Origin: an uncultured Ignavibacteria bacterium
Lineage (GTDB): Bacteria; Bacteroidota; Ignavibacteria; SZUA-365
Reading direction: 5' to 3'
Assembly (NCBI GenBank): GCA_913061095.1
Contig: CAJXVM010000004.1
Coordinates: 191,556 to 252,517 of the forward strand
Length of the DNA stretch: 60,962 nt
Position 1 is the first letter of the stretch, and every line of letters starts with the position of its first letter. Shown here in pieces: positions 1 to 60,962 of the stretch. The notes below the pieces were generated by a model that worked only from the letters and a program-made list of their open reading frames with translations, did no database searches and was not told the origin of the DNA. Position numbers and translations under genes: made by a program.

Positions 1-522
1 ATCGCCGTGTTCGATCGCCGGGTCAAGGCACTGATCGCCAATCCTCCCTTCATCAATTTTCACCGGGTGCTGCTTGCGCTGATCGGATCCCGGGCGAGAA
101 ACATCGATTTCACCGTCGATGACGTCTATGATCTGCCGGATACCATTCTTCAGAACGACATGAAACTGTTCGTGCTCAGTCTCTGCCGCCGCTTTGGCGT
201 GCGGCGGCTGCAGGAACTCGTGGGTGCAACGCTCCCCTATACCATTGAGGAGATCGTCTACCGCATTGAATGCCCGACGCTTGTCGTTCGCGGTGAAGCG
301 GCCTATCCCGAACTCGAGGATCAGGCGATGCGCTTCTTTGACCTGATTCACTCCGAAGACAAAACACGTGTGAAAGTGCCGGCACTGCATGTCGCGGATT
401 CCCATGACCATGTCGGGAATCTCCCCCATCTCAATCAGCGCGTGTTCGACTGGCTGGATGAGCGTTTCGATGTGCACGAGACGGACAGCGGCACGCAGGA
501 AGAAGGAGACAGTACGCAGTAG
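1..522 (+). CDS. alpha/beta hydrolase, C-terminal part (cut by left edge)
   Basis: The frame is open from base 1, so the real start lies upstream; the GTG at 7 is internal. The 173 visible residues look like the second half of an esterase or prolyl-oligopeptidase-like alpha/beta hydrolase. The stretch AVFDRRVKALIANPP matches the strand after the nucleophile elbow of that group. CPTLVVRGEA is the strand that usually precedes the acidic residue. ADSHDHVGNLP followed by FDWLDERF resembles the His-containing end of dihydropseudooxynicotine-hydrolase-like enzymes. The nucleophile is outside the window and the substrate cannot be told. The tail after DERF is acidic and low in complexity. The family call is fairly sure; the reaction is not. 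Confidence 0.7.
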   Translation: MAVFDRRVKALIANPPFINFHRVLLALIGSRARNIDFTVDDVYDLPDTILQNDMKLFVLSLCRRFGVRRLQELVGATLPYTIEEIVYRIECPTLVVRGEAAYPELEDQAMRFFDLIHSEDKTRVKVPALHVADSHDHVGNLPHLNQRVFDWLDERFDVHETDSGTQEEGDSTQ

Positions 523-543
523 CAGGAGCACGAGCACGAGCAG
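521..543. repeat. short degenerate hexamer repeat (GAGCAC/GAGCAG)
   Basis: Just after the hydrolase stop there are three to four tandem units of the form GAGCAS. A near-identical block lies at 48702-48727; both share the 16-mer AGCAGGAGCACGAGCA. No function is evident. Confidence 0.4.
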
Positions 544-584
544 AAAGGGAGTAGCCGTAGACCGGGGCTGGAGGGGAGTCGGGC

Positions 585-2183
585 TCAGCGCCAGATGGAG
601 GCGCGGAACAGCACGAGCACCGTGAAGATCTCAAGCCTTCCCAGCAGCATATTGAAAATCAGAATCCACTTCCCGGGGATGGGGATCCAGTTGAAGTTCT
701 CGACCGAACCGACGCCGGCCAGTCCGGGACCGATATTGGCGATGCATGCGACGACGGAGGTGAACGCGGTGACGAGGTCGGGAACGAAAAACGTCATAAG
801 GATGGAGGAGAGGATGGTCAGTCCCAGGAAGAGGATGAAAAACGAGACGATGTTCCCGACGCGCACTTCCTCGATCGGGACGCCGCCGACCTTGACGGGA
901 CGGATGATGCGCGGCCGGGCCATTTTGATGATCTCGCGCCACGCGGCCTTAATGTTGATCAGGATGCGGATCATTTTCATCCCGCCCCCGGTACTTCCCG
1001 CGCAACCCCCGAAGAACATCAGCACAACAAGCATCAGACGGATCGTCGTCGGCCACACGTCGAAATCCACCGTGCCGAAACCCGTCGTCGTCGTGATGGC
1101 CACGACCTGAAATGCGGCCTCCCGAAAACTGCCGTACAGGGATTCCACTTTTTCCTCCTCCGCATGCACATGCGCGGCGAAATCCTCGTACGGCACCGGA
1201 TCGTGGCGGTAGTGTGTGCGCGAGTAGTCCACCGACGGCAGTCCCTCGACACTGAGAATCACGGTCGCAATCACCACACCCGTGATGATGACACCAAGAT
1301 AGAAGCGGAACTCCCGGTCAACTTTCAGCACGCGCGGATTGCCGCGGAGGACGTTGTAGTGAAGGAGGAAATTGATCCCCGCGAGAAACATGAAAATCGT
1401 GACGACCCAGTGAATGAAGTCGCTCTGAAAATGCCCGATGGAAAGGTTCTTCGTGCTGAATCCCCCGGTAGCCATCGTCCCGAAGGTGTGACAGAGGGCG
1501 TCGAACCAGTCCATGCCGCCGAGCAGGAGGAGCAGGGTCTCCGCCAGTGAAAGAAGCGCGTACACGCCCCAGAGGATACTCGCCGTCTGGGCGAGCCGGG
1601 GCTGCAGCCGCTCGGTGGTCGGACCGGGCACTTCGCCCTTGAACATGTGATATCCCGAGACGCCGAGGGCGGGAAAGATCACGAGCGCCAGCGTGACGAT
1701 GCCCATGCCGCCGAGCCAGTGCGTGAGACTGCGCCAGAACAGCAGTCCCCTCGGCACGGACTCGATGTCGGTGAGAATCGTGGATCCCGTCGTGGTGAAG
1801 CCCGACATGATCTCGAAAACGCCGTTTGTGAAGGCATGGATGATGCCGTACAGCGACGAATCACCGCCTGTCTCGAGGAAATAGATGAAGAAGGGGATAC
1901 TACCGAACAGCGCAAGCACGGCCCAGCCAAGTGTCACAATGGCGAATCCTTCGCGCACGGTCTGCGTGGTGCTGTTCTTTTTGAACATTGTCGCGAACAC
2001 CGTGCCGAAGAGCACCGACGCGAGAATGGCAATCCAGAATCCGGAAAATTCCGGGTCGAACAGCATGCCCATCGTCGTGCTTTCCGAAGTATCAAACCAT
2101 GCGATGACCGCAGCGGGGAGCATGGCCAGTCCCATGACCTGCAGAAGCCGGGCGACGCCATACAGGACAGTGCGTTTATGCAT
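585..2183 (-). CDS. trkH: Trk-type potassium uptake channel subunit TrkH
   Basis: 532-residue inner-membrane protein, usual length for TrkH/KtrB. It imports K+ through four pore loops. The filter glycines are visible in all four: TTGST at 131-135, MATGGFST near 237-244, TTTTGFGT near 364-371 and IGPGLAGVG near 484-492. Many hydrophobic helices lie between. A hydrophilic loop of about 40 residues (about 311-350, rich in Glu, His and Tyr) is longer than I expect and lies before the third pore loop. The start overlaps the end of trkA by 8 bases, so the two are co-transcribed and probably translationally coupled. TrkA is the cytosolic gating ring for this pore. Identification is secure. Confidence 0.95.
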
Positions 2184-3558
2184 TCGGATTCCTGCCGGTC
2201 TGTTCCTGGGATCCGAACAGCTTGCGGACGCGCTTGATGCCCGCCATGCGCGTGAACACGATCACGAGGTCGCCCGGTTCGAGCGTCGTGTTGCCCGTCG
2301 GAATGATCATCTTCCCCTCACGCAGCACGGCGCCGACAATGGACACCCCGAGCACACGTCGCCAGCTGTCCTTCAGCGCCTTGTGCGCGACCGGAGAATG
2401 CTCGCCCACCGAGAGGCGGAGTACGTCGATGTCGGTTTTCTGAATGTGCAGCGACGAGCTGACATAGCCCGGCAGCACGGCGTTCAGGATGCCGTTCGCC
2501 GTCAGCTGCCGCGGGTTGATGATATGGTCGATCCCGATGGAAAGAAAGAGATCGACGTGCTGATCGTCGTTGACGATGGCAATGACTTCGCGGGCGCCCT
2601 CGGATTTGGCCAGCAGGCAGGAGAGAATGTTCTCGTCGTTCTCCTCTGAAGCCGCGATGAAGAAGTCCGCGAAACGGATATTGGCTTCCTTGAGAACATC
2701 GATGTCGTCACCGCTGCCGTGCAGCACGTCAATGCCGTGCAGTTTCGCGGCGGCCGTGCTTCCGTGCTCGAGATCCGGATCGATGAAAATGACCGTGTCG
2801 AGTTCTTCCTGGAGCTTGCGCGCAATATTGATCGCCGTGAGCGTGTTGCCGAAAACGATGGCCTTCTTCTTCGCCCCGCTGTCCAGACCGAACAGCTTCA
2901 GCACGTTCGCCTGCGCCTCCCGGGGGAAAATGAACAACGGCTTGTCGTCCGGCTGAATGATCGTATCACCGCGGGGGATGATCACCTGCTCGTCGCGGAT
3001 GATGGCCACGACCAGCAGCATGTTTCCGTTGGGATCGTTGCGCAGGTCGATGAGGCTGCGATGCGCGATCGGCATGTCATCGGCGATGCGGTAGCTGCGC
3101 AGCAGCACGGATCGGTCGGCAAAGTCCTGTGCGTCGATGGCGAACGGTGTTTCGATATGATTGACGACGGCATCCAGCGTGTTTTCCTCGGGATAGATCA
3201 CCTGGGTGATACCGAAATCCTCCGCCTGAAGGCGCGCGCTGCCGGTGATGAAATCGGCGTTGCGGATGCGGGCGATGCGATGCGGAACATCATACTTCCG
3301 CGCGATCATGCAGGAAATCAGATTCACCTCATCGACGGGCGTGGCAGCGATGACCATGTCGGCCGCTTCGATTTTCGCCGCCTCGAGATCCCGTGGATTG
3401 CTTCCGGAGCCTGTAACCATGAGTACGTCGAGCTTGTCGCTGATTTCCTCGCTGCGCGTTGCGTTGCGTTCGATGACAGCGATATTGTGTCCCTGATGAA
3501 GGAGGTGCTCGGCGAGACTGCTTCCCACGAGGCCGGCACCGATGATGATGATGTTCAT
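2176..3558 (-). CDS. trkA: Trk potassium uptake regulatory protein TrkA
   Basis: 460-residue cytosolic protein with two tandem RCK units, each a nucleotide-binding TrkA_N domain followed by a TrkA_C domain. The first Rossmann motif is intact (IIGAGLVG, glycines 7, 9 and 12, then acidic AVIERN). The second unit (about 230-460) has GNTLTA in the equivalent place, so its dinucleotide loop is degenerate. TrkA binds NAD(H) or ATP and gates TrkH, encoded immediately downstream with an 8-base overlap. The start ATG follows GAGGATAGGAC-like sequence only loosely; an AT-rich TATATT at 3598-3603 (minus strand) may be its -10. Trk systems respond to osmotic and K+ stress. Identification is secure. Confidence 0.95.
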   Translation of the reverse strand: MNIIIIGAGLVGSSLAEHLLHQGHNIAVIERNATRSEEISDKLDVLMVTGSGSNPRDLEAAKIEAADMVIAATPVDEVNLISCMIARKYDVPHRIARIRNADFITGSARLQAEDFGITQVIYPEENTLDAVVNHIETPFAIDAQDFADRSVLLRSYRIADDMPIAHRSLIDLRNDPNGNMLLVVAIIRDEQVIIPRGDTIIQPDDKPLFIFPREAQANVLKLFGLDSGAKKKAIVFGNTLTAINIARKLQEELDTVIFIDPDLEHGSTAAAKLHGIDVLHGSGDDIDVLKEANIRFADFFIAASEENDENILSCLLAKSEGAREVIAIVNDDQHVDLFLSIGIDHIINPRQLTANGILNAVLPGYVSSSLHIQKTDIDVLRLSVGEHSPVAHKALKDSWRRVLGVSIVGAVLREGKMIIPTGNTTLEPGDLVIVFTRMAGIKRVRKLFGSQEQTGRNPNA

Positions 3559-3648
3559 GCAAAGAGGATAGGACGGTGAATGATGCCGTTCGCCCGTAAT
3601 ATACGTTTCCGTGCAGGAACATGCGACCGAGTGCCGCTTCGGCGGCGG

Positions 3649-3675
3649 CCGTGGGCTATCCGCCGTGGGCTATCC
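3649..3675. repeat. two direct copies of a 13-bp sequence
   Basis: CCGTGGGCTATCC occurs at 3649-3661 and 3663-3675, one base apart, in the divergent gap between trkA and the M24 peptidase. It is probably a recent slippage duplication. Confidence 0.5.
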
Positions 3676-3782
3676 ACTGTGCGATGTCCGCCGGCATCGG
3701 CATCGTCACGGCCGTGTGCATCGCAGGAGCGCATGGCGTATCTTCCTCTCTGACATTCATCGTCTCTCAGAGGAGGATTTTC

Positions 3783-4964
3783 ATGAAGATGATCAGGGAA
3801 AAAGTCGCGCAGGCCATTGAGATCCTGCAGGAAAAGAAGATCGACATGTGGCTGACCTTCGTACGGGAAAGCGGCACGATGCCCGATCCCGCCATCGACA
3901 TGGTCATCGGGCAGCATGCCACGTGGCAGACCGCATGGATCATCTGCCGCGACGGGGAAACCATCGCCGTCGCCGGCAGTCTCGACGTCGCCGGCATCGA
4001 AGACAATCCCGCCTACGGCACCGTGGTTCCCTACGTGCAGGGGATACGCGAGGAACTGCTCGCTGTGCTGAAGCGCAAGAATCCCCGAAAAATCGCCATC
4101 AACTACAGCACGGATTCGGTCATGGCGGACGGCCTGACACACGGGATGTACCTGCTGCTGACTTCCATGCTGGAAGGAACGAAATTCGCCGGCCGGCTCG
4201 TCTCGTCGCAGGATGTCATCTCCGCGCTGCGCGGCAGGAAAACCGCTGCGGAAATCCGCAGCATGAAAAAGGCGATCAGGCTGACGCTGGATATCTACAA
4301 CGAAGTGACAGGATTTCTCGCGCCGGGAAAGACGGAGCGTGATGTGGCGGATTTCATCCTCGGGCGCGTGCGCGATCACGGTGTGGAGCTGGCATGGGAT
4401 GAGGATCACTGTCCCGCCGTGTTCACCGGTCCCGAGCACGCGGGTGCGCATTACGGTCCGACCAGACGGAAGATCGAGGAAGGACATGTACTGAATATCG
4501 ATTTCGGTGTGAAGATCGACGGCTACTGCTCCGATCTGCAGCGCACGTGGTACATTCGCCGGAAGGGGGAGAAGGGCGCTCCGCGCGAGGTGCAGCGGGG
4601 CTTCCGCGTCATCAGGGATTCCATCCAGCTCGCGGCTGATGCGCTGAAACCCGGCGCCGTGTCGTGGCGCATCGATGACGTGGCGCGCTCACATATCGTG
4701 AAACATGGCTACCCCGAGTATCCGCATGCCCTCGGACATCAGGTCGGACGAGCCGCGCACGATGGCGGCGTGGGGCTTCTTCCGCGCTGGGAGCGCTACG
4801 GGCGGCTGCCGTACGGGAAGATTGAAGAGGGACAGGTGTTCACGATCGAGCCCCGTCTTCCGATTCAGGGCTACGGCGTGGCCACCGTCGAGGAAATCGT
4901 CTGGGTGACCGCGGGAGGAGCGAAATTCCTCTCGAAACCGCAGCGCAGTCTCTACCTCGTTTGA
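3783..4964 (+). CDS. M24 metallopeptidase (Xaa-Pro aminopeptidase/prolidase-like)
   Basis: 393 residues. The start at 3783 is chosen because AGAGGAGG lies 6-7 bases before it; the frame is open further upstream but without a ribosome site. The N-terminal creatinase-like domain occupies about 1-165 and the pita-bread catalytic domain about 175-393. The metal ligands of the family are visible: D240 (NIDFG), D251 (YCSDLQ), H319 (LGHQVG), E356 (TIEPRL) and E370 (TVEEIVW). Such enzymes use two Mn or Co ions to cleave the bond before proline in peptides. The protein has no signal peptide, so it acts in the cytosol. It stands alone, divergent from trkA. Whether it is an aminopeptidase P or a dipeptidase cannot be read from sequence. 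Confidence 0.88.
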   Translation: MKMIREKVAQAIEILQEKKIDMWLTFVRESGTMPDPAIDMVIGQHATWQTAWIICRDGETIAVAGSLDVAGIEDNPAYGTVVPYVQGIREELLAVLKRKNPRKIAINYSTDSVMADGLTHGMYLLLTSMLEGTKFAGRLVSSQDVISALRGRKTAAEIRSMKKAIRLTLDIYNEVTGFLAPGKTERDVADFILGRVRDHGVELAWDEDHCPAVFTGPEHAGAHYGPTRRKIEEGHVLNIDFGVKIDGYCSDLQRTWYIRRKGEKGAPREVQRGFRVIRDSIQLAADALKPGAVSWRIDDVARSHIVKHGYPEYPHALGHQVGRAAHDGGVGLLPRWERYGRLPYGKIEEGQVFTIEPRLPIQGYGVATVEEIVWVTAGGAKFLSKPQRSLYLV

Positions 4965-5055
4965 CGGCTGCGCTGTTCACAGGTCATCGAGGGTGGTATT
5001 GCAACCTCCGGCGATGTCGTGCATCTTATGTCAATAACCCGTGAGAGGACGAATG

Positions 5056-5274
5056 ATGCATATATTGAAGAAAATTCTCCCCGTTCTGATCGGAACAGCC
5101 GTCGGTTTTGCCTACTGGTATTTCATCGGCTGCCTCAATGGCACGTGCCCGATAACCAGCAAGTGGTACACCTCCACGATATACGGTGCCATTGTCGGTG
5201 CGACCTGGCTGATTCCATCACGAAAGAAAACCGCTCCGCAGAAGAACGCGAGCGACGAACAGCCTGTTTCATAA
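5056..5274 (+). CDS. small membrane protein, DUF6132-like
   Basis: 72 residues with two hydrophobic segments (about 5-25 and 38-55) separated by GCLNGTCPITSKWYTSTIYG. The GTCPITS...STIYGA signature is typical of the DUF6132 family of small inner-membrane proteins. Two adjacent ATGs occur at 5053 and 5056; AGAGGA at 5044-5049 is best spaced for 5056. The C-terminus is short and basic to polar, probably cytosolic. The two Cys residues between the helices are conserved in relatives I know, but the function is unknown. The zinc-ribbon FmdB-like gene starts 13 bases downstream, so the pair is likely co-transcribed. Confidence 0.75.
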   Translation: MHILKKILPVLIGTAVGFAYWYFIGCLNGTCPITSKWYTSTIYGAIVGATWLIPSRKKTAPQKNASDEQPVS

Positions 5275-5287
5275 TTCGAAAGCAGCC

Positions 5288-5533
5288 ATGCCCATCTTCG
5301 AATATTCCTGTAATGACTGCGGATCGCAGTTCGACATCCTGCACAAGGGTGCGGAAAATCCCGATCTGATTCAGTGTCCCGACTGCAAGTCCCGTTCCGC
5401 GTCGAAGAAATTTTCCTCCTTCGCCGCATCCACCGGAGCGGGCACCCTCCCCGCGCCGGGATGTGAGAGCGGTTCCTGTGAAACGCCGTCCTATGGTGGC
5501 GGATGTGCAGGAGGGATGTGCGGACTGCAGTAA
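5288..5533 (+). CDS. FmdB-type zinc ribbon protein
   Basis: 81 residues. The N-terminal half is a zinc ribbon of the FmdB/CxxC_CxxC_SSSS family: MPIFEYSC at the very start, with C8/C11 and C30/C33 as paired zinc ligands. The C-terminal half is low-complexity, rich in Gly and Cys (CESGSCE, GGGCAGGMCG), and could bind extra metal. It was first noted as a possible regulator near formamidase and amidase genes, but the role is not proven. It ends 3 bases before the stop of the convergent DUF6599 gene, leaving no room for a separate terminator. No strong Shine-Dalgarno site is visible before the ATG. Confidence 0.8.
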   Translation: MPIFEYSCNDCGSQFDILHKGAENPDLIQCPDCKSRSASKKFSSFAASTGAGTLPAPGCESGSCETPSYGGGCAGGMCGLQ

Positions 5534-5536
5534 TCC

Positions 5537-6370
5537 CTATTTCATTCTCCTGCTGAGATCTTCGGCCTGGCCGCCCTTGAGGTACCAGGCCGTTTTTGCG
5601 TTTTTGCGTTTGACCAGGCCGCCGTGCTTCGAGGCTTTGCTCCATTCCCTGCCGGCATCTGCGGCGCCCAGGCGCCCGAGGATGCGGTCCATATCGCGCT
5701 TTGTTTTCGTCTCGATGATGGCTGCTTCGGTCTTGCGCGAGCCGGTTCCGAATGCGCTGTGATAGAGGTCGAAGCGCTGGATGCCGTCGAGGAGGTCATC
5801 CCATGACGGGAGCGCGTTCTGCAGTGCCAGCGGACCATGCAGAAACTGCAGCGCGTTCCTGCCGGGGGAAAGCGGCCCGCTGCGGAAGAGCTCCGACGGG
5901 CGAAAATCCCTGCCGCCGATGCGTTTCAGCAGTGCCGCGGCCGCTTTCTCGGCGGCGTCGCGGGTCGTTTTCGCGCGGTCATAGGGAACAACGGAGACGA
6001 GGTACGGCCCGCGGGCGAACAGGATCTGTTCGGGGCGGAGGCAGCTCCAATCCGCACCGCCGAACTGTTCGGGACAGTCGCCGCGGAGGATGGACCATAT
6101 GCCGAAGGCTGCTTCCGGCGAGACCATCTGGTAGATGTCGACCTGGAGTTCGTGATCGCCCCTGCTGCAGCGCTGGGCCGAAACCTGCCGGAATCCGTAC
6201 TCGAGGTACAGTTCCGCACCGCCGTTGATGTAGCCGTACAGCTCCTTTGCGCTGTAGAAATCGGGGTCGCTGATCTTCCATCCGGGCAGGTCGCTGCCGA
6301 TGACGAGCGGTCCAGCGGACGCGGATGCATGCAGAACGAGGAGGAGCAGAAGGGGAGTGAATATTTTCAT
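5537..6370 (-). CDS. exported DUF6599-like protein
   Basis: 277 residues with a clear signal peptide (MKIFTPLLLLLVLHASASAG). The stretch YSAKELYGYINGGAELYLEYGF near residues 43-64 is the hallmark of DUF6599 proteins (INGGAELYL), a periplasmic or lipoprotein-like family of unknown function. A second weakly similar half (about 140-277) contains LFRSGPLSPGRNALQFL. Its ATG overlaps the TGA of the upstream DUF362 gene by four bases, so the two are translationally coupled. The DUF6599/DUF362 pairing suggests they act on the same exported or Fe-S-linked process, but that is inference. Two Cys are present in the mature part near residues 98 and 109. Confidence 0.75.
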   Translation of the reverse strand: MKIFTPLLLLLVLHASASAGPLVIGSDLPGWKISDPDFYSAKELYGYINGGAELYLEYGFRQVSAQRCSRGDHELQVDIYQMVSPEAAFGIWSILRGDCPEQFGGADWSCLRPEQILFARGPYLVSVVPYDRAKTTRDAAEKAAAALLKRIGGRDFRPSELFRSGPLSPGRNALQFLHGPLALQNALPSWDDLLDGIQRFDLYHSAFGTGSRKTEAAIIETKTKRDMDRILGRLGAADAGREWSKASKHGGLVKRKNAKTAWYLKGGQAEDLSRRMK

Positions 6371-7524
6371 GACAGATCAATGCTGGTGCGCTGAATGGAT
6401 TCCATGTCTGCGACGCCGAGCTGATAGCCCGCCGCCATGTCGAGAAAGCCGGTGGCGCGCGGCGATGGTTTTTCCTGCATCTTCATTTCGACGCGCTTTT
6501 TCTCGACGATATCGAGTCCGATGCGGTCCACCGCAACCGGATCGCTGCCGACGAGCAGCCGGTGATAGGGAATGATGAACTGGGGATTCGCGCCGGGGCC
6601 GCCGTGATAGCAGCCCATCATGCCGTCGACGATATTGAGCACCACCTTGTCGCGCAGGGGAGCGAAGCAGGGAACCTGCGCGCAGGTGTCGGCCCAGAGC
6701 GGCCTGTGCAGGCGGCCGGTGTTCGTAATGGCTCCGTACGCCAGGTTCTTCAGACAGAGCGTCACCGTGCTGCCGGCGTTTTTCAGGATGGGAATGTTGA
6801 TGATTTTCGTCACATCCTTCGTGACGATGCTGCTGAAGTACGAGTACTTGCCGTCGTTGACCATGTACGGCAGGGTTTCCTCGTCATAGGATTCTTCACA
6901 ATCGGCCCAGTAATACCAGTCACGGTCGATACGGTCTTCGCTGTAGAGGCGGCCGGTCTCATCCCGGAACGACCCCTGGGAGTCCTTGCACTCCGTGCCG
7001 CGGATGGTGATGCCGGGGAATCGCTCGGCCGTGAATCCGGCCTCATGCAGCTGGAATTCCCGGCGGTCCCATATCATGATGTTCGCGCGCGGGATACCGG
7101 CGTCTTCGAGCTGGGTGATGATGGCCTCGACGAGCACCGGACTGGTCGAGAGCAACGCGCCGCCAACGGGGTTGACCTTCAGTCCGACGACATCATCGGG
7201 CGAGACGAACTGTCGCCATGCCTCGGCCACGCTCGCGCTGCCGGTCAGCGAACGCATCGCTTCCGCGAGCATGATGCCGCAGCGTTCCGCAACCGGGACG
7301 CCGTCGGCGACCGATGCCGGATCGAAGACGTCGACCACGCGGCCGGGATACCGCCCGGGCATCGAGGCTTCGCTGCGGGGGATGTCGAACGCATCTTCGA
7401 TATTGGTGCCGGGCTTTTTTGTGTCATCGGCTGTTCCGCGCATGTGCGGGAGCAGCATGGCCGCAGCCGTGCCGAGTCCGGCGGATTTCAGGAAGCGTCG
7501 TCGGGGAGAAGGTGTGGATGCCAT
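6367..7524 (-). CDS. DUF362 protein with twin-arginine signal
   Basis: 385 residues from the ATG at 7524, chosen because AAGGAG lies 7 bases upstream; the frame is open for 85 more codons upstream but without a site. SPRRRFLKSAGLG (residues 6-18) is a Tat signal with the RR pair and a hydrophobic core, so the folded protein is exported. The body fits DUF362: VGLKVNPVGG, then KIINIPILKNAGSTVTLCLKNLAYGAI and a late GSDPVAVDRIGLDIV, which resembles the cofactor-binding end of the family. No ferredoxin-type Cys cluster is seen. Downstream DUF6599 overlaps by four bases. The substrate is unknown. Confidence 0.85.
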   Translation of the reverse strand: MASTPSPRRRFLKSAGLGTAAAMLLPHMRGTADDTKKPGTNIEDAFDIPRSEASMPGRYPGRVVDVFDPASVADGVPVAERCGIMLAEAMRSLTGSASVAEAWRQFVSPDDVVGLKVNPVGGALLSTSPVLVEAIITQLEDAGIPRANIMIWDRREFQLHEAGFTAERFPGITIRGTECKDSQGSFRDETGRLYSEDRIDRDWYYWADCEESYDEETLPYMVNDGKYSYFSSIVTKDVTKIINIPILKNAGSTVTLCLKNLAYGAITNTGRLHRPLWADTCAQVPCFAPLRDKVVLNIVDGMMGCYHGGPGANPQFIIPYHRLLVGSDPVAVDRIGLDIVEKKRVEMKMQEKPSPRATGFLDMAAGYQLGVADMESIQRTSIDLS

Positions 7525-7546
7525 ATATTGCGCTCCTTTTTTCTCA

Positions 7547-7575
7547 TATGTACGGAGTTTGTGCGTCTTTTCCAA
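7547..7575 (-). promoter_or_regulatory. possible promoter of the DUF362-DUF6599 pair
   Basis: On the minus strand TTGGAA (7575-7570) is followed after 17 bases by TACATA (7552-7547), 22 bases before the start codon. The -10 match is weak. Confidence 0.3.
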
Positions 7576-7648
7576 CAGTCGGATGACGGTTTCGGCGGGA
7601 CGAGCGAGGGAGGGGGGGAACGGGATGCCGCGCAGGGCCGGGGAGACG

Positions 7649-7675
7649 AAAAGGGCCCGCCGGAGTGACGGGCCC
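7649..7675 (-). terminator. intrinsic terminator after the HEAT-like gene pair
   Basis: On the minus strand GGGCCCG (7675-7669) pairs with CGGGCCC (7659-7653), followed by TTTT. It lies 26 bases after the stop at 7701. Confidence 0.75.
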
Positions 7676-7700
7676 GATCCATAAAATCTATGTGAAAATG

Positions 7701-8159
7701 TCAGAGTGCCTTCTTGACTTCCGCGACGAAGTTGTCGCTGCCGGACTGCGAGCCCCAGCTGCGGACCAGGGAGGCGCAATGCTTTGCTACACGCTCGTTG
7801 TCGTCGAATTTCGCGCGGCGCTCGACTGCGAAACGACCCAGGTCGGAATCGAGGTGGTACAGCGCCAGAGCGGCCAGGATGCGAAATTCCGGCTTGGGAT
7901 CACTTTTGAGTGTCTCCATCATCGGGATGACCGCGTACCCGAGATCATACTGCGGGTAGGTCTCCTTCATGTCGATCAGCAGCTGCATCGTGCCGGCGCG
8001 CACCTCGAGAGAAGGATGTTCGAGGTTGGCGAGCACATTTGTCTTGATCAGTTCGAGCTGCTTCTCGGTCAGCGGCTTGGCGTCCTGCGCCTGCGTGTTG
8101 GTGAACGGAACGGCGACGAGCGCGGCAACGACTGCGAGGGTGGTGAGCATCTTCTTCAT
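7701..8159 (-). CDS. small exported HEAT-like repeat protein (copy 1)
   Basis: 152 residues from the ATG at 8159, giving the signal peptide MKKMLTTLAVVAALVAVPFTNTQA. The mature part is all helical in appearance: ANLEHPSLEVRAGTMQLLIDM, then AVIPMMETLKSDPKPEFRILAALALYHLDSD, the pattern of two to three HEAT-type helical pairs. It is a clear paralog of the next gene upstream (8263-8739); both share NLEH, VRAxTxQLLID, RILAAxALYH and GxFAVxRR at the same spacing. The two lie in tandem on the minus strand and the terminator at 7649-7675 ends the unit. Probably periplasmic. The function is unknown; such small helical scaffolds usually bind a protein partner. Confidence 0.8.
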   Translation of the reverse strand: MKKMLTTLAVVAALVAVPFTNTQAQDAKPLTEKQLELIKTNVLANLEHPSLEVRAGTMQLLIDMKETYPQYDLGYAVIPMMETLKSDPKPEFRILAALALYHLDSDLGRFAVERRAKFDDNERVAKHCASLVRSWGSQSGSDNFVAEVKKAL

Positions 8160-8262
8160 TCTATCATCTCCAATGGATAAACATGTTCGATTGTTGTGCA
8201 TCTGTCGTTGTGTACGGGGTGGCGTCGTCGATGTTGCAATGCGCAGAAAAAAAATCTGAAAA

Positions 8263-8739
8263 TTATTTTTTCTGATCGAGCCTGGCCAGCTGCAGGGCCT
8301 GATCAGCCGGATTGCCGATGCCGCGCGAGAGAAACTGTTCACCCCAGTACAGGGAAAGCCGGCTGCAATTTCGTGCGACGCGCGGTGAATCATCGTAAAG
8401 GCTGCGCCGCTGCACGGCAAACTGTCCGCGTTCTCCGCCGATGTGATAGAGCGCGACCGCGGCGAGAATGCGCAGTCCCTCGTGGTCGTCCTGTTTGAGG
8501 ATGTGCATCGTGGGCAGCAGCGCAAAATCGAGATCCACCTCGGGATGGCTGACGGACAGGTCGATGATGAGCTGCAGGGTGTTGGCCCGGATGTCGGTGA
8601 TACGATGCTCGAGATTTCGCAGGATGTTCTTTTTCAGAATGGTCTGCGTTTCCGGGGTGATGTCGGTGTTTCCGGTCTGCGCGCTGAGGGGGCCGGCTGC
8701 GAGCAGTGCACATACGATGGCGAGAGTCAGGGTTTTCAT
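8263..8739 (-). CDS. small exported HEAT-like repeat protein (copy 2)
   Basis: 158 residues from the ATG at 8739, preceded by GGAGG at 7 bases. The signal peptide is MKTLTLAIVCALLAAGPLSAQ. The body contains NLEHRITDIRANTLQLIIDL, LLPTMHILKQDDHEGLRILAAVALYHIGGERGQFAVQRR and a final LYWGEQFLSRG, and is colinear with the downstream paralog at 7701-8159. The divergent MFS gene starts 183 bases away. An AT-rich near-palindrome (CAGAAAAAA...TTTTTTCTG) covers the stop codon and the following bases. No domain beyond HEAT-like helices is recognised. Confidence 0.8.
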   Translation of the reverse strand: MKTLTLAIVCALLAAGPLSAQTGNTDITPETQTILKKNILRNLEHRITDIRANTLQLIIDLSVSHPEVDLDFALLPTMHILKQDDHEGLRILAAVALYHIGGERGQFAVQRRSLYDDSPRVARNCSRLSLYWGEQFLSRGIGNPADQALQLARLDQKK

Positions 8740-8887
8740 GCCAGACCTCCGTGAACAAGTCGGTGAATGTTTGCGTGTAATGACGTTCTGCCGGTTCATA
8801 CGAAACACCGCGGTGCAAGTTGCGCTGTCACCGGACAGCAGGTGATGGTACCGAAATTTTGCCCTGTCCGCGCCGCCGCGGAACGCC

Positions 8888-8916
8888 TTGGAATTCGGAG
8901 GGGGCGTGGATACTTT
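8888..8916 (+). promoter_or_regulatory. candidate promoter placing the MFS start at +1
   Basis: TTGGAA at 8888-8893, 17 bases, then TACTTT at 8911-8916. Transcription would begin near 8922-8923, the A of the start codon, implying a leaderless or nearly leaderless message. Confidence 0.45.
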
Positions 8917-8922
8917 TATGCG

Positions 8923-10077
8923 ATGAAACGCACGCCGCTCACCATTATTTTCGTCATCACCTTCATTGACCTGCTGGGATTTGGTATCGTCATTCCCATT
9001 ATCCCGTCCTATGCCGGGACGGATTTCGGTGCCAGTGATGTGACGATCGGCTTCCTGGTTTCATCGTTCTCTTTCATGCAGCTGATTTTTACGCCCGTGT
9101 GGGGGCGGCTTTCGGACCGTGTGGGGCGGCGTCCGATTCTGCTGCTCGGGCTTTTCCTCACCGTGGTGAGTTACGTGCTGTTCGGCATGGCCAACACGCT
9201 TGAGCTCCTGTTTTTCTCCCGGCTGCTCGGCGGTATCGGCGGCGCGAATATCTCGGCCGCGCAGGCCTACATTTCGGATGTCACGACGCCACGTGACCGC
9301 GCGAAAGGGATGGGACTGATCGGCGCCGCATTCGGTCTCGGATTCGTCTTCGGTCCCTTCATCGGCGGCATGCTGGTGCCATACGGGTACGACATCCCCG
9401 GATACGCGGCAGCGGCGCTTTCCGCCGTCGCCTTCGTCACGGCGCTTATCGCCCTGCCGGAGTCGCTGCACAGCGGCGGGGAGTCCTCCCCGGCGGTCAG
9501 GTTCAGCATGCGCATGCTTGTCGATGCGCTGCGTCGTCCGAAGATCGGAATGCTGCTCATCCTCTTTTTCCTGGTGACGTTTGGCTACGCCAACATCTAT
9601 GCGACCTTCCCCCTGATCTCCGTGCGGGAATTCGGATACAGTGATAAACAGGTGGGATACCTGTTCGGCTTCATCGGCATCATCGGCGCCGCGACGCAGG
9701 GCGGGCTCATCCGTGTGCTGTCGGAACGGTACCAGGAGCGCTGGCTGTTCTTCACCGGTTCGGTGCTGACGATGATCGGTCTGGCGGGAATCCCGTGCAC
9801 GCAGAGCACCGTGCCGCTGCTGATAGACCTTGCGATCCTGTCGGTGGGTGCCGGACTCGTGACGCCGAGCTGCCTGAGCCTGATATCCCGCCACGCGGAT
9901 GAACGACAGCAGGGCGGCATCCTCGGCATCAACCAGGGGCTCGGTGCGCTGGGACGCGTCCTCGGTCCCGTCTGGGGTGCATTTGCTTTTCAGAACATTG
10001 GCATCCCCTGGCCATTCCTGACCGGCGGCATTGTCCTCTTTGTCGTTGTCATCCTGATCCGCCGCACACTGTGGTAA
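8923..10077 (+). CDS. MFS transporter, TetA/drug-efflux type
   Basis: 384 residues with about 12 membrane helices. The start ATG at 8923 gives MKRTPLTIIFVITFIDLLGFGIVIPIIP, a normal first helix. Motif A of the superfamily is visible between helices 2 and 3 as GRLSDRVGRRPILL, and the second-half equivalent is degenerate (RVLSERYQERWL). GLGFVFGPFIGG near helix 5 resembles motif C of antiporters. These features place it with proton-driven drug or metabolite exporters of the TetA/Bcr group. The substrate is unknown. There is no Shine-Dalgarno site near the ATG; a promoter lies right before it. Upstream in-frame codons exist but encode no plausible protein. Confidence 0.88.
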   Translation: MKRTPLTIIFVITFIDLLGFGIVIPIIPSYAGTDFGASDVTIGFLVSSFSFMQLIFTPVWGRLSDRVGRRPILLLGLFLTVVSYVLFGMANTLELLFFSRLLGGIGGANISAAQAYISDVTTPRDRAKGMGLIGAAFGLGFVFGPFIGGMLVPYGYDIPGYAAAALSAVAFVTALIALPESLHSGGESSPAVRFSMRMLVDALRRPKIGMLLILFFLVTFGYANIYATFPLISVREFGYSDKQVGYLFGFIGIIGAATQGGLIRVLSERYQERWLFFTGSVLTMIGLAGIPCTQSTVPLLIDLAILSVGAGLVTPSCLSLISRHADERQQGGILGINQGLGALGRVLGPVWGAFAFQNIGIPWPFLTGGIVLFVVVILIRRTLW

Positions 10078-10158
10078 AATCAGAGCCGTCCCCGTATCTT
10101 AATACAATATCCGTTTCACGCATGCAGGCAGTTTGACGCACGCCACCGGTGATTTTCG

Positions 10159-11388
10159 ATGACACAGCGCACGCTCTACAGACTGATTGAGAATATCGGC
10201 TCCCGCGAATTCGCGGAGGAAGCCGACATGCTCCGGGCCATCCTCGACGAGATCATCGCCAACGAACGCATCAGCATTACCGGCGGACGCGTCTGGCGGC
10301 TGCTGCCCGAAGAGCGTTCCTATGTGCTGCTCTATGAATCCGGCAATATCGATCCCGTCGGGAAGGAGTTCACCATCGACCTGCAAGGGTATGCCGTGTT
10401 CGAGGAAGTGGCACGCAAGCGCACGGTGCTCGCCAACGAAACCAATCCGACTCTGCGCAGCAAGGGCATCATCAAATACTCCGCCACCGGTGTCGGCGAC
10501 CGTGTGTCCATCGGCGACACGGCGTATTACGAGTACCTGATGGCATTCAATACCAAGCAGGTCGATGCCGAGCTGCGGTATATGCTCAGCATTGCAGGAC
10601 AGGCGGTCACGCAGATGCTCCAGAATCGTCGCAGCGAGGCGCATCGAAAGGATCTGCTTTCTGAAATGGAATTGGCGCGCGATCTGCAGCGCAGGCTGCT
10701 TCCGGAACATGAGTACGTGTTCGGGCGGTATGAGCTGTACGGCGTCAGCCTCCCCGAAAAAACCGTCGGAGGCGACTTTTTCAATTATTACGACATGAAA
10801 GAGGATCCCGACCGCATGGCTGTCAGCGTCGGCGATGCCGCGAGCAAGGGCTTCTCCGCCGCGGTACAGGCACTGTTTGTCTCGGGCGCGCTGATGATGA
10901 GCGTGGAGGCCGAGAGCAAGATTTCCTCCATGCTCCGGCGCATCAATGCGATCAACCGGCGGATTTTTCCGCACGAACGTTTCCTCACGCTCTGCTATTG
11001 CGAACTGTTCGACGGTGACGACGGACTGATGCTCTACTCCAATGCCGGCCATCCGAAGCCCGTGCATTATCACGCCGCCGAGCGGTCGTGCACGGAACTT
11101 GCCGTCACCGGTCCGGTGATCGGCCTGCTCAACGACGCCCAGTTCAGTGTGACCAATACGAATATCATGAAGGATGACGTGCTCGTGCTGTACTCCGACG
11201 GAATCAGCGAGGCCAACGACGGTGACGAAGAGTACGGTGAACAGCGGCTCATCGGTGTGGTGGAACGGCACGCACAGCACTCGGCGAAGGACATCTGCCG
11301 TGAGATCCTGCAGGATGTCCAGACCTTCAGTGCAAACGGCCGCTATTCCGATGACAAAACCGTTGTCGTGATAAAGCGGGTGCACTGA
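10159..11388 (+). CDS. GAF-SpoIIE (PP2C) serine phosphatase, RsbU-like
   Basis: 409 residues. An N-terminal GAF-like sensor (about 15-155) is followed by a short helix LLSEMELARDLQRRLLPE (167-183), the standard linker of RsbU-type enzymes, then a PP2C/SpoIIE domain. Metal-binding motifs are present: GGDFF at 204-208, GDAASKG at 225-231, NAGHPKP near 305 and YSDGISEA then SDDKTVVVIKR at the end. The enzyme should dephosphorylate a Ser/Thr-phosphorylated anti-sigma antagonist in a partner-switching cascade. No antagonist or anti-sigma gene is nearby, so the target is elsewhere. The amidase gene begins 50 bases downstream, which hints at co-expression with cell-wall remodelling. Confidence 0.9.
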   Translation: MTQRTLYRLIENIGSREFAEEADMLRAILDEIIANERISITGGRVWRLLPEERSYVLLYESGNIDPVGKEFTIDLQGYAVFEEVARKRTVLANETNPTLRSKGIIKYSATGVGDRVSIGDTAYYEYLMAFNTKQVDAELRYMLSIAGQAVTQMLQNRRSEAHRKDLLSEMELARDLQRRLLPEHEYVFGRYELYGVSLPEKTVGGDFFNYYDMKEDPDRMAVSVGDAASKGFSAAVQALFVSGALMMSVEAESKISSMLRRINAINRRIFPHERFLTLCYCELFDGDDGLMLYSNAGHPKPVHYHAAERSCTELAVTGPVIGLLNDAQFSVTNTNIMKDDVLVLYSDGISEANDGDEEYGEQRLIGVVERHAQHSAKDICREILQDVQTFSANGRYSDDKTVVVIKRVH

Positions 11389-11437
11389 CTCCGTTCATAG
11401 AGGCATCGATGTTTCAATCAGTGAACAGCATGTATCG

Positions 11438-13132
11438 ATGAATATCCGAATACTTCTCCTTGCAATCACTCTGTGCTTCGGTGCGGCGGTGCCCGTCCGC
11501 GCCGAAGTCACCGCGCTGAACGTAGAGTATGACGGCAAGCGCTTTGCCGTCCCTGCGTTCGAACACGCCGGTGTGCTGTATGCATCGCTCAGCGAATTCG
11601 CCGAGGTGCTCGCCATGCCGACCTTTGTCAACGAGCAGGCGCGAAAAATCGAGGTGCGCATTGCCGAGTCGCGCCTGAAGCTGACCGACAACAATCCCTT
11701 TGTCGTCGTGTTGTCCCACCGGGACAATGTCATCCGTGAGGTGTATCAGCTTCCTGCAGAAATCGTCCGCAGCGAGGTGGCATACTACATGCCGATCGCG
11801 TCGATGCTCCCGCTTCTGAGCAGGGTCTGGAGCAAGACGCTGCTGCTCGACCAGGCCGTGCCCCGGCTCACGGTCACGGCCACATCACGTCCGGTCGCAC
11901 GCGTGACCGGAACACTGCCCGGCAGCGCGGCTTCCTCGTCCGCGGCTCCTGCAGTAGTCCCTGCCGGTGCGGCCAGGAAGGCCGAGGCGATCGCGAAGGA
12001 GAACGACGCACCCGCGACCGCGGTGACACCCGAAACGGCGCGCACATACGACATCACGCATGTGACCGTGGATACGCGCATGAACGGGACGCTGATACGG
12101 CTGCATGCACGGCGTGAGCTGACGGAATACACCAGTGAGCTGAAGGGAGATCGTCTCGTGGTCACCATCCCGAATGCGACGGTGGACGGAAACGAACTGC
12201 GTCAGACGCCGACCGACGGAGAGGGCGTCACAACCGTCACGGCAGAACAGCTCGGGAAAAACGCCCGCATCTCCTTCACGCTCAACGACAGCTATTCATC
12301 AAACAAGATGAGCCGGGATGTCAAGTCTGGCGACCTTCTGGTGTCTCTTTTCAAGAACGTGGAAGTCGGGAAAATGCTGCGCGAGGAGTCGGCCCGGCAG
12401 CAGGACGGTGCACGCAGCAAGTGGAAACTCGACTGCATCGTCATCGATGCGGGACATGGAGGAAAGGATCCCGGCGCCATTGGTGTGACCGGTCTGAAGG
12501 AGAAGAACGTGGTCCTCGGGATCGCCCTGAAGCTCGGGAAACTCATCGAGCGGAAAATGCCCGGTGTGAAGGTTGTCTATACGCGCAAGGACGATACATT
12601 CGTTCCGCTCGACAAACGCGGACAGATCGCCAACGCCGCGGGGGGCAAGCTTTTCATCTCCCTGCACTGCAATTCCACGCCGCAGAAACCGTCGAACGCG
12701 CAGGGTTTCGAAGTGTATATTCTGCGTCCCGGCCGCACCGAGGAGGCGATTCGCATCGCGGAATTCGAGAACTCGGTGATCAAGCTCGAGAAGGATTACG
12801 AAAAGCGCTACGCGAAGCTGGACAACGAGAGCTTCATCCTCATCAACATGGCGCAGAGCGCGTATGTGCGCTACAGCGAGCGCTTCGCGGAGCTGCTGCA
12901 TGACCAGGTCAAGGAGAGCAATCAGATTCGCAGCAAGGGTGTCAAGCAGGCCGGGTTTTACGTGCTGGTGGGCGCCTCGATGCCGAGCGTACTGATTGAA
13001 AGCGGATTCATTTCAAATCACACCGAGGAGAAATTCCTCTCCACCCGCTTCGGGCAGCAGCATATGGCGAATCTTTTCTACACGGCGATCGAGAATTTCG
13101 CGCGCGAATACGAAAAGGACCTCAGGGAGTAG
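11438..13132 (+). CDS. N-acetylmuramoyl-L-alanine amidase (AmiC-like) with N-terminal AMIN-type region
   Basis: 564 residues, signal peptide 1-22 (ending VRAE). Residues about 25-130 resemble a copper-amine-oxidase-N/stalk-like domain, 140-200 is an Ala-rich linker, 205-300 is an AMIN-like domain, and 335-560 is the zinc amidase (Amidase_3). Zinc and catalytic residues are visible: H340 in DAGHGGKDPG, Glu in LKEKNVVL near 356, H410 in SLHCNS and E521 in LIESGF. It cleaves the bond between MurNAc and the stem peptide in the periplasm during cell separation or recycling. A coiled insertion (about 450-490) rich in charged residues may be the autoinhibitory helix seen in AmiB/AmiC. Follows the GAF-SpoIIE gene by 50 bases. 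Confidence 0.9.
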   Translation: MNIRILLLAITLCFGAAVPVRAEVTALNVEYDGKRFAVPAFEHAGVLYASLSEFAEVLAMPTFVNEQARKIEVRIAESRLKLTDNNPFVVVLSHRDNVIREVYQLPAEIVRSEVAYYMPIASMLPLLSRVWSKTLLLDQAVPRLTVTATSRPVARVTGTLPGSAASSSAAPAVVPAGAARKAEAIAKENDAPATAVTPETARTYDITHVTVDTRMNGTLIRLHARRELTEYTSELKGDRLVVTIPNATVDGNELRQTPTDGEGVTTVTAEQLGKNARISFTLNDSYSSNKMSRDVKSGDLLVSLFKNVEVGKMLREESARQQDGARSKWKLDCIVIDAGHGGKDPGAIGVTGLKEKNVVLGIALKLGKLIERKMPGVKVVYTRKDDTFVPLDKRGQIANAAGGKLFISLHCNSTPQKPSNAQGFEVYILRPGRTEEAIRIAEFENSVIKLEKDYEKRYAKLDNESFILINMAQSAYVRYSERFAELLHDQVKESNQIRSKGVKQAGFYVLVGASMPSVLIESGFISNHTEEKFLSTRFGQQHMANLFYTAIENFAREYEKDLRE

Positions 13133-13141
13133 TCTGTGGCC

Positions 13142-13170
13142 TTGACTTTGCCCTGTTCCCGGGATAGTTT
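13142..13170 (+). promoter_or_regulatory. candidate promoter of the CPXCG gene
   Basis: TTGACT (13142-13147), 17-base spacer, TAGTTT (13165-13170); an AAGGAG ribosome site follows at 13190-13195 before the ATG at 13203. Confidence 0.5.
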
Positions 13171-13202
13171 GACGGTGTATCCTATTCCCAAGGAGCAGAA
13201 CC

Positions 13203-13385
13203 ATGCGCAAAACCTTCCGCTGCGCCTGGTGCTTCGAGATCAACGAGATCTTCATCGACCTGTCGGCCGGTGAGGATCAGGAGTATGTGGAGGATTGCCA
13301 GGTCTGCTGCAGACCCAATACTGTCCGCGTGCATATTGACGTTGATACCCATCAGGTGTTCGTTGAGAATGAGCAGGAGGGATAG
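13203..13385 (+). CDS. CPXCG-type small cysteine-rich protein
   Basis: 60 residues. CAWC at 7-10 and DCQVCCRP at about 31-38 give two zinc-knuckle pairs, and VHIDVDTHQVFVENEQ at the end fits the CPXCG family of small cytosolic proteins of unknown function. Here the first motif reads CAWC in place of CPxC or CPYC. A good ribosome site (AAGGAG, 7 bases) precedes the ATG and a promoter lies just upstream, so it is probably its own transcription unit. Confidence 0.8.
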   Translation: MRKTFRCAWCFEINEIFIDLSAGEDQEYVEDCQVCCRPNTVRVHIDVDTHQVFVENEQEG

Positions 13386-13449
13386 TACTCTCTTTCTTCG
13401 CTGCCGAAACCGTTAGAGGGATGTCAGTCCGTGCAGGATCTCGGCCCGT

Positions 13450-13540
13450 GTGGGATTTCAGCCCTTGTGGGATTTCAGCCCTTGTGGGATTTCAGCCCTT
13501 GTGGGATTTCAGCCCTTGTGGGATTTCAGCCCTTGTGGGA
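13450..13540. repeat. 17-bp tandem repeat, five copies plus a partial
   Basis: The unit GTGGGATTTCAGCCCTT runs perfectly at 13450-13466, 13467-13483, 13484-13500, 13501-13517 and 13518-13534, then GTGGGA. On the minus strand the unit reads TCCCACAAGGGCTGA plus AA, so each unit repeats the last four codons and stop (S-H-K-G-stop) of the CoA-binding gene. No spacers, so it is not a CRISPR array. Confidence 0.95.
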
Positions 13541-13921
13541 CAGCTCGACGGCAATGCAGCGATCCATGACCACGTGCAGGCCGGCCGCTTCCGCACGCCT
13601 GCCGGCTTTTTCATCCACCACACCGTATTGCGTCCAGATTGCCCTGGCCCCGATGGCGATGGCCTGGTCGACGATATCCGAAACATGTTCGGAACGCCGG
13701 AACACGTTAACGATGTCGATGGGGGTTGATACACTTTCGAGATCCGGCCAGACCGTGATGCCGTTCCAGGTCTCGAGTGAAGGATTGACGGGAATCAGCG
13801 TGTACCCGTGTGCGAGAAGGGTTTGACCGATACGATAGCTGTCGCGGTAGGGCTTGTCGGAAAGGCCGACCACGGCAACATTTCTGCTCTGCTGCAGCAA
13901 TCGGGGAATGTCTTCGTTCAT
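13526..13921 (-). CDS. CoA-binding domain protein, YccU-like
   Basis: 131 residues of a single Rossmann-like CoA-binding domain. VAVVGLSDKPYRDSYRIGQTL (about 15-35) is the nucleotide-binding start of the YccU family, and YTLIPVNPSLETWNGITVWPDLESV, then DIVNVFRRSEHV and AIWTQYGVVDEKAGRRAEAAGLHVVMDRC follow the family order closely. Cytosolic; the role is unknown, perhaps binding CoA or acyl-CoA. The stop codon lies inside the first unit of a 17-bp tandem repeat. Its start overlaps the end of the patatin gene by four bases, so the two are coupled. Confidence 0.88.
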   Translation of the reverse strand: MNEDIPRLLQQSRNVAVVGLSDKPYRDSYRIGQTLLAHGYTLIPVNPSLETWNGITVWPDLESVSTPIDIVNVFRRSEHVSDIVDQAIAIGARAIWTQYGVVDEKAGRRAEAAGLHVVMDRCIAVELSHKG

Positions 13922-14835
13922 CTCTCATCCCTGCGGTTTGAAAAAACGGAACAGAGCATCCGGCGATGCTCCTGTGCGGTCTGTGCTCCCGCGCCGATCA
14001 GTGTTTCCGCCTGATCGAAACGTGCCCAGTGGTATTCCCGCACTTCGGGACGCAGGACGTGATCGGCGACTTCCAGCTGTCGCTCGTTGCAGCGTGCGGC
14101 AGCGATGTCACCGGCGCGCTGCATGATTTCGAATCCCACTTTCGGGGTGCGCACGCTGTTCATGTCCCGGCTCACATCAATAATGACCACTGTCCGCGCA
14201 CCCATTTCCCGGGCTTCGAGTGCCGGGGTAGCGCTGGTCACCGCGCCGTCGACGAGGGAGTGGCCGTCGATGACGGCGGGAGCGATGATACCCGGGATGC
14301 TGCTGCTTGCCGCCACGGCATCACGAATGCTGCCGCTGCGGAGCGTCCGCGTCTCCCCGGAACGCAGGTCGACCGCGACGCTGGCAAAGGGGATGCGGCA
14401 GTCGCTGATGTCCGCGTCATCAAGCAGCATTTCCAGCCCCTCGCGGAGAATCGCGGCGGGAATCATGCCTTCATGTGTCAGCGTCCGTGTCACGCTCAGC
14501 CGCAATCGCAGCCCCTGAATCCAGTCTTCAATGACCGGGAACAGGGAGGTTTCGTGCCGGCGGTAGAAGGTGTCGAGTCCCACGGATTCGAAAAAACTGC
14601 TCGAGAGGAATTCATTCAGACGGGATCGGACGGTCCCGATATCCGCATGCTGTGCATACATTGCACCGATGACAGCGCCGATGCTGGTGCCGACGATCAT
14701 GTCGGGCATGCAGCCGTGTTCTTCCATCACCTGCAGAACACCGACGTGAGCGAGTCCCCGCGCGCCGCCCCCGCCGAGAACGAGGGCCGCCGGTCGCTTT
14801 CGTGATCCGGGACGCAGAAACCATGGCAGAGGCAT
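13918..14835 (-). CDS. patatin-like phospholipase, RssA/NTE type
   Basis: 305 residues from the ATG at 14835 (a GTG three codons upstream at 14844 is an alternative; neither has a strong ribosome site). The oxyanion loop LGGGGARGLAHVGVL is near residues 20-34, the nucleophile serine sits in GTSIGAVIGA near 49-58, and the catalytic Asp in VDGAVTS near 190. These form the Ser-Asp dyad of patatin lipases, which hydrolyse phospholipid or lysophospholipid acyl chains. No signal peptide is obvious, so it acts in the cytosol or at the inner membrane. The end overlaps the CoA-binding gene by four bases. Substrate unknown. Confidence 0.87.
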   Translation of the reverse strand: MPLPWFLRPGSRKRPAALVLGGGGARGLAHVGVLQVMEEHGCMPDMIVGTSIGAVIGAMYAQHADIGTVRSRLNEFLSSSFFESVGLDTFYRRHETSLFPVIEDWIQGLRLRLSVTRTLTHEGMIPAAILREGLEMLLDDADISDCRIPFASVAVDLRSGETRTLRSGSIRDAVAASSSIPGIIAPAVIDGHSLVDGAVTSATPALEAREMGARTVVIIDVSRDMNSVRTPKVGFEIMQRAGDIAAARCNERQLEVADHVLRPEVREYHWARFDQAETLIGAGAQTAQEHRRMLCSVFSNRRDER

Positions 14836-14910
14836 GACAATCACCGTTTCTGTTCAACAGAGGGAATATAGAACGGGGGTGTCGAATACAAAAGCCGCGG
14901 CAGTTCTGCA

Positions 14911-14939
14911 TTGACATTCGTGCGTGACTGACGTAGCTT
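14911..14939 (+). promoter_or_regulatory. candidate promoter of the first BNR propeller gene
   Basis: TTGACA (14911-14916), 17 bases, TAGCTT (14934-14939); read as TTG-N20-TAGCTTT it also fits the Bacteroidetes TTG/TAnnTTTG type. It is about 77 bases before the ATG at 15016. Confidence 0.5.
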
Positions 14940-15015
14940 TTATGATGGATAGAGATACACTCTCTTCCATATCCCCGCCACCGATACAGCAGAGACAGAT
15001 ACCAGCGAGGTCGAT

Positions 15016-18000
15016 ATGCGCAGTTGTTCCCTCCTTCGCTCCATCACGATCATGATATTCCTGGCGGCCCTGTCGCTTCAGGCCCATGCCCAGTCGTCAC
15101 TCATTCACCGTGAAGGTGACGAGGCGCGCCGCGGCACCGTCGAAAACGCCCGGGCGCGGCATGAGTATTTCTACAACCGGCTAACCTGGTCGGATGGCAG
15201 CATCCCGCCGGGAGCACGCGCACGCGCGTTCGAGAGCATGAAGACCATGCCGGCGTATCAGCCGCTGGCGAAGGGACAGGATGCCGCAATGGAATGGCGG
15301 AATATCGGTCCCAACAACATCGGCGGACGCATCTTCGCGCTGGCGTTGAATCCGCTGCGTCCGCAGACCATGTTCGTCGGCGCCGCGGACGGCGGTGTGT
15401 GGCGTTCGTATGACGGCGGACGGCACTGGGAATCGGTGTCCGAGGATTTCCCGACGCAGGCCATGGGCTCGATCACCATCAATCCCGTCGACACCAGTAT
15501 CATCTATGCCGCCACGGGAGACGCCAGCTTTGGCTCGCAGTCCTTTGACGGCGCGGGGGTGATGAAGTCCACCGACGGCGGCGACAGCTGGACGGAACTG
15601 CAGGGCGATTCCCTGCCGCGTTACATCCGCGCGGCCGACATCGCCATCAATCCCGCAGATCCTGACATTCTCTACCTCGCGGTTCCCTATGGAAATTTCG
15701 ATCCGTCGCTGGGCGGGATCTGGCGGACGAAGGACGGCGGCAGCAGCTGGGAGCTGGTGCTCACCGGCAGGATGACAGACATCGTCATCAATCCGCAGGA
15801 TCCCTCGGTGCTCTACACCGTTTCGAGCAAGGTGATCGGCGGTTTCACGGCCGACCGCTACGGGCTGCACAAGACCACCGACGGCGGTGACAGCTGGTTC
15901 AAGGTTGATATCGGGGTGGCTGACAGCCTGATGGGACGCACCGCCATCGGCATCTGTGCCGGCCAGCCCGACGTGCTGTATCTCGGCGTTTCGGAAGTCA
16001 CCGGCGCGGGCCGCACGCCCCTGCTCGGCATTTTCAAGACCACCGACGCGGGCGGCAGCTGGGAGAGGCAGGACGTTCCGTTCGACTATCTGATTCCGCA
16101 GGGATGGTTCGACAACATCATCGGCGTGCACCCGACCGATCCTGACATCGTCTATGCGGGCGGTGTGAAATGCATTCGCTCCTCCGACGGCGGGAAGACG
16201 TGGAAACGCATCGCCGATCAGCTGGCGGGTGGTATCCTGCACGTCGACCAGCATGAGATCGAGTTCGATCCCTCCGATCCCGACCACGTGTACATCGGCA
16301 ACGACGGCGGGCTGTACCTGCTTACCGACGAGGGCGAGACGCTGGAAAAACGAGACATCGGCATGAGCATCACGCAGTTCATCGGCGGGGACATGTATCC
16401 CGGCAGTGACGCCTTCACCATCGGCGGCACGCAGGACAACGGCACGCTGCGTTCGATGGATCCCGCGCCGGATTTCGACCTCGTGCTCTACGGCGACGGC
16501 GGGCACGGGTACATCCATCCCACACGGCCGAACATCATGTACACTACGCAGGAGCGTCTGAAGCTCTGGCGATCCGAGGATTTCGGACGCACGTGGACCT
16601 GGGCCATCGGCGACCTGCCGAATGAGAATTCGCTTTTTTACGTACCGTATGTGATGGACTACGAGAACCCGGACGTCCTGTATCTCGGGACATACCGCCT
16701 GTACCGGACATCCAACGCCGGACAGTCCTGGGAACGGCTGCACTCCTGTCCTTTCCAGGCTTCCACCGGCGGCTGCTACTATGTGACGTCCATCAGCATG
16801 GCGCCGTACGACAACCAGATGGTGCTCGCGGCCGCTCCCGGCCAGGTCGGCGTCTCCTCGGACGCGGGCCGCAGCTGGCAGGTGACGAAGGATCAGCTGC
16901 CGCTGGCTTCCTGCAGCGCCTTCCGTACCTTCACGCCCGGCGTCATGTATGCGACATTCAGCCGCTACGAAGTGGACAAGGTGTGGAAATCCACCGACTA
17001 CGGTCGGAACTGGACGAGCATGAACGGCGACCTGCCGGACATCCCGGTCAACGATGTGATTGAGCTTGACGGCAAGGTGATCATCGGCACGAATCTCGGG
17101 ACCTTCATCACGGAGAACGACGGACAGAACTGGCAGCGCCTGGGAACGGGCATGCCCACCGTGGCGGTGCTGCGGCTGCTTTTTCAGGAAGAGACCGGCG
17201 TGCTTCGCGCGATCACGCACGGCCGCGGCATCTACGACCTGCAATGGAAGACGCCCGCCGAAAAGAAGCCGGAGTTTGCCTCGCGTCCCGACACGACGAC
17301 CCTGCACATGTTCCAGCCCTTTGTCTATGCGCCGGTGGTGCAGGCCTGGCCGCGGCCGACGTTCCGCCTTGTCGAGGGACCGTCGTCGGCCTCGATCGAT
17401 TCCGTGCTTGGCATCGTGCGGTGGACCGCCGGCGATCTTATCCGTCGTTTCACCATCGAAGCGGAGAACAGCGCCGGTGTGACGCGGCAGACGTTCACGT
17501 TGCAGACCGCAGACGTGGTTTCGACGGAATGGGAAATCGTGCAGCCCGCGCGGCTCAGCTCGCAGGTCAACCATTCCTTCGTCGCGGAGGACGGCTCGCT
17601 GTGGCTCGCGCGCGACACCGCCTGGGTGTCGGTCTCCACTGACCAGGGACGCAACTGGGAGCATCTGCGGCTGCCGGAGACGGAGGTGTCGGTGCTCTCG
17701 GTGTTCGCCTTCGACCGGAACACGGCCTATGTCGGCACCGGCGGCGCGCAGAGTCTGGTCAACACCGGCAGCGGCCACATCTGGAAAACGACGGACGGCG
17801 GACAGAGCTGGCAGGACCTCCTGTACGGAATCGACTCGCGCTTCGGCAACATCCATTTCTGGGATGCGGCAAACGGGATAACCGTCAGCCAGGGCGCGCA
17901 GGACAGTGCCGACGTCTTTATCACTTCAGATGGCGGAGTGACGTGGGAGCGCATGATGCCGCGTCCCTACGCGCGTATTCCGCTGTATAACACGCTGACC

Positions 18001-18771
18001 TTCGTCGATCGCGATCACGGCTGGTTCGCATCCTCGAACATCTACGAACAGGAGGATGCTGCCGTGCTGCGCACGATCGACGGCGGCCGCAGCTGGGAAA
18101 TTAAATCCGCCGGCAGCGGCATCGGCAGCGTCTCGGATATCGCGTTCGTGGATCCGCTCAAGGGCTGGCTCGTCGACGAAATTTCACGGCGCATCAAGCG
18201 TACGATCGCGGGCGGACAGCGATGGATTTCCGCCTTCTATCCGATGGCCGGCGAGCGCCTCGTCGGACTGCATGCCGACCGGGAGAGCGGTGTCGTCTGG
18301 ATCCTCAGCGATACACACGGCTGGGTGAGCGCCGACGAGGGCAGTACGTGGACGAAGACCACGCTGATCCCCGCCGGTTTCATGCAGTCAATGACCTTTG
18401 CCGATTCGCTGCGCGGCTGGGCGGTGACCAAGAACGGTATCATCGAGCGGCAGATCGGCAATCCGCTGGTCACTTCCGTGAAGCCGGATGCGCATCCGTC
18501 ATCGCTCACGCTCGGCAGCGCATATCCGAACCCTGTCACCATCGCCGGCGACGGCGTGATGATTCCGTTCTCGCTCGCCGGAGATCAACACGTGCTGCTC
18601 ACACTGCACAACGCGGCGGGACAGAGAATCGCGACGCTGGTCGATCAGCGGCTGAATCCGGGTGAGCATTTCACCACCTGGGATCCGCACGGATACAGCA
18701 ACGGCGTGTACTTCGTCACGCTGCGCGCGGGCGATCAGGCCATGACCGGCCGGATCATCCTGGCCCGGTAG
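15016..18771 (+). CDS. secreted BNR/sortilin-type propeller protein with T9SS tail (copy 1)
   Basis: 1251 residues. Signal peptide about 1-25 (ending QAHAQ). MEWRNIGPNNIGGRI near residue 94 starts a long series of BNR/VPS10-like blades (TTDGGDSW, SSDGGKTW, SEDFGRTW and others) that fills about 90-730, then an Ig-like or cadherin-like segment (about 745-840) and a second blade set (850-1140, YCF48-like). The last 85 residues (YPNP, then LHNAAGQRIATLVD and GVYFVTLRAG) are a type A T9SS sorting domain, so the protein should cross the outer membrane and be anchored or released. Such propellers bind glycans or proteins; no glycosidase residues are evident. A 52 percent-like paralog by eye follows immediately. 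GAGG lies 6 bases before the ATG. Confidence 0.88.
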   Translation: MRSCSLLRSITIMIFLAALSLQAHAQSSLIHREGDEARRGTVENARARHEYFYNRLTWSDGSIPPGARARAFESMKTMPAYQPLAKGQDAAMEWRNIGPNNIGGRIFALALNPLRPQTMFVGAADGGVWRSYDGGRHWESVSEDFPTQAMGSITINPVDTSIIYAATGDASFGSQSFDGAGVMKSTDGGDSWTELQGDSLPRYIRAADIAINPADPDILYLAVPYGNFDPSLGGIWRTKDGGSSWELVLTGRMTDIVINPQDPSVLYTVSSKVIGGFTADRYGLHKTTDGGDSWFKVDIGVADSLMGRTAIGICAGQPDVLYLGVSEVTGAGRTPLLGIFKTTDAGGSWERQDVPFDYLIPQGWFDNIIGVHPTDPDIVYAGGVKCIRSSDGGKTWKRIADQLAGGILHVDQHEIEFDPSDPDHVYIGNDGGLYLLTDEGETLEKRDIGMSITQFIGGDMYPGSDAFTIGGTQDNGTLRSMDPAPDFDLVLYGDGGHGYIHPTRPNIMYTTQERLKLWRSEDFGRTWTWAIGDLPNENSLFYVPYVMDYENPDVLYLGTYRLYRTSNAGQSWERLHSCPFQASTGGCYYVTSISMAPYDNQMVLAAAPGQVGVSSDAGRSWQVTKDQLPLASCSAFRTFTPGVMYATFSRYEVDKVWKSTDYGRNWTSMNGDLPDIPVNDVIELDGKVIIGTNLGTFITENDGQNWQRLGTGMPTVAVLRLLFQEETGVLRAITHGRGIYDLQWKTPAEKKPEFASRPDTTTLHMFQPFVYAPVVQAWPRPTFRLVEGPSSASIDSVLGIVRWTAGDLIRRFTIEAENSAGVTRQTFTLQTADVVSTEWEIVQPARLSSQVNHSFVAEDGSLWLARDTAWVSVSTDQGRNWEHLRLPETEVSVLSVFAFDRNTAYVGTGGAQSLVNTGSGHIWKTTDGGQSWQDLLYGIDSRFGNIHFWDAANGITVSQGAQDSADVFITSDGGVTWERMMPRPYARIPLYNTLTFVDRDHGWFASSNIYEQEDAAVLRTIDGGRSWEIKSAGSGIGSVSDIAFVDPLKGWLVDEISRRIKRTIAGGQRWISAFYPMAGERLVGLHADRESGVVWILSDTHGWVSADEGSTWTKTTLIPAGFMQSMTFADSLRGWAVTKNGIIERQIGNPLVTSVKPDAHPSSLTLGSAYPNPVTIAGDGVMIPFSLAGDQHVLLTLHNAAGQRIATLVDQRLNPGEHFTTWDPHGYSNGVYFVTLRAGDQAMTGRIILAR

Positions 18772-18778
18772 AGCGACA

Positions 18779-18841
18779 CGTCATGCTGAGCTTGTCGGAG
18801 CATGACGCCTGCAAGCCGCTACCCTCTGCGTGGCTCAGGGT
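18779..18841. repeat. REP-like palindromic intergenic element
   Basis: CGTCATGCT (18779-18787) and AGCATGACG (18799-18807) flank GAGCTTGTCGG; next to it ACCCT (18821-18825) and AGGGT (18837-18841) form a second short stem containing GGCTCAGGGTGAC. Both halves look like dispersed repeats common in draft genomes of this lineage. No T-tract follows, so it is not a classical terminator. Confidence 0.55.
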
Positions 18842-18888
18842 GACGGGATGCCGATGACTGTTATTCCATTCACTGAGACAGAAAGCCC

Positions 18889-21800
18889 ATGACCACATCG
18901 ATACTGCGTGACGCCATTTTGTCCGCCCTGCTCGTTCTTTTTTCTGCCGGGATGCTCGTCGCCCAGCAGGATCCGATGATCGTTCCCGCCGATGCGAAGG
19001 ACGGCGTCGGACAGACATCCCGGGAAATCCTCGACAAGCCGCGGGGCCGGGCGGAGTACTTCTACAACCGCGTCACATATCCCGGCGGCGAGATCCCTGA
19101 GGGTGCGCGGGCGCGCGCGTGGAAGCAGGCGCAGCGGGAGATGCCGCTGTTCACCCCGGGCGGAAAAGGCGGCCTGCAGGAGGTGATGGAATGGAGGAAT
19201 GTCGGTCCGGCGAATATCGGCGGACGCATCATTGCCGTGGCCGCGAATCCGCTGAATTCCGCAACGGTGTACATCGGCGCGGCGGACGGCGGCATCTGGC
19301 GCAGCTGGGATGCGGGGCGCAACTGGCATTCCATCTCCGACGAACTTCCGACACAGGCGATGGGCGCCATCGTCATCAATCCCATCGACACCGGCATCGT
19401 ATACGCGGGCACGGGGGAGGCCAGTTTCGCGCAGCGCACGTTCGACGGCGGCGGGATGTTCCGCAGCACGAACAGCGGTACGACATGGACGGAAATCGGG
19501 GCGACCACATTGCCACCGTATTCCCGTGCAAGCGACATGGCCATCAATCCCCTCAATCCGGATATCCTCTATGCCGCCATCCCTGACGGCGTCCGTGCGG
19601 ATTCACTCGAAGGTATCTGGCGCAGCACCGATGCCGGCGACACATGGCAGCTCGTGCTGCCGGGACGCATGACCGATGTGGTCATCAATCCGCAGCAGCC
19701 GGATATTCTCTACACGGCCTCCAGCAAGATTTTCGGCGGCGGCACGGCCCCGCGCTACGGGATGTTCAAGACCACGGACGGTGGGGACAGCTGGTTCCAG
19801 CTCGATATCGGCGTGGCCGATTCGCTGATGGGCAGAACGAGCATCGGCATCTGCGAAGCGGAGCCCGACGTGCTGTACATTGGCGTCTCGGAAGTCACCG
19901 GTGACGACCGCACGCATCTGATCGGCGTGTTCAAAACGACGGACGGCGGGGAGAGCTGGCGGAAGCTCGACGTCCCCTTCGATTACATGGTCTCGCAGGG
20001 ATGGTACGACAATATCATGGGCGTGCATCCCGTCAATCCCGACATCGTGTATGCGGGCGGGGTCAAACTGATTGTCACGCGTGACGGCGGCCGGAGCTGG
20101 GAGCGTGTTCCCGACCAGGGGTACGGCGGCATCGTGCACGTGGATCAGCATGCGATCGATTTCGACCGCGGCGATCCCTCCACGGTGTATCTCGGCAACG
20201 ACGGTGGTTTTTTCGTCGGCACGGATGACGGGGCGGACTGGGAAAAGCGCGACTACGGTCTCTCCATCACGCAGTTCATCGGTGGCGCCATGCACCCGAC
20301 GAGCAACGCCATTCTCTTTGGCGGCACGCAGGACAACGGCACGCTCTTTTCCCGCACATCGCCGGAATTCGAGCTGGTGCTCTACGGCGATGGCGGCAAC
20401 GGGGCGATCAACTACGAGCAGCCGAATGTCATGTACACGACCAAGGAGACATTGAAATTTTATCGTTCCGAGGATTTCGGTGAGACATGGACGCGCATGC
20501 AGGGCGGCATGGGAATGGATCAGTCGCTGTTCTACATCGATTTCGCGATGGACCCGAACGACCCGGATGTGCTGTATCTCGGGACGTCACGTCTGTACAA
20601 GACGACGAACGGCGGGAAGAACTGGATCATGAAAAGCAGCTGTCCCGTCCCGACGCTGGGCGGCTGCTATTATGTCAGTGCGCTGAGCGTGGCGACGTAT
20701 GACAGCCGTTTCGTGTTTGCCGGCGGCGCCGGCGGCGGCGTCTCGATTTCGAAGGACGCCGGTGAGAGCTGGGAGACAGTGGCCGATTCGCTGCTGCCCG
20801 TCGGGTACTGCTCATCGGTGCGGAGCTTTCGTCCCGGCGTCGTGTATGCGACTTACAGCCGCTACGGCATCGACAAGGTCTGGCGCAGTCTCGACACGGG
20901 CGCCACCTGGGTGAGCATCAACGGCGATCTGCCCGACGTTCCGCTCAATGATCTGATCGAGCTCGATGGAAAGATCATCGTCGGATCGGATGTCGGAGCA
21001 TTCATCTCCGAAGACGAAGGTACGACGTGGCAGCGCTTCGGCACCGGCATGCCCAGCGTCTCCGTGCAGCGCTTTGTGTACAGCGAGCGCACCGGAACCC
21101 TGCGCGCGATCACGCACGGGCGTGGCCAGTATGATATGTCGTGGAAGCCGCTGCCGCCCGCGGCACCAGTATTCACATCGCAGCCCGATACGAGCATGCT
21201 CGAGATGGGAGAGCTGTTCATCTATGCGCCGGTCGTGGATGCCTCGCCGGAGGCACGCTTCCGCCTCGTCGAGGCGCCGGACGGCGCGTCGGTTGACAGT
21301 GTGCTGGGCATCGTGCGGTGGACCGGCGGCGCGCGTCTCGGCCGCTTCGTGCTGGAGGCCGAAAACGCTTACGGAAGCGCCGAACAGGTGTTTCATGTCC
21401 CGACAACGGATGTGCGCCTGGCGGAGTGGTCGATCGTTCAGCCGCAGCCGATGTCGACCCCGGTGAACGTCATGGCCTACGGCGCTCCCAACACCCTCTG
21501 GCTGGGACGCGACAGTGCCTATGTCTCCCGCTCGAGCGACGGTGGCTTGACCTGGACGCACAGCATGCTTCCGGGGACGAACGCGCAGGTCGTCGATATC
21601 CACGCGTTTGACAGCGAACGCGCCGTGGCGGGCACGCGCAGCGGGCACATCATGAAAACCACCGATGGCGGACAGAGCTGGGATGTGCTCCTTTCCGCGG
21701 TCAACGCGCGCTTTGGCAACATTCACTTTCACGACGAAATGCGCGGCATCGCCATCACCGGCGATCCCGACCGCCGCAGCACCGCGATCGTTTACCGCAC

Positions 21801-22647
21801 GACTGACGGCGGCGCGACCTGGGAGCAGATCGCGGAAATCCCCGCGCGATGGCCGATCGACGCCACGCTGACTTTCATCGATGAGGATCACGGCTGGTTC
21901 GCATCCTCCAACCTGTCGCGCCGTCCCGCAGAAGAGCCGGTCATCCTGCGCACGGAGGACGGGGGCGAAACCTGGAACGCCGCGCAGGTATCCATGCAGA
22001 ACATCCACGGTATCGCGTTCTTCAACACCGATCGCGGCCTTTGTGTCGACGACCTGACGGGGTATGTGCGTCGCACGGTGAACGGCGGGGTGAGCTGGCG
22101 CTCTGCCTTTTACACGATGAGCGGAAATCGCAACATCGCGGTGCAGACGTTTGATGGAGGGGAGGCCGTGTGGATCGTGGGGGATGATGGCGCGTGGGCC
22201 AGCCCCGACGCCGGTGCGAGCTGGACGCGGACGCAGATGGTCGACGCCGGTCCTCTCAAGGATGCTGTCTTCGCGGATTCTTCCTCGGGCTGGGCGGTCA
22301 CCGCATCGGGCATCGTGCAGCAGCTGGTCGTCAACCCGCTGCTTTCAGCCGATGATCGAGCACAGCCGCGTCCCTCCGCGCTGCGCATCAATACGCTGTA
22401 TCCCCATCCCGTTGTGGCGGGTGACGACGCCGTCCGCGTCAGCTTCATGCTGGATCGACATCGTCCGGTGACGCTGGAGGTCTTCAACAGCGCGGGCGTG
22501 CGCGTGGCGGCACTGCTCGACACGGCGCTGCCGGCGGGACGGCATCAGACACAATTTTCCACGGCAAATCTCATCAGCGGTGCGTATTTTGTCGTGTTGC
22601 GATCCGGAACGGATTCGGTTGTCAGGCGTATGATTCTGACCAGGTAG
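18889..22647 (+). CDS. secreted BNR/sortilin-type propeller protein with T9SS tail (copy 2)
   Basis: 1252 residues, colinear with the upstream 1251-residue gene over its full length (same MEWRNVGPANIGGRI start of the blades, same DVxYIGVSEVTG, same QGWYDNIMGVHP, same CYYVSALSVA). Signal peptide 1-27 (ending LVAQ). Two blade sets flank a middle Ig-like segment (FRLVEAPDGASVDSVLGIVRWTGG), and the last 80 residues (YPHPV, then LEVFNSAGVRVAALLD, GAYFVVLRSG) form a T9SS sorting domain. The pair arose by tandem duplication, now diverged. It is expected on the cell surface. A 117-base gap with a REP-like element separates the copies. Ligand unknown. Confidence 0.88.
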   Translation: MTTSILRDAILSALLVLFSAGMLVAQQDPMIVPADAKDGVGQTSREILDKPRGRAEYFYNRVTYPGGEIPEGARARAWKQAQREMPLFTPGGKGGLQEVMEWRNVGPANIGGRIIAVAANPLNSATVYIGAADGGIWRSWDAGRNWHSISDELPTQAMGAIVINPIDTGIVYAGTGEASFAQRTFDGGGMFRSTNSGTTWTEIGATTLPPYSRASDMAINPLNPDILYAAIPDGVRADSLEGIWRSTDAGDTWQLVLPGRMTDVVINPQQPDILYTASSKIFGGGTAPRYGMFKTTDGGDSWFQLDIGVADSLMGRTSIGICEAEPDVLYIGVSEVTGDDRTHLIGVFKTTDGGESWRKLDVPFDYMVSQGWYDNIMGVHPVNPDIVYAGGVKLIVTRDGGRSWERVPDQGYGGIVHVDQHAIDFDRGDPSTVYLGNDGGFFVGTDDGADWEKRDYGLSITQFIGGAMHPTSNAILFGGTQDNGTLFSRTSPEFELVLYGDGGNGAINYEQPNVMYTTKETLKFYRSEDFGETWTRMQGGMGMDQSLFYIDFAMDPNDPDVLYLGTSRLYKTTNGGKNWIMKSSCPVPTLGGCYYVSALSVATYDSRFVFAGGAGGGVSISKDAGESWETVADSLLPVGYCSSVRSFRPGVVYATYSRYGIDKVWRSLDTGATWVSINGDLPDVPLNDLIELDGKIIVGSDVGAFISEDEGTTWQRFGTGMPSVSVQRFVYSERTGTLRAITHGRGQYDMSWKPLPPAAPVFTSQPDTSMLEMGELFIYAPVVDASPEARFRLVEAPDGASVDSVLGIVRWTGGARLGRFVLEAENAYGSAEQVFHVPTTDVRLAEWSIVQPQPMSTPVNVMAYGAPNTLWLGRDSAYVSRSSDGGLTWTHSMLPGTNAQVVDIHAFDSERAVAGTRSGHIMKTTDGGQSWDVLLSAVNARFGNIHFHDEMRGIAITGDPDRRSTAIVYRTTDGGATWEQIAEIPARWPIDATLTFIDEDHGWFASSNLSRRPAEEPVILRTEDGGETWNAAQVSMQNIHGIAFFNTDRGLCVDDLTGYVRRTVNGGVSWRSAFYTMSGNRNIAVQTFDGGEAVWIVGDDGAWASPDAGASWTRTQMVDAGPLKDAVFADSSSGWAVTASGIVQQLVVNPLLSADDRAQPRPSALRINTLYPHPVVAGDDAVRVSFMLDRHRPVTLEVFNSAGVRVAALLDTALPAGRHQTQFSTANLISGAYFVVLRSGTDSVVRRMILTR

Positions 22648-22648
22648 G

Positions 22649-22663
22649 CCGGAAGGCTTCCGG
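22649..22663. repeat. short palindrome after the second BNR gene
   Basis: CCGGAAG-G-CTTCCGG begins two bases after the stop codon. With a one-base centre it cannot fold as RNA without losing pairs, and no T-tract follows; function unknown. Confidence 0.35.
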
Positions 22664-22703
22664 AACAGGAATGCACAGTCACCTCATCATCATGGAGTCA
22701 TAG

Positions 22704-23798
22704 ATGCGAATGTTCAAACTGCTGCTGCTGGCGTTGCCGCTGCTGCTGTTCGTCGCCTGCAGCGACGACGACGACGGTGTGGTGGATCCGCCGGTGGACA
22801 ACACCGACACGGAGAAGCCGACCGTCAATATCATCAAGCCGACGCCCGACCAGGAGGTCAGCGGCGATGAACTTTTCGTCGAAGTTCAGGCGACCGACAA
22901 TCACAAGGTGGTCAAAGTGGAGCTGTACCTGAGCAACAGTCCCTTTGTCGCTAAAACACTGACCGCGGAACCGTGGACGACTACGCTCGACATCAGCTCA
23001 ATGGAGGCGGGGGTACACGCCGTTTCCGTGAAGGCGTTCGATTCGACGGGGAATGAATCAAATCGTTCGACGGTAAGCTTCGTCAAAGTCGAACAGGGCA
23101 ATTTCCGCTTCGCATTCCAGGCCGGGTCCGAATTCGTCTATGATCGCTGGGATCTTGATTCCGACAACAATCCGGTCGAAAGCAGCAGACACATGTATGT
23201 TTCCGTCATCGAACAGGGGGACGGTTCATCTCTCGGCGGGATGACGGACTGGTACAGGATGATTTCCACGGACAATGTTACCGGGAGATCTGACACGCTG
23301 ATCGTGCGCACGGATGATCAGCATAACATTCTGGTATACGGTCTCGCGAATTCTCTCGTGACGCGCTTCCTGCGTCCGCTGGTCGAGAGCGGCACGCTTC
23401 CGACCATGCCGCAGCTCCCGGTGCCGGAGTGGACGTATCTTGCATGGGTCAATGACCAGAACGGTGATGCGCTGGAGCCCGGAGGTACATGGGATGTGAC
23501 ATCGGGAGACGGAATTGAAATCCCCTTTGGTCTGGTGAGCGCGACCATCAGCATGGGCGCGGAGTATGCCGCGAAAGGGGAATTGATCACCGTCGACGGC
23601 AGTGATATCTACACCTGGCGAACGCGGATCATGATCACCATCGATCTCTTTGGGGAAACACAGATCCCGGTTGACATCTGGTTCTCCGACCAGCCGTCGG
23701 GGCAGATCCAGCTCCAGCAGGAGAGCGCGGAAATCAATGTGCAGATCACGACGCTGCCTGTTGACGGCGACTTGCAGACGCTCGTCTCCTGGAACTGA
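22704..23798 (+). CDS. lipoprotein with Ig-like (Bacteroidetes-style) domain
   Basis: 364 residues. The signal ends in a lipobox, LLFVACSDD, so the mature protein starts at C19 or so and is lipid-anchored; the following acidic run (SDDDDG) fits surface export signals of Bacteroidota lipoproteins. Residues about 38-125 (KPTVNIIKPTPDQEVSGDE, VKVELYLSN, HAVSVKAFDSTGNES) form an Ig-like domain of the kind that binds carbohydrates or acts as spacer. The remaining 230 residues are unrecognised, with many beta-strand-like stretches and a hydrophobic LRPLVESGTLPTMPQLPVPEW. It is 56 bases after the BNR gene and is ended by a strong terminator, so it may belong to their transcription unit. Confidence 0.78.
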   Translation: MRMFKLLLLALPLLLFVACSDDDDGVVDPPVDNTDTEKPTVNIIKPTPDQEVSGDELFVEVQATDNHKVVKVELYLSNSPFVAKTLTAEPWTTTLDISSMEAGVHAVSVKAFDSTGNESNRSTVSFVKVEQGNFRFAFQAGSEFVYDRWDLDSDNNPVESSRHMYVSVIEQGDGSSLGGMTDWYRMISTDNVTGRSDTLIVRTDDQHNILVYGLANSLVTRFLRPLVESGTLPTMPQLPVPEWTYLAWVNDQNGDALEPGGTWDVTSGDGIEIPFGLVSATISMGAEYAAKGELITVDGSDIYTWRTRIMITIDLFGETQIPVDIWFSDQPSGQIQLQQESAEINVQITTLPVDGDLQTLVSWN

Positions 23799-23820
23799 TT
23801 TTTCCCATATTTTTCGAAAG

Positions 23821-23849
23821 GCCCCGGTACACAAATACCGGGGTTTTTC
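23821..23849 (+). terminator. intrinsic terminator after the lipoprotein gene
   Basis: CCCCGGTA (23822-23829) pairs with TACCGGGG (23836-23843) around a six-base loop, followed by TTTTT. It separates the propeller-lipoprotein unit from the subtilisin gene. Confidence 0.9.
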
Positions 23850-23915
23850 GTATTATTTACATAAGCTCTGCCCGCTTTTTCAATCCCCTGCCTCCTGATG
23901 TACTGAGATCTTGCC

Positions 23916-26882
23916 ATGAAAACCACCATTAACAGTATCCTCCTTCTGTTCTTTTCTGTTTCAATGTTTACTTCCGAAGCCGGCGGTCGTCCCGGAGAGA
24001 GTGGCGATACGCCCGCGTGGGGTGTCCCCGAACATGCGGACCTCGTCCCCAACACGGTGATCGTGAAATTTCGTGCATCGATCGAGCACCGGCTCAGCAA
24101 GCACGGTGTCGCCGCTCCCGCGCTTTCGCCCGTGCTGGCGCGCTACGGCGTGCATGCGATGACGCAGATGTTTCCGCAGCATACCTCCACGTGGATGACC
24201 GACGGTACGGAAATCGCCCTGCAGCGCATGTACCGCATCGAATTCGCTGAAGATGTGAATCCGCTGGAAGTCGCCCGCGCCTTTCGCGCGCTTCCGGAAG
24301 TGGAGTATGCCGATCCGGAAGTCGTGCAGCATCTTCTGTACGTACCGAACGATCCGCGTCTGGCGGAGCAGTACGCGCTGGTGAACGTGGAGGCACAGAA
24401 AGCCTGGGATCTGACCACCGGCAGCGAGGACATCGTGATCGCGATCGTCGACAGTGGTGTCATGCTGACGCATGAGGATCTCGAAGACCGCATTTGGGTG
24501 CATCCTGGCGAGGATCTCGACGGTGACGGGATGTTTACGGAGGCGGATATCGACAGCATCGACAACGACGGCAACGGCTACGTCGACGATATCGTCGGCA
24601 TCGACCTGGTTGGACCGTCGCTGATCATCGGCGGGAATTATTACGACAACGATCCCGATCCAACGCCGCGGGGACATCCGCACGGGACGCATGTGGCGGG
24701 GATTGCCGCCGCGACCGGGGACAACGGCAAGGGCATCGCGGGACTGGCGTACGGCTGCCGCATCATGCCAGTCAAGTGCGGAGCGGATGTGTACGCTCCC
24801 TCGATCCTGCGCGGGTATGACGGCATCGTGTACGCGGCTGACAACGGCGCCGACGTCATCAACTGCAGCTGGGGCGGCGGTGGATATCTTGAAAGCCAGA
24901 AAGAAATGATTGACTATGCCATTTCGAAGGGCGCTGTCGTGGTCGCGGCGGCGGGGAACAGCGGCAGCGAGCGCATCCACACACCGGGCGCCTATCCCAA
25001 TGTGCTCTGTGTCGCGAACACGACGGAAGACGACAAGGCCGCCGGATCGACGACCTACGGTCCGTGGGTGGACGTCTCCGCTCCCGGATCCGCAATTCTC
25101 AGCTGTGTGCTCGGGTCACCGCAGTCGTACCAGAGATTTTCCGGCACCTCGATGGCGTCACCGCTGGTAGCCGGTCTCGCCGGACTGGTGCGAAGCCATC
25201 GTCCCGATCTGTCTCCCGAACAGGTCTTCGAGCAGATCCGTGTGACCAGTGATCCCATCGATGCGTCACAGGATCCGCGTTATCAAGGCAAGATCGGGCG
25301 CGGCCGTATCAACGCCTACCGTGCGCTCACCGAATCGTCACCAGCCGTCCGTCTGGTGGGCTGGACACTCAGTGATTCACTGTATGGCAACAACGACGGT
25401 TTCCCCGACCAGGGCGAGAAGCTGACGGTGACGATGCGCTGGGAGAATCTGCTTGAGCCCACGCAGAACGCTGTCATCACGCTTTCTTCATCGAGCATCC
25501 GTGCGACTGTTATTGAAGGCACGTTCAATGCCGGCGCCATTCCAACGAACGGGATTGTCAGTAATGAAGCCGATCCATTCGTGATTCTTCTCGATGACTG
25601 GCCGGTGCCGAATGACCAGGTGGATCTGATTTACACCATCGAGGATGGCGAGTATACGGACCAGGGAGGCGTGTTCTTCATTCAGCAGCCGTCGTATCGC
25701 GATCATGACATCAACGACATCCGCCTGACACTGACCAATGACGGCAATGTCGGCTTCGACGATCTTTCGAGTGTCACCGGTTCGGGCATGCGGTATCTCG
25801 ACAATGAGAATGTTCTGTTCGAAGGCGCGTTCATGATGGGCGCGGTTGTCAACATGACGCCGCTCGTGGTGGATGTGGCGCGGACCGGTCCCGGCAGCCA
25901 GGAGGAAGACTTCCTCGGGGAGCAGCTTTACCGGATCAGCACGCCGGGTCTGATTGCCGAGCAGGAAGGATACGGTGTCTTCTGGGATGCCAATGCGCCG
26001 CTGGCCACGCGGCTGCAGACGGAGGTGACGCTGAAGAGCTTTGCGTTCACCCGTCCCGAAGTGCGCAACATGATTTTTCTGCGATACACGATACACAACT
26101 ATTCGAGCAACCTGCAGGAGGACCTGCATGCGGGGCTGTTCTTCGACTGGGATATCGGGTCGAACAGTCAGACCGACATCGCACTGTACGAGGGGGATTT
26201 CAACCTGGCGATGTGTTTCGACACGGTCGGCACCCCGCGCACACCCGTGACGGTCGGCCTCCTGCATCTGACGCCCGAGCATGGCACGACGTACTGGGGC
26301 ATCAACAACCGCGACCGCGACGATTCCCTCAGCATCGGCATTTACAATGGTTTCACGAAGGAGGAAAAATGGAAAGCGCTTTCCACCGGTGTCGTGCAGA
26401 AGGTGAGCAGCATCACTGATGTTTCCCAGGTGCTCGCCGCGGGTCCGGTGGACATGCAGCCCGGCGATTCCATCGTGGTCGGATTCGCGCTCATCGCCGC
26501 TCCGACGATGGATGATATCCTCGCATCCGTTCCACCGGCGCATGACATGTGGGATACGATAAACCGCCTCTATGACCCGACGACAGTGCTCGCGCCGCCG
26601 GCGCTTCCCGCGGGCGTGGAGTTTCGTGGTGTTGCACCGCATCCGGTTTCGATATCCCGCGGTACGATGACAATGGATATCGAAGTGGCGCGTGCCGGCA
26701 GGGTGCGCATTGCGCTCTATGATCTGCTCGGAAGGAGCATTGCGGTCCTTTCTGATCGCTTCATGGAAGCGGGGCGGCATATGCTGCCGGTCATGCTTCC
26801 ATCGATGGTACCGGGGACGGTGCTGCTTCGTGTCGAGACCCGGGATGGAGTGTCGGATATGTCTGTGCGCGTAGTTCCGTAA
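23916..26882 (+). CDS. secreted subtilisin-like serine protease (S8) with T9SS tail
   Basis: 988 residues. Signal peptide about 1-23, then a propeptide (about 40-150, VPNTVIVKFRAS and VNPLEVARAFRALPEVEYADPE are inhibitor-I9/fervidolysin-like). The catalytic triad is D179 (IAIVDSGV), H256 (HGTHVAG) and S412 (GTSMASP), with the oxyanion Asn in AAAGNSG. An insert after the Asp (EDLDGDGMFTEADIDSIDNDGNGYVDD) is rich in Asp and probably binds calcium. Residues about 480-900 are beta-rich, and the last 80 (VAPHPVSISRG, IALYDLLGRSIAVLSD) are a T9SS sorting domain with a degenerate start (HPV in place of NPxxxx). It is a surface or extracellular protease that degrades or matures proteins. Confidence 0.9.
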   Translation: MKTTINSILLLFFSVSMFTSEAGGRPGESGDTPAWGVPEHADLVPNTVIVKFRASIEHRLSKHGVAAPALSPVLARYGVHAMTQMFPQHTSTWMTDGTEIALQRMYRIEFAEDVNPLEVARAFRALPEVEYADPEVVQHLLYVPNDPRLAEQYALVNVEAQKAWDLTTGSEDIVIAIVDSGVMLTHEDLEDRIWVHPGEDLDGDGMFTEADIDSIDNDGNGYVDDIVGIDLVGPSLIIGGNYYDNDPDPTPRGHPHGTHVAGIAAATGDNGKGIAGLAYGCRIMPVKCGADVYAPSILRGYDGIVYAADNGADVINCSWGGGGYLESQKEMIDYAISKGAVVVAAAGNSGSERIHTPGAYPNVLCVANTTEDDKAAGSTTYGPWVDVSAPGSAILSCVLGSPQSYQRFSGTSMASPLVAGLAGLVRSHRPDLSPEQVFEQIRVTSDPIDASQDPRYQGKIGRGRINAYRALTESSPAVRLVGWTLSDSLYGNNDGFPDQGEKLTVTMRWENLLEPTQNAVITLSSSSIRATVIEGTFNAGAIPTNGIVSNEADPFVILLDDWPVPNDQVDLIYTIEDGEYTDQGGVFFIQQPSYRDHDINDIRLTLTNDGNVGFDDLSSVTGSGMRYLDNENVLFEGAFMMGAVVNMTPLVVDVARTGPGSQEEDFLGEQLYRISTPGLIAEQEGYGVFWDANAPLATRLQTEVTLKSFAFTRPEVRNMIFLRYTIHNYSSNLQEDLHAGLFFDWDIGSNSQTDIALYEGDFNLAMCFDTVGTPRTPVTVGLLHLTPEHGTTYWGINNRDRDDSLSIGIYNGFTKEEKWKALSTGVVQKVSSITDVSQVLAAGPVDMQPGDSIVVGFALIAAPTMDDILASVPPAHDMWDTINRLYDPTTVLAPPALPAGVEFRGVAPHPVSISRGTMTMDIEVARAGRVRIALYDLLGRSIAVLSDRFMEAGRHMLPVMLPSMVPGTVLLRVETRDGVSDMSVRVVP

Positions 26883-27014
26883 AAAAAAATGCGCAATTTT
26901 TCGCCACCGGCGAAAATGAGCGCTATATACAGGTAGTGCTTTTCAACAGAAGCGACAGGAAGTATGTCTGCTGTGTGTGAAATGCAGAACATCAGAGTCT
27001 GATAGAAAGCTGCC

Positions 27015-27245
27015 ATGAGTGAAAGTGAAAAAATCCCGACCGTAGAGGATATTGAGCGCAAACAGCGGCTGCTGTCCATCCTCTTCAAGATCTTCATCGC
27101 CATCATCATCCTCATCGTCTGTCTCTTCGCGGGATGGCTTATCTCCTTTATTGGATATACGGATGAATTTTCCGGAACCGGTCCGGCCGTCAGAGGTGCT
27201 CAGAATTTGGCGGAAGCGCTTCCATTCCTGATTACGGGTAGGTGA
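27015..27245 (+). CDS. small single-pass membrane protein, unknown
   Basis: 76 residues: an acidic N-terminus (MSESEKIPTVEDIERKQR), one strong membrane helix (about 21-46, LSILFKIFIAIIILIVCLFAGWL) and a polar tail. It resembles no family I recognise. Codon use is unremarkable and only a weak ribosome site precedes the ATG, so it may be real but is uncertain. It sits alone, 132 bases after the protease stop, ahead of a long non-coding stretch. Confidence 0.5.
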   Translation: MSESEKIPTVEDIERKQRLLSILFKIFIAIIILIVCLFAGWLISFIGYTDEFSGTGPAVRGAQNLAEALPFLITGR

Positions 27246-27324
27246 ATGCCTGGCCGATGAACAGCCAGCGATGATCATGGTTCGAAGCAGGTACCCGAAG
27301 CGGGCAAACGGAGCGTGGGGTTCG

Positions 27325-27348
27325 TCCGGACAGGGATAGGTGTCCGGA
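27325..27348. terminator. stem-loop after the small membrane protein gene
   Basis: TCCGGACA (27325-27332) and TGTCCGGA (27341-27348) pair perfectly around an eight-base loop. Only TCTCC follows, so termination is doubtful. Confidence 0.35.
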
Positions 27349-27444
27349 TCTCCATCATTTCCTTCACACGTATGGAACGTTCATCAGGGAAGAGCGTCTC
27401 TGAGCGCTCCAGTGACATGTATTGACGTATTTGCGGCATAAATA

Positions 27445-27460
27445 GTGAAATTATTCTCGC
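27445..27460. promoter_or_regulatory. imperfect operator-like dyad
   Basis: GTGAAATTATTCTCGC combines a GTGAAAT half with an ATTCTCGC half. The ATTCTCG half is identical to half of the perfect palindrome at 27550-27565. Confidence 0.35.
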
Positions 27461-27507
27461 CAAATGCCTCCTTAAGCGGCGATTATGCTTCCTCATGTCG
27501 ATTTTCC

Positions 27508-27536
27508 TTGCGTTGGTATGCTCCTGTTTGTATATT
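27508..27536 (+). promoter_or_regulatory. candidate promoter of the hydrogenase operon
   Basis: TTGCGT (27508-27513), 17 bases, TATATT (27531-27536). Expected start near 27543; the leader to the hydC ATG is about 36 bases. Confidence 0.55.
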
Positions 27537-27549
27537 GCTGGCGTTAAAA

Positions 27550-27565
27550 CGAGAATTAATTCTCG
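27550..27565. promoter_or_regulatory. perfect 16-bp palindrome, likely operator
   Basis: CGAGAATTAATTCTCG lies at about +8 to +23 of the hydrogenase promoter, where a bound repressor would block transcription. No known box is matched exactly; the redox regulator Rex is a family known to control such hydrogenases but its site differs. Confidence 0.5.
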
Positions 27566-27578
27566 AATGAGGCGAATA

Positions 27579-28091
27579 ATGAAGATGGACGCAACAAAAA
27601 TTCCGGAGCGCACGCAGAAGGTATACGAAAAATATCCTTCCGGCGATCCGTCCTGCCTGATTGACCTCCTTCAGGACGTGCAAGAGCAGTACGGATATCT
27701 TCCGGATGCGGAAATGCAGAACGTGGCCCGCCACGTGGATATTCCGGTCTCGCGCGTGTACGGCGTCGCGACATTTTACAATCAGTTCCGTTTCCAGCCG
27801 CTCGGTGCCTATGTCATCAAGGTCTGCCGCGGGACAGCCTGCCACGTCAAGGGCTCGCTCGACATTCTGCGTATGCTGGAAAACGAGCTCGGTATCAAGG
27901 CGGGGGAAACCACGAAAGACCTGAAGTTCACCATTGAGACCGTGGCCTGCATCGGCGCCTGCAGCATCGCTCCCGTGATTGCCGTCAATGACGAGTTCCA
28001 CGGGGGACTGACGACGAAGTCGCTGCAGAAACTCTTGAAATCCTACAGGAAAAAAGCGCAGAATGAAGAGGTGCCTCATGAACACGTATAG
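27579..28091 (+). CDS. hydC: NADH-dependent [FeFe]-hydrogenase, NuoE-like subunit HydC
   Basis: 170 residues from the ATG at 27579; GAGG lies 7 bases upstream, and the longer frame from 27495 would put the promoter inside the gene. It is a thioredoxin-like [2Fe-2S] protein of the NuoE/HydC/HndA class. Cluster ligands are C83 and C88 (VCRGTACHV) and C124 and C128 (VACIGACSIAP). ATFYNQFRF near 65-73 is the family signature. The subunit passes electrons within the flavin-based hydrogenase complex in the cytosol. The next gene, hydB, starts 14 bases before its stop, so the two are translationally coupled. The gene order C-B-A is the common one. Confidence 0.93.
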   Translation: MKMDATKIPERTQKVYEKYPSGDPSCLIDLLQDVQEQYGYLPDAEMQNVARHVDIPVSRVYGVATFYNQFRFQPLGAYVIKVCRGTACHVKGSLDILRMLENELGIKAGETTKDLKFTIETVACIGACSIAPVIAVNDEFHGGLTTKSLQKLLKSYRKKAQNEEVPHEHV

Positions 28092-30117
28092 CACCACCTG
28101 CTTCGACAACTGCTGGCATTCGGCGGATACGCCCTGCCCGCATTTCATCGACTGCATCGCCTCCGGGCAGCAGTGTGACGGATCGCACAATGAGCACGCA
28201 TCCACCCGGAGTGCGGACGCACAGGGCACAGCCGCAACGGAACGGCTCGAATCCTTCAAGCGCCGGCTTCTCTTCGTGGAGCATGACGTGCCCGTCATCT
28301 TCGTCGGGATGGGTACCTGCGGACTCGCCAACGGCGCCCAGGCGGTGCACGACGCACTGAAAGCGGAATGCGAAGTACGGGGCATCAATGTCACGCTGAT
28401 TCCTGTCGGCTGCATGGGCTACTGCGCGCGCGAGGTCATCGTGGATGTGAAACTGCCCGGCCGTCCACGCATCAGCTATTGCGAAGTAAAGACGAAGGAT
28501 GTGCCCGCCATCATCGAGCATACGCTGCTCGGCGGGGAGATCATCGAGGAAAAACTGCTCGGATTGTACGAGCCCGGTGAAACGGAAGGCTGGGAGGATG
28601 CAGCGGTTCTCGGGCAGCTGCCGTTTTTCGCCAAACAGCAGAAAGTCAATCTCGAGAACTGCGGCGTGATCGACCCGGAGAGCATTGACCAGTACCTCGC
28701 GCGCGGCGGCTACCGCGCCCTGTCGGCGGCGATCAACGGCCGCAGCGGACAGGAGGTCATCGACGACGTGCTGAAGGCCGGACTTCGCGGCCGTGGCGGC
28801 GGCGGCTTCCCGACCGGGAAAAAATGGCAGCTGGCGCGTGATACGCAGGCGGACAAGAAGTATCTCATCTGCAACGCCGACGAAGGGGATCCCGGCGCGT
28901 TCATGGACCGCGCACTGCTCGAGGGCGATCCGCACCGCGTTGTCGAGGGCATGATCATCGCGGCCTATGCCATCGGTGCGAGCTACGGATACATCTATTG
29001 CCGGGCGGAATATCCGCTCGCGATCCGCCGGCTCGAGCTGACTCTCGCAGCCGCGCGCGAATACGGGTTGCTCGGGAAGAATATCCTCGGCAGCGGATTC
29101 GATTTCGATATGCGCATCAAAAAGGGCGCCGGTGCGTTCGTCTGCGGCGAGGAAACCGCGCTGATGCATTCCATTGAAGGACGCCGCGGCATGCCGCGTC
29201 CGCGTCCCCCGTATCCGACCACGGCCGGACTCTTCGGCAAACCGACGGTGATCAACAACGTCGAGACCTTTGCCAATGTCACGACGGTGTTCAAGAACGG
29301 TCCCGACTGGTATGCCGGCATCGGGACGGAAAGTTCGAAGGGAACAAAGATTTTCGCGCTTTCCGGCAAGGTGCGCAACGTCGGACTGGTGGAGGTGCCC
29401 ATGGGCGTCACGCTGCGTGAGGTCGTCTTCGACATCGGCGGAGGCATCCCCGACGAGAGGAAATTCAAGGCCGTGCAAATCGGTGGTCCGTCGGGCGGCG
29501 CGCTGCCGGAATCGGTGATCGACACGCCGATCGATTACGAGAGTCTGAAGAAAGTGGGCGCCATGATGGGCTCGGGCGGCCTGGTGGTCATGGACGAGAG
29601 CACCTGCATGGTCGATCTCGCGAAATACTTCATGACCTTCATTCAGTCCGAATCCTGCGGGAAGTGCATCCCCTGCCGTGAGGGCACAAAGCGCCTGCTC
29701 GAAATCCTCGACCGCCTCACATCGAGTTACAGGGATGAAAGCACACAGGAGGAATCCCTGCTGCGCTTCCAGGGCATGGTGTACCTCGAACGGCTCGCAT
29801 CCGTGATCAAAGACACCTCGCTTTGCGGCCTGGGTCAGACCGCAGCCAATCCCGTCCTGAGCACGCTGCACTACTTCCGCGAGGAGTACGAAGCACATCT
29901 GTACGAGCGGCACTGTCCTGCAGGCGCCTGCCGCGAACTCCTGACCTACTACATCGACACCGACAAATGCAACGGCTGCGGCGTATGTGCGCGGAAGTGC
30001 CCCGAGAATGCAATTATCGGGGAAAAGAAGAAGGCACATTACATCCTGGAAGACAAATGCATCCGATGCGATCAGTGCCGGGTCAACTGCAACTTCGACG
30101 CGATCTCTGTGAACTAG
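28078..30117 (+). CDS. hydB: NADH-dependent [FeFe]-hydrogenase, NuoF-like subunit HydB
   Basis: 679 residues from the ATG at 28078 (AGAGG upstream; 28063 is an alternative). Domains in order: a five-Cys N-terminus (C8, C12, C20, C26, C33), a thioredoxin-like [2Fe-2S] domain (about 70-145, with C81, C112, C116), a NuoF flavin/NADH domain (RGRGGGGFPTGKKW and NADEGDPGAFMDR), a [4Fe-4S] site (SCGKCIPCREG and later LCGLG), and two C-terminal ferredoxin clusters (CNGCGVCARKC and CIRCDQCRVNC). It oxidises or reduces NAD(H) at FMN, and with a ferredoxin partner may bifurcate electrons. The extra N-terminal Cys cluster is unusual. hydA follows after 18 bases. Confidence 0.93.
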   Translation: MNTYSTTCFDNCWHSADTPCPHFIDCIASGQQCDGSHNEHASTRSADAQGTAATERLESFKRRLLFVEHDVPVIFVGMGTCGLANGAQAVHDALKAECEVRGINVTLIPVGCMGYCAREVIVDVKLPGRPRISYCEVKTKDVPAIIEHTLLGGEIIEEKLLGLYEPGETEGWEDAAVLGQLPFFAKQQKVNLENCGVIDPESIDQYLARGGYRALSAAINGRSGQEVIDDVLKAGLRGRGGGGFPTGKKWQLARDTQADKKYLICNADEGDPGAFMDRALLEGDPHRVVEGMIIAAYAIGASYGYIYCRAEYPLAIRRLELTLAAAREYGLLGKNILGSGFDFDMRIKKGAGAFVCGEETALMHSIEGRRGMPRPRPPYPTTAGLFGKPTVINNVETFANVTTVFKNGPDWYAGIGTESSKGTKIFALSGKVRNVGLVEVPMGVTLREVVFDIGGGIPDERKFKAVQIGGPSGGALPESVIDTPIDYESLKKVGAMMGSGGLVVMDESTCMVDLAKYFMTFIQSESCGKCIPCREGTKRLLEILDRLTSSYRDESTQEESLLRFQGMVYLERLASVIKDTSLCGLGQTAANPVLSTLHYFREEYEAHLYERHCPAGACRELLTYYIDTDKCNGCGVCARKCPENAIIGEKKKAHYILEDKCIRCDQCRVNCNFDAISVN

Positions 30118-30135
30118 CCAGCGAGAGAAGAAGTC

Positions 30136-31848
30136 ATGAATATTACTGTCAACGGACATACATGCTGGGCCAAACCGGGGGAGACCATCCTGGACGTGGC
30201 GAACCGCGAGGGCATCAAGATTCCCACGCTCTGCCACATGAGCGATTTCTCACCGACCGGATCGTGCCGCATCTGCACTGTCGAGGTCGAAGACGGCGGA
30301 AGCCTCGTGCCCGCCTGCGCCTACCCCGTGTATGAGGGGATGGACGTCCGTACCAACTCGCCGCGCGTGCGGCGGGCCCGGAAGACCATTATCGAGCTGC
30401 TGGTGGCGAATCATCCGCAGGACTGCCTGTTCTGCGTGCGCTCCGGCAACTGCGAGCTGCAAAAGCTCACGCAGGAATATGGTGTGCGCGATCACCGGTA
30501 CCGCGGCGAGCGGCGCAGGGCGCGGATTGACATCGCGAGTCCGGCCATCGAGCGCGACCCGGAGAAGTGCATTCTCTGCGGGCGCTGTGTGCGGGTCTGC
30601 CACGAGGTGCAGCACGTCGGTGCCATCGACTTCGTGCATCGCGGCTTCAAGAGCGCAGTCGCGCCGGCACTGGAGCGCAGTCTGAACACGGTGCCCTGCG
30701 TCGACTGCGGACAGTGCGTCGTCAACTGTCCCGTGGGTGCGCTCACCGAAAAGAGTCATCAGAAACCGGTCTGGGAGGCGATCAACGATCCCGATCGCTT
30801 TGTCGCGGTGCAGGTCGCTCCGGCCGTGCGCGTGGCGCTTGCCGAGGAGTTCGGTGCGGATCCCGGCACGGTGGCCACGGGCAAGACCGTCGCAGCGCTG
30901 CGGCGTCTCGGTTTCGACCGCGTCTTCGACACGAACTTCAGCGCCGACCTGACCATCATCGAGGAGGCCACCGAGCTGATCGGAAGACTGAAGGAAGGCG
31001 GGACCATCCCCATGCTGACATCCTGCAGTCCGGGCTGGACGAAGTTCCTCGAGCATTATTATCCCGACCTGATCGACAATCTGTCCTCCTGCAAGTCGCC
31101 GCACGAGATGGAGGGGGCGCTGCTGAAATCCTATTACGCGCAGAAAATCGGTGTCGATCCGTCGAAGATGTTCGTGGTGTCGGTCATGCCCTGCACGGCG
31201 AAGAAGTACGAGGCGCAGCGGCCGGAGCTCGGCGGCGAGTATCCCGATGTCGATGTCGTCATCACAACGCGTGAGCTGGCGCGCATGATCCGCGTGGCGG
31301 GGATTGATTTCCACAAGCTTCCGAACGAGGGATTCGACGATCCGCTCGGCGAGTCCACCGGCGCGGGCGCCATCTTCGGCGCCGCCGGCGGCGTGATGGA
31401 GGCGGCGCTGCGCACGGCGCATTTCTACCTCACCGGCAGTGACATGAAGTCGCTCAGCTTCGCGCCCATCCGCGGACTCGACGGCGTCAAGCAGGCGGAC
31501 GTGCGCATCGGAGACGTGACGCTGAAAGTTGCAGCGGTGAGTGGACTGAAGAACATCAAGCCGCTGCTCGACGACATCCGGGCCGGGCGCTCGCCATTCC
31601 ACTTCATCGAGGTGATGGCGTGTCCGGGCGGCTGCATCAACGGCGGCGGACAGCCGCTGCCGTCCACTCCGGAAAAAATCCGCAAGCGCACGGAGAGCAT
31701 CTACCAGATCGATCGCGAGTCGCCGCGCCGCTGCAGTCACCGCAACGAGTCAGTACAGAAGCTCTACGCCGATTTTCTCGGCGAGCCAGGCGGACACGAG
31801 GCGCACGAGCTCCTGCACACGCATTACGTGGCGCGGGAAGAATTCTGA
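30136..31848 (+). CDS. hydA: [FeFe]-hydrogenase catalytic subunit HydA
   Basis: 570 residues. A [2Fe-2S] plant-type ferredoxin domain (C33, C44, C47, C61) comes first, then a His-ligated [4Fe-4S] site (HPQDCLFCVRSGNC), two [4Fe-4S] ferredoxin clusters (CILCGRCVRVC and CVDCGQCVVNC), and the H-cluster domain. H-cluster ligands are C297 (TSCSPGW), C353 (MPCTAKKYE), C496 and C500 (ACPGGCINGGGQP). The second residue of the first motif is Ser298 where the group A enzymes carry a Cys that relays protons. It reduces protons or oxidises H2 in the cytosol, linked to NADH through HydB and HydC. The maturases HydE, HydF and HydG are needed but not in this window. Confidence 0.95.
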   Translation: MNITVNGHTCWAKPGETILDVANREGIKIPTLCHMSDFSPTGSCRICTVEVEDGGSLVPACAYPVYEGMDVRTNSPRVRRARKTIIELLVANHPQDCLFCVRSGNCELQKLTQEYGVRDHRYRGERRRARIDIASPAIERDPEKCILCGRCVRVCHEVQHVGAIDFVHRGFKSAVAPALERSLNTVPCVDCGQCVVNCPVGALTEKSHQKPVWEAINDPDRFVAVQVAPAVRVALAEEFGADPGTVATGKTVAALRRLGFDRVFDTNFSADLTIIEEATELIGRLKEGGTIPMLTSCSPGWTKFLEHYYPDLIDNLSSCKSPHEMEGALLKSYYAQKIGVDPSKMFVVSVMPCTAKKYEAQRPELGGEYPDVDVVITTRELARMIRVAGIDFHKLPNEGFDDPLGESTGAGAIFGAAGGVMEAALRTAHFYLTGSDMKSLSFAPIRGLDGVKQADVRIGDVTLKVAAVSGLKNIKPLLDDIRAGRSPFHFIEVMACPGGCINGGGQPLPSTPEKIRKRTESIYQIDRESPRRCSHRNESVQKLYADFLGEPGGHEAHELLHTHYVAREEF

Positions 31849-31872
31849 AATGACATCCTCCTCTCACTGGCA

Positions 31873-31920
31873 TCTCCGTCCCGGGGCTCTCGGGTCCCGG
31901 GACGGGGCCGGCGACGGAGA
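31873..31920 (+). other. two mutually exclusive stem-loops after hydA
   Basis: CCGTCCCGGG (31876-31885) can pair with CCCGGGACGG (31896-31905), or TCTCCGTC (31873-31880) with GACGGAGA (31913-31920). Both use CCGTC at 31876-31880. No T-tract follows. It may terminate or attenuate between hydA and the receiver gene, or protect the message end. Confidence 0.4.
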
Positions 31921-31971
31921 CCGGAACCGCGACGAAAAGACTGTTTCACACGTTTGGCAAAGGATAGAACA

Positions 31972-32373
31972 ATGCAGAAGATTCTCCTCGTCGACGACGA
32001 CGTAGACATCATCGAGACCTACCGTCCCATACTCGAGCATGCCGGATACGAGGTGCGCGCCGCGCACGACGGCATGTCGGGTTTCAAGGCTTTCCAGGAA
32101 TTCCACCCCGACGTCGCCGTGGTGGATCTCGCCATGGAGCATTTCGATTCGGGATTCACGTTGTGCAAGCGCATCAAGGATCTTCCCGAGGGGAAGGATA
32201 CTCCGGTGATTATCCTCACGTCGGCCGGACACGACACGGGTTACCGCTTCTCTACCCAGAGCAATGAGGAAAAGCAGTGGATTAAGGCAGATCATTTCCT
32301 CGACAAACCGGTCGCACCGCAGGACCTCCTGCAGTTCCTTCACGACCGCGTCCTGAAAACCGTCGACGCCTAG
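31972..32373 (+). CDS. stand-alone response regulator receiver
   Basis: 133 residues from the ATG at 31972 (AAAGGAT upstream; a start six codons earlier is possible). One receiver domain: acidic pocket DDD at 8-10, phospho-acceptor D52 in AVVDLAME, a threonine in ILTSAG and Lys in FLDKPVAP. No output domain. An insertion around GHDTGYRFSTQSNEEKQW lengthens the loop after beta4. It probably works by binding a protein partner. It lies 123 bases after hydA and is ended by a bidirectional terminator, so it may be expressed with the hydrogenase, though the stem-loops between them leave that open. The cognate kinase is not evident. Confidence 0.88.
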   Translation: MQKILLVDDDVDIIETYRPILEHAGYEVRAAHDGMSGFKAFQEFHPDVAVVDLAMEHFDSGFTLCKRIKDLPEGKDTPVIILTSAGHDTGYRFSTQSNEEKQWIKADHFLDKPVAPQDLLQFLHDRVLKTVDA

Positions 32374-32406
32374 GCGTCGATCCCGCCTGATTCTGGGTAT
32401 CAACGA

Positions 32407-32441
32407 AACGGTCCCTCCGCTTCGGCGGGGGGACCGTTTTC
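32407..32441. terminator. bidirectional terminator between convergent genes
   Basis: ACGGTCCC (32408-32415) pairs with GGGACCGT (32430-32437), extended inside by CCGC-TTCG-GCGG, with TTTT on the plus side and AAA before the stem giving TTT on the minus side. It serves the receiver gene and probably the SBBP gene arriving from the right. Confidence 0.85.
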
Positions 32442-32481
32442 GGCATCACCGGGATGAATTATTGTCGCGGTCTTTTCAAAC

Positions 32482-35400
32482 TCACCGCATAATGATCCGC
32501 ACTGTTTCCGTGTCTTCGCCATAATACAGGCGGCAGAAATACGTTCCACGTGCGTGTCCCGCTGCAGTATAGCGAACTGTATGACTGCCGGTGGGATACA
32601 TCCCTTCCGCGAGTGTCGCGACCTCGCGTCCGAGTTGATCATAGAGGATGAGCATGACGCTACCAGCCTCAGGTAAGCTGAAGCGTACATGCGCCTGATT
32701 CGCCATCGGGTTCGGATGCACGGTCAGCCGGGGCGTGCCCGGTATGGTCACCGCAGATTTCGGGCTGCTCTCGCAGGCGGTCATCACACTGTTTGCTGCG
32801 TCGAATGTATAGCCGGCCGCCTGGACATCGGTGACAGTGAAGCACCAGCTGGCGGACGGGCTTTTCTGTGCTGCTGTCGCGAGTGTTACTTCGCCGCTGC
32901 CATCCGTGCTGCCCGAGGTCGTGCCGGTATTGGGGCCGCTGTAGCTCGCACTGACAATTGCTCCCGGGACAGGTGCGCCCTGGTCGTCCTGTACGACGAC
33001 GACATCGCGTCCTTCCCAGCGGTCCGCTTTCTTCTGCACGCAGACACGCGTCACTGCCTGCGAGGCGATGACCATCGTGCCACTCGATGTGCCGCCGCTG
33101 ACTGTGATGGTGACATTGTCACTGGCTGTCGCAGTTGCATTGTCCGTGACCGTCAGCTGTGCAGTGTACGTTCCCGCAGAGCTGTAGATATGCTGCGGAT
33201 TTTCGAGCGTCGACATGTTTCCATCACCGAAATCCCATTCGTACGACACGATGCTGCCATCGGGATCGCTGGATCCAGCGGAGCTGAAATCCACGGTGAG
33301 GGGAACAGCGCCGGAGGTCGGTGACGCGCTGGCCACAGCATCGGGCGGCTGATTCTGCGGCAGGGATGTGCATGCTCCGAGCCGGGCTTCGCTGTCCCGG
33401 CTGAGTGTGCGCAGAACTTTCTTTTCATCCTCGCATTTGGTTACTCCGTTGACGCAGTACACGACCTCTGACAGGTTCGGTCCGCACCGGACATCGACGA
33501 CGTGGATGCGTACGGACGCGGTGCTGACAACATTGTTTGCATCCGTCACCGTGACGGAGTAGGTGGTCGGTGTCGTCGGAGATACGACAATAGACTGTGT
33601 CGGTTCGTTGGTGCTCCACTGGTAACTGCTGACCGCGGCGCCGCTGGTGCTGCCGGCAGTGAGCGTCAGAGACTGGGATCCGATGCCGAGATATATCGTA
33701 TGGTATTCCTGGTTCACTATCGTCTGTTCGGGTGATACACTGATGGTGGCGTAACGCAGGGGCGGTCCCACACCGCTCGACGTGAACGAGGCAAGAAATG
33801 CATCCGTGCGGCCCGCAAAATATGGTTGATATGCGTTGTCGATGGGAAGATTTGTGCTGTACGTCGCCCCGGACATGAAAACATTGCCTTCTCCATCAGC
33901 TCCGAGTCCCATCGACATGGACCATTCACCGGGGGACCCGCCATAGAATGTCACCCATTCAGGCATCCCGGTGCTTCCGTGTATTTTGCCGAGGAGAGCA
34001 TTTTTTTGCCCGGCATTAAATGACTGATGCGCATTGAGAAGCGGGATGGCACTGTTTGCGGTGATGCCGGCAAAGAGGACATCGCCATTGCTGTCGGAAG
34101 CGATGGCGGGGGCGTTATTCCCTTCTCCGTACTGAGGGGAACTGCCCGAGCAGTTGATATAGGTTCCCCAGTTGAGTGCTGTGCCGTTCGAACTCATCTG
34201 CACGACGAAAAAATCCGAATCCCCGCTCAGAGATCCCTGAAATGGTGCGGGCTGAGTCGGCAGAGGGAGATTGCTGCTGGATGTAATTCCGCACATCAGA
34301 ATGTCATTTGAAGGGGTGATCCCGAGATCCGCCCGCTCATTGCCGCTGCCTCCGTAATAGCTCGACCATTGGAGACTGCCGTTCGCAGAGAACTTTGCGA
34401 GCCAGAGGTCCGCCAGACCGCCTGATGATGTCTGGAATGCGCTTGCGGAAGTGGGAAGATTCGTGCTTTCGCCCTGCAATAACAAGACGATGTCATCGAA
34501 GGCGTCAACGACAATACCGTCACCGCCATCGATACCATTCCCACCGGCGAATGTTGCCCAGAGTGTCTGTCCGGCAGGAGACAGTTTTACGATGAAACCA
34601 TCTCTGTCGGATCCCATCACCGGTTGATATGCATTCGCAGTGACCGGTATGCCAGGGTCTGACGTTGCTCCGGTGATGACAGCGTTTCCATTTGCATCCA
34701 GCGCGACTTCAGGGGATCGCTCATATCCCGCTCCGCCGTAATAGGTGGACCAGCTGCGGATCCCGGCCGCATTCAGTGAGATGATGCACAGATCTTCAAG
34801 TTGCGAACCAGCCGGTACGGGCTGGACCGCATTCTGTACCGGGAGATCGCCGCTCGACGTGCTTCCAACCGTGATGCACTGTCCGTTTGCACCCACGGCA
34901 ATACGTCCGAAGCCTTCCCAGTCACTGCCGCCGAAATACGTCATCCATTCGACATCGCCTGTCGAAGAGAACTTCCCGATCACGAGGTCCGGTTCGCCGG
35001 TGCTTGCTGACTGCATACCATTCACGATTGGATAATGAGTACTCTGTGTGTCCCCTGTTACATAGATGTTCCCGGTCGCATCGATATCGAGATCGGCAAA
35101 TTCATCTGACTCCGAAGAACCATAGTATGTCGCCCAGGGATCGATGATGAGGGTGTGGGTGGCGCTGTAGCGGCCGACGTCGAAGGTAAGAATGTCGTCG
35201 CGGAGGCGGTAGGACGAGCGTACTTCGCGGCCGTTGTCTTTGTAGGTGTACGGCTGCGCTTCCTCGATGTATCCGAGCGGAGAATGTACTTCCATCGCGC
35301 CGCCGGGGAGCAGGGCGAGCCGGCTCGCGCCGCTGTAGCGCATGGCGATATCTGAAGGATGCCCGCCGGGATGCACGCGGTACTCGTATTTGAGGCGTCC

Positions 35401-35907
35401 CTCGCGGGACATGAACACGAGGTCGATGTTGTCGTACACATCCTCATAAACCACGGTGGCATAGCTCTTCACGTGGGTGATGCCGTCGGGACAGTGCGCG
35501 AGATAGTAGTTGGAATATCCCGGCAATTCATCCTCGAAACGGATGCGGGGGAAGGGATTGGCACCGACGAGTTCCATGTCCATCCGGTGCATGCGGGTTT
35601 CGCGCGGGGCGGTTTTTGCGAAGCCGTCCTGCGCGGGTTCGGTCGCCGCCGTGGCCGGATCGGAGTCGGCGAAGACGTAGCTGACGCCGCGGTCGCTGAA
35701 GTAGAGCCGCGCGCCCGCGCCTTCGGCGACAAAGCGGATGTCATTGCGCACCGCTCCGCGCGTGTCGGCGATCTGGCCGCGGTTTTCGGTGAAGCGGATG
35801 CCGCGGTCGCCGGGCACGGTGTCGTCGGCACCGGATGTGCTGGCCCCTGAACGGGCGCACAGGGAGATGATGAATACTGTCACGAGAAGGGGAAATAATC
35901 GTTGCAT
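32482..35907 (-). CDS. secreted SBBP-repeat propeller/PKD protein with T9SS tail (copy 1)
   Basis: 1141 residues from the ATG at 35907 (GGAGAG 6 bases upstream). Signal peptide 1-23. Residues about 30-258 are an N-terminal domain (IRFTENRGQI, then DNIDLVFMSREGRLKYEY, ending IDPWATYYGSS) common before SBBP propellers. About 259-710 are SBBP blades (WMTYFGGSDWE, GNAVITGATSD, WSSYYGGSGNE). An Ig-like piece follows (about 730-830), then a PKD domain (about 853-945, SSDPDGSIVSYEWDFGDGN) and a carboxypeptidase-D-like or Ig domain. The last 85 residues (HPNPMANQAHV, LYDQLGREVATL, GTYFCRLYYG) are a T9SS sorting domain. The first 260 residues are almost identical to those of the second copy at 43269. 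It should be displayed on the surface. Confidence 0.9.
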   Translation of the reverse strand: MQRLFPLLVTVFIISLCARSGASTSGADDTVPGDRGIRFTENRGQIADTRGAVRNDIRFVAEGAGARLYFSDRGVSYVFADSDPATAATEPAQDGFAKTAPRETRMHRMDMELVGANPFPRIRFEDELPGYSNYYLAHCPDGITHVKSYATVVYEDVYDNIDLVFMSREGRLKYEYRVHPGGHPSDIAMRYSGASRLALLPGGAMEVHSPLGYIEEAQPYTYKDNGREVRSSYRLRDDILTFDVGRYSATHTLIIDPWATYYGSSESDEFADLDIDATGNIYVTGDTQSTHYPIVNGMQSASTGEPDLVIGKFSSTGDVEWMTYFGGSDWEGFGRIAVGANGQCITVGSTSSGDLPVQNAVQPVPAGSQLEDLCIISLNAAGIRSWSTYYGGAGYERSPEVALDANGNAVITGATSDPGIPVTANAYQPVMGSDRDGFIVKLSPAGQTLWATFAGGNGIDGGDGIVVDAFDDIVLLLQGESTNLPTSASAFQTSSGGLADLWLAKFSANGSLQWSSYYGGSGNERADLGITPSNDILMCGITSSSNLPLPTQPAPFQGSLSGDSDFFVVQMSSNGTALNWGTYINCSGSSPQYGEGNNAPAIASDSNGDVLFAGITANSAIPLLNAHQSFNAGQKNALLGKIHGSTGMPEWVTFYGGSPGEWSMSMGLGADGEGNVFMSGATYSTNLPIDNAYQPYFAGRTDAFLASFTSSGVGPPLRYATISVSPEQTIVNQEYHTIYLGIGSQSLTLTAGSTSGAAVSSYQWSTNEPTQSIVVSPTTPTTYSVTVTDANNVVSTASVRIHVVDVRCGPNLSEVVYCVNGVTKCEDEKKVLRTLSRDSEARLGACTSLPQNQPPDAVASASPTSGAVPLTVDFSSAGSSDPDGSIVSYEWDFGDGNMSTLENPQHIYSSAGTYTAQLTVTDNATATASDNVTITVSGGTSSGTMVIASQAVTRVCVQKKADRWEGRDVVVVQDDQGAPVPGAIVSASYSGPNTGTTSGSTDGSGEVTLATAAQKSPSASWCFTVTDVQAAGYTFDAANSVMTACESSPKSAVTIPGTPRLTVHPNPMANQAHVRFSLPEAGSVMLILYDQLGREVATLAEGMYPTGSHTVRYTAAGHARGTYFCRLYYGEDTETVRIIMR

Positions 35908-36037
35908 TGCACTCTCCAGTTTGCTGTATGATCGAATCGCGGACCTGCTTATTCGGAGTGGATTCCACACAGCATCCCTTCACTGCGCTGAGGGAGCTGC
36001 GGAGTTTGGAGAGGCGATGTAAATAGAAGACGCGAGT

Positions 36038-36083
36038 AATAAAAGGAATGGAGAAGGTGCGGACAATCGGTATCACTACGTAT
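36038..36083 (-). promoter_or_regulatory. promoter and activator-like site of SBBP gene 1
   Basis: Minus strand: ATAC (36083-36080), six bases, ATACCG (36073-36068), one base, TTGTCC as -35 (36066-36061), 17 bases, TTTATT as -10 (36043-36038). The layout matches those at 46401-46446 and 46918-46963 base for base. Expected start near 36031, giving a leader of about 124 bases. Confidence 0.7.
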
Positions 36084-36131
36084 TTTCGTACGCAGGAATA
36101 CAGATGGTCAGTATGCGCAGGGATCCCGTGG

Positions 36132-39100
36132 TCAGTCGGCAGACGCCGCTCCCCTGGTGATTACCTGTGCCGCTGCCGCTTCTTTGAACGGCAGTCGTAT
36201 ATGCAGTTGTGTACCTTCGTTGCGGGCGGAGGTCACGGTCATGGTGCCACCGAGGATGGCGGCGCGTTCCTGCATGCCGCGCAGGCCCATGCCGTCGCCA
36301 TTGCCGCCGTTTTTTCCCGATATGTCTGGTATTCCTTTGCCATTGTCTCGGATCGTGATCGCGAGTTCGCCGTCCGCAAGGCGGGCACGCACCTCGGCAT
36401 ACTCCGCGCCGGCATGACGGATGACATTGCTGATGCCCTCCTGCACGATGCGATAGATCAGGATTTCCGCTTTCTTATCGAGCAGGCCGTCAATCGGATC
36501 AATGTCCGTCTCGATGCCCCGGGGCAGGGAGTGCTGCGCTTTCTGCACTACGGAGCGCAGTGTGGCAGCCAGACCGAGGCGGTCGAGTTCCGTCGGACGC
36601 AGGTCATGGGAAATCTCGCGCACGGTGTTCATCGCCGCGCCGGTCATGCTGATGACTTCGTCGAGCTGGCGATGCAGTTCTTTCCCATCGCCGGATTTCT
36701 GCGCCGCGAGCATCGCGCGGTTCTTGATGACCACGAGCTCCTGTCCGAGGCTGTCGTGCAGGTCGCCGGCGATGCGCTGGCGTTCCTGTTCCTGCGTCTC
36801 GATCAGGCGGCGGGTGACCGCGCGCTGCATGTCTTTCTCACGGCGCGCATGCGCGGCGGCGAGTCGGTGCTGTTCGGATTTTGCGGCGGCGGCCTTGTAT
36901 TCCGCGGCATCGGCGCGGAGGGCGGCCTCGCGGCGGCGTCCCTGGATGCGGCGGTACACGAGCCAGGCGATAATGAGCGATAGCAAGAGGGCTGCGGCGA
37001 GTCCCGTGATCAACGCCTGGTGGCGGCCGAGCGTGGCCTGCTTGAGGGCGCTGCGCTGTTTCCACAGCGCGGCCTCGCTGCTGTCTTTCGCACTGCTGAG
37101 CCGTTGCATATGCAGTGCACTTTCTTTCTGGACAAGTTCAAGCTGCTGGATTTCGTTTTCGCGCTCGAGCAGGAGCAGATCCTGTCTTCGCCGCTCATCG
37201 AGCAATGCGCGGCGCTGCAATTCATCCTTCTGCTGCCGGAGCCGGAGCCGGTCGATGGATTTCTGCTTCTTCAGCAGTTCGATTTCCCGTTCGCGCTGGG
37301 CGGTTTCGTAGCGGACGTTGAGTTCCTGCAGGGCATTGACATGCTTTGCACTCTGCAATGAGTCACGCAATGCAGCATATCGCTGATGGTATGCAAAAGC
37401 GCGTTTGTAGTCTCCCCGCCGCTCAAGGTCGATTGCTGCGTCGCGGCAGAAATCCCGCAATCCTTCCGGATCATCGACCGTATTGTACAGGTGCAGCGCC
37501 AGTGCGAGAGTGTCGTATGCGCCCGATCGCCCGAGCTGAAGGAGTGCCCGGCCGATCGTGCCGGTCAGTCGTGTGATGGTCTCCCGGTGGTCGTGCCGGT
37601 GGTTGTGCTTCTGCCGATACGCGAGTGCAGCGCGCAAGTGCTGCAGCGCCTTTTGCGGTTGATGCAGCTTTGTCAGCAGGAAACCCATATTATGGTGACA
37701 TCGTGCGATATCCGTTTTCAGGCCGCATTGTTCAGCTCGTGCCAGGAGATCTGAATACTGATCCAGTGCGGTCTGCAGATCCTCGATTGACCCGGTTCCG
37801 GAACCACGATCGAGATGCAGGCTGGCTGGGCCGTGCAGAAATTCAATACACATCATTTCCGTGCCGATTTTCTCGATGATGTGTATCGCTCTGTTGTAAT
37901 AGTTCAGCGCCACGTCCCAGTTCTCCAGTTTCCTGTTCACCCTGCCAAGGTGCCAATACAAAATGGCGTGGTTATGGGTCACTTTTTCACGCGGCAGAAG
38001 CTTTTCGGCCTCGAGGAATGACTCGCGGGCATGTTCGTAACGATGATGATTGAATTCAAACTGTCCGTAGTTCAGCAGCCCGCAACGGTGGAAGTAATGT
38101 GACCCCATTTTTTTTGCCAGTTCGAACGATCGATGATAGGCTTGGCGGGCCTCATCGTATCTCTCCTGTGCGCGATAATTCGTGGCCAGTGCCATCCAGT
38201 TGAGAATCAAATGCGTCGTATCGCGCAGTTTTTTGTATCGCGCAATTCCATTGTGGAAATATGGTTCCCCCGCCTTCGGGTTCCCGCGGTTGCTTACCGA
38301 GACACCGAGAAGCACAAGAAAGGATGCGGCTGTAACCTGATCGTTGATCGTTTCGGCAATGTGCATGCATTCCTGCCCGATCTTGAATGATGTTGCGTAG
38401 AGGTTTCTCCGACTGTGGTTGACTGCCAGATCGCTCATCGCCCTCAGTTGCCGGGCGGAGTCACCGGCATCCGCTGCGAGGTCACGGGCCTTCGAGAAAT
38501 ACTCACATGCCTTCTCCCGATTGCCATTCCATCCTGTTAATTCGCCGAAGTAAACATGAAGAATACTGCGGCTGCGTTTACCGCCGCAGCTGTCGGACAG
38601 CGCCCATGCCTTCGCGAAGAGGTCTTTGACCTCAAGGGCCGTTCCATCGATTGGTCCAGTCAGCCGGACCATCCACAGAGAATTCGCCAAGCGGGAGAGC
38701 GCTTCAATGCGCTCGTCACATGTGCCCGCCGCATTGAATTCCTTTACGGCCTCGTGAAAATGTTGTACGGCCGGTTGCCATCGCTGCTGCCGCTGCATGA
38801 GATAGCCGAGATGATACCGCACGTGTCCCAGCATTCGACTGTCGGCCGCCTTACCCGCCAGTTCCAGTGCGTGCACGAGATACTCATGACTTGCATTATA
38901 ATGAGCAATACGCACTTCAAGAACGGACAGACCGCAGAGCGCCTTTACCTGCCCTGCGGCATCTTTCGCGCGTTTTGCGAAATGCAGCGCCTTTTCGAGA
39001 TGCATGCGCACACGCGTGCCGCCTTCTCGAGGAAGTAACGCCTCCGCTATGGCATTGTGAATCTCTGCGAGAAGACGGGGCGAGGTGCGAGAAGTACTTC

Positions 39101-39326
39101 TATCCAGCGCCTCGAACGCCGCGGCAGCCGCACCCGGAACATTATTCGGGAGGAGTACCGCGAAATTACGGAGAAGCTGTCTGATACGTGCCGTGTCCGT
39201 TTGCACCGGGGATGTCATGACGGCACCGTCCGTGCCCGAATTTGCTGCCTCAGGAAGCGATGTGACCGGCAGCAGGAGAACGCAGAGGATTGCGCTCAAA
39301 CGGATATGTCCTTTGCATCTGATCAT
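36132..39326 (-). CDS. TPR sensor histidine kinase, NarX/DegS type (copy 1)
   Basis: 1064 residues from the ATG at 39326, preceded by GGAGG at 8 bases; a further upstream ATG at 39416 would overlap the neighbouring kinase gene. A signal-like first helix leads into about 600 periplasmic residues of TPR-type helical pairs (for example HVRYHLGYLMQRQQRWQPAVQHFHEAV), a long charged coiled coil (about 680-770), one membrane helix (772-794), a HisKA_3 dimerisation domain with His857 (AGDLHDSLGQ) and a HATPase_c domain (NVIRHAG, DNGKGIPD, GMGLRGMQER). Kinases of this class phosphorylate NarL/LuxR regulators. It follows the second kinase by 43 bases in one operon. The ligand may be a protein or peptide bound by the TPRs. 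Confidence 0.9.
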   Translation of the reverse strand: MIRCKGHIRLSAILCVLLLPVTSLPEAANSGTDGAVMTSPVQTDTARIRQLLRNFAVLLPNNVPGAAAAAFEALDRSTSRTSPRLLAEIHNAIAEALLPREGGTRVRMHLEKALHFAKRAKDAAGQVKALCGLSVLEVRIAHYNASHEYLVHALELAGKAADSRMLGHVRYHLGYLMQRQQRWQPAVQHFHEAVKEFNAAGTCDERIEALSRLANSLWMVRLTGPIDGTALEVKDLFAKAWALSDSCGGKRSRSILHVYFGELTGWNGNREKACEYFSKARDLAADAGDSARQLRAMSDLAVNHSRRNLYATSFKIGQECMHIAETINDQVTAASFLVLLGVSVSNRGNPKAGEPYFHNGIARYKKLRDTTHLILNWMALATNYRAQERYDEARQAYHRSFELAKKMGSHYFHRCGLLNYGQFEFNHHRYEHARESFLEAEKLLPREKVTHNHAILYWHLGRVNRKLENWDVALNYYNRAIHIIEKIGTEMMCIEFLHGPASLHLDRGSGTGSIEDLQTALDQYSDLLARAEQCGLKTDIARCHHNMGFLLTKLHQPQKALQHLRAALAYRQKHNHRHDHRETITRLTGTIGRALLQLGRSGAYDTLALALHLYNTVDDPEGLRDFCRDAAIDLERRGDYKRAFAYHQRYAALRDSLQSAKHVNALQELNVRYETAQREREIELLKKQKSIDRLRLRQQKDELQRRALLDERRRQDLLLLERENEIQQLELVQKESALHMQRLSSAKDSSEAALWKQRSALKQATLGRHQALITGLAAALLLSLIIAWLVYRRIQGRRREAALRADAAEYKAAAAKSEQHRLAAAHARREKDMQRAVTRRLIETQEQERQRIAGDLHDSLGQELVVIKNRAMLAAQKSGDGKELHRQLDEVISMTGAAMNTVREISHDLRPTELDRLGLAATLRSVVQKAQHSLPRGIETDIDPIDGLLDKKAEILIYRIVQEGISNVIRHAGAEYAEVRARLADGELAITIRDNGKGIPDISGKNGGNGDGMGLRGMQERAAILGGTMTVTSARNEGTQLHIRLPFKEAAAAQVITRGAASAD

Positions 39327-39369
39327 GGTATAATCCTCCATTCCATAGTAGGACTCGGCGCTCGCCATG

Positions 39370-42300
39370 TCATTCTTCATCCTGTTGCAGAGAGAATCGA
39401 TCCTCCGACGGTACATGATCTTTCGTGACCGCAGGAACGTCGGTCAGCGGCAGTCGTATATGCAGTTGTGTACCTTCGTTGCGGGCGGAGGTCACGGTCA
39501 TGGTGCCGCCGAGCATGGAGGCGCGCTCCTGCATGCCGCGCAGTCCCATGCCGTCGCCCTTCCCGCCGTTGTTTCCCCACGCGGATGAAAATCCCTTCCC
39601 GTCATCAATGATCGTGATCGCAAGTTCTTCGTCTGCGGTGCGTACGCGTATTTCCGCGTGCGTCGCTTCCGCGTGACGGATCACATTGCTGATGCCCTCC
39701 TGCATGATGCGGTAGATGATTATCTCGGCTTCCGCGTCGAATAATCCGTCTATCGGATCGATGTTGGCGTCGATGCCGCGGGGCAGGGAGCCCTCTGCCT
39801 TCTGTGCAACGGTGCGCAGGGTGGCGGTCAATCCGAGCCGGTCGAGTTCGGTCGGCCGCAGATCGTGTGAGATTTCGCGCACGGTGTCCATTGCCGCGCC
39901 GGTCATGCTGATGACTTCGTCGAGCTGTCGTTTCAGTTCCTGCGCGTCTCCGGATTTCTGAGCGGCAAGCATGGCGCGATTCTTGATGACCACGAGTTCC
40001 TGGCCGAGGCTGTCATGCAGATCGCCGGCGATGCGCTGCCGTTCCTGCTCCTGCGTCTCGATCAGGCGCCGGGTGACCGTGCGCTGCAGTTCTTTTTCAC
40101 GGCGTTCTTGTGCGGCGGCGAGACGGTGACGTTCGGATTCAGCGGCGGCTGCCTTGTATTCCGCGGCGTCGGCACGCAGGGCAGACTCGCGGCGGCGTCC
40201 CTGAATGCGGCGGTAGACGAGCCAGGCGATCACGAGCAGCAGCAGAAGGGTGGCGGAGAGTCCGGCGATCAGCAGCTGCTGGCGGCCGAGCGTGGCCTGT
40301 TTCAGTGCACTGCGCTGTTTCCAGAGCGATACGTCACTGCTGTCTTTTGCACTTCTGAGCTGCTGCATATGCAGTGCGCTCTCTTTTTGCGCGAGTTCCA
40401 GCTCCTGGATCTGGTTTTCGCGTTCAAGGAGAACGATGTCCTGCCTATTTCTTTCGGCCTCGAGCTGACGCCGCAGGAGCTCATCTGCCTGATGTTTCAG
40501 TTCAAGATTCTGAAGAGCTCTTTCCTGCTCAAGGGCAGAGACACGGTGCTGACTGCGCTCCGTTTCATACCGGATCATCAACTCGTTGAGATGGCGTTCA
40601 TTCTTTTCACTCCCCACGCTATCGATATGTTCACTGTACCGAAGATGCGCTTCATACGCGCGTGATGAATCCTCCAATGCTGCATATACCGTATGCAGCC
40701 TCGATAGGACACAAGTGATGACTTCACTGTCACCCAGTTGCTGAGCGAGTTGGAGTGCTGCTTGAAAATAACCGAGAGCAGTTTCAGGTCTGCCGGTCCT
40801 CTGATAGCACCACCCGAGATTACAGAGTGATTTTGCTTTCTGCGGCAGTTCTCCTCGTTTGTCTGTAAGACGGAGCGCTCGTTGCAGATAGTGTAAGGCC
40901 TCCGTGAATTTTGACTGCGCTAAATATATGCCACCGATGTGACTGCATGTCGACGCATCGATTGCAGCAAATCCATGCGTCTCAGCCAGCTGTAGGGCGG
41001 AGTCAAGGTGTGCCAGCGCCTCAGGGTATGTATTTTGTTTGCCGAGCACAAGGCCGATATTGGAATGGCATACCGCTATTCCCTTTGAATTCTGGAGTCC
41101 GCGATGGATAGCAAGCGCCCTTTGGAAATGATCCAGCGCTTTGGAAAACGAACCGTTCCTTGTATAGATGACCCCGATATTTACCAGGCAATTCGCGATC
41201 TGGTATTTAATTCCAAGTTGTTCATAGATGCGCCTCGCTTCCCGGTAATATCTCAGAGCGTTTGCCTCTTCTCCCGATTCAACGGCTACGTTTCCAAGTC
41301 CGAATAGTGAACGGGCGACCTGTTTTCTGTCATCCGTATCCTTGGCAAGTTTCAGGCTGCGTTGCAAAGTCATTTTTGCGTCGGCGTACGCTCCACGTCT
41401 TCTGTGGATTGTGGATATGTTACCCAGCTGAGTCGCAACTCCGCGATGATCCCCAAGTTGTTCATAAGCCTGGAGCGCCTGCCGATATTTTTCGAGTGCC
41501 GCTCTGTATTGCCCCTGTACATGAAGGATGTTTGCAACGTTGCCAAGTGCAACCGCTACGCCTTTCGTGTCATTGAGCTGCTTCGAAAGATCCATACTGA
41601 TACGATAGTGCTTCAGCGCTTTCGCATTGTTGCCTCTGCGGAAGTACACAATCCCAATATCGAGATAGCAGCGAGCGATTCCTTTTTGATCTCGAAGCTT
41701 TTCAAACAGCGATAAACTTTTACGATAATGGTCCAGCGCTTCATTGTAAAAGCCTTGAATGCGAAGGATAATGCCAATATGACGGTGCATCTCGGCGATG
41801 CCGAATGTATTTATTATTTCATCATGCACATCCAATGCTTTTTGAAAACAAAGCAACGCGCTCGAATATTTCCCCAGATCACGATACATAATGCCCATGC
41901 GCGATAGCACACGAGCGAGAATACGAGCCTTTCCCTTTCTTTCCACGTACGGCAGGAGTTGGTTATAATATTTCAGCGCACGATTATGATTCTCTTGTTG
42001 ATAATTGATATCCCCGATTCCCAGGAGGGATTGAGCAATAAGGGCGGAGTCACGAATTGCCTCAGCCAAATGCAAACTTTTTGTGTAGTATTCCAGCGCC
42101 TTTGCCTGACGCTTCAGTTTTGCATAGGTATATCCAATGTGAGTATGAACCTTAGCGAGGAGGGGGCGATTGTTCGATCGCTCACAGATATCCGCACATT
42201 TATGGAAATATTGTAATGCAGCTGACAATGAGTCGATCCACAGCGCACACCAGCCCATCATGGCGTAGGTCTTCGCTCGTGCATTTGGAAGCACGGAATA

Positions 42301-43065
42301 CGTCGATGCGATTGAACTCAGACATCCTTCGTGCAGCGGATTACGCTTCAGTTCCTCCAATAATGTCGCAGCATTCCTGTACTGTTGAAGGGCGATATGG
42401 TAGTTGTGCTGTTTCGCATTGATGCCCGCGATACGGATCCAGATGTCTGCGGCAGATCGTCTCCTGTTGAGGGATGTGAGTAATGCCTGGCTTTTATGAA
42501 ACGATACAAGCGCCTTATCGTCATCTCCCTGGGTATTGTATACCTTTCCGATGGTCGCTAATACAACCGCTTCTCCTTCCCTGTTCTCTGCTGCTCGCAT
42601 CATCGGTAGGCTATTGTGAAGAAATTCTAGAGCCTTTCCGTACCTCTGTAAATAATAGTACATGGTTCCAACTCTGTACAAGGATGCAGCTGCCTCAGAA
42701 AAGAGTCCTAGACTGTCGTACATGCGGTGGCTGTGTAAGAAGTACTCCAAGGCCTGCTTTGTGTTGCCGGATTTGGCACTTAGCAAACCGAGAAGATAGG
42801 ACGCCTGGGCAACATCGTGGGAATGATGATATTTCCGAGCGAGCAGGTGCGCCTTCCGGGCATGAAATCGAGCTGTGTCATCGGCATCACAGAAGTATGC
42901 CTGTACCTTGTTCAGATGCCATGCTATCTTTGTGCGGATTTCATTCGAGGACGACTGCGCTGTTCTTCCTGTGTCGGAAGGTATACGCCCCTGTGCCATG
43001 AGTTCCCAGGCAGCGAACCACAGTATCAAAATTGTAAAGCAAAGAATGAAGCTTTTCGAGCACAT
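39370..43065 (-). CDS. TPR sensor histidine kinase, NarX/DegS type (copy 2)
   Basis: 1231 residues from the ATG at 43065 (AGAGG 5 bases upstream; 43104 is an alternative without a site). Signal-like helix 1-25, then about 780 residues with some 18-20 TPR units (ALKYYNQLLPYVERKG, ALDHYRKSLSLFEKL and many more), a coiled coil, a membrane helix (about 932-954), HisKA_3 with His1017 (AGDLHDSLGQ) and HATPase_c (NVIRHAE, DDGKGFSS, GMGLRGMQER). From the membrane helix on it is nearly identical to the next kinase, while the TPR regions differ in length and sequence. Its AT-rich TPR coding region contrasts with the GC-rich kinase part. A strong promoter lies 43 bases upstream. Probable partners are the two regulators at 46.5-47.7 kb. 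Confidence 0.9.
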   Translation of the reverse strand: MCSKSFILCFTILILWFAAWELMAQGRIPSDTGRTAQSSSNEIRTKIAWHLNKVQAYFCDADDTARFHARKAHLLARKYHHSHDVAQASYLLGLLSAKSGNTKQALEYFLHSHRMYDSLGLFSEAAASLYRVGTMYYYLQRYGKALEFLHNSLPMMRAAENREGEAVVLATIGKVYNTQGDDDKALVSFHKSQALLTSLNRRRSAADIWIRIAGINAKQHNYHIALQQYRNAATLLEELKRNPLHEGCLSSIASTYSVLPNARAKTYAMMGWCALWIDSLSAALQYFHKCADICERSNNRPLLAKVHTHIGYTYAKLKRQAKALEYYTKSLHLAEAIRDSALIAQSLLGIGDINYQQENHNRALKYYNQLLPYVERKGKARILARVLSRMGIMYRDLGKYSSALLCFQKALDVHDEIINTFGIAEMHRHIGIILRIQGFYNEALDHYRKSLSLFEKLRDQKGIARCYLDIGIVYFRRGNNAKALKHYRISMDLSKQLNDTKGVAVALGNVANILHVQGQYRAALEKYRQALQAYEQLGDHRGVATQLGNISTIHRRRGAYADAKMTLQRSLKLAKDTDDRKQVARSLFGLGNVAVESGEEANALRYYREARRIYEQLGIKYQIANCLVNIGVIYTRNGSFSKALDHFQRALAIHRGLQNSKGIAVCHSNIGLVLGKQNTYPEALAHLDSALQLAETHGFAAIDASTCSHIGGIYLAQSKFTEALHYLQRALRLTDKRGELPQKAKSLCNLGWCYQRTGRPETALGYFQAALQLAQQLGDSEVITCVLSRLHTVYAALEDSSRAYEAHLRYSEHIDSVGSEKNERHLNELMIRYETERSQHRVSALEQERALQNLELKHQADELLRRQLEAERNRQDIVLLERENQIQELELAQKESALHMQQLRSAKDSSDVSLWKQRSALKQATLGRQQLLIAGLSATLLLLLVIAWLVYRRIQGRRRESALRADAAEYKAAAAESERHRLAAAQERREKELQRTVTRRLIETQEQERQRIAGDLHDSLGQELVVIKNRAMLAAQKSGDAQELKRQLDEVISMTGAAMDTVREISHDLRPTELDRLGLTATLRTVAQKAEGSLPRGIDANIDPIDGLFDAEAEIIIYRIMQEGISNVIRHAEATHAEIRVRTADEELAITIIDDGKGFSSAWGNNGGKGDGMGLRGMQERASMLGGTMTVTSARNEGTQLHIRLPLTDVPAVTKDHVPSEDRFSLQQDEE

Positions 43066-43107
43066 CTTGCCTCTCTCAACGTACAATATTTGGAGGAATA
43101 ACACATA

Positions 43108-43136
43108 ATAATACAGTATTATCCGATCAATGTCAA
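43108..43136 (-). promoter_or_regulatory. strong sigma-70-like promoter of the kinase pair
   Basis: Minus strand: TTGACA (43136-43131), 17 bases, TATTAT (43113-43108). This is the closest match to the canonical promoter in the window. Start near 43101, leader about 36 bases. It lacks the ATAC-N6-AYACCG element. Confidence 0.75.
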
Positions 43137-43164
43137 TAATTGATATTCACGGGATGAGAGATAT

Positions 43165-43202
43165 CGAATCACGGGAGCAATGTACATCGCTCCCGTGATT
43201 CG
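43165..43202 (-). terminator. 38-base near-perfect inverted repeat after SBBP gene 2
   Basis: CGAATCACGGGAGC (43165-43178) pairs with GCTCCCGTGATTCG (43189-43202); even the loop contains ATGTACAT. No T-tract follows on either strand, so it could be a Rho-linked or processing stem, or an end of a lost element. Confidence 0.5.
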
Positions 43203-43268
43203 CACTTCCATGCTAACATAGTGTCAGGATTCCGGTGCGTTGAATGACATCATTCCTCGGGTCTTGAT

Positions 43269-46268
43269 CTATTTCAGCAGAATCTTGCTTGTCGTGATTT
43301 TTCGTCCGGCGTACATGCGGCAGAAGTACGTCCCGCGCGGCAATCCGTCGGCGGTGAACACGGCGGTATGCGTTCCGGCGGGGTACGATCCCTCGGTGAG
43401 CGTTGCCACCTCGCGTCCGACGGCGTCATAGACGATCAGCATGACCTCGACTGCCTCCGGCAGGGTGAAGGAAACCTGCGCCTGCTGCGAGAGGGGATTG
43501 GGACTGACGCGCAGCTGCAGCTCCCCGGCCACTGCATTAGAATATTTCGGCATGTTGTCGCACACTTCACCGACGAGGTTCGCGGCAGACTGGTAGGTGT
43601 AGCCCGCAGCCTGGATATCGGATACGGTGAAACACCAGGGCGCGCTTGACCGGTATCCCTTCGGCGTCTGCAAAATGACCGTCCCGCTGGCATCCGTTAT
43701 ACCGCTTACCGTGCCACTCGAGTATCCGGTATATGATGCTGTGACAGCCGCGCCGCTGACCGGCTGACTGGAATTATTGCTGACTGTGATTTCCGCTTCA
43801 CCGTAATCGAAATTTTTATTGATGACGATTCGTGAGACGGTCATCGCGGAAGCATAGACAATCCCGCTTGTGCTGTATGGGGTCACAGTCACTGACGCGG
43901 AGGCCGACAGGTTTCCATCATCCGTTACAGTAAGCGTCGCGTCGTACGTTCCTGCATTCGTATACATGTGTGAAGGATTTGCCATCGTTGCTGAATTGCC
44001 ATCCCCGAAATCCCAGTACCACGAAGTGATCGTCCCGTCGGGATCATTCGATCCTGCGGAGCTGAATTGCACTGTCAGGGGAACGGTGCCCGAGGCCGGC
44101 GTCGCGCTGGCGACAGCGACTGGGGGCTGATTGTAGCCGGGCAGCTGACCATTGGGATCGAGCTGTGCAACAAAGGCGTCACCGATGTTGTTCAGCGTAC
44201 TTTGATAGGCACCGAGAATGGGGAAATCCGTACTGGCCGTGCCGCCCGCGATTATGACGTTGCCGTTCGCATCTGCCGCGATCGCCTCGGCGCGTTCCGT
44301 GGCGCTTCCCCCGAAATATGTTCCCCATATCTGGTTTCCGCTCGCATCAAATTTTGTAACGTATGCATCGGTTCCTCCTGCTTTCGACATCTGAAAGGCG
44401 CCAGTCGAAACGGGCATGTCGCTGCTGTATGTCTGGGATATCAGAAGAAGGTTATTTCCGCCGTCCATGCTGAAATCACCGGGGAACTCATAATCTTTTC
44501 CGCCGCAGTAGGTGCTCCACAGGATCGCTCCGGCATCTGTGAACATGCAGATGTAGGCATCGATTCCTCCTCCCCCGTATGATTGCTGAAACGCACCCGA
44601 AGAGACCGGAAAATCCAGGCTACTTGTCCATCCGCCAACGGCTATGTTTCCATTCGCCAGAGTGCTCACGAGAACCTTGCCTCCTTCATTGTCACTGCCG
44701 CCGAGATACGTAGCCCAGGATCTCGTTCCGGTGCTCGTGAATTTGATGATGTATGCATCCCAGCCACTTCCCGTCTTCGAGGATTGAAACGCACCCGAAG
44801 TGACGGGGAAATTATTGCTTACTGTTCTGCCCGATGCGATGACATTGTTGGCGGCATCGACGGCTATCCCTCTGCCGACGTCATCATCCTTTCCGCCATA
44901 GAGCGTGGTCCATACCGGCATGCCGGAAGCATTGAATTTTGAGATAAACGTGTCATAGGCATTCCCTGAGGCCAGACCTGTCTGAAAGGCTCCCGTTGTT
45001 GTGGGAAAGTTGTTGCTGTTCGTCAGGCCGGTGTGCACAACATTATTCTCGTTGTCTACTGAGACATCCCAAATTTCATCTTCCTTCTTTCCCCCGACAT
45101 AGGTTGCCCATAAGCGCGTCCCATTCATATCAAGTTTGACAAGAACGGCGTCGTCACCACCGCCGGGTGCAACGTTCTGGAACGCATTGGCGGTCACGGG
45201 AAAGTCCGTGCTGACGGTGGCGCCACCGAAATACACGTTGGCGAAATCGTCGACAGCACTTTGAGCAGAGAATTCCTGGAGGCTGCCCCCGTAATATGTC
45301 GCCCACTGAAGAGTACCATAGCTATCGAATTTTGCGATGAATAGATCAAGCGCCCCTCGACGGGTACTTTGAACCGCACCGGAGGACAATGGAAAGTTAT
45401 CGCTGGCAGTCTGGCCCGTGACGTACACATTGTTGTACGTATCCGTGGCCACATCTGTCGCAACGTCGAAGTCACTCCCCCCGAAATACGTCGACCATGG
45501 ATCGATGACGAGGGTGCGCGTGGCGCTGTAGCGGTCGACGTCGAAGGTGAGGACGTCGTCGCGGAGGCGATAGGACGAGCGCACTTCGCGGCCGTTGTCC
45601 TCGTAGGTGTACGGTTGCGCTTCCTCGATGTATCCGAGCGGGGAATGCACTTCCATCGCGCCGCCGGGCAGCAGGGCCAGCCGGCTCGCGCCGCTGTAGC
45701 GCATGGCGATATCGGAAGGACGACCGCCGGGACGCACGCGGTATTCGTATTTGAGGCGTCCCTCGCGGGACATGAACACAAGGTCGATGTTGTCATACAC
45801 ATCCTCGTAGACCACGGTGGAGTAGCTTTTCACATGCGTAACACCATCGGGACAATGCGCAAGATAATAGTTGGAATACCCGGGCAGTTCATCCTCGAAG
45901 CGGATGCGGGGGAAGGGATTGGCGCCGACGAGTTCCATGTCCATGCGGTGCATGCGGGTCTCGCGCGGCGCGGCTTTCGCGAAGCCGTCCTGTGCGGGTT
46001 CGGTCGCAGCCGTGGCTGGATCGGAGTCGGCGAAGACATAGCTGACGCCGCGGTCGGTGAAGTAGAGCCGCGCGCCCGCGCCCTCGGCGACGAAGCGGAT
46101 GTCGTTGCGCACATCGCCGCGCGTGTCGGCGATCTGTCCGCGGTTTTCGGTGAAGCGGATGCCGCGATCGCCGGGCACTGTGCCGTCCGAGTCGAACGTG
46201 CCGGCTCCTGCATCGGTGCACAGAGCAATGGCAAAGATTGTCACGAACAGGGAAAAGGACCGTTTCAT
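43269..46268 (-). CDS. secreted SBBP-repeat propeller/PKD protein with T9SS tail (copy 2)
   Basis: 999 residues; GGAGAG precedes the ATG as in copy 1. Signal peptide 1-21. N-terminal domain about 27-258, nearly identical to copy 1 (DRGIRFTENRGQIADTRG, then EDVYDNIDLVFMSREGRL). SBBP blades about 259-706 with a more regular unit than copy 1 (WATYVGGKKEDEIWDV, GNIAVGGWTSSLDFPVSSGAFQQ), then PKD (about 712-800, SNDPDGTITSWYWDFGDGN), a carboxypeptidase-D/Ig-like domain with SGAAVTASY, and a T9SS sorting domain (SPNPLSQQAQVSF, YDAVGREVATLTEG, GTYFCRMYAG). It lacks the Cys-containing Ig-like segment present in copy 1. Expected on the cell surface, where such propellers bind partners or substrates. 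Confidence 0.9.
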   Translation of the reverse strand: MKRSFSLFVTIFAIALCTDAGAGTFDSDGTVPGDRGIRFTENRGQIADTRGDVRNDIRFVAEGAGARLYFTDRGVSYVFADSDPATAATEPAQDGFAKAAPRETRMHRMDMELVGANPFPRIRFEDELPGYSNYYLAHCPDGVTHVKSYSTVVYEDVYDNIDLVFMSREGRLKYEYRVRPGGRPSDIAMRYSGASRLALLPGGAMEVHSPLGYIEEAQPYTYEDNGREVRSSYRLRDDVLTFDVDRYSATRTLVIDPWSTYFGGSDFDVATDVATDTYNNVYVTGQTASDNFPLSSGAVQSTRRGALDLFIAKFDSYGTLQWATYYGGSLQEFSAQSAVDDFANVYFGGATVSTDFPVTANAFQNVAPGGGDDAVLVKLDMNGTRLWATYVGGKKEDEIWDVSVDNENNVVHTGLTNSNNFPTTTGAFQTGLASGNAYDTFISKFNASGMPVWTTLYGGKDDDVGRGIAVDAANNVIASGRTVSNNFPVTSGAFQSSKTGSGWDAYIIKFTSTGTRSWATYLGGSDNEGGKVLVSTLANGNIAVGGWTSSLDFPVSSGAFQQSYGGGGIDAYICMFTDAGAILWSTYCGGKDYEFPGDFSMDGGNNLLLISQTYSSDMPVSTGAFQMSKAGGTDAYVTKFDASGNQIWGTYFGGSATERAEAIAADANGNVIIAGGTASTDFPILGAYQSTLNNIGDAFVAQLDPNGQLPGYNQPPVAVASATPASGTVPLTVQFSSAGSNDPDGTITSWYWDFGDGNSATMANPSHMYTNAGTYDATLTVTDDGNLSASASVTVTPYSTSGIVYASAMTVSRIVINKNFDYGEAEITVSNNSSQPVSGAAVTASYTGYSSGTVSGITDASGTVILQTPKGYRSSAPWCFTVSDIQAAGYTYQSAANLVGEVCDNMPKYSNAVAGELQLRVSPNPLSQQAQVSFTLPEAVEVMLIVYDAVGREVATLTEGSYPAGTHTAVFTADGLPRGTYFCRMYAGRKITTSKILLK

Positions 46269-46400
46269 TGCACTCTCCAGTATGCTGTATGATCAAATCG
46301 TGGGTTCGCTCGTTGGGAGGGATTTTCATGCACCGCACTCCGCCAATGCTGGGATCGGCAATGCGGAATTGGAGAGGCAATTGGACCAGGAGACGAATAC

Positions 46401-46446
46401 AATTAATGAAATGGTGATCGCGCAGACAATCGGTATCACTGCGTAT
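46401..46446 (-). promoter_or_regulatory. promoter and activator-like site of SBBP gene 2
   Basis: Minus strand: ATAC (46446-46443), six bases, ATACCG (46436-46431), one base, TTGTCT as -35 (46429-46424), 17 bases, TTAATT as -10 (46406-46401). Same geometry as the copy at 36038-36083, although the leader sequences in between have diverged. Confidence 0.7.
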
Positions 46447-46477
46447 TTGTATCGGTACTCCTACCGATGCGGCGCAA

Positions 46478-46843
46478 TCAGTTCTGCCCCGTCCGCGTAT
46501 GCAGCTGGCGGAGGTAGCTCCGCAGACCTAAGAGATCGTCCTTGAGGTAATACGCTGTGGCACCGGCACGCAGCGCAGCGGTCCGGTATGCGTCATCATC
46601 ATGCTGGGTGACAATGACGACGGGGATGTTGCGGGAGAGTGCGCGGATACGCCGGGTGGCTTCGATGCCGTTCATGCGCGGCATGCTGATATCCATCAGC
46701 ACAAGGTCGGGAGGGAACTGTCTGCACAGCGTATATGCCTCGAGTCCGTCATGGCACTCAATGACATCGTCGCACAGCATCTCCATCATCTCATGCATGA
46801 GACGCCGGACGTTGCTGTCATCTTCGGCAATAAGAATGCGCAT
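46478..46843 (-). CDS. receiver-only response regulator, CheY/NarL-receiver type
   Basis: 121 residues from the ATG at 46843, with AAGGAG 5 bases upstream. It is one receiver domain: acidic residues in AEDDS (7-9), phospho-acceptor D51 in LVLMDISMPRMNG, a threonine in VIVTQHDDD and Lys in YYLKDD. The sequence is NarL-like, but it ends where the helix-turn-helix would start, so it has no DNA-binding output of its own. It may compete for phosphate, act as a sink, or pair with a protein. The LuxR-type regulator ends 188 bases upstream on the same strand, and its promoter carries the shared island element. Likely a target of the TPR kinases; inferred from position only. Confidence 0.9.
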   Translation of the reverse strand: MRILIAEDDSNVRRLMHEMMEMLCDDVIECHDGLEAYTLCRQFPPDLVLMDISMPRMNGIEATRRIRALSRNIPVVIVTQHDDDAYRTAALRAGATAYYLKDDLLGLRSYLRQLHTRTGQN

Positions 46844-46917
46844 GTAACTCCTTGCTGATGTCGGGAAGAGCCGGCAGGAGGGACAGCGGATCAATCCAAA
46901 AACCGGGGGCCTGAACT

Positions 46918-46963
46918 AATAAAGCCGAGCATGACACAATCGTCAATCGGTGTTGATACGTAT
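46918..46963 (-). promoter_or_regulatory. promoter and activator-like site of the receiver-only regulator
   Basis: Minus strand: ATAC (46963-46960), six bases, ACACCG (46953-46948), one base, TTGACG as -35 (46946-46941), 17 bases, TTTATT as -10 (46923-46918). Leader about 68 bases. Confidence 0.7.
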
Positions 46964-47031
46964 TTTTTCATCTCCCGGCGGGAAGCATGCAGGCTGGAGA
47001 ATGCCTTGCGAGGGGAAATGCAGAGGGAAGA

Positions 47032-47697
47032 TCAGAGGAGATGCCTGTTCTGAAGGGCGAAACGGACGAGTGCATAGGATCCGCGAAGGTCAAGTTTCTG
47101 CGAAATGTGTGCCCGATGCGTATCGACGGTCCGTGTACTGATGCTGAGTATATTGGCGATCTCACTGGTGGTTTTGTCCTCGCCGATGAAGCGGAGGATT
47201 TTCCGTTCGGAGGGTGTCAGCTCCGAAAAGCGCGAGGGAATTGTGGGAGCGTTGTTCTGCCTGCGCTGCTCGAGCAGAGCTTTCGAAGCCATGCTGCTGC
47301 TGAAAAAGTACTCACCGCGCAGCACCTTGCGCACACCCTGTACGAGATCGGTGACGGCGGCGTCTTTGAGAACATATCCCGTCACGCCGTATTCCATCGC
47401 CTGGTTGAACATCTCCGCGCTGTCTGTGATGGTCAGGATGAGCATTGCCGTGTCGAGCCGGTCACGATTCACAACGGCCGCGACATCGAGACCCGACATT
47501 TCGGGCATGTCGATGTCGATGATGGCGACGTCGGGCTGATGCGCACGGATGCATTCGAGCGCCTCGACGCCATTTTCACATTCCGCGGTAATCTGGAAGG
47601 AGCGTTCATCCTCAAGTATCTCGCGCAACCCCTTCCGCACGATCGGATGATCGTCGGCGATGACGATGGAGACGGACTTGCCCTGAGTGTGCTGCAT
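47032..47697 (-). CDS. NarL/FixJ-family response regulator with LuxR HTH
   Basis: 221 residues from the ATG at 47697; the longer open frame upstream has no receiver-like sequence. Receiver domain about 9-130 with acidic pair DD at 15-16, phospho-acceptor D61 in VAIIDIDMP, a threonine in LILTITD and Lys in YVLKDAAV. A LuxR-type helix-turn-helix covers about 155-215 (LTPSERKILRFIGEDKTTSEIANILSISTRTVDTHRAHISQKL). Once phosphorylated it should dimerise and bind direct or inverted repeats near promoters. HisKA_3 kinases like the two nearby TPR kinases normally pair with this class, and it is the best local candidate to bind the ATAC-N6-AYACCG element. A copy of that element precedes the gene, suggesting autoregulation. 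Confidence 0.92.
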   Translation of the reverse strand: MQHTQGKSVSIVIADDHPIVRKGLREILEDERSFQITAECENGVEALECIRAHQPDVAIIDIDMPEMSGLDVAAVVNRDRLDTAMLILTITDSAEMFNQAMEYGVTGYVLKDAAVTDLVQGVRKVLRGEYFFSSSMASKALLEQRRQNNAPTIPSRFSELTPSERKILRFIGEDKTTSEIANILSISTRTVDTHRAHISQKLDLRGSYALVRFALQNRHLL

Positions 47698-47725
47698 CAG
47701 ATCCGTTGTGAATTGCGAGCGGTAC

Positions 47726-47745
47726 CAAACGGTATTGAAAAGTAT
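47726..47745 (-). promoter_or_regulatory. fourth copy of the ATAC-N6-ATACCG-N-TTG element
   Basis: Minus strand: ATAC (47745-47742), TTTTCA, ATACCG (47735-47730), T, TTG (47728-47726). It lies 29 bases before the LuxR regulator ATG. No -10 is visible at the expected distance, so it may act as an autoregulatory site or need another start. Confidence 0.5.
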
Positions 47746-47805
47746 ATGATGGTACGAAAAAGTGCAAGTGCCGGCACGCCGCAGCCCACAGCCCACAGCC
47801 CGCAA

Positions 47806-47834
47806 TAAAAAACGGCTCCCTCGAACGGGAGCCG
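47806..47834 (-). terminator. intrinsic terminator of the FKBP gene
   Basis: On the minus strand CGGCTCCC (47834-47827) pairs with GGGAGCCG (47820-47813) around six bases, followed by TTTTTTATT. It isolates the regulator island from the FKBP gene. Confidence 0.9.
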
Positions 47835-47863
47835 CTCAATGCTGAACGATGCAGGAATGAGGA

Positions 47864-48556
47864 TTATTTCTCGATCCCCAGCAACTCCACATCAAAAATC
47901 AGCGTGGCGTGAGGCGGGATGGTCTGTCCCTGGCCCTGCGGACCGTATCCGAGTTCGGAGGGGATGTAGACTTCCCACTTCGAACCGACGGGCATCATCT
48001 GCAGTGCTTCGGTCCAGCCCGGGATCACGCCGCCGACGGGGAAGACTGCGGGCTCGCCGCGGTCATAGGAACTGTCAAACTGCTCGCCGTCGATGAAGCG
48101 GCCGCGGTAATGCACTCTCACCTGGTCGTCGGCGGAGGGAGTGGGACCGTCGCCCATCTCGATAACCTTGTACTGCAGTCCGCTCTCGGTGACCTGTACG
48201 CCTTCCTTTTTCGCGTTCTCGGCCAGCCATTTCGCGCCCTCTTCCTTGTTCTTCACACCGGCCTGCTCGCGCTCCTGCTGCTGCGCCGCCATCAGCTCCT
48301 GCTGATATGTCATCCAAATCTGCTGCGCGTCCTGCTCGGTGAGTTTGGTCTCCGCATCGTTGAGCACGTCACGCAGTCCGGCCGCCATGATCGTCGGATC
48401 GACCTCGATCTTCTGCTGCTTGAAGTTCACGCCGATGTTCTGTCCGATGGCATAACTCACGCTGTCGGCGCGGGTCTTGAGCTCCACATTGTCCTGCGCA
48501 TTGTTCTGACAGGATATCAGAAGCGTGGCAAGAACGAGGATTGAGAAAAATCTCAT
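47864..48556 (-). CDS. FKBP-type peptidyl-prolyl isomerase lipoprotein
   Basis: 230 residues from the ATG at 48556 (AGGAGA 9 bases upstream). The signal ends in LATLLISCQNN, a lipobox, so it is membrane-anchored with the domains in the periplasm. Residues about 25-115 form the FKBP_N dimerisation domain (DSVSYAIGQNIGVNFKQQ, IMAAGLRDVLN), and about 125-230 the catalytic FKBP fold (VRVHYRGRFIDGEQFDSSYDRG, GVIPGWTEALQMMPVGSKW, LGYGPQG, IPPHATLIFDVELL). All hydrophobic-pocket residues (Tyr, Phe, Asp, Trp) look intact. It catalyses prolyl cis-trans isomerisation in folding of exported proteins, useful for the many T9SS cargoes here. It resembles FkpA/Mip. Ended by a strong terminator. Confidence 0.93.
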   Translation of the reverse strand: MRFFSILVLATLLISCQNNAQDNVELKTRADSVSYAIGQNIGVNFKQQKIEVDPTIMAAGLRDVLNDAETKLTEQDAQQIWMTYQQELMAAQQQEREQAGVKNKEEGAKWLAENAKKEGVQVTESGLQYKVIEMGDGPTPSADDQVRVHYRGRFIDGEQFDSSYDRGEPAVFPVGGVIPGWTEALQMMPVGSKWEVYIPSELGYGPQGQGQTIPPHATLIFDVELLGIEK

Positions 48557-48589
48557 GAGTGTTCGTCTCCTGTATGAATGAAAGGTTCC

Positions 48590-48604
48590 TGTGAAGTCTT
48601 CACA
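48590..48604. promoter_or_regulatory. operator-like palindrome in the FKBP leader
   Basis: TGTGAAG-T-CTTCACA lies at about +2 to +16 of the FKBP promoter. Its TGTGAA/TTCACA halves recur at 56861-56877 downstream of another -10. Confidence 0.45.
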
Positions 48605-48612
48605 AGACATGT

Positions 48613-48642
48613 AAATTAGGGAAAGAACCGGGCACGGAGCAA
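48613..48642 (-). promoter_or_regulatory. candidate promoter of the FKBP gene
   Basis: Minus strand: TTGCTC (48642-48637), 18 bases, TAATTT (48618-48613). Confidence 0.4.
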
Positions 48643-48701
48643 ATTCATAGCAGGAACAGCCGGAGGCCCGCCGAAGTGCACCGCAGGCGAACGCAGGCGG
48701 G

Positions 48702-48727
48702 GAGCAGGAGCAGGAGCACGAGCAGGA
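48702..48727. repeat. degenerate GAGCAG/GAGCAC repeat before the RluA-like gene
   Basis: GAGCAGGAGCAGGAGCACGA and the following bases run up to the ATG; the GGAG units could serve as ribosome sites. A similar block follows the first gene of the window (521-543). Confidence 0.4.
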
Positions 48728-49698
48728 TGATGAATCGGGGCTATACATACCGCGACCGCATCGGGAGAATGGATGCCGGGATGACTGCGCTGGAGTATTA
48801 TCTCGGGCGCTACGGACATTCATCCCGGGAGGAATGGGCGGCGCATTTCGAGGCGGGACGCATCACGAGGAATGGACGCATCGCCGCACCCGATGAAATC
48901 CTCACGGCAGACGACCGGCTCGCCTATCATCGTCCCCCGTGGGAGGAGCCGGACGTGCCACGTGATATCCCGCTGCTTGCCGAGGGGGAGGGCTGGATGG
49001 TCTTCGCAAAACCGCCGGGTCTTCCCGTTCTCCCCGGCGGCGGTTTCCTTGAACATACGATGCTCCACATCCTGCGCACGCGATACCACGATGACGCACT
49101 TTCTCCGGTGCATCGTCTCGGACGCGGCACCAGCGGCGCAATCCTCTTTTCCCGCCATCCCGATGCCGCTGCCGCACTCGCCGCCGCAATGCGGGAACAG
49201 CGCATTTCCAAAACTTACCTCGCGCTCGTCCGCGGCATACCAGCGACGGATGTCTTTACCGTCACTGCGCCGATCGGACGCGTCCCGCATCCTCTGCTGG
49301 GCACGGTATGGGCCGCATCCAAAGACGGCAAGGCATCGGAGAGCCATTGCCGCGTCCTGCGCAGGGATCCGGCGCGTGACGTCGCCCTGCTCGAGGTCAA
49401 TATCCCCACAGGCCGGCCGCATCAGATCCGCATTCACTGCGCCGCGGCCGGATTCCCGCTCGCCGGCGATCCGCTGTACGGTCAGGGCGGTACTCCTATT
49501 CCGGCGTCGCCTTCTGCGCCCGCTTCACCGTCGACATCCGCATCACTTGATCCCGCCGTATACCAGGGGCGTGTTTCCGTGCCCGGCGACTGCGGCTATC
49601 TCCTGCATTCCTGGACCATTCGCTTTCCCGATCCCGCATCCGCGCGGAGCCATACCGTCATCGCACCGCCGCCTCCGCAGCTCGATCCCGCGCGTTGA
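48727..49698 (+). CDS. RluA-family pseudouridine synthase-like protein lacking the catalytic Asp
   Basis: 323 residues from the ATG at 48727 (a second ATG follows directly; the frame also opens upstream at 48676). An S4-like N-terminal part (about 14-70, YYLGRYGHSSREEWAAHFEAGRITRNG) precedes the synthase core. The core shows VFAKPPGLPVLPGGGF, VHRLGRGTSGAILFSR, TYLALVRG, TGRPHQIRIHCAAAGFPLAGDPLYG. In RluA enzymes the motif is HRLDxxTSG with a catalytic Asp; here residue 132 is Gly. The same Gly-Arg-Gly form exists in some plant-like RluA relatives. A low-complexity Pro/Ala/Ser insertion (about 258-276) follows. It may be inactive, or use another residue. Target RNA unknown. Confidence 0.82.
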   Translation: MMNRGYTYRDRIGRMDAGMTALEYYLGRYGHSSREEWAAHFEAGRITRNGRIAAPDEILTADDRLAYHRPPWEEPDVPRDIPLLAEGEGWMVFAKPPGLPVLPGGGFLEHTMLHILRTRYHDDALSPVHRLGRGTSGAILFSRHPDAAAALAAAMREQRISKTYLALVRGIPATDVFTVTAPIGRVPHPLLGTVWAASKDGKASESHCRVLRRDPARDVALLEVNIPTGRPHQIRIHCAAAGFPLAGDPLYGQGGTPIPASPSAPASPSTSASLDPAVYQGRVSVPGDCGYLLHSWTIRFPDPASARSHTVIAPPPPQLDPAR

Positions 49699-49756
49699 CG
49701 CTGCATCCCCGCACGTTTCCTCCTGCTTTTTGCCCTTGTCGCGTGCGGCCGGATTT

Positions 49757-49789
49757 CGTACAATGCATTAATACGGATTTTATTGTACG
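49757..49789. promoter_or_regulatory. inverted repeat before the radical SAM gene
   Basis: CGTACAAT (49757-49764) and ATTGTACG (49782-49789) are perfect inverted copies with a 17-base AT-rich spacer, within a 240-base gap upstream of the radical SAM gene. It may be an operator pair or a leader hairpin. Confidence 0.4.
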
Positions 49790-49938
49790 GAACAACGGTA
49801 AGGATCGACGGGAATGCCAGTGGAAAAAACAGGGATCTCAGCAGCGCATAACGGCATCCTCACGAACGCCAAACATGTATCCATTATATAGACCCGCAGG
49901 CCCGACACTGAATTTTTCATGACAAGGGACAACGCATC

Positions 49939-51210
49939 ATGAATACGCACCTCTCCTCCCGGTCACTGTACCGGCTTCCCTGGAATTTTGCCGACAACGC
50001 GATCTCCTGGCTCGAACCGACGAGCACCTGCAATCTGTATTGCGACGGCTGCTACCGTGAGAACCGCAAATCATCGCACAAAAGTCTCGAAGAAGTGCAA
50101 CACGAACTCGATGTGTTCGAACGATATCGCCAGTGCGACGGCGTGTCCATCGCAGGGGGAGAGCCGCTGACGCATCCCGGCATTGTGGACATCGTGCGCA
50201 TGGTCAAGCGCAAGGGATGGAAAGCCATCATCAACAGCAACGGGGCGCTGCTGTCGCGTGAACTGCTGCGTGAACTCAAACGCGCGGGGGTGGATGGTTT
50301 TACCTTCCACGTCGACAGCGGCCAGAAGCGGCCGCACTGGACCGGAAAGACGGAGGAGGAGCTGAATGAGCTGCGGCAGCAGCTGGCCGATATGCTGCAC
50401 GAGGTCGGAGGGATCACCTGCTCGTTCAACGCGACGGTGTATCCCGAAACACTTAAGGATGTTCCCATGCTCCTGCGCTGGGGGCAGGAGAACATCGACC
50501 GGGTGCATGTGATGGTGTTCATCAACTATCGCATGGCCGTGCTCGGGAAGGATTTCGATTTCTACGTCGGCGACGAGCAGGTGCATTTCGACGAGATGAT
50601 GTATTCGAAGAAGGACGATCACCGCCGCACCGATATCAGCTCACCGGAGGTGGTCGGGGAGATCCGCAGGGAGTATCCTGATTTCGCCCCCTGCGCATTC
50701 CTGAACGGAACCGAGAAACCGGATACGTTCAAGTGGCTGCTCACCGGACGCATGGGAAACCGCAAACGCATCTTCGGGCATGTGGGACCGAAGTTCATGG
50801 AGATCGTCCAGACCTGGAATCACCTCACGACGGGGAAGTATCTTGCATACGCGTCCCCCGGGATGCAGCGCAAGGGTCGCCTGTATTTCCTTCTCGCGCC
50901 GTTTGACCGCGGCGTGCGGCGCGTCGCCGCTGCGTACCTGAAATCCCTGTTCACCATGCCGTCCGCGTTTTTCCGCCGCCTGCATTTCCAGTCCGTCATG
51001 ATCATCCAGCCGGCCGACATACTGGCGAACGGCAATGTGAACATGTGCGACGGCTGTCCCGACATCACGGTGTGGAACGACGAGCTGGTGTGGAGCTGCA
51101 GGATGGAAGAGCAGTATCGCTGGGGACAGAATGTGCGGATGGTCCCGAGGAGGGAGCAGGAGCAGCTGGAGACCGAAATGGCGAACCATCAGCGGGAGCC
51201 GCAGGCGTGA
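49939..51210 (+). CDS. radical SAM enzyme with C-terminal Cys motif
   Basis: 423 residues; AAGGGA lies 9 bases before the ATG. The [4Fe-4S]/SAM site is C31-x3-C35-x2-C38 (STCNLYCDGCYRE), followed by the SAM-binding GGEP (AGGEPLTHP). The AIINSNGALLS and FTFHVDSGQ strands complete the partial TIM barrel up to about 230. The C-terminal third is specific: a helical basic stretch near 320-350 and then MCDGCPD and VWSCRMEE, which may hold a second cluster or act in substrate binding as in SPASM-like enzymes. The reaction is unknown; a lipid or peptide substrate is possible. A methyltransferase gene follows 120 bases downstream on the same strand, then an EamA transporter, suggesting a small pathway. 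Confidence 0.88.
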   Translation: MNTHLSSRSLYRLPWNFADNAISWLEPTSTCNLYCDGCYRENRKSSHKSLEEVQHELDVFERYRQCDGVSIAGGEPLTHPGIVDIVRMVKRKGWKAIINSNGALLSRELLRELKRAGVDGFTFHVDSGQKRPHWTGKTEEELNELRQQLADMLHEVGGITCSFNATVYPETLKDVPMLLRWGQENIDRVHVMVFINYRMAVLGKDFDFYVGDEQVHFDEMMYSKKDDHRRTDISSPEVVGEIRREYPDFAPCAFLNGTEKPDTFKWLLTGRMGNRKRIFGHVGPKFMEIVQTWNHLTTGKYLAYASPGMQRKGRLYFLLAPFDRGVRRVAAAYLKSLFTMPSAFFRRLHFQSVMIIQPADILANGNVNMCDGCPDITVWNDELVWSCRMEEQYRWGQNVRMVPRREQEQLETEMANHQREPQA

Positions 51211-51330
51211 GCCTGCGGATCGAACGCGATGCCCTCCCATGCATCTCTTTCACTCTCCCGCTGAACGGATTGTTCCTCGATGTGGGACACAGTACATTTC
51301 CCCGTTGCCGCTTCAACGTGAGGAATGCCG

Positions 51331-52086
51331 ATGTCCGATCAGCTCGACAGTGCCGCCTACTATCATATCGCCTACGAATCGCACGCGATCATGAATCCGC
51401 TCTCCGACGAGCGCTTCCTGCTGCTCGCCGCGCAATGCGGACTCGATGAGTCCTCGCTCGTGCTCGATGTCGGCAGCGGCAACGGCTGGAGTTCGTACCT
51501 GCTCTGCCGTTCCTTCGGCTGCCACAGCACGCAGGTCGACGTCTCGGAGCAATGGACCGCGCAGGCGCGCACGCTGTTCGAGGGGGAAGGTCTGGCTGAT
51601 CGCACGGAAATCCACTGCATGGACGCAAATGCCTTCTATTACAGAGACGTGTCGTATGATCTCGTGATCTGTCTCGGCACGGCGCTGATGTTCGGGGGAT
51701 TCGAAAAGGCACTCCGGCGGCTCGCGCGCGCGGTCACGCCGGAAGGATTCATCATCATCGGGGAGCCCAGCGCCGAGGCGACGCTGCCGAAGCGCTACCG
51801 CGAATTTCTCGATGCATCCGGCTGGGAGGTGCACACGAGCAGACAGCTGCTGCGCAGTATCGACGACTGCGGACTCGAGATGTTGTGGACGCTGCGCAGC
51901 ACGCATGACGAATGGGATCGCTACATGAGCATGCAGTGGAAAGCAATCAGCGATCGCGCCCGGGCGAATCCCGGCGACGCGCAGCTGCAGGATTTCCTCG
52001 GCTGGGTGCGTGACGAACAGGAGACCTGGCTTCGCTATCAGCGGCACCATGTCGACTGGAATGTCCTTCTTCTTCGTCCACTGTGA
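51331..52086 (+). CDS. class I SAM-dependent methyltransferase
   Basis: 251 residues from the ATG at 51331, chosen because GAGGA lies 6 bases upstream (an ATG two codons earlier lies inside that site). Motif I is VLDVGSGNGWSS (about 44-55), the acidic residue ending beta2 is in CHSTQVDVSEQW, motif II region is HCMDANAFYY, and SYDLVICLGTALMFGG is motif IV. It should methylate a small molecule or lipid head, but the substrate cannot be read. The C-terminal 60 residues (DEWDRYMSMQWKAI, WVRDEQETWLRYQRHHVDW) are helical and specific to a group of uncharacterised methyltransferases. It is flanked by the radical SAM gene and, 9 bases later, by the EamA transporter. Confidence 0.87.
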   Translation: MSDQLDSAAYYHIAYESHAIMNPLSDERFLLLAAQCGLDESSLVLDVGSGNGWSSYLLCRSFGCHSTQVDVSEQWTAQARTLFEGEGLADRTEIHCMDANAFYYRDVSYDLVICLGTALMFGGFEKALRRLARAVTPEGFIIIGEPSAEATLPKRYREFLDASGWEVHTSRQLLRSIDDCGLEMLWTLRSTHDEWDRYMSMQWKAISDRARANPGDAQLQDFLGWVRDEQETWLRYQRHHVDWNVLLLRPL

Positions 52087-52095
52087 GAATGACGA

Positions 52096-52959
52096 ATGAC
52101 GCGCTCGCCCGCATCCCGGCTGTCGCCGGGGTTGAAATACATGCTCAACGCCGCCTTCTTCTTCAGCCTCATGGGGCTCTTCGTGCGGCTTGTGAAGGAC
52201 ATCCCCTTCATCGAAGTCGTGGTATTCCGCGCTGCGGTGAGCCTGGTCATTTCCGCCGGCCTGCTGCTGAAGGCTGGGAAGTCGCTGCTCGGCAGGAACA
52301 GGGGATTGCTTTTCCTGCGGGGGCTGTTCGGCTTTCTCGGACTGTCGGCCTACTTCTACACCATCCAGGCGATGCCGCTCGCCGAGGCGGTGACCATTCA
52401 ATACACCAATCCGCTGTTCACCGCCCTCTTCGCTCCGCTGATTCTCAAGGAGCGCGGCAGCGGACGCGAATGGCTGGCCAGCATCCTTGCATTCGGCGGT
52501 GTCCTGTTCATCGCCCAGCCATCGAGTGTGAGTGCCGTTTTCCCCGCCCTGATTGGTCTCGGAGGTGCGATGTGCAGCGGGCTCGCCTACAATATTGTAC
52601 GGCGGCTCGGGCAGGAGGGTGAGGATCCGCTGACCATTGTCATGTATTTCCCGCTCATCGCCCTGGTGCTCGCATCACCGATGGCTGCTGCGACGTGGCG
52701 CATGCCCGTCGGCGCGGAGTGGCTGATTCTGCTTGGCGTGGGTGTGACCACGCAGGTCGCGCAGGTCTCGATGACAAAAGGGCTCAGGCTCGAACGGGCC
52801 GCACGCGCCACGGTTGTCAACTATCTCGTGATCTTCCTCTCCACCGCATATTCGCTCGCACTCGGTGAGGAGCTGACGGTGTATTCCTTCATCGGCATGG
52901 CGCTGATCATCACCGGGATATCCAGTCTCACCCTGCGCCGTCGTGCCCGTCCCACGTAA
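52096..52959 (+). CDS. EamA/DMT-family permease
   Basis: 287 residues with ten predicted membrane helices in two EamA repeats (about 15-138 and 148-280). The first repeat has FRAAVSLVISAG and AEAVTIQYTNPLFTALFAPLILKER, the family glutamate-Arg end; the second has NIVRRLGQEGEDPLTIVMYFPLIALV and YLVIFLSTAYSLALGEELT. Members export or import metabolites such as amino acids and nucleotides. It starts 9 bases after the methyltransferase stop and is likely co-transcribed. The substrate is unknown. Confidence 0.9.
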   Translation: MTRSPASRLSPGLKYMLNAAFFFSLMGLFVRLVKDIPFIEVVVFRAAVSLVISAGLLLKAGKSLLGRNRGLLFLRGLFGFLGLSAYFYTIQAMPLAEAVTIQYTNPLFTALFAPLILKERGSGREWLASILAFGGVLFIAQPSSVSAVFPALIGLGGAMCSGLAYNIVRRLGQEGEDPLTIVMYFPLIALVLASPMAAATWRMPVGAEWLILLGVGVTTQVAQVSMTKGLRLERAARATVVNYLVIFLSTAYSLALGEELTVYSFIGMALIITGISSLTLRRRARPT

Positions 52960-53040
52960 TCGTGATCGTGCCCCCTCCGCGCTCAAGTCGCGTCGTGATT
53001 CTGTTTTGATTTTTTCCGCTCATTCATCAGTTTTTCATTC

Positions 53041-53592
53041 ATGACTCTTCGACGATGGACCAAACTGCGCGAGGAAACAGTGCACCGCAATCCGTGGTGG
53101 CTGTACATGCGCGACCGCGTGCGGCATCCCGCCGGGACGCTGGGCGACTATCACTACGTGCGCACGCCGGGATCTGTGATGATCATTCCGCACCGAGACG
53201 ACGACCGCTTTGTGCTCGTGCGGCAGTACCGCTATCTCAACGACCGCGACAGCGTGGAATTTCCCGCCGGCGGCATCAAGCTCGACCAGGACGTCCGCGA
53301 GGCGGCCGTGGCTGAACTGCGAGAGGAAGCGGGACTCACCGCCGGCCGCTGGCAGGAGCTTGGAATCTTCAATCCCTTCAACGGTGTCACCGACGAACTC
53401 TGCCGCTGTTTCCTTGCGACGGATCTCACTGAATGTGCCGCCGACCCCGACCAGACCGAGGAATTTGAAATCCTCATCCGTGACGCCAATCAGATCCGAG
53501 GCATGATTGCGGAGGGAGAACTGTGGGATGGCATGTCTCTCGCAGCCTGGTCACTGTACACCGCACGTGCCTATGCGGAGCGGGACGCATGA
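53041..53592 (+). CDS. Nudix hydrolase, ADP-ribose pyrophosphatase-like
   Basis: 183 residues. The fold follows ADP-ribose/ADP-sugar pyrophosphatases: WWLYMRDRVRHPAG start, FVLVRQYRYLNDRDSVEFPAGG, then the Nudix helix GIKLDQDVREAAVAELREEAGL. The metal-binding ELREEAG core is intact, but two consensus positions differ: Gln for the first Glu and Ala for the Arg. It hydrolyses nucleoside diphosphate-linked substrates with Mg2+. It overlaps the NamZ gene by four bases, so they are coupled. Cytosolic. The usual substrate, ADP-ribose, is plausible but not shown. Confidence 0.85.
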   Translation: MTLRRWTKLREETVHRNPWWLYMRDRVRHPAGTLGDYHYVRTPGSVMIIPHRDDDRFVLVRQYRYLNDRDSVEFPAGGIKLDQDVREAAVAELREEAGLTAGRWQELGIFNPFNGVTDELCRCFLATDLTECAADPDQTEEFEILIRDANQIRGMIAEGELWDGMSLAAWSLYTARAYAERDA

Positions 53593-54860
53593 CCGGACGC
53601 ACGGCGCGCGATCGCATGCCGCAGCTGCTCCGCACGGCAGCACTCTGTCTCGTTGCGGTCTGCAGCACCGTGGGGGCGTCGATCCTCGCCCGGTCCATGG
53701 AGCAGGAACATCCGCGTGTGCGCAGCGGCGCGGATGTGCTGGTCGCTGATTCGATGCATCTCCTGCTCGGACGCCGCGTCGGATTGCTCTGTAATCACAC
53801 GTCCCGGCTCGGCGACGGCTCCTACCTTTTCGATACGCTCTTTTCACACGACGATGTGCAGCTCACCGCACTGTTCACGCCCGAACACGGCTTTCATGGA
53901 AGCGCCGACGCCGGTGCCGATGTGGCGTCCGCGATGTTTCGGGGAATTCCCGTGCACTCGCTGTACGGCAATACGCGACGTCCCACATCAGACATGCTCG
54001 AAAACATCGACGTGCTCGTGATGGATCTCCAGGATGCAGGCGTGCGCTACTATACATACATAAGCACGATGGCCTACTGCATGGAGGAAGCCGCGGCCGC
54101 GGGCATCCCCGTGATTCTGCTTGACCGGCCGAATCCTCTCGGTGGAGAACGCGTGGAAGGTCCCGTGCGCCATGACAGCCTGCGTTCCTTTGTGGGATAC
54201 CTGCCCGTGCCGGTCCGCTACGGTATGACGGCGGGCGAACTCGCACGGATGGCGATCGGCGAGGGATGGCTGCGCGATGCGGCCGCTCCGTCACTGACCG
54301 TGGTGCCCTTGGACGGGTGGCGACGGGAGATGTACCATGATGATACCGGCCTGCCATGGATCGCTCCCTCACCGAATCTCCGGTCGCTCGAAGCGGTCAT
54401 GGCGTATCCGGGGACCTGCCTGTTCGAAGGGACGAACATCTCGGAGGGGCGGGGCACCGACGTTCCGTTCCTCCTGATCGGCGCGCCGTTCATTGACGGA
54501 GAGGAACTTGCGTCGGCGCTCACTGACGACCGCATCCCGGGGGTGCGCTTCGAGCCGCGGCGATTCGTGCCGGCACCGCGTCCCGGTGCGTCGCATCCGC
54601 GGTACGCGGGCGAGGAATGCGGCGGCGTGCGTCTGCACGTAACCGATCGTGCCCGCTTCAGCGGCTGGGAGTGCGGGCGCGCAATGCTCCGCCGCATTGC
54701 AGTGCTGTATGATGGAAAAATGAAGATCAGGCCGTATCTTGTTTTACTCGCCGGCGACGAGCGCGTTCAGGACGCGCAGATGGCGTCGCCACCGTGGCAG
54801 AGTGACGCGGTGCAGTTCGCCCGCCGCCGCATCCCGTATCTTCTGTACCCAGGAATCTGA
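53589..54860 (+). CDS. exo-beta-N-acetylmuramidase NamZ-like (DUF1343)
   Basis: 423 residues from the ATG at 53589, which overlaps the Nudix stop. A membrane-anchor or signal segment lies at about 8-35 (QLLRTAALCLVAVCSTVGASILA). The body fits DUF1343/NamZ: VGLLCNHTSRLGDG, ALFTPEHGFHGSADAG, VMDLQDAGVRYYTYISTMA, LLDRPNPLGG, and SLEAVMAYPGTCLFEGTNISEGRGT. Enzymes of this family release MurNAc from the non-reducing end of peptidoglycan fragments for recycling, and act in the periplasm. The Glu in the PEHGFHG motif and neighbouring His are the probable active site. It is followed by a lipoprotein 19 bases downstream. The identification is strong; the exact role in this cell is inferred. Confidence 0.88.
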   Translation: MTGRTARDRMPQLLRTAALCLVAVCSTVGASILARSMEQEHPRVRSGADVLVADSMHLLLGRRVGLLCNHTSRLGDGSYLFDTLFSHDDVQLTALFTPEHGFHGSADAGADVASAMFRGIPVHSLYGNTRRPTSDMLENIDVLVMDLQDAGVRYYTYISTMAYCMEEAAAAGIPVILLDRPNPLGGERVEGPVRHDSLRSFVGYLPVPVRYGMTAGELARMAIGEGWLRDAAAPSLTVVPLDGWRREMYHDDTGLPWIAPSPNLRSLEAVMAYPGTCLFEGTNISEGRGTDVPFLLIGAPFIDGEELASALTDDRIPGVRFEPRRFVPAPRPGASHPRYAGEECGGVRLHVTDRARFSGWECGRAMLRRIAVLYDGKMKIRPYLVLLAGDERVQDAQMASPPWQSDAVQFARRRIPYLLYPGI

Positions 54861-54879
54861 ATACGCCGGAGGTCCGATC

Positions 54880-55968
54880 ATGAAACGACTGACATCCACG
54901 CTGCTCTTTTTCGTTCTGCTGACGGCCGGTGCCTGCCAGTCCGCAAAGCAGGAGAGCGACGCGGCTGACAGCACCGCGGCTGCCGCGGACAGCGCCGGTG
55001 CGACCGAATACATTGCCGAAGAGGAACGCGGCTCGTCGGTTGAACTCGCCGCGCCGCTTCCGCTCCGTTACACCTTCAGCGCGGGCGACCGTTTCTCCTT
55101 CCTGATCGTCACCGACCAGCAGGTGACACAACTGCAGGATTCGATCGAAGATATCAATCACCAGGTGATCAAGTATTGGTACCGCTTCGACGTCCTTGAA
55201 CCGGGCGCGGACGGTGGGGGACGCCTGCGCGTCACCTGTGACCGCGTCATCTTCGAACTGACGCAGAGCACCGAGGGACGTGAGCGTGAGATGTCGTATG
55301 ATTCACAGGCGGAGAACACCGATGAAGTGGAAAAACTCTACGCGCAGTACAACGCGCCGGTGAACACACCGTTTGAAATCGTTGTCGAGCCCGACGGCCA
55401 CGTTTCCAGCATTGAAAATCTGGGTGCGGTCATCAGGAATTTCCTGCGCGATGATTATGAGACAACGAAATCCGATTATCGTGAAACCATCGAGCGCGAC
55501 TACGCCGACTCCGGTCTGAAGCAGATCCTGCAGCTGGCCTTTCAGAAGCTGCCGGATCAGCCGGTCGGCAGGGATTCGAGCTGGACCATGATCCGACCGG
55601 AGAAACTCGGGTACCTTGAGTATCGAAACGACGCGGAATACCGGATCCGCGACATCGTCGCATCCCCTGCGGGGCAGCTGGCGCACATCGATGCGCAGCT
55701 GACCTCGATGTACACCGGCAGCAAGAAAATGGACACCGGCCAGGGCATGGCGACAATGGATCTGTTCGACGTCGGGGGCAAGGGTCTGACCGTGTTCAAC
55801 CTCGATGAGGGTCGCGTCCGGCGTCGCTCTTTGCAGACGAACGTGCATGTGCGCATGTACGTCGAACCTCCTGACGAGCTCAAGGAAATTGCGCCACAGC
55901 AGGCGCGAAACTTCTGGTGGACGCAGAAAGCCAGTGTCAAGACAACCGTCGAACCATACACGCCGTAA
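54880..55968 (+). CDS. lipoprotein of the DUF6263-like type
   Basis: 362 residues from the ATG at 54880, with CGGAGG 7 bases upstream. Signal ends in LTAGACQSA, a lipobox; the next 40 residues are an Ala/Asp/Ser/Glu-rich linker (AADSTAAAADSAGATEY). The mature domain (about 60-362) is beta-rich, LPLRYTFSAGDRFSFLIVTDQQ, NTPFEIVVEPDGHVSSIENL, then GRDSSWTMIRPEKLGY. It resembles the family of unknown lipoproteins named DUF6263 from memory, but I am not certain. No Cys apart from the lipobox and one near 122. Located between the NamZ and HisA-like genes with gaps of 19 and 23 bases, so all are one transcription unit. Confidence 0.72.
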   Translation: MKRLTSTLLFFVLLTAGACQSAKQESDAADSTAAAADSAGATEYIAEEERGSSVELAAPLPLRYTFSAGDRFSFLIVTDQQVTQLQDSIEDINHQVIKYWYRFDVLEPGADGGGRLRVTCDRVIFELTQSTEGREREMSYDSQAENTDEVEKLYAQYNAPVNTPFEIVVEPDGHVSSIENLGAVIRNFLRDDYETTKSDYRETIERDYADSGLKQILQLAFQKLPDQPVGRDSSWTMIRPEKLGYLEYRNDAEYRIRDIVASPAGQLAHIDAQLTSMYTGSKKMDTGQGMATMDLFDVGGKGLTVFNLDEGRVRRRSLQTNVHVRMYVEPPDELKEIAPQQARNFWWTQKASVKTTVEPYTP

Positions 55969-55991
55969 TTCGCTGATCCGAAAAGCCCGAC

Positions 55992-56753
55992 ATGATACTG
56001 ATCATTCCAGCATTGCATATTGCCGAGGGGCGCTGTCTCCGCACCGCGGAAGATGAGACGGGAGCCGGGGACATGTATCCCCGCGATCCCGCGGATGTCG
56101 CCCGTCTGTGGCGCGGAGAAAACGCCAAGGCGCTGCATGTCGTGGTGGAAGACATGGCCCGCACCGGCATCGCGGCGCAGCGCGAATTGCTGCAGCGTAT
56201 CGTCCGTTCCGTTGATATCCCGATTCAGCTGGCCGGCGGTATCAGTTCTGCCGAGGACGTCCAGATCGCCATCAACGAGATCGGCGCGTATCGCGTTGTC
56301 ATCGGATCCGCCGCGGCGAAAGATCCTGCCCTGCTGTCGACACTCTTCGAGCACTACGGGCCACGCAGGATTGTCATCGCGCTCGATGTGGACGGCAGCC
56401 AGCTGCAGCCGCACGATCCCGCGCAGTCCGAAGACGAAGACGCCGTGGACTTTGCGCTGCAAATGAAAGCGCGCGGTGTTCAGCGCCTCATCGTCACTGA
56501 TGTCGGCACGCGAAAATCATTGGACGGTCCGCCCACTGAGTTCTTGCTTATGCTGGCGGAAAGGACTAACTTATCTGTCACGCTTAACGGCTCCGTCCGG
56601 CATTACAACGATCTGAAAATCATACAGGACCTCCATCCCAGGAAAATCGATTCCATAATTCTGGACGAAGCGCTATATTCCAACTCTTTCCCGTGTCAGA
56701 AGATCTGGCGGAAGGCGGAGCGAGAGTTGATCGCACAACAAAAACTCATCTGA
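55992..56753 (+). CDS. HisA/HisF-like TIM-barrel protein with altered catalytic site
   Basis: 253 residues, the usual HisA length. HisA reads IPAxD at the first strand, where the Asp is catalytic; here it is IIPALHIAEG, with His9 in its place. The second catalytic Asp is kept in LIVTDVGTRKSLDGP. The phosphate loops are partly intact (LAGGISSAEDVQ, VIGSAAAKDP), while the last one is weak (TLNGSVRHYNDL). A normal HisA isomerises ProFAR to PRFAR. With the lost Asp, this protein is either a diverged enzyme or a binding protein for a phosphoribosyl compound. It is last in the Nudix-NamZ-lipoprotein unit, unlike a his operon. Confidence 0.78.
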   Translation: MILIIPALHIAEGRCLRTAEDETGAGDMYPRDPADVARLWRGENAKALHVVVEDMARTGIAAQRELLQRIVRSVDIPIQLAGGISSAEDVQIAINEIGAYRVVIGSAAAKDPALLSTLFEHYGPRRIVIALDVDGSQLQPHDPAQSEDEDAVDFALQMKARGVQRLIVTDVGTRKSLDGPPTEFLLMLAERTNLSVTLNGSVRHYNDLKIIQDLHPRKIDSIILDEALYSNSFPCQKIWRKAERELIAQQKLI

Positions 56754-56828
56754 AACACATGCCGGAAACATTCTGTCGACGTGCGCACACAGTCACTGAT
56801 AATTCCCCTGCGCGAGTGGGAATATTCA

Positions 56829-56856
56829 TTGACATTCGGCGCATTTTTCGTATATT
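56829..56856 (+). promoter_or_regulatory. promoter of the barrel-OmpA gene group
   Basis: TTGACA (56829-56834), 16 bases, TATATT (56851-56856). Start near 56863, leader about 160 bases to the ATG at 57026. Confidence 0.65.
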
Positions 56857-56860
56857 CTGG

Positions 56861-56877
56861 TGTGAATATAATTCACA
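56861..56877. promoter_or_regulatory. operator-like palindrome at the start site
   Basis: TGTGAAT-ATA-ATTCACA overlaps the expected transcription start. It resembles CRP/FNR-type and Rex-type halves, but the spacing (TGTGA-N7-TCACA) fits neither exactly. Confidence 0.5.
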
Positions 56878-57025
56878 TAAGTTGATGTACTTAAAGACTT
56901 TCCGGGTTTTCAGCTCCAGCTCCGCACGTGAATTTTCTCCGAATCACCTCTGCAATCGGGACGTTTTCTCGCCTCAAATTTGATACAGGTATTTTTTCCA
57001 TTGGTCATTGATATCAGGTGTGCTT

Positions 57026-57820
57026 ATGAGATTACTTTTTCTGCGATCATGTTTTGCGATCGCAAGCCTGTTGCTTGTGTCGTCGCTCGCGACGGCACAG
57101 ACCGTCTACAGCCCTGACGTCACACGTGTGTTCGTCAGCGGATTCCTGGGGTTGAACCACAACACCAACATCGGGGAGTTCAGGACCGACTGCGACTGTA
57201 ACTTCGAAGGCGGTTTCAACCTTGGTAACGTCGGTGCCCAGCTCGGTGCCGACATCACCTACGCCTGGTCGCCCAGCTGGGCGGTGATGGCCAAATTCTA
57301 CTACGACAACAAGCATACGAAGGAATCCTACGAGCGGGACATTGCCACGCCCATCTCCACCGGTTCGGTGGTGCGGATTCAGCCGGTGACATACGAGGAA
57401 ATCGCTGATGTATCTCTCTCGTATGCAACGGCCGGACTGTTCCTGCGCTGGCAGCCACGTCTTGCCCGCTGGTACGTGTTCGCCGGTCCTGCCGTCGGCC
57501 TTGCCATCGCCTCGCAGGTGCGGCATGATCAGGAGATCGTGGATGCGGAGCTTTCGTATCGGGAGCTGCTGGATACCCGTCGTGAGGTATCCACGGGTGA
57601 CTTCGATGGCACCCTTCGGCTCGAAGGCATCATCGGTTTCGGCTACGATTACATCGTTCGGCCGCGCTGGTATATCAATCCCGAAATCAGGGTCGGGTAT
57701 CCGGTGACGAAGATCACCGACACGATCAATGATCGCGGGAAGGACATCGACATCTCGGATCCGGGGTGGCAGGTGATGTCCGTTCAGATATCCGTCGGCC
57801 TGAAATACGAAGCCTTCTAG
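57026..57820 (+). CDS. outer-membrane beta-barrel protein
   Basis: 264 residues from the ATG at 57026, with AGGTG about 7 bases upstream. Signal peptide about 1-23 (MRLLFLRSCFAIASLLLVSSLATA). The mature part has alternating polar/hydrophobic strands ending in aromatic residues (VRIQPVTYEE, LFLRWQPRLARWYVFAGPAVGLAIAS, GFGYDYIVRPRWYINPEIRVGYPVT) and closes with VQISVGLKYEAF, a final Phe typical of barrel insertion. Two Cys (DCDC) occur near the N-terminus. It resembles the 8- to 10-strand PorT/outer-membrane-beta-barrel families, but no finer function is evident. It is followed 48 bases later by the OmpA-PD40 protein. Confidence 0.8.
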   Translation: MRLLFLRSCFAIASLLLVSSLATAQTVYSPDVTRVFVSGFLGLNHNTNIGEFRTDCDCNFEGGFNLGNVGAQLGADITYAWSPSWAVMAKFYYDNKHTKESYERDIATPISTGSVVRIQPVTYEEIADVSLSYATAGLFLRWQPRLARWYVFAGPAVGLAIASQVRHDQEIVDAELSYRELLDTRREVSTGDFDGTLRLEGIIGFGYDYIVRPRWYINPEIRVGYPVTKITDTINDRGKDIDISDPGWQVMSVQISVGLKYEAF

Positions 57821-57868
57821 CTTCATTCCAAATTCACGATTCTCCCACACTCTGCGGGTTTCAATTTC

Positions 57869-59482
57869 ATGCAACGATTCGCTACTCACATCTCTGGTAT
57901 CATTCTCTGCGGGATGCTGCTCGCCGGCTGTTCCGGTACCGATCCCGCAGATATCGCGCTTGTCACGGGCGGCGTGGTCGAAAATCTCGGAGAGAATGTC
58001 AACTCCGCCTGGGATGATTACGCCCCCGCCGTAGACGCGAGCGGTACACTGTTTTTCACTTCCCGCCGTCCAACCCCGAAGCGGCAGGATTACTGGGACG
58101 ACGTCTATCGCGTCAATCACATCGAGGAGAACTGGGAAAAACCAGTCTATCTCTCCGAGCGGATCAATACGCCGGAGTCCCAGGGCGCCATTTCCATATC
58201 GCCGGACGGACGCACGCTGTACCTGGCGCTCTGCCAGCAGCCGGACGGATTCGGCAAATGCGACATCTACATCGCGGAATGGAATGACCGTGGTACGGAA
58301 TGGTCCGAGGCGCGCAACCTTGACAATCCGGAGGGCAAGGACCTCCGCATGGACGCAATCGTCGACAACTTTGATCAGATCAACACGACATACTGGGAAT
58401 CCCAGCCTTCGATCGCTCCCGACGGGCGCACGCTGTACTTCGCGTCTGACCGCCCGGGCGGTTACGGAGGCACGGATCTCTGGATGTCACGCAGGCAGCT
58501 CGACGGTACATGGGGCCGCCCCGTCAACCTGGGGCCGGACGTCAACACCAAGGGCGAGGAGCGCACACCCTCCATCGCGTTTGACGGCCGCACGCTCTAT
58601 TATTCTTCCGACGGCTATCCCGACGGAGAGAATTCCAAGGCCGCCGGCGGAATGGATCTGTACGTAACCCGCAACCAGGGGGCACGCTGGTCCCGTCCCA
58701 TGAATCTGGGATATCCCATCAATTCCGTTAATGACGACGTGTTCATCAGTTCGACGCTGTCGGGTGACACGCTGTACTTCGCATCGAACCGGCCCGGCGG
58801 ATACGGGGAATTCGATCTGTTCATGCTGCTCGATCCGCCCTTCCCGCCCGATGCCGTGGTCAACATCTTCGGTGTGGTGACGGATATCGAAACGGGGCAG
58901 CCGCTGGCTTCCACTCCGATCACGATCGAGGATTACGGAACCGGTGAAATCATCAACAAATTCCAGAGCCTCGAGAGCGGGCAGTATCAGTTCATCGTGC
59001 CTGCGGGACGCGAGTACCGCATCAGCGCCGAACAGAAAGGCTACATCTTCAAATCGGATGTGTTCGAAGTGCCGGAGCTGACGACGTATCGCCGGCTCGA
59101 GAAGAACATCGCCCTCGAACCGATTCCGCCGATCATCACCGTTCCGCCGAAAACGAATCTTACCGTCCTGTTTGATTTCGACAAGGCGACACTGCGGCCT
59201 GAATCCAAGCCGGAGCTCGAACGTGCGATCCGCTTCATCCTTCAGAATCCCGGCCGCCGCTTTGAAATCTCGGCGCACACCGACGCCCTTGGCACCGAAG
59301 AGTACAATCTTGATCTCTCCGAGCGTCGCGCTGCCGCCGTCAAACGGTACCTGGTCGAAAACGGGGTTCCCGAAGACATTATCATTTCGAAAGGCTACGG
59401 CGAATCGCAGCCGATCGACGACAACGAGACTCCCCAGGGACGCCAGCGCAACCGCCGTGTTGAGCTGACCGTCATCGAATAG
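57869..59482 (+). CDS. PorE-like OmpA lipoprotein with PD40 propeller
   Basis: 537 residues. A lipobox LLAGCSG gives a lipid-anchored protein. PD40/WD40-like repeats occupy about 40-320 (ISPDGRTLYLA, SIAPDGRTLYFASDRPGGYGGTDLW, SIAFDGRTLYYSSDG, TLYFASNRPGGYGEFDLF). A carboxypeptidase-regulatory-like domain follows (about 330-415, VNIFGVVTDIETGQPLAST), and an OmpA peptidoglycan-binding domain closes the chain (about 425-537, VLFDFDKATLRPESKPEL, AHTDALGTEEYNLDLSERRA). The order PD40-CRD-OmpA matches T9SS PorE, which anchors the secretion machine to the wall, except that the N-terminal TPR part is absent. It may be PorE or a relative; both fit the T9SS cargoes here. Confidence 0.85.
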   Translation: MQRFATHISGIILCGMLLAGCSGTDPADIALVTGGVVENLGENVNSAWDDYAPAVDASGTLFFTSRRPTPKRQDYWDDVYRVNHIEENWEKPVYLSERINTPESQGAISISPDGRTLYLALCQQPDGFGKCDIYIAEWNDRGTEWSEARNLDNPEGKDLRMDAIVDNFDQINTTYWESQPSIAPDGRTLYFASDRPGGYGGTDLWMSRRQLDGTWGRPVNLGPDVNTKGEERTPSIAFDGRTLYYSSDGYPDGENSKAAGGMDLYVTRNQGARWSRPMNLGYPINSVNDDVFISSTLSGDTLYFASNRPGGYGEFDLFMLLDPPFPPDAVVNIFGVVTDIETGQPLASTPITIEDYGTGEIINKFQSLESGQYQFIVPAGREYRISAEQKGYIFKSDVFEVPELTTYRRLEKNIALEPIPPIITVPPKTNLTVLFDFDKATLRPESKPELERAIRFILQNPGRRFEISAHTDALGTEEYNLDLSERRAAAVKRYLVENGVPEDIIISKGYGESQPIDDNETPQGRQRNRRVELTVIE

Positions 59483-59538
59483 ACCGGATATTCAGGTATT
59501 GCATAGAGAGACCGTCCATTCTGCATAGAGGTATATAT

Positions 59539-60962
59539 ATGAGAAGCATTGTCACTGCTGCCCGATCCCTGCGCGTGCTGTTCTTTGCGCTGCTGCTGTC
59601 GGTGATGTTTGGATCTTTCCAGACCGCGGAAGCGCAGCCGAACCTGAACTTCAAGCGCGTGACCGTCAACTGGCCGACGATCGAGCTGTATTTCTCGGTT
59701 GGCTGCAACGGTAATCCTGCCTACAACATGGCCAAGCAGGATTTCAAGATTTTCGAGAACGGTGTGGAGGTCAAGGACTTCACGCTGTGGTGCCCCGATC
59801 CGACGGTGCGCTGCGCGATTTCGGTCGCGCTGGTGTTCGACGCCTCGGGATCGATGAACGGCAGCGGGAACGCGGGTGCGAAAGCCGCAGGCCGGGCGTT
59901 CGTCGATCAGATGGACGGCCAGATCGACGAGGCATCGATTATCTGGTTCAATACGCAGGTGAACATTCAGCAGCAGATGACAACGCTCAAGCCGCTGCTC
60001 TACAGTGCGGTGGACGCGCTTCCGGCCTCGGGCGGGACGGCCGTGTGGGACGGCATCTACGCCGGCATCATCGAGCTGATCAACAACGGCATCAACCAGT
60101 GTCGTGCGGTGATCGTGATGACCGACGGCGGCGACAACGCGTCGACGCGGACGCCGGCGGAGATCATCTCGCTTGCGAACCGCAACCGCATCCGCGTCTT
60201 CACGATCGGTCTCGGCTCGGCGATCAACGCGACGGAGCTCGAGATGATCGCGCTCCTGACGGGCGGGCGGTACTATCAGACGCCGAACGCGGGGCAGCTG
60301 GCGGCGATTTACAAGGACATTTCGACGATCATCTTCCAGGGGTTCCAGGAGTGCGTGATCACCTACGAGCGCGACTGCGCGGACGGGGGCCTGCGCACCG
60401 TGGAGCTGCAGCTGATCAACTTCTGCGGCGGGACGGACGTGAAGACGAAGACGTACCGTGCGCCGCTGGACTCGACGACGTTCTCGGATCTGAACATGGA
60501 TCTCGGGGAGGCGGAAGGCAAGGGCGACACCGACGTGCGCATTCCGCTGAACCTGGTGACGCCGATCGACCCGGAGACGATGTTCTATCCGCTGGAGTTC
60601 ACGCTGCTCTTCGATCAGCAGTGCATCCAGTTCAAGAGCGTGCAGACGCCGCCGGGCTCGATGCTCGAGGGCATACCGATCCAGGTGACGCCGGTGGCGG
60701 GCGGCGTGCATATCGCGACGACGGACCGGAAGCTTTTGAAGGGGTCGGGGATGCTCATGGAGTTCACCTTCCATGCCTCGGATCCTGAGGACACGACGTG
60801 CTGCGAGATCGAGGCGATCGACCCGAAGTTCGAGCAGGGATGTTTCATCCCGATCATCGATCCCGGGGAGGTCTGTATTCTGCCGCGGCAGCCGATCGTC
60901 AACTGCGACCTGGACATGCCGAGCGAGCTGACCTGGCAGCGTGCGCTGAAGGATTACCTGCC
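59539..60962 (+). CDS. secreted von Willebrand factor A domain protein (cut by right edge)
   Basis: 474 residues visible, no stop before the edge. AGAGG lies about 8 bases before the ATG. Signal peptide about 1-32 (ending AEAQP). An N-terminal beta domain (34-90, FKIFENGVEVKDF) leads into a vWA domain at about 93-270 with a complete MIDAS: DASGSM (101-106), SGGTAVWDG for the Thr and VIVMTDGGDN for the Asp. A cohesin-like or Ig-like domain follows (about 325-440, LDFGEAEGKGDTDVRIPLNLVTP is approximate) with paired Cys (TTCCEIEA). It binds protein or collagen-like ligands through a metal ion. GC-ending codons, above all GCG and ACG, become dominant after about 60000. Confidence 0.83.
   Translation, partial: MRSIVTAARSLRVLFFALLLSVMFGSFQTAEAQPNLNFKRVTVNWPTIELYFSVGCNGNPAYNMAKQDFKIFENGVEVKDFTLWCPDPTVRCAISVALVFDASGSMNGSGNAGAKAAGRAFVDQMDGQIDEASIIWFNTQVNIQQQMTTLKPLLYSAVDALPASGGTAVWDGIYAGIIELINNGINQCRAVIVMTDGGDNASTRTPAEIISLANRNRIRVFTIGLGSAINATELEMIALLTGGRYYQTPNAGQLAAIYKDISTIIFQGFQECVITYERDCADGGLRTVELQLINFCGGTDVKTKTYRAPLDSTTFSDLNMDLGEAEGKGDTDVRIPLNLVTPIDPETMFYPLEFTLLFDQQCIQFKSVQTPPGSMLEGIPIQVTPVAGGVHIATTDRKLLKGSGMLMEFTFHASDPEDTTCCEIEAIDPKFEQGCFIPIIDPGEVCILPRQPIVNCDLDMPSELTWQRALKDYL

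Follow-up and report, generated by a model that had tools for sequence, protein, structure and literature searches.

Escherichia coli NarL activates the ogt promoter from a site that is centred at -44.5 and adjoins the -35 element, with a second site upstream, and at yeaR a NarL site adjoining the -35 element activates as well (PMC7419079). For ComA of Bacillus subtilis, inverted repeats favour a 4-bp spacer, while a direct repeat performs best at the class II position (PMC4797271). In Porphyromonas gingivalis, control of the type IX secretion system (T9SS) by PorX-PorY-SigP has been described for the secretion machinery (PMC4800418).

Here, we analysed a stretch of 60,962 nucleotides from an uncultured Ignavibacteria bacterium (the window), in which a gene cluster combines two-component genes with genes for T9SS-secreted SBBP proteins, and in which one motif recurs next to the -35 elements. 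Judged from the sequence, this element is, with a probability of about 0.72, a cassette-specific operator of a NarL/FixJ-family regulator, and the local regulator would activate from it in class II fashion.

The gene cluster and its predicted promoters

All genes of the cluster lie on the minus strand. In the order of transcription they encode a NarL/FixJ-family response regulator (47032..47697), a receiver-only response regulator (46478..46843, Response_reg), SBBP1 (43269..46268), two TPR histidine kinases (HisKA_3; 39370..43104 and 36132..39416) and SBBP2 (32482..35907). The regulator, our proposed binder, scores over the gathering threshold for both Response_reg (1.2e-25) and GerE (7.3e-14) and is thus of the NarL/FixJ type; its recognition helix reads RTVDTHRAHI. 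SBBP1 and SBBP2 both comprise DUF7948, SBBP, PKD and a T9SS sorting tail, with 31.3 and 32.4 bits, respectively, for the sorting domain TIGR04183 (cut-off 23). A simple hydropathy scan places two hydrophobic segments in each kinase, one near the N-terminus and one ahead of the kinase part, and from these positions the TPR region of both kinases is probably periplasmic.

The original prediction had located the motif ATAC-N6-AYACCG-N-TTG on the minus strand at 36083, 46446, 46963 and 47745 and had regarded it as a promoter element in four copies. The strings were found as described. When the whole 4.6 Mb genome was searched with the exact pattern, 4 matches were listed, all of them inside this one 12 kb cluster, while the reversed pattern, used as a control, delivered 0 matches. 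Since only about 0.3 matches would be expected genome-wide by chance (our own arithmetic from the base composition), this clustering is far beyond chance.

For three of the four sites (36083, 46446 and 46963) the sequence suggests credible promoters. Operator 1 (ATACGTA-GTGA-TACCGAT, 36066..36083, minus strand), which is preceded by AAA (36084-36086), lies upstream of SBBP2. The predicted promoter (36038..36066) consists of TTGTCC (36066-36061), 17 bp and TTTATT (36043-36038), and its -10 offset is that of the operator family described below. Upstream of SBBP1, operator 2 (ATACGCA-GTGA-TACCGAT, 46429..46446, minus strand) is followed by a putative promoter (46401..46429) with TTGTCT (46429-46424), a 17-bp spacer and TTAATT (46406-46401). 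Operator 3 (ATACGTA-TCAA-CACCGAT, 46946..46963, minus strand) precedes the receiver gene, whose promoter (46918..46946) would comprise TTGACG (46946-46941), again 17 bp, and TTTATT (46923-46918). All these words and spacers are as previously reported; the -10 words at the window sites are poor.

The promoter claim fails for the fourth site (47726..47745, minus strand), a mere string match without such a -10 word. With 2 of 7 inverted pairs and recovery by neither of our models, including its absence from the output of model R2 in a 78 kb scan, it was ruled out as an operator and judged to lie outside the family. The string overlaps the -10 word of a different pair of promoter-like words on the minus strand, TTGCAC-N17-TACTTT (47767-47739), probably the promoter of the NarL regulator gene. 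A counterpart pair, TTGCAC-N17-TACATTT, is present in the related genome G004, where the motif of the fourth site is absent. Upstream of the NarL gene no convincing operator was found.

Exactly 22 bp upstream of site 2 lies a distal operator that had been overlooked before, the perfect palindrome ATCGGTA-GGAG-TACCGAT (46468-46451, strand-neutral). Two tandem operators about 22 bp apart, like those of SBBP1, also occur in other cassettes (L158:3641-3663, minus strand, and L205:3366-3410). The leaders of the two SBBP genes, supposed to have diverged apart from the motif, align end to end and share a second, nearly identical block, GATCATACAGCAnACTGGAGAGTGCAATG, which is located at the ribosome-binding sites (minus strand, 35905-35940 for SBBP2 and 46266-46300 for SBBP1). 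Consequently, sites 1 and 2 are duplicates of each other. The GATCATACAGCAnACTGGAGAGTGCAATG block represents either shared translational control or a trace of the duplication.

An orthologous cluster is present in G004 (contig C197), which belongs to the same genus and whose regulator is 73-74% identical. Related sites were found there before the kinase gene (L150:4587) and before the receiver gene (L150:8168), and the latter is preceded by the palindrome ATCGGTA-N4-TACCGAT, matching the arrangement of the window. Both G004 sites, neither of which had been available to the original prediction, are followed by WWATT (in ATAATT and CAAATT) at an offset identical to that of the window -10, an agreement with a chance of 0.0065 each at a given position, in two intergenic stretches.

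An operator family before T9SS cargo and two-component genes

With only 4 matches listed, the exact motif was ruled out as a genome-wide regulon. Relaxed to two mismatches, it gave at least 144 matches in the genome, compared to at least 43 for the reversed control; these and all further genome-wide minima may be lower bounds, as scoring covers the best 150 candidates. The one-mismatch matches that we inspected lie apparently in coding sequence and provided no lead. In 60 relatives, the exact motif occurs as scattered single matches, and the inspected ones are apparently coding as well. The expected enrichment upstream of T9SS cargo and sensor genes is seen for a wider operator family, not for the exact motif.

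This family emerged when the promoters of paralogous cassettes were compared without using the motif. About a dozen such cassettes, built from a NarL-type regulator, a TPR kinase, a receiver and an SBBP surface protein, are present in the genome, and further arrangements of this kind exist in related genomes. In the paralogous cassettes, the corresponding position is taken by 18-bp palindromes particular to them, for example AATAGGCAGGTCTGCCTATT (C18), AAATGGGTAnGAACTCCCATTG (C18 and C19), AAATAAGGGATACCCCTTATTG (C29, identical in G004:C361) and ATCRGTAGNNCTACYGATGC (C24, C5 and the genomes G001, G002, G004 and G009). The motif of the window is one variant of the genome-wide family, which has the form AAA, an 18-bp quasi-palindrome (7-4-7) ATnnGnA-N4-TnCnnAT, and TG; seventeen bases separate the -35 hexamer from the -10. 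The final base of the operator is the first T of this hexamer. At column 44 of the alignment, 30 of the 42 sites have a T, and at column 48 this holds for 32 of 42. A loose pattern of the family matches the genome at least 89 times, its reversal at least 11 times.

The two arms co-vary symmetrically across the family. Since G-U pairs are invalid for a DNA palindrome, symmetry was recounted with strict Watson-Crick pairs: the four variable positions form 113 of 168 possible pairs, against a mean of 86 after shuffling, and none of 5000 shuffles reached as high a value. If the arms are slid out of register, pairing drops from 90% to 29-46%.

To the window, we applied a covariance model (R2) whose training left out all sites of the window and of G004:C197. 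Its E-values, which are rough owing to a short calibration, refer to the 78 kb scan: site 1 (26.6 bits, E 9e-6) and site 3 (24.7 bits, E 4.5e-5) were recovered clearly, site 2 weakly (13.6 bits, E 0.33), and the palindrome of the window with E 0.15, with no other match in the window. The G004 sites were recovered with E 1.6e-4, 0.015 and 0.016. After all of these came a single further match at noise level (E 3.4).

The distribution of the operators is restricted to one family. Model matches comprise at least 35 operators in this genome and at least 94 in 11 other genomes of the same family; these at least 129 matches in 12 family genomes compare to at least 22 in 19 others, so that genomes outside the family average roughly one. 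Within the genus, the five genomes contain at least 35, 18, 12, 20 and 13 sites, and elsewhere in the family the number ranges from 0 to 13. The match G001:C22:16769 was set aside as part of a local tandem repeat.

The operator family is associated with T9SS cargo and two-component genes: the genes downstream mostly encode T9SS-secreted proteins, receivers or histidine kinases. This supports the original view of an element adjoining the -35 that ties SBBP and T9SS cargo to two-component genes. Among the 18 matches of this genome outside the training set of model R1, 8 stand before T9SS-tail proteins and 2 before TPR kinases; a neutral ceramidase and small secreted proteins are among the products encoded downstream of the others. 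In the sister genome G001, 5 of 12 non-training matches precede T9SS-tail proteins. For two more, the downstream protein shows, as judged by eye, the subtilisin-like protease motif GTSMAAP; 2 others belong to genes of that same family of small secreted proteins, and 1 stands before a receiver. At a base rate of 7%, the enrichment of T9SS-tail genes has a binomial p of about 1e-5 in this genome and about 1e-3 in G001, where the base rate is our own estimate of 4-7% of genes.

Some of the strongest operators precede genes for small secreted proteins of 136-143 aa, which contain a VxSCDGDI-like motif and are without a Pfam or NCBIfam match (L306:10829-11248, minus strand; L309:2022-2453, plus strand); relatives of them are found downstream of operators in L349 and L352. 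The largest sub-family of operators, AAAATRGGTGGTACCACCYATTGACA, stands before TPR kinase, neutral ceramidase and T9SS protein genes and has -35 boxes close to the consensus (minus strand: L308:5350-5406, L311:9119-9175 and L312:10505-10561; plus strand: L313:1424-1480, L315:1769-1825, L318:7701-7757 and L318:12939-12995). ATCRGTAGNNCTACYGATGC marks a second regulon, which is present in five genomes from two genera and whose operators precede T9SS-tail, SBBP, receiver and FISUMP genes (L159:6498, L160:7823 and L160:12996 on the plus strand, L160:7495 and L204:2695 on the minus strand, with further loci in L205, L206, L207, L208, L209, L210 and L213). On the plus strand, the palindrome of the window (46451-46470) matches ATCRGTAGNNCTACYGATGC without mismatch. 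Finally, at L088:2772-2910 and L152:8147-8295, a receiver gene and an SBBP gene are arranged divergently, and the operators in the gap point in both directions.

Proposed regulator and mode of action

The operator spans about -52 to -35. As it ends on the first T of the -35 hexamer, the centre of a bound dimer would lie near -43. If the -10 words are correctly assigned, this is class II geometry, i.e., an operator that adjoins the -35 element with its centre at about -40 to -45, and the parallels to ogt and ComA speak for class II activation, with the NarL-type regulator of the respective cassette as the probable activator. We therefore envision the following scenario. A dimer of a phosphorylated regulator, most likely the product of 47032-47697 driven by the two TPR histidine kinases, would occupy the operators of SBBP1, SBBP2 and the receiver gene and bring in RNA polymerase by a class II mechanism; at SBBP1, the site 22 bp upstream would accommodate another dimer. 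The operators of the different cassettes have diverged at their inner positions, apparently in step with the regulators, and every cassette would thereby control a surface protein of its own. Binding by the NarL regulator, activation by it and insulation of the cassettes from each other are what we infer.

An operator that overlaps the -35 element might also serve repression, in which case the local NarL regulator, or a different protein of its family, would block this element. Several sub-families carry near-consensus TTGACA, and the boxes of the AAAATRGGTGGTACCACCYATTGACA sub-family in particular would suit a repressor. However, the poor -10 words of the window and the second site 22 bp upstream at SBBP1 are what activation predicts, and we consider repression unlikely.

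The proposed link to the NarL-type protein draws on the recognition helices. In the regulator tree, arms ending in GAT accompany VD[T/S]HR recognition helices in two clades that lie apart, whereas for the sister of the window clade, with EKHR in its helix (RTVEKHRSNI), the candidate operator is another one and lacks the GAT arm; this pairing is based on few independent events, and the deep forks of the tree are weak. For the nearest paralogous cassette, C1, with a regulator 53% identical, there is a weak candidate operator (C1:234469) that is absent from the R1 list. The palindromes might instead be bound by a regulator of another family, in line with the largest sub-family, AAAATRGGTGGTACCACCYATTGACA, being without an assigned regulator. 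Yet operator variants track the cassettes and the recognition helices of their regulators, and size and spacing fit dimers of the GerE type, which makes a foreign binder improbable to us, about as much as repression.

According to the original prediction, tandem subunits of an activator would touch two ATAC words 10 bp apart on one face of the DNA, beside the -35. The three window sites do have this period: they hold 5, 5 and 4 of 7 direct matches, compared to 5, 4 and 4 inverted ones, so that these sites by themselves favour neither arrangement, and ComA, which belongs to the same superfamily, is known to use a direct repeat at the class II position (PMC4797271). However, that repeat has a period of 11 instead of 10, the G004 receiver site shows 5 of 7 inverted pairs but only 2 of 7 direct matches, and the mean over the 42 sites is 5.6 of 7 inverted pairs versus 2.4 of 7 for a direct repeat of period 10. 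Because the G004 site and the family mean favour it, the inverted repeat is the better general description, and a direct-repeat activator is somewhat less likely still than the two preceding alternatives. A mixed direct and inverted use as in ComA is possible at the window sites. That the motif has no function and its copies resemble each other merely by gene and leader duplication is very improbable: sites 1 and 2 do lie in duplicated leaders that still align throughout, but site 3 and the two G004 sites precede other genes that otherwise share little, the arms of the palindromes co-vary symmetrically, and the same form stands before unrelated T9SS genes.

Going beyond class II activation by the local regulator, one might speculate that the roughly one dozen lineage-specific cassettes are self-contained, that operators and recognition helices have co-diverged into insulated private regulons, and that the combination of ..GAT arms and VD[T/S]HR helices was reached twice. 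This wider picture is plausible to us, though we advance it tentatively and give it a little less than even odds.

Taken together, expression of surface proteins in this T9SS lineage is suggested to be organized in a set of paralogous two-component cassettes, each with operator variants of its own, and the operator model is concrete and searchable, with at least 35 sites here and at least 94 in 11 related genomes. If the proposed binding is true, the cassettes represent a natural experiment on how the DNA specificity of response regulators diversifies once genes are duplicated, as a single genome offers many pairs of regulator and operator and sister species offer the orthologues.

Comparison with described systems

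Protein families, operator style and promoter geometry are of known kinds. Cassette-specific NarL-type operators at T9SS cargo promoters were not found in the open-licence literature searched. The closest parallel is given by NarL at ogt and yeaR-yoaG (7-2-7), where a NarL-family regulator is likewise combined with inverted heptamers that adjoin the -35 and are centred near -44, and where, as in the window cluster, a second site upstream is optional (PMC7419079). In contrast to the 7-2-7 site TACYNMT-N2-AKNRGTA (PMC7419079), the window operators have a 4-bp spacer and reversed heptamers, AKNRGTA-N4-TACYNMT. By analogy, the window operator would thus work like a 7-2-7 site but is not one. Many paralogous variants in a single genome and T9SS cargo as targets further distinguish it from the E. 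coli NarL promoters (PMC7419079). ComA shares the DNA-binding superfamily, the inverted repeat with a 4-bp spacer and sites near the -35, whereas its recognition element is another one and its direct repeat at the class II position has a 5-nt spacer (PMC4797271).

On the side of signalling, FimS-FimR of P. gingivalis resembles the cluster as a histidine kinase with periplasmic TPRs and a response regulator that switch on a surface-protein gene cluster (PMC5706477); however, FimS-FimR is one system for fimbriae, while the cassettes described here number about a dozen, have operators of their own and would serve T9SS-tailed proteins. With 211.6 and 69.2 bits, the kinases of the cluster stay far below the FimS equivalog cut-off of 600. 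PorY-PorX-SigP, too, is a two-component control connected with type IX secretion, but it targets the genes of the secretion machinery through an ECF sigma factor (PMC4800418), whereas in this genome individual cargo genes are preceded by operators of the NarL type.
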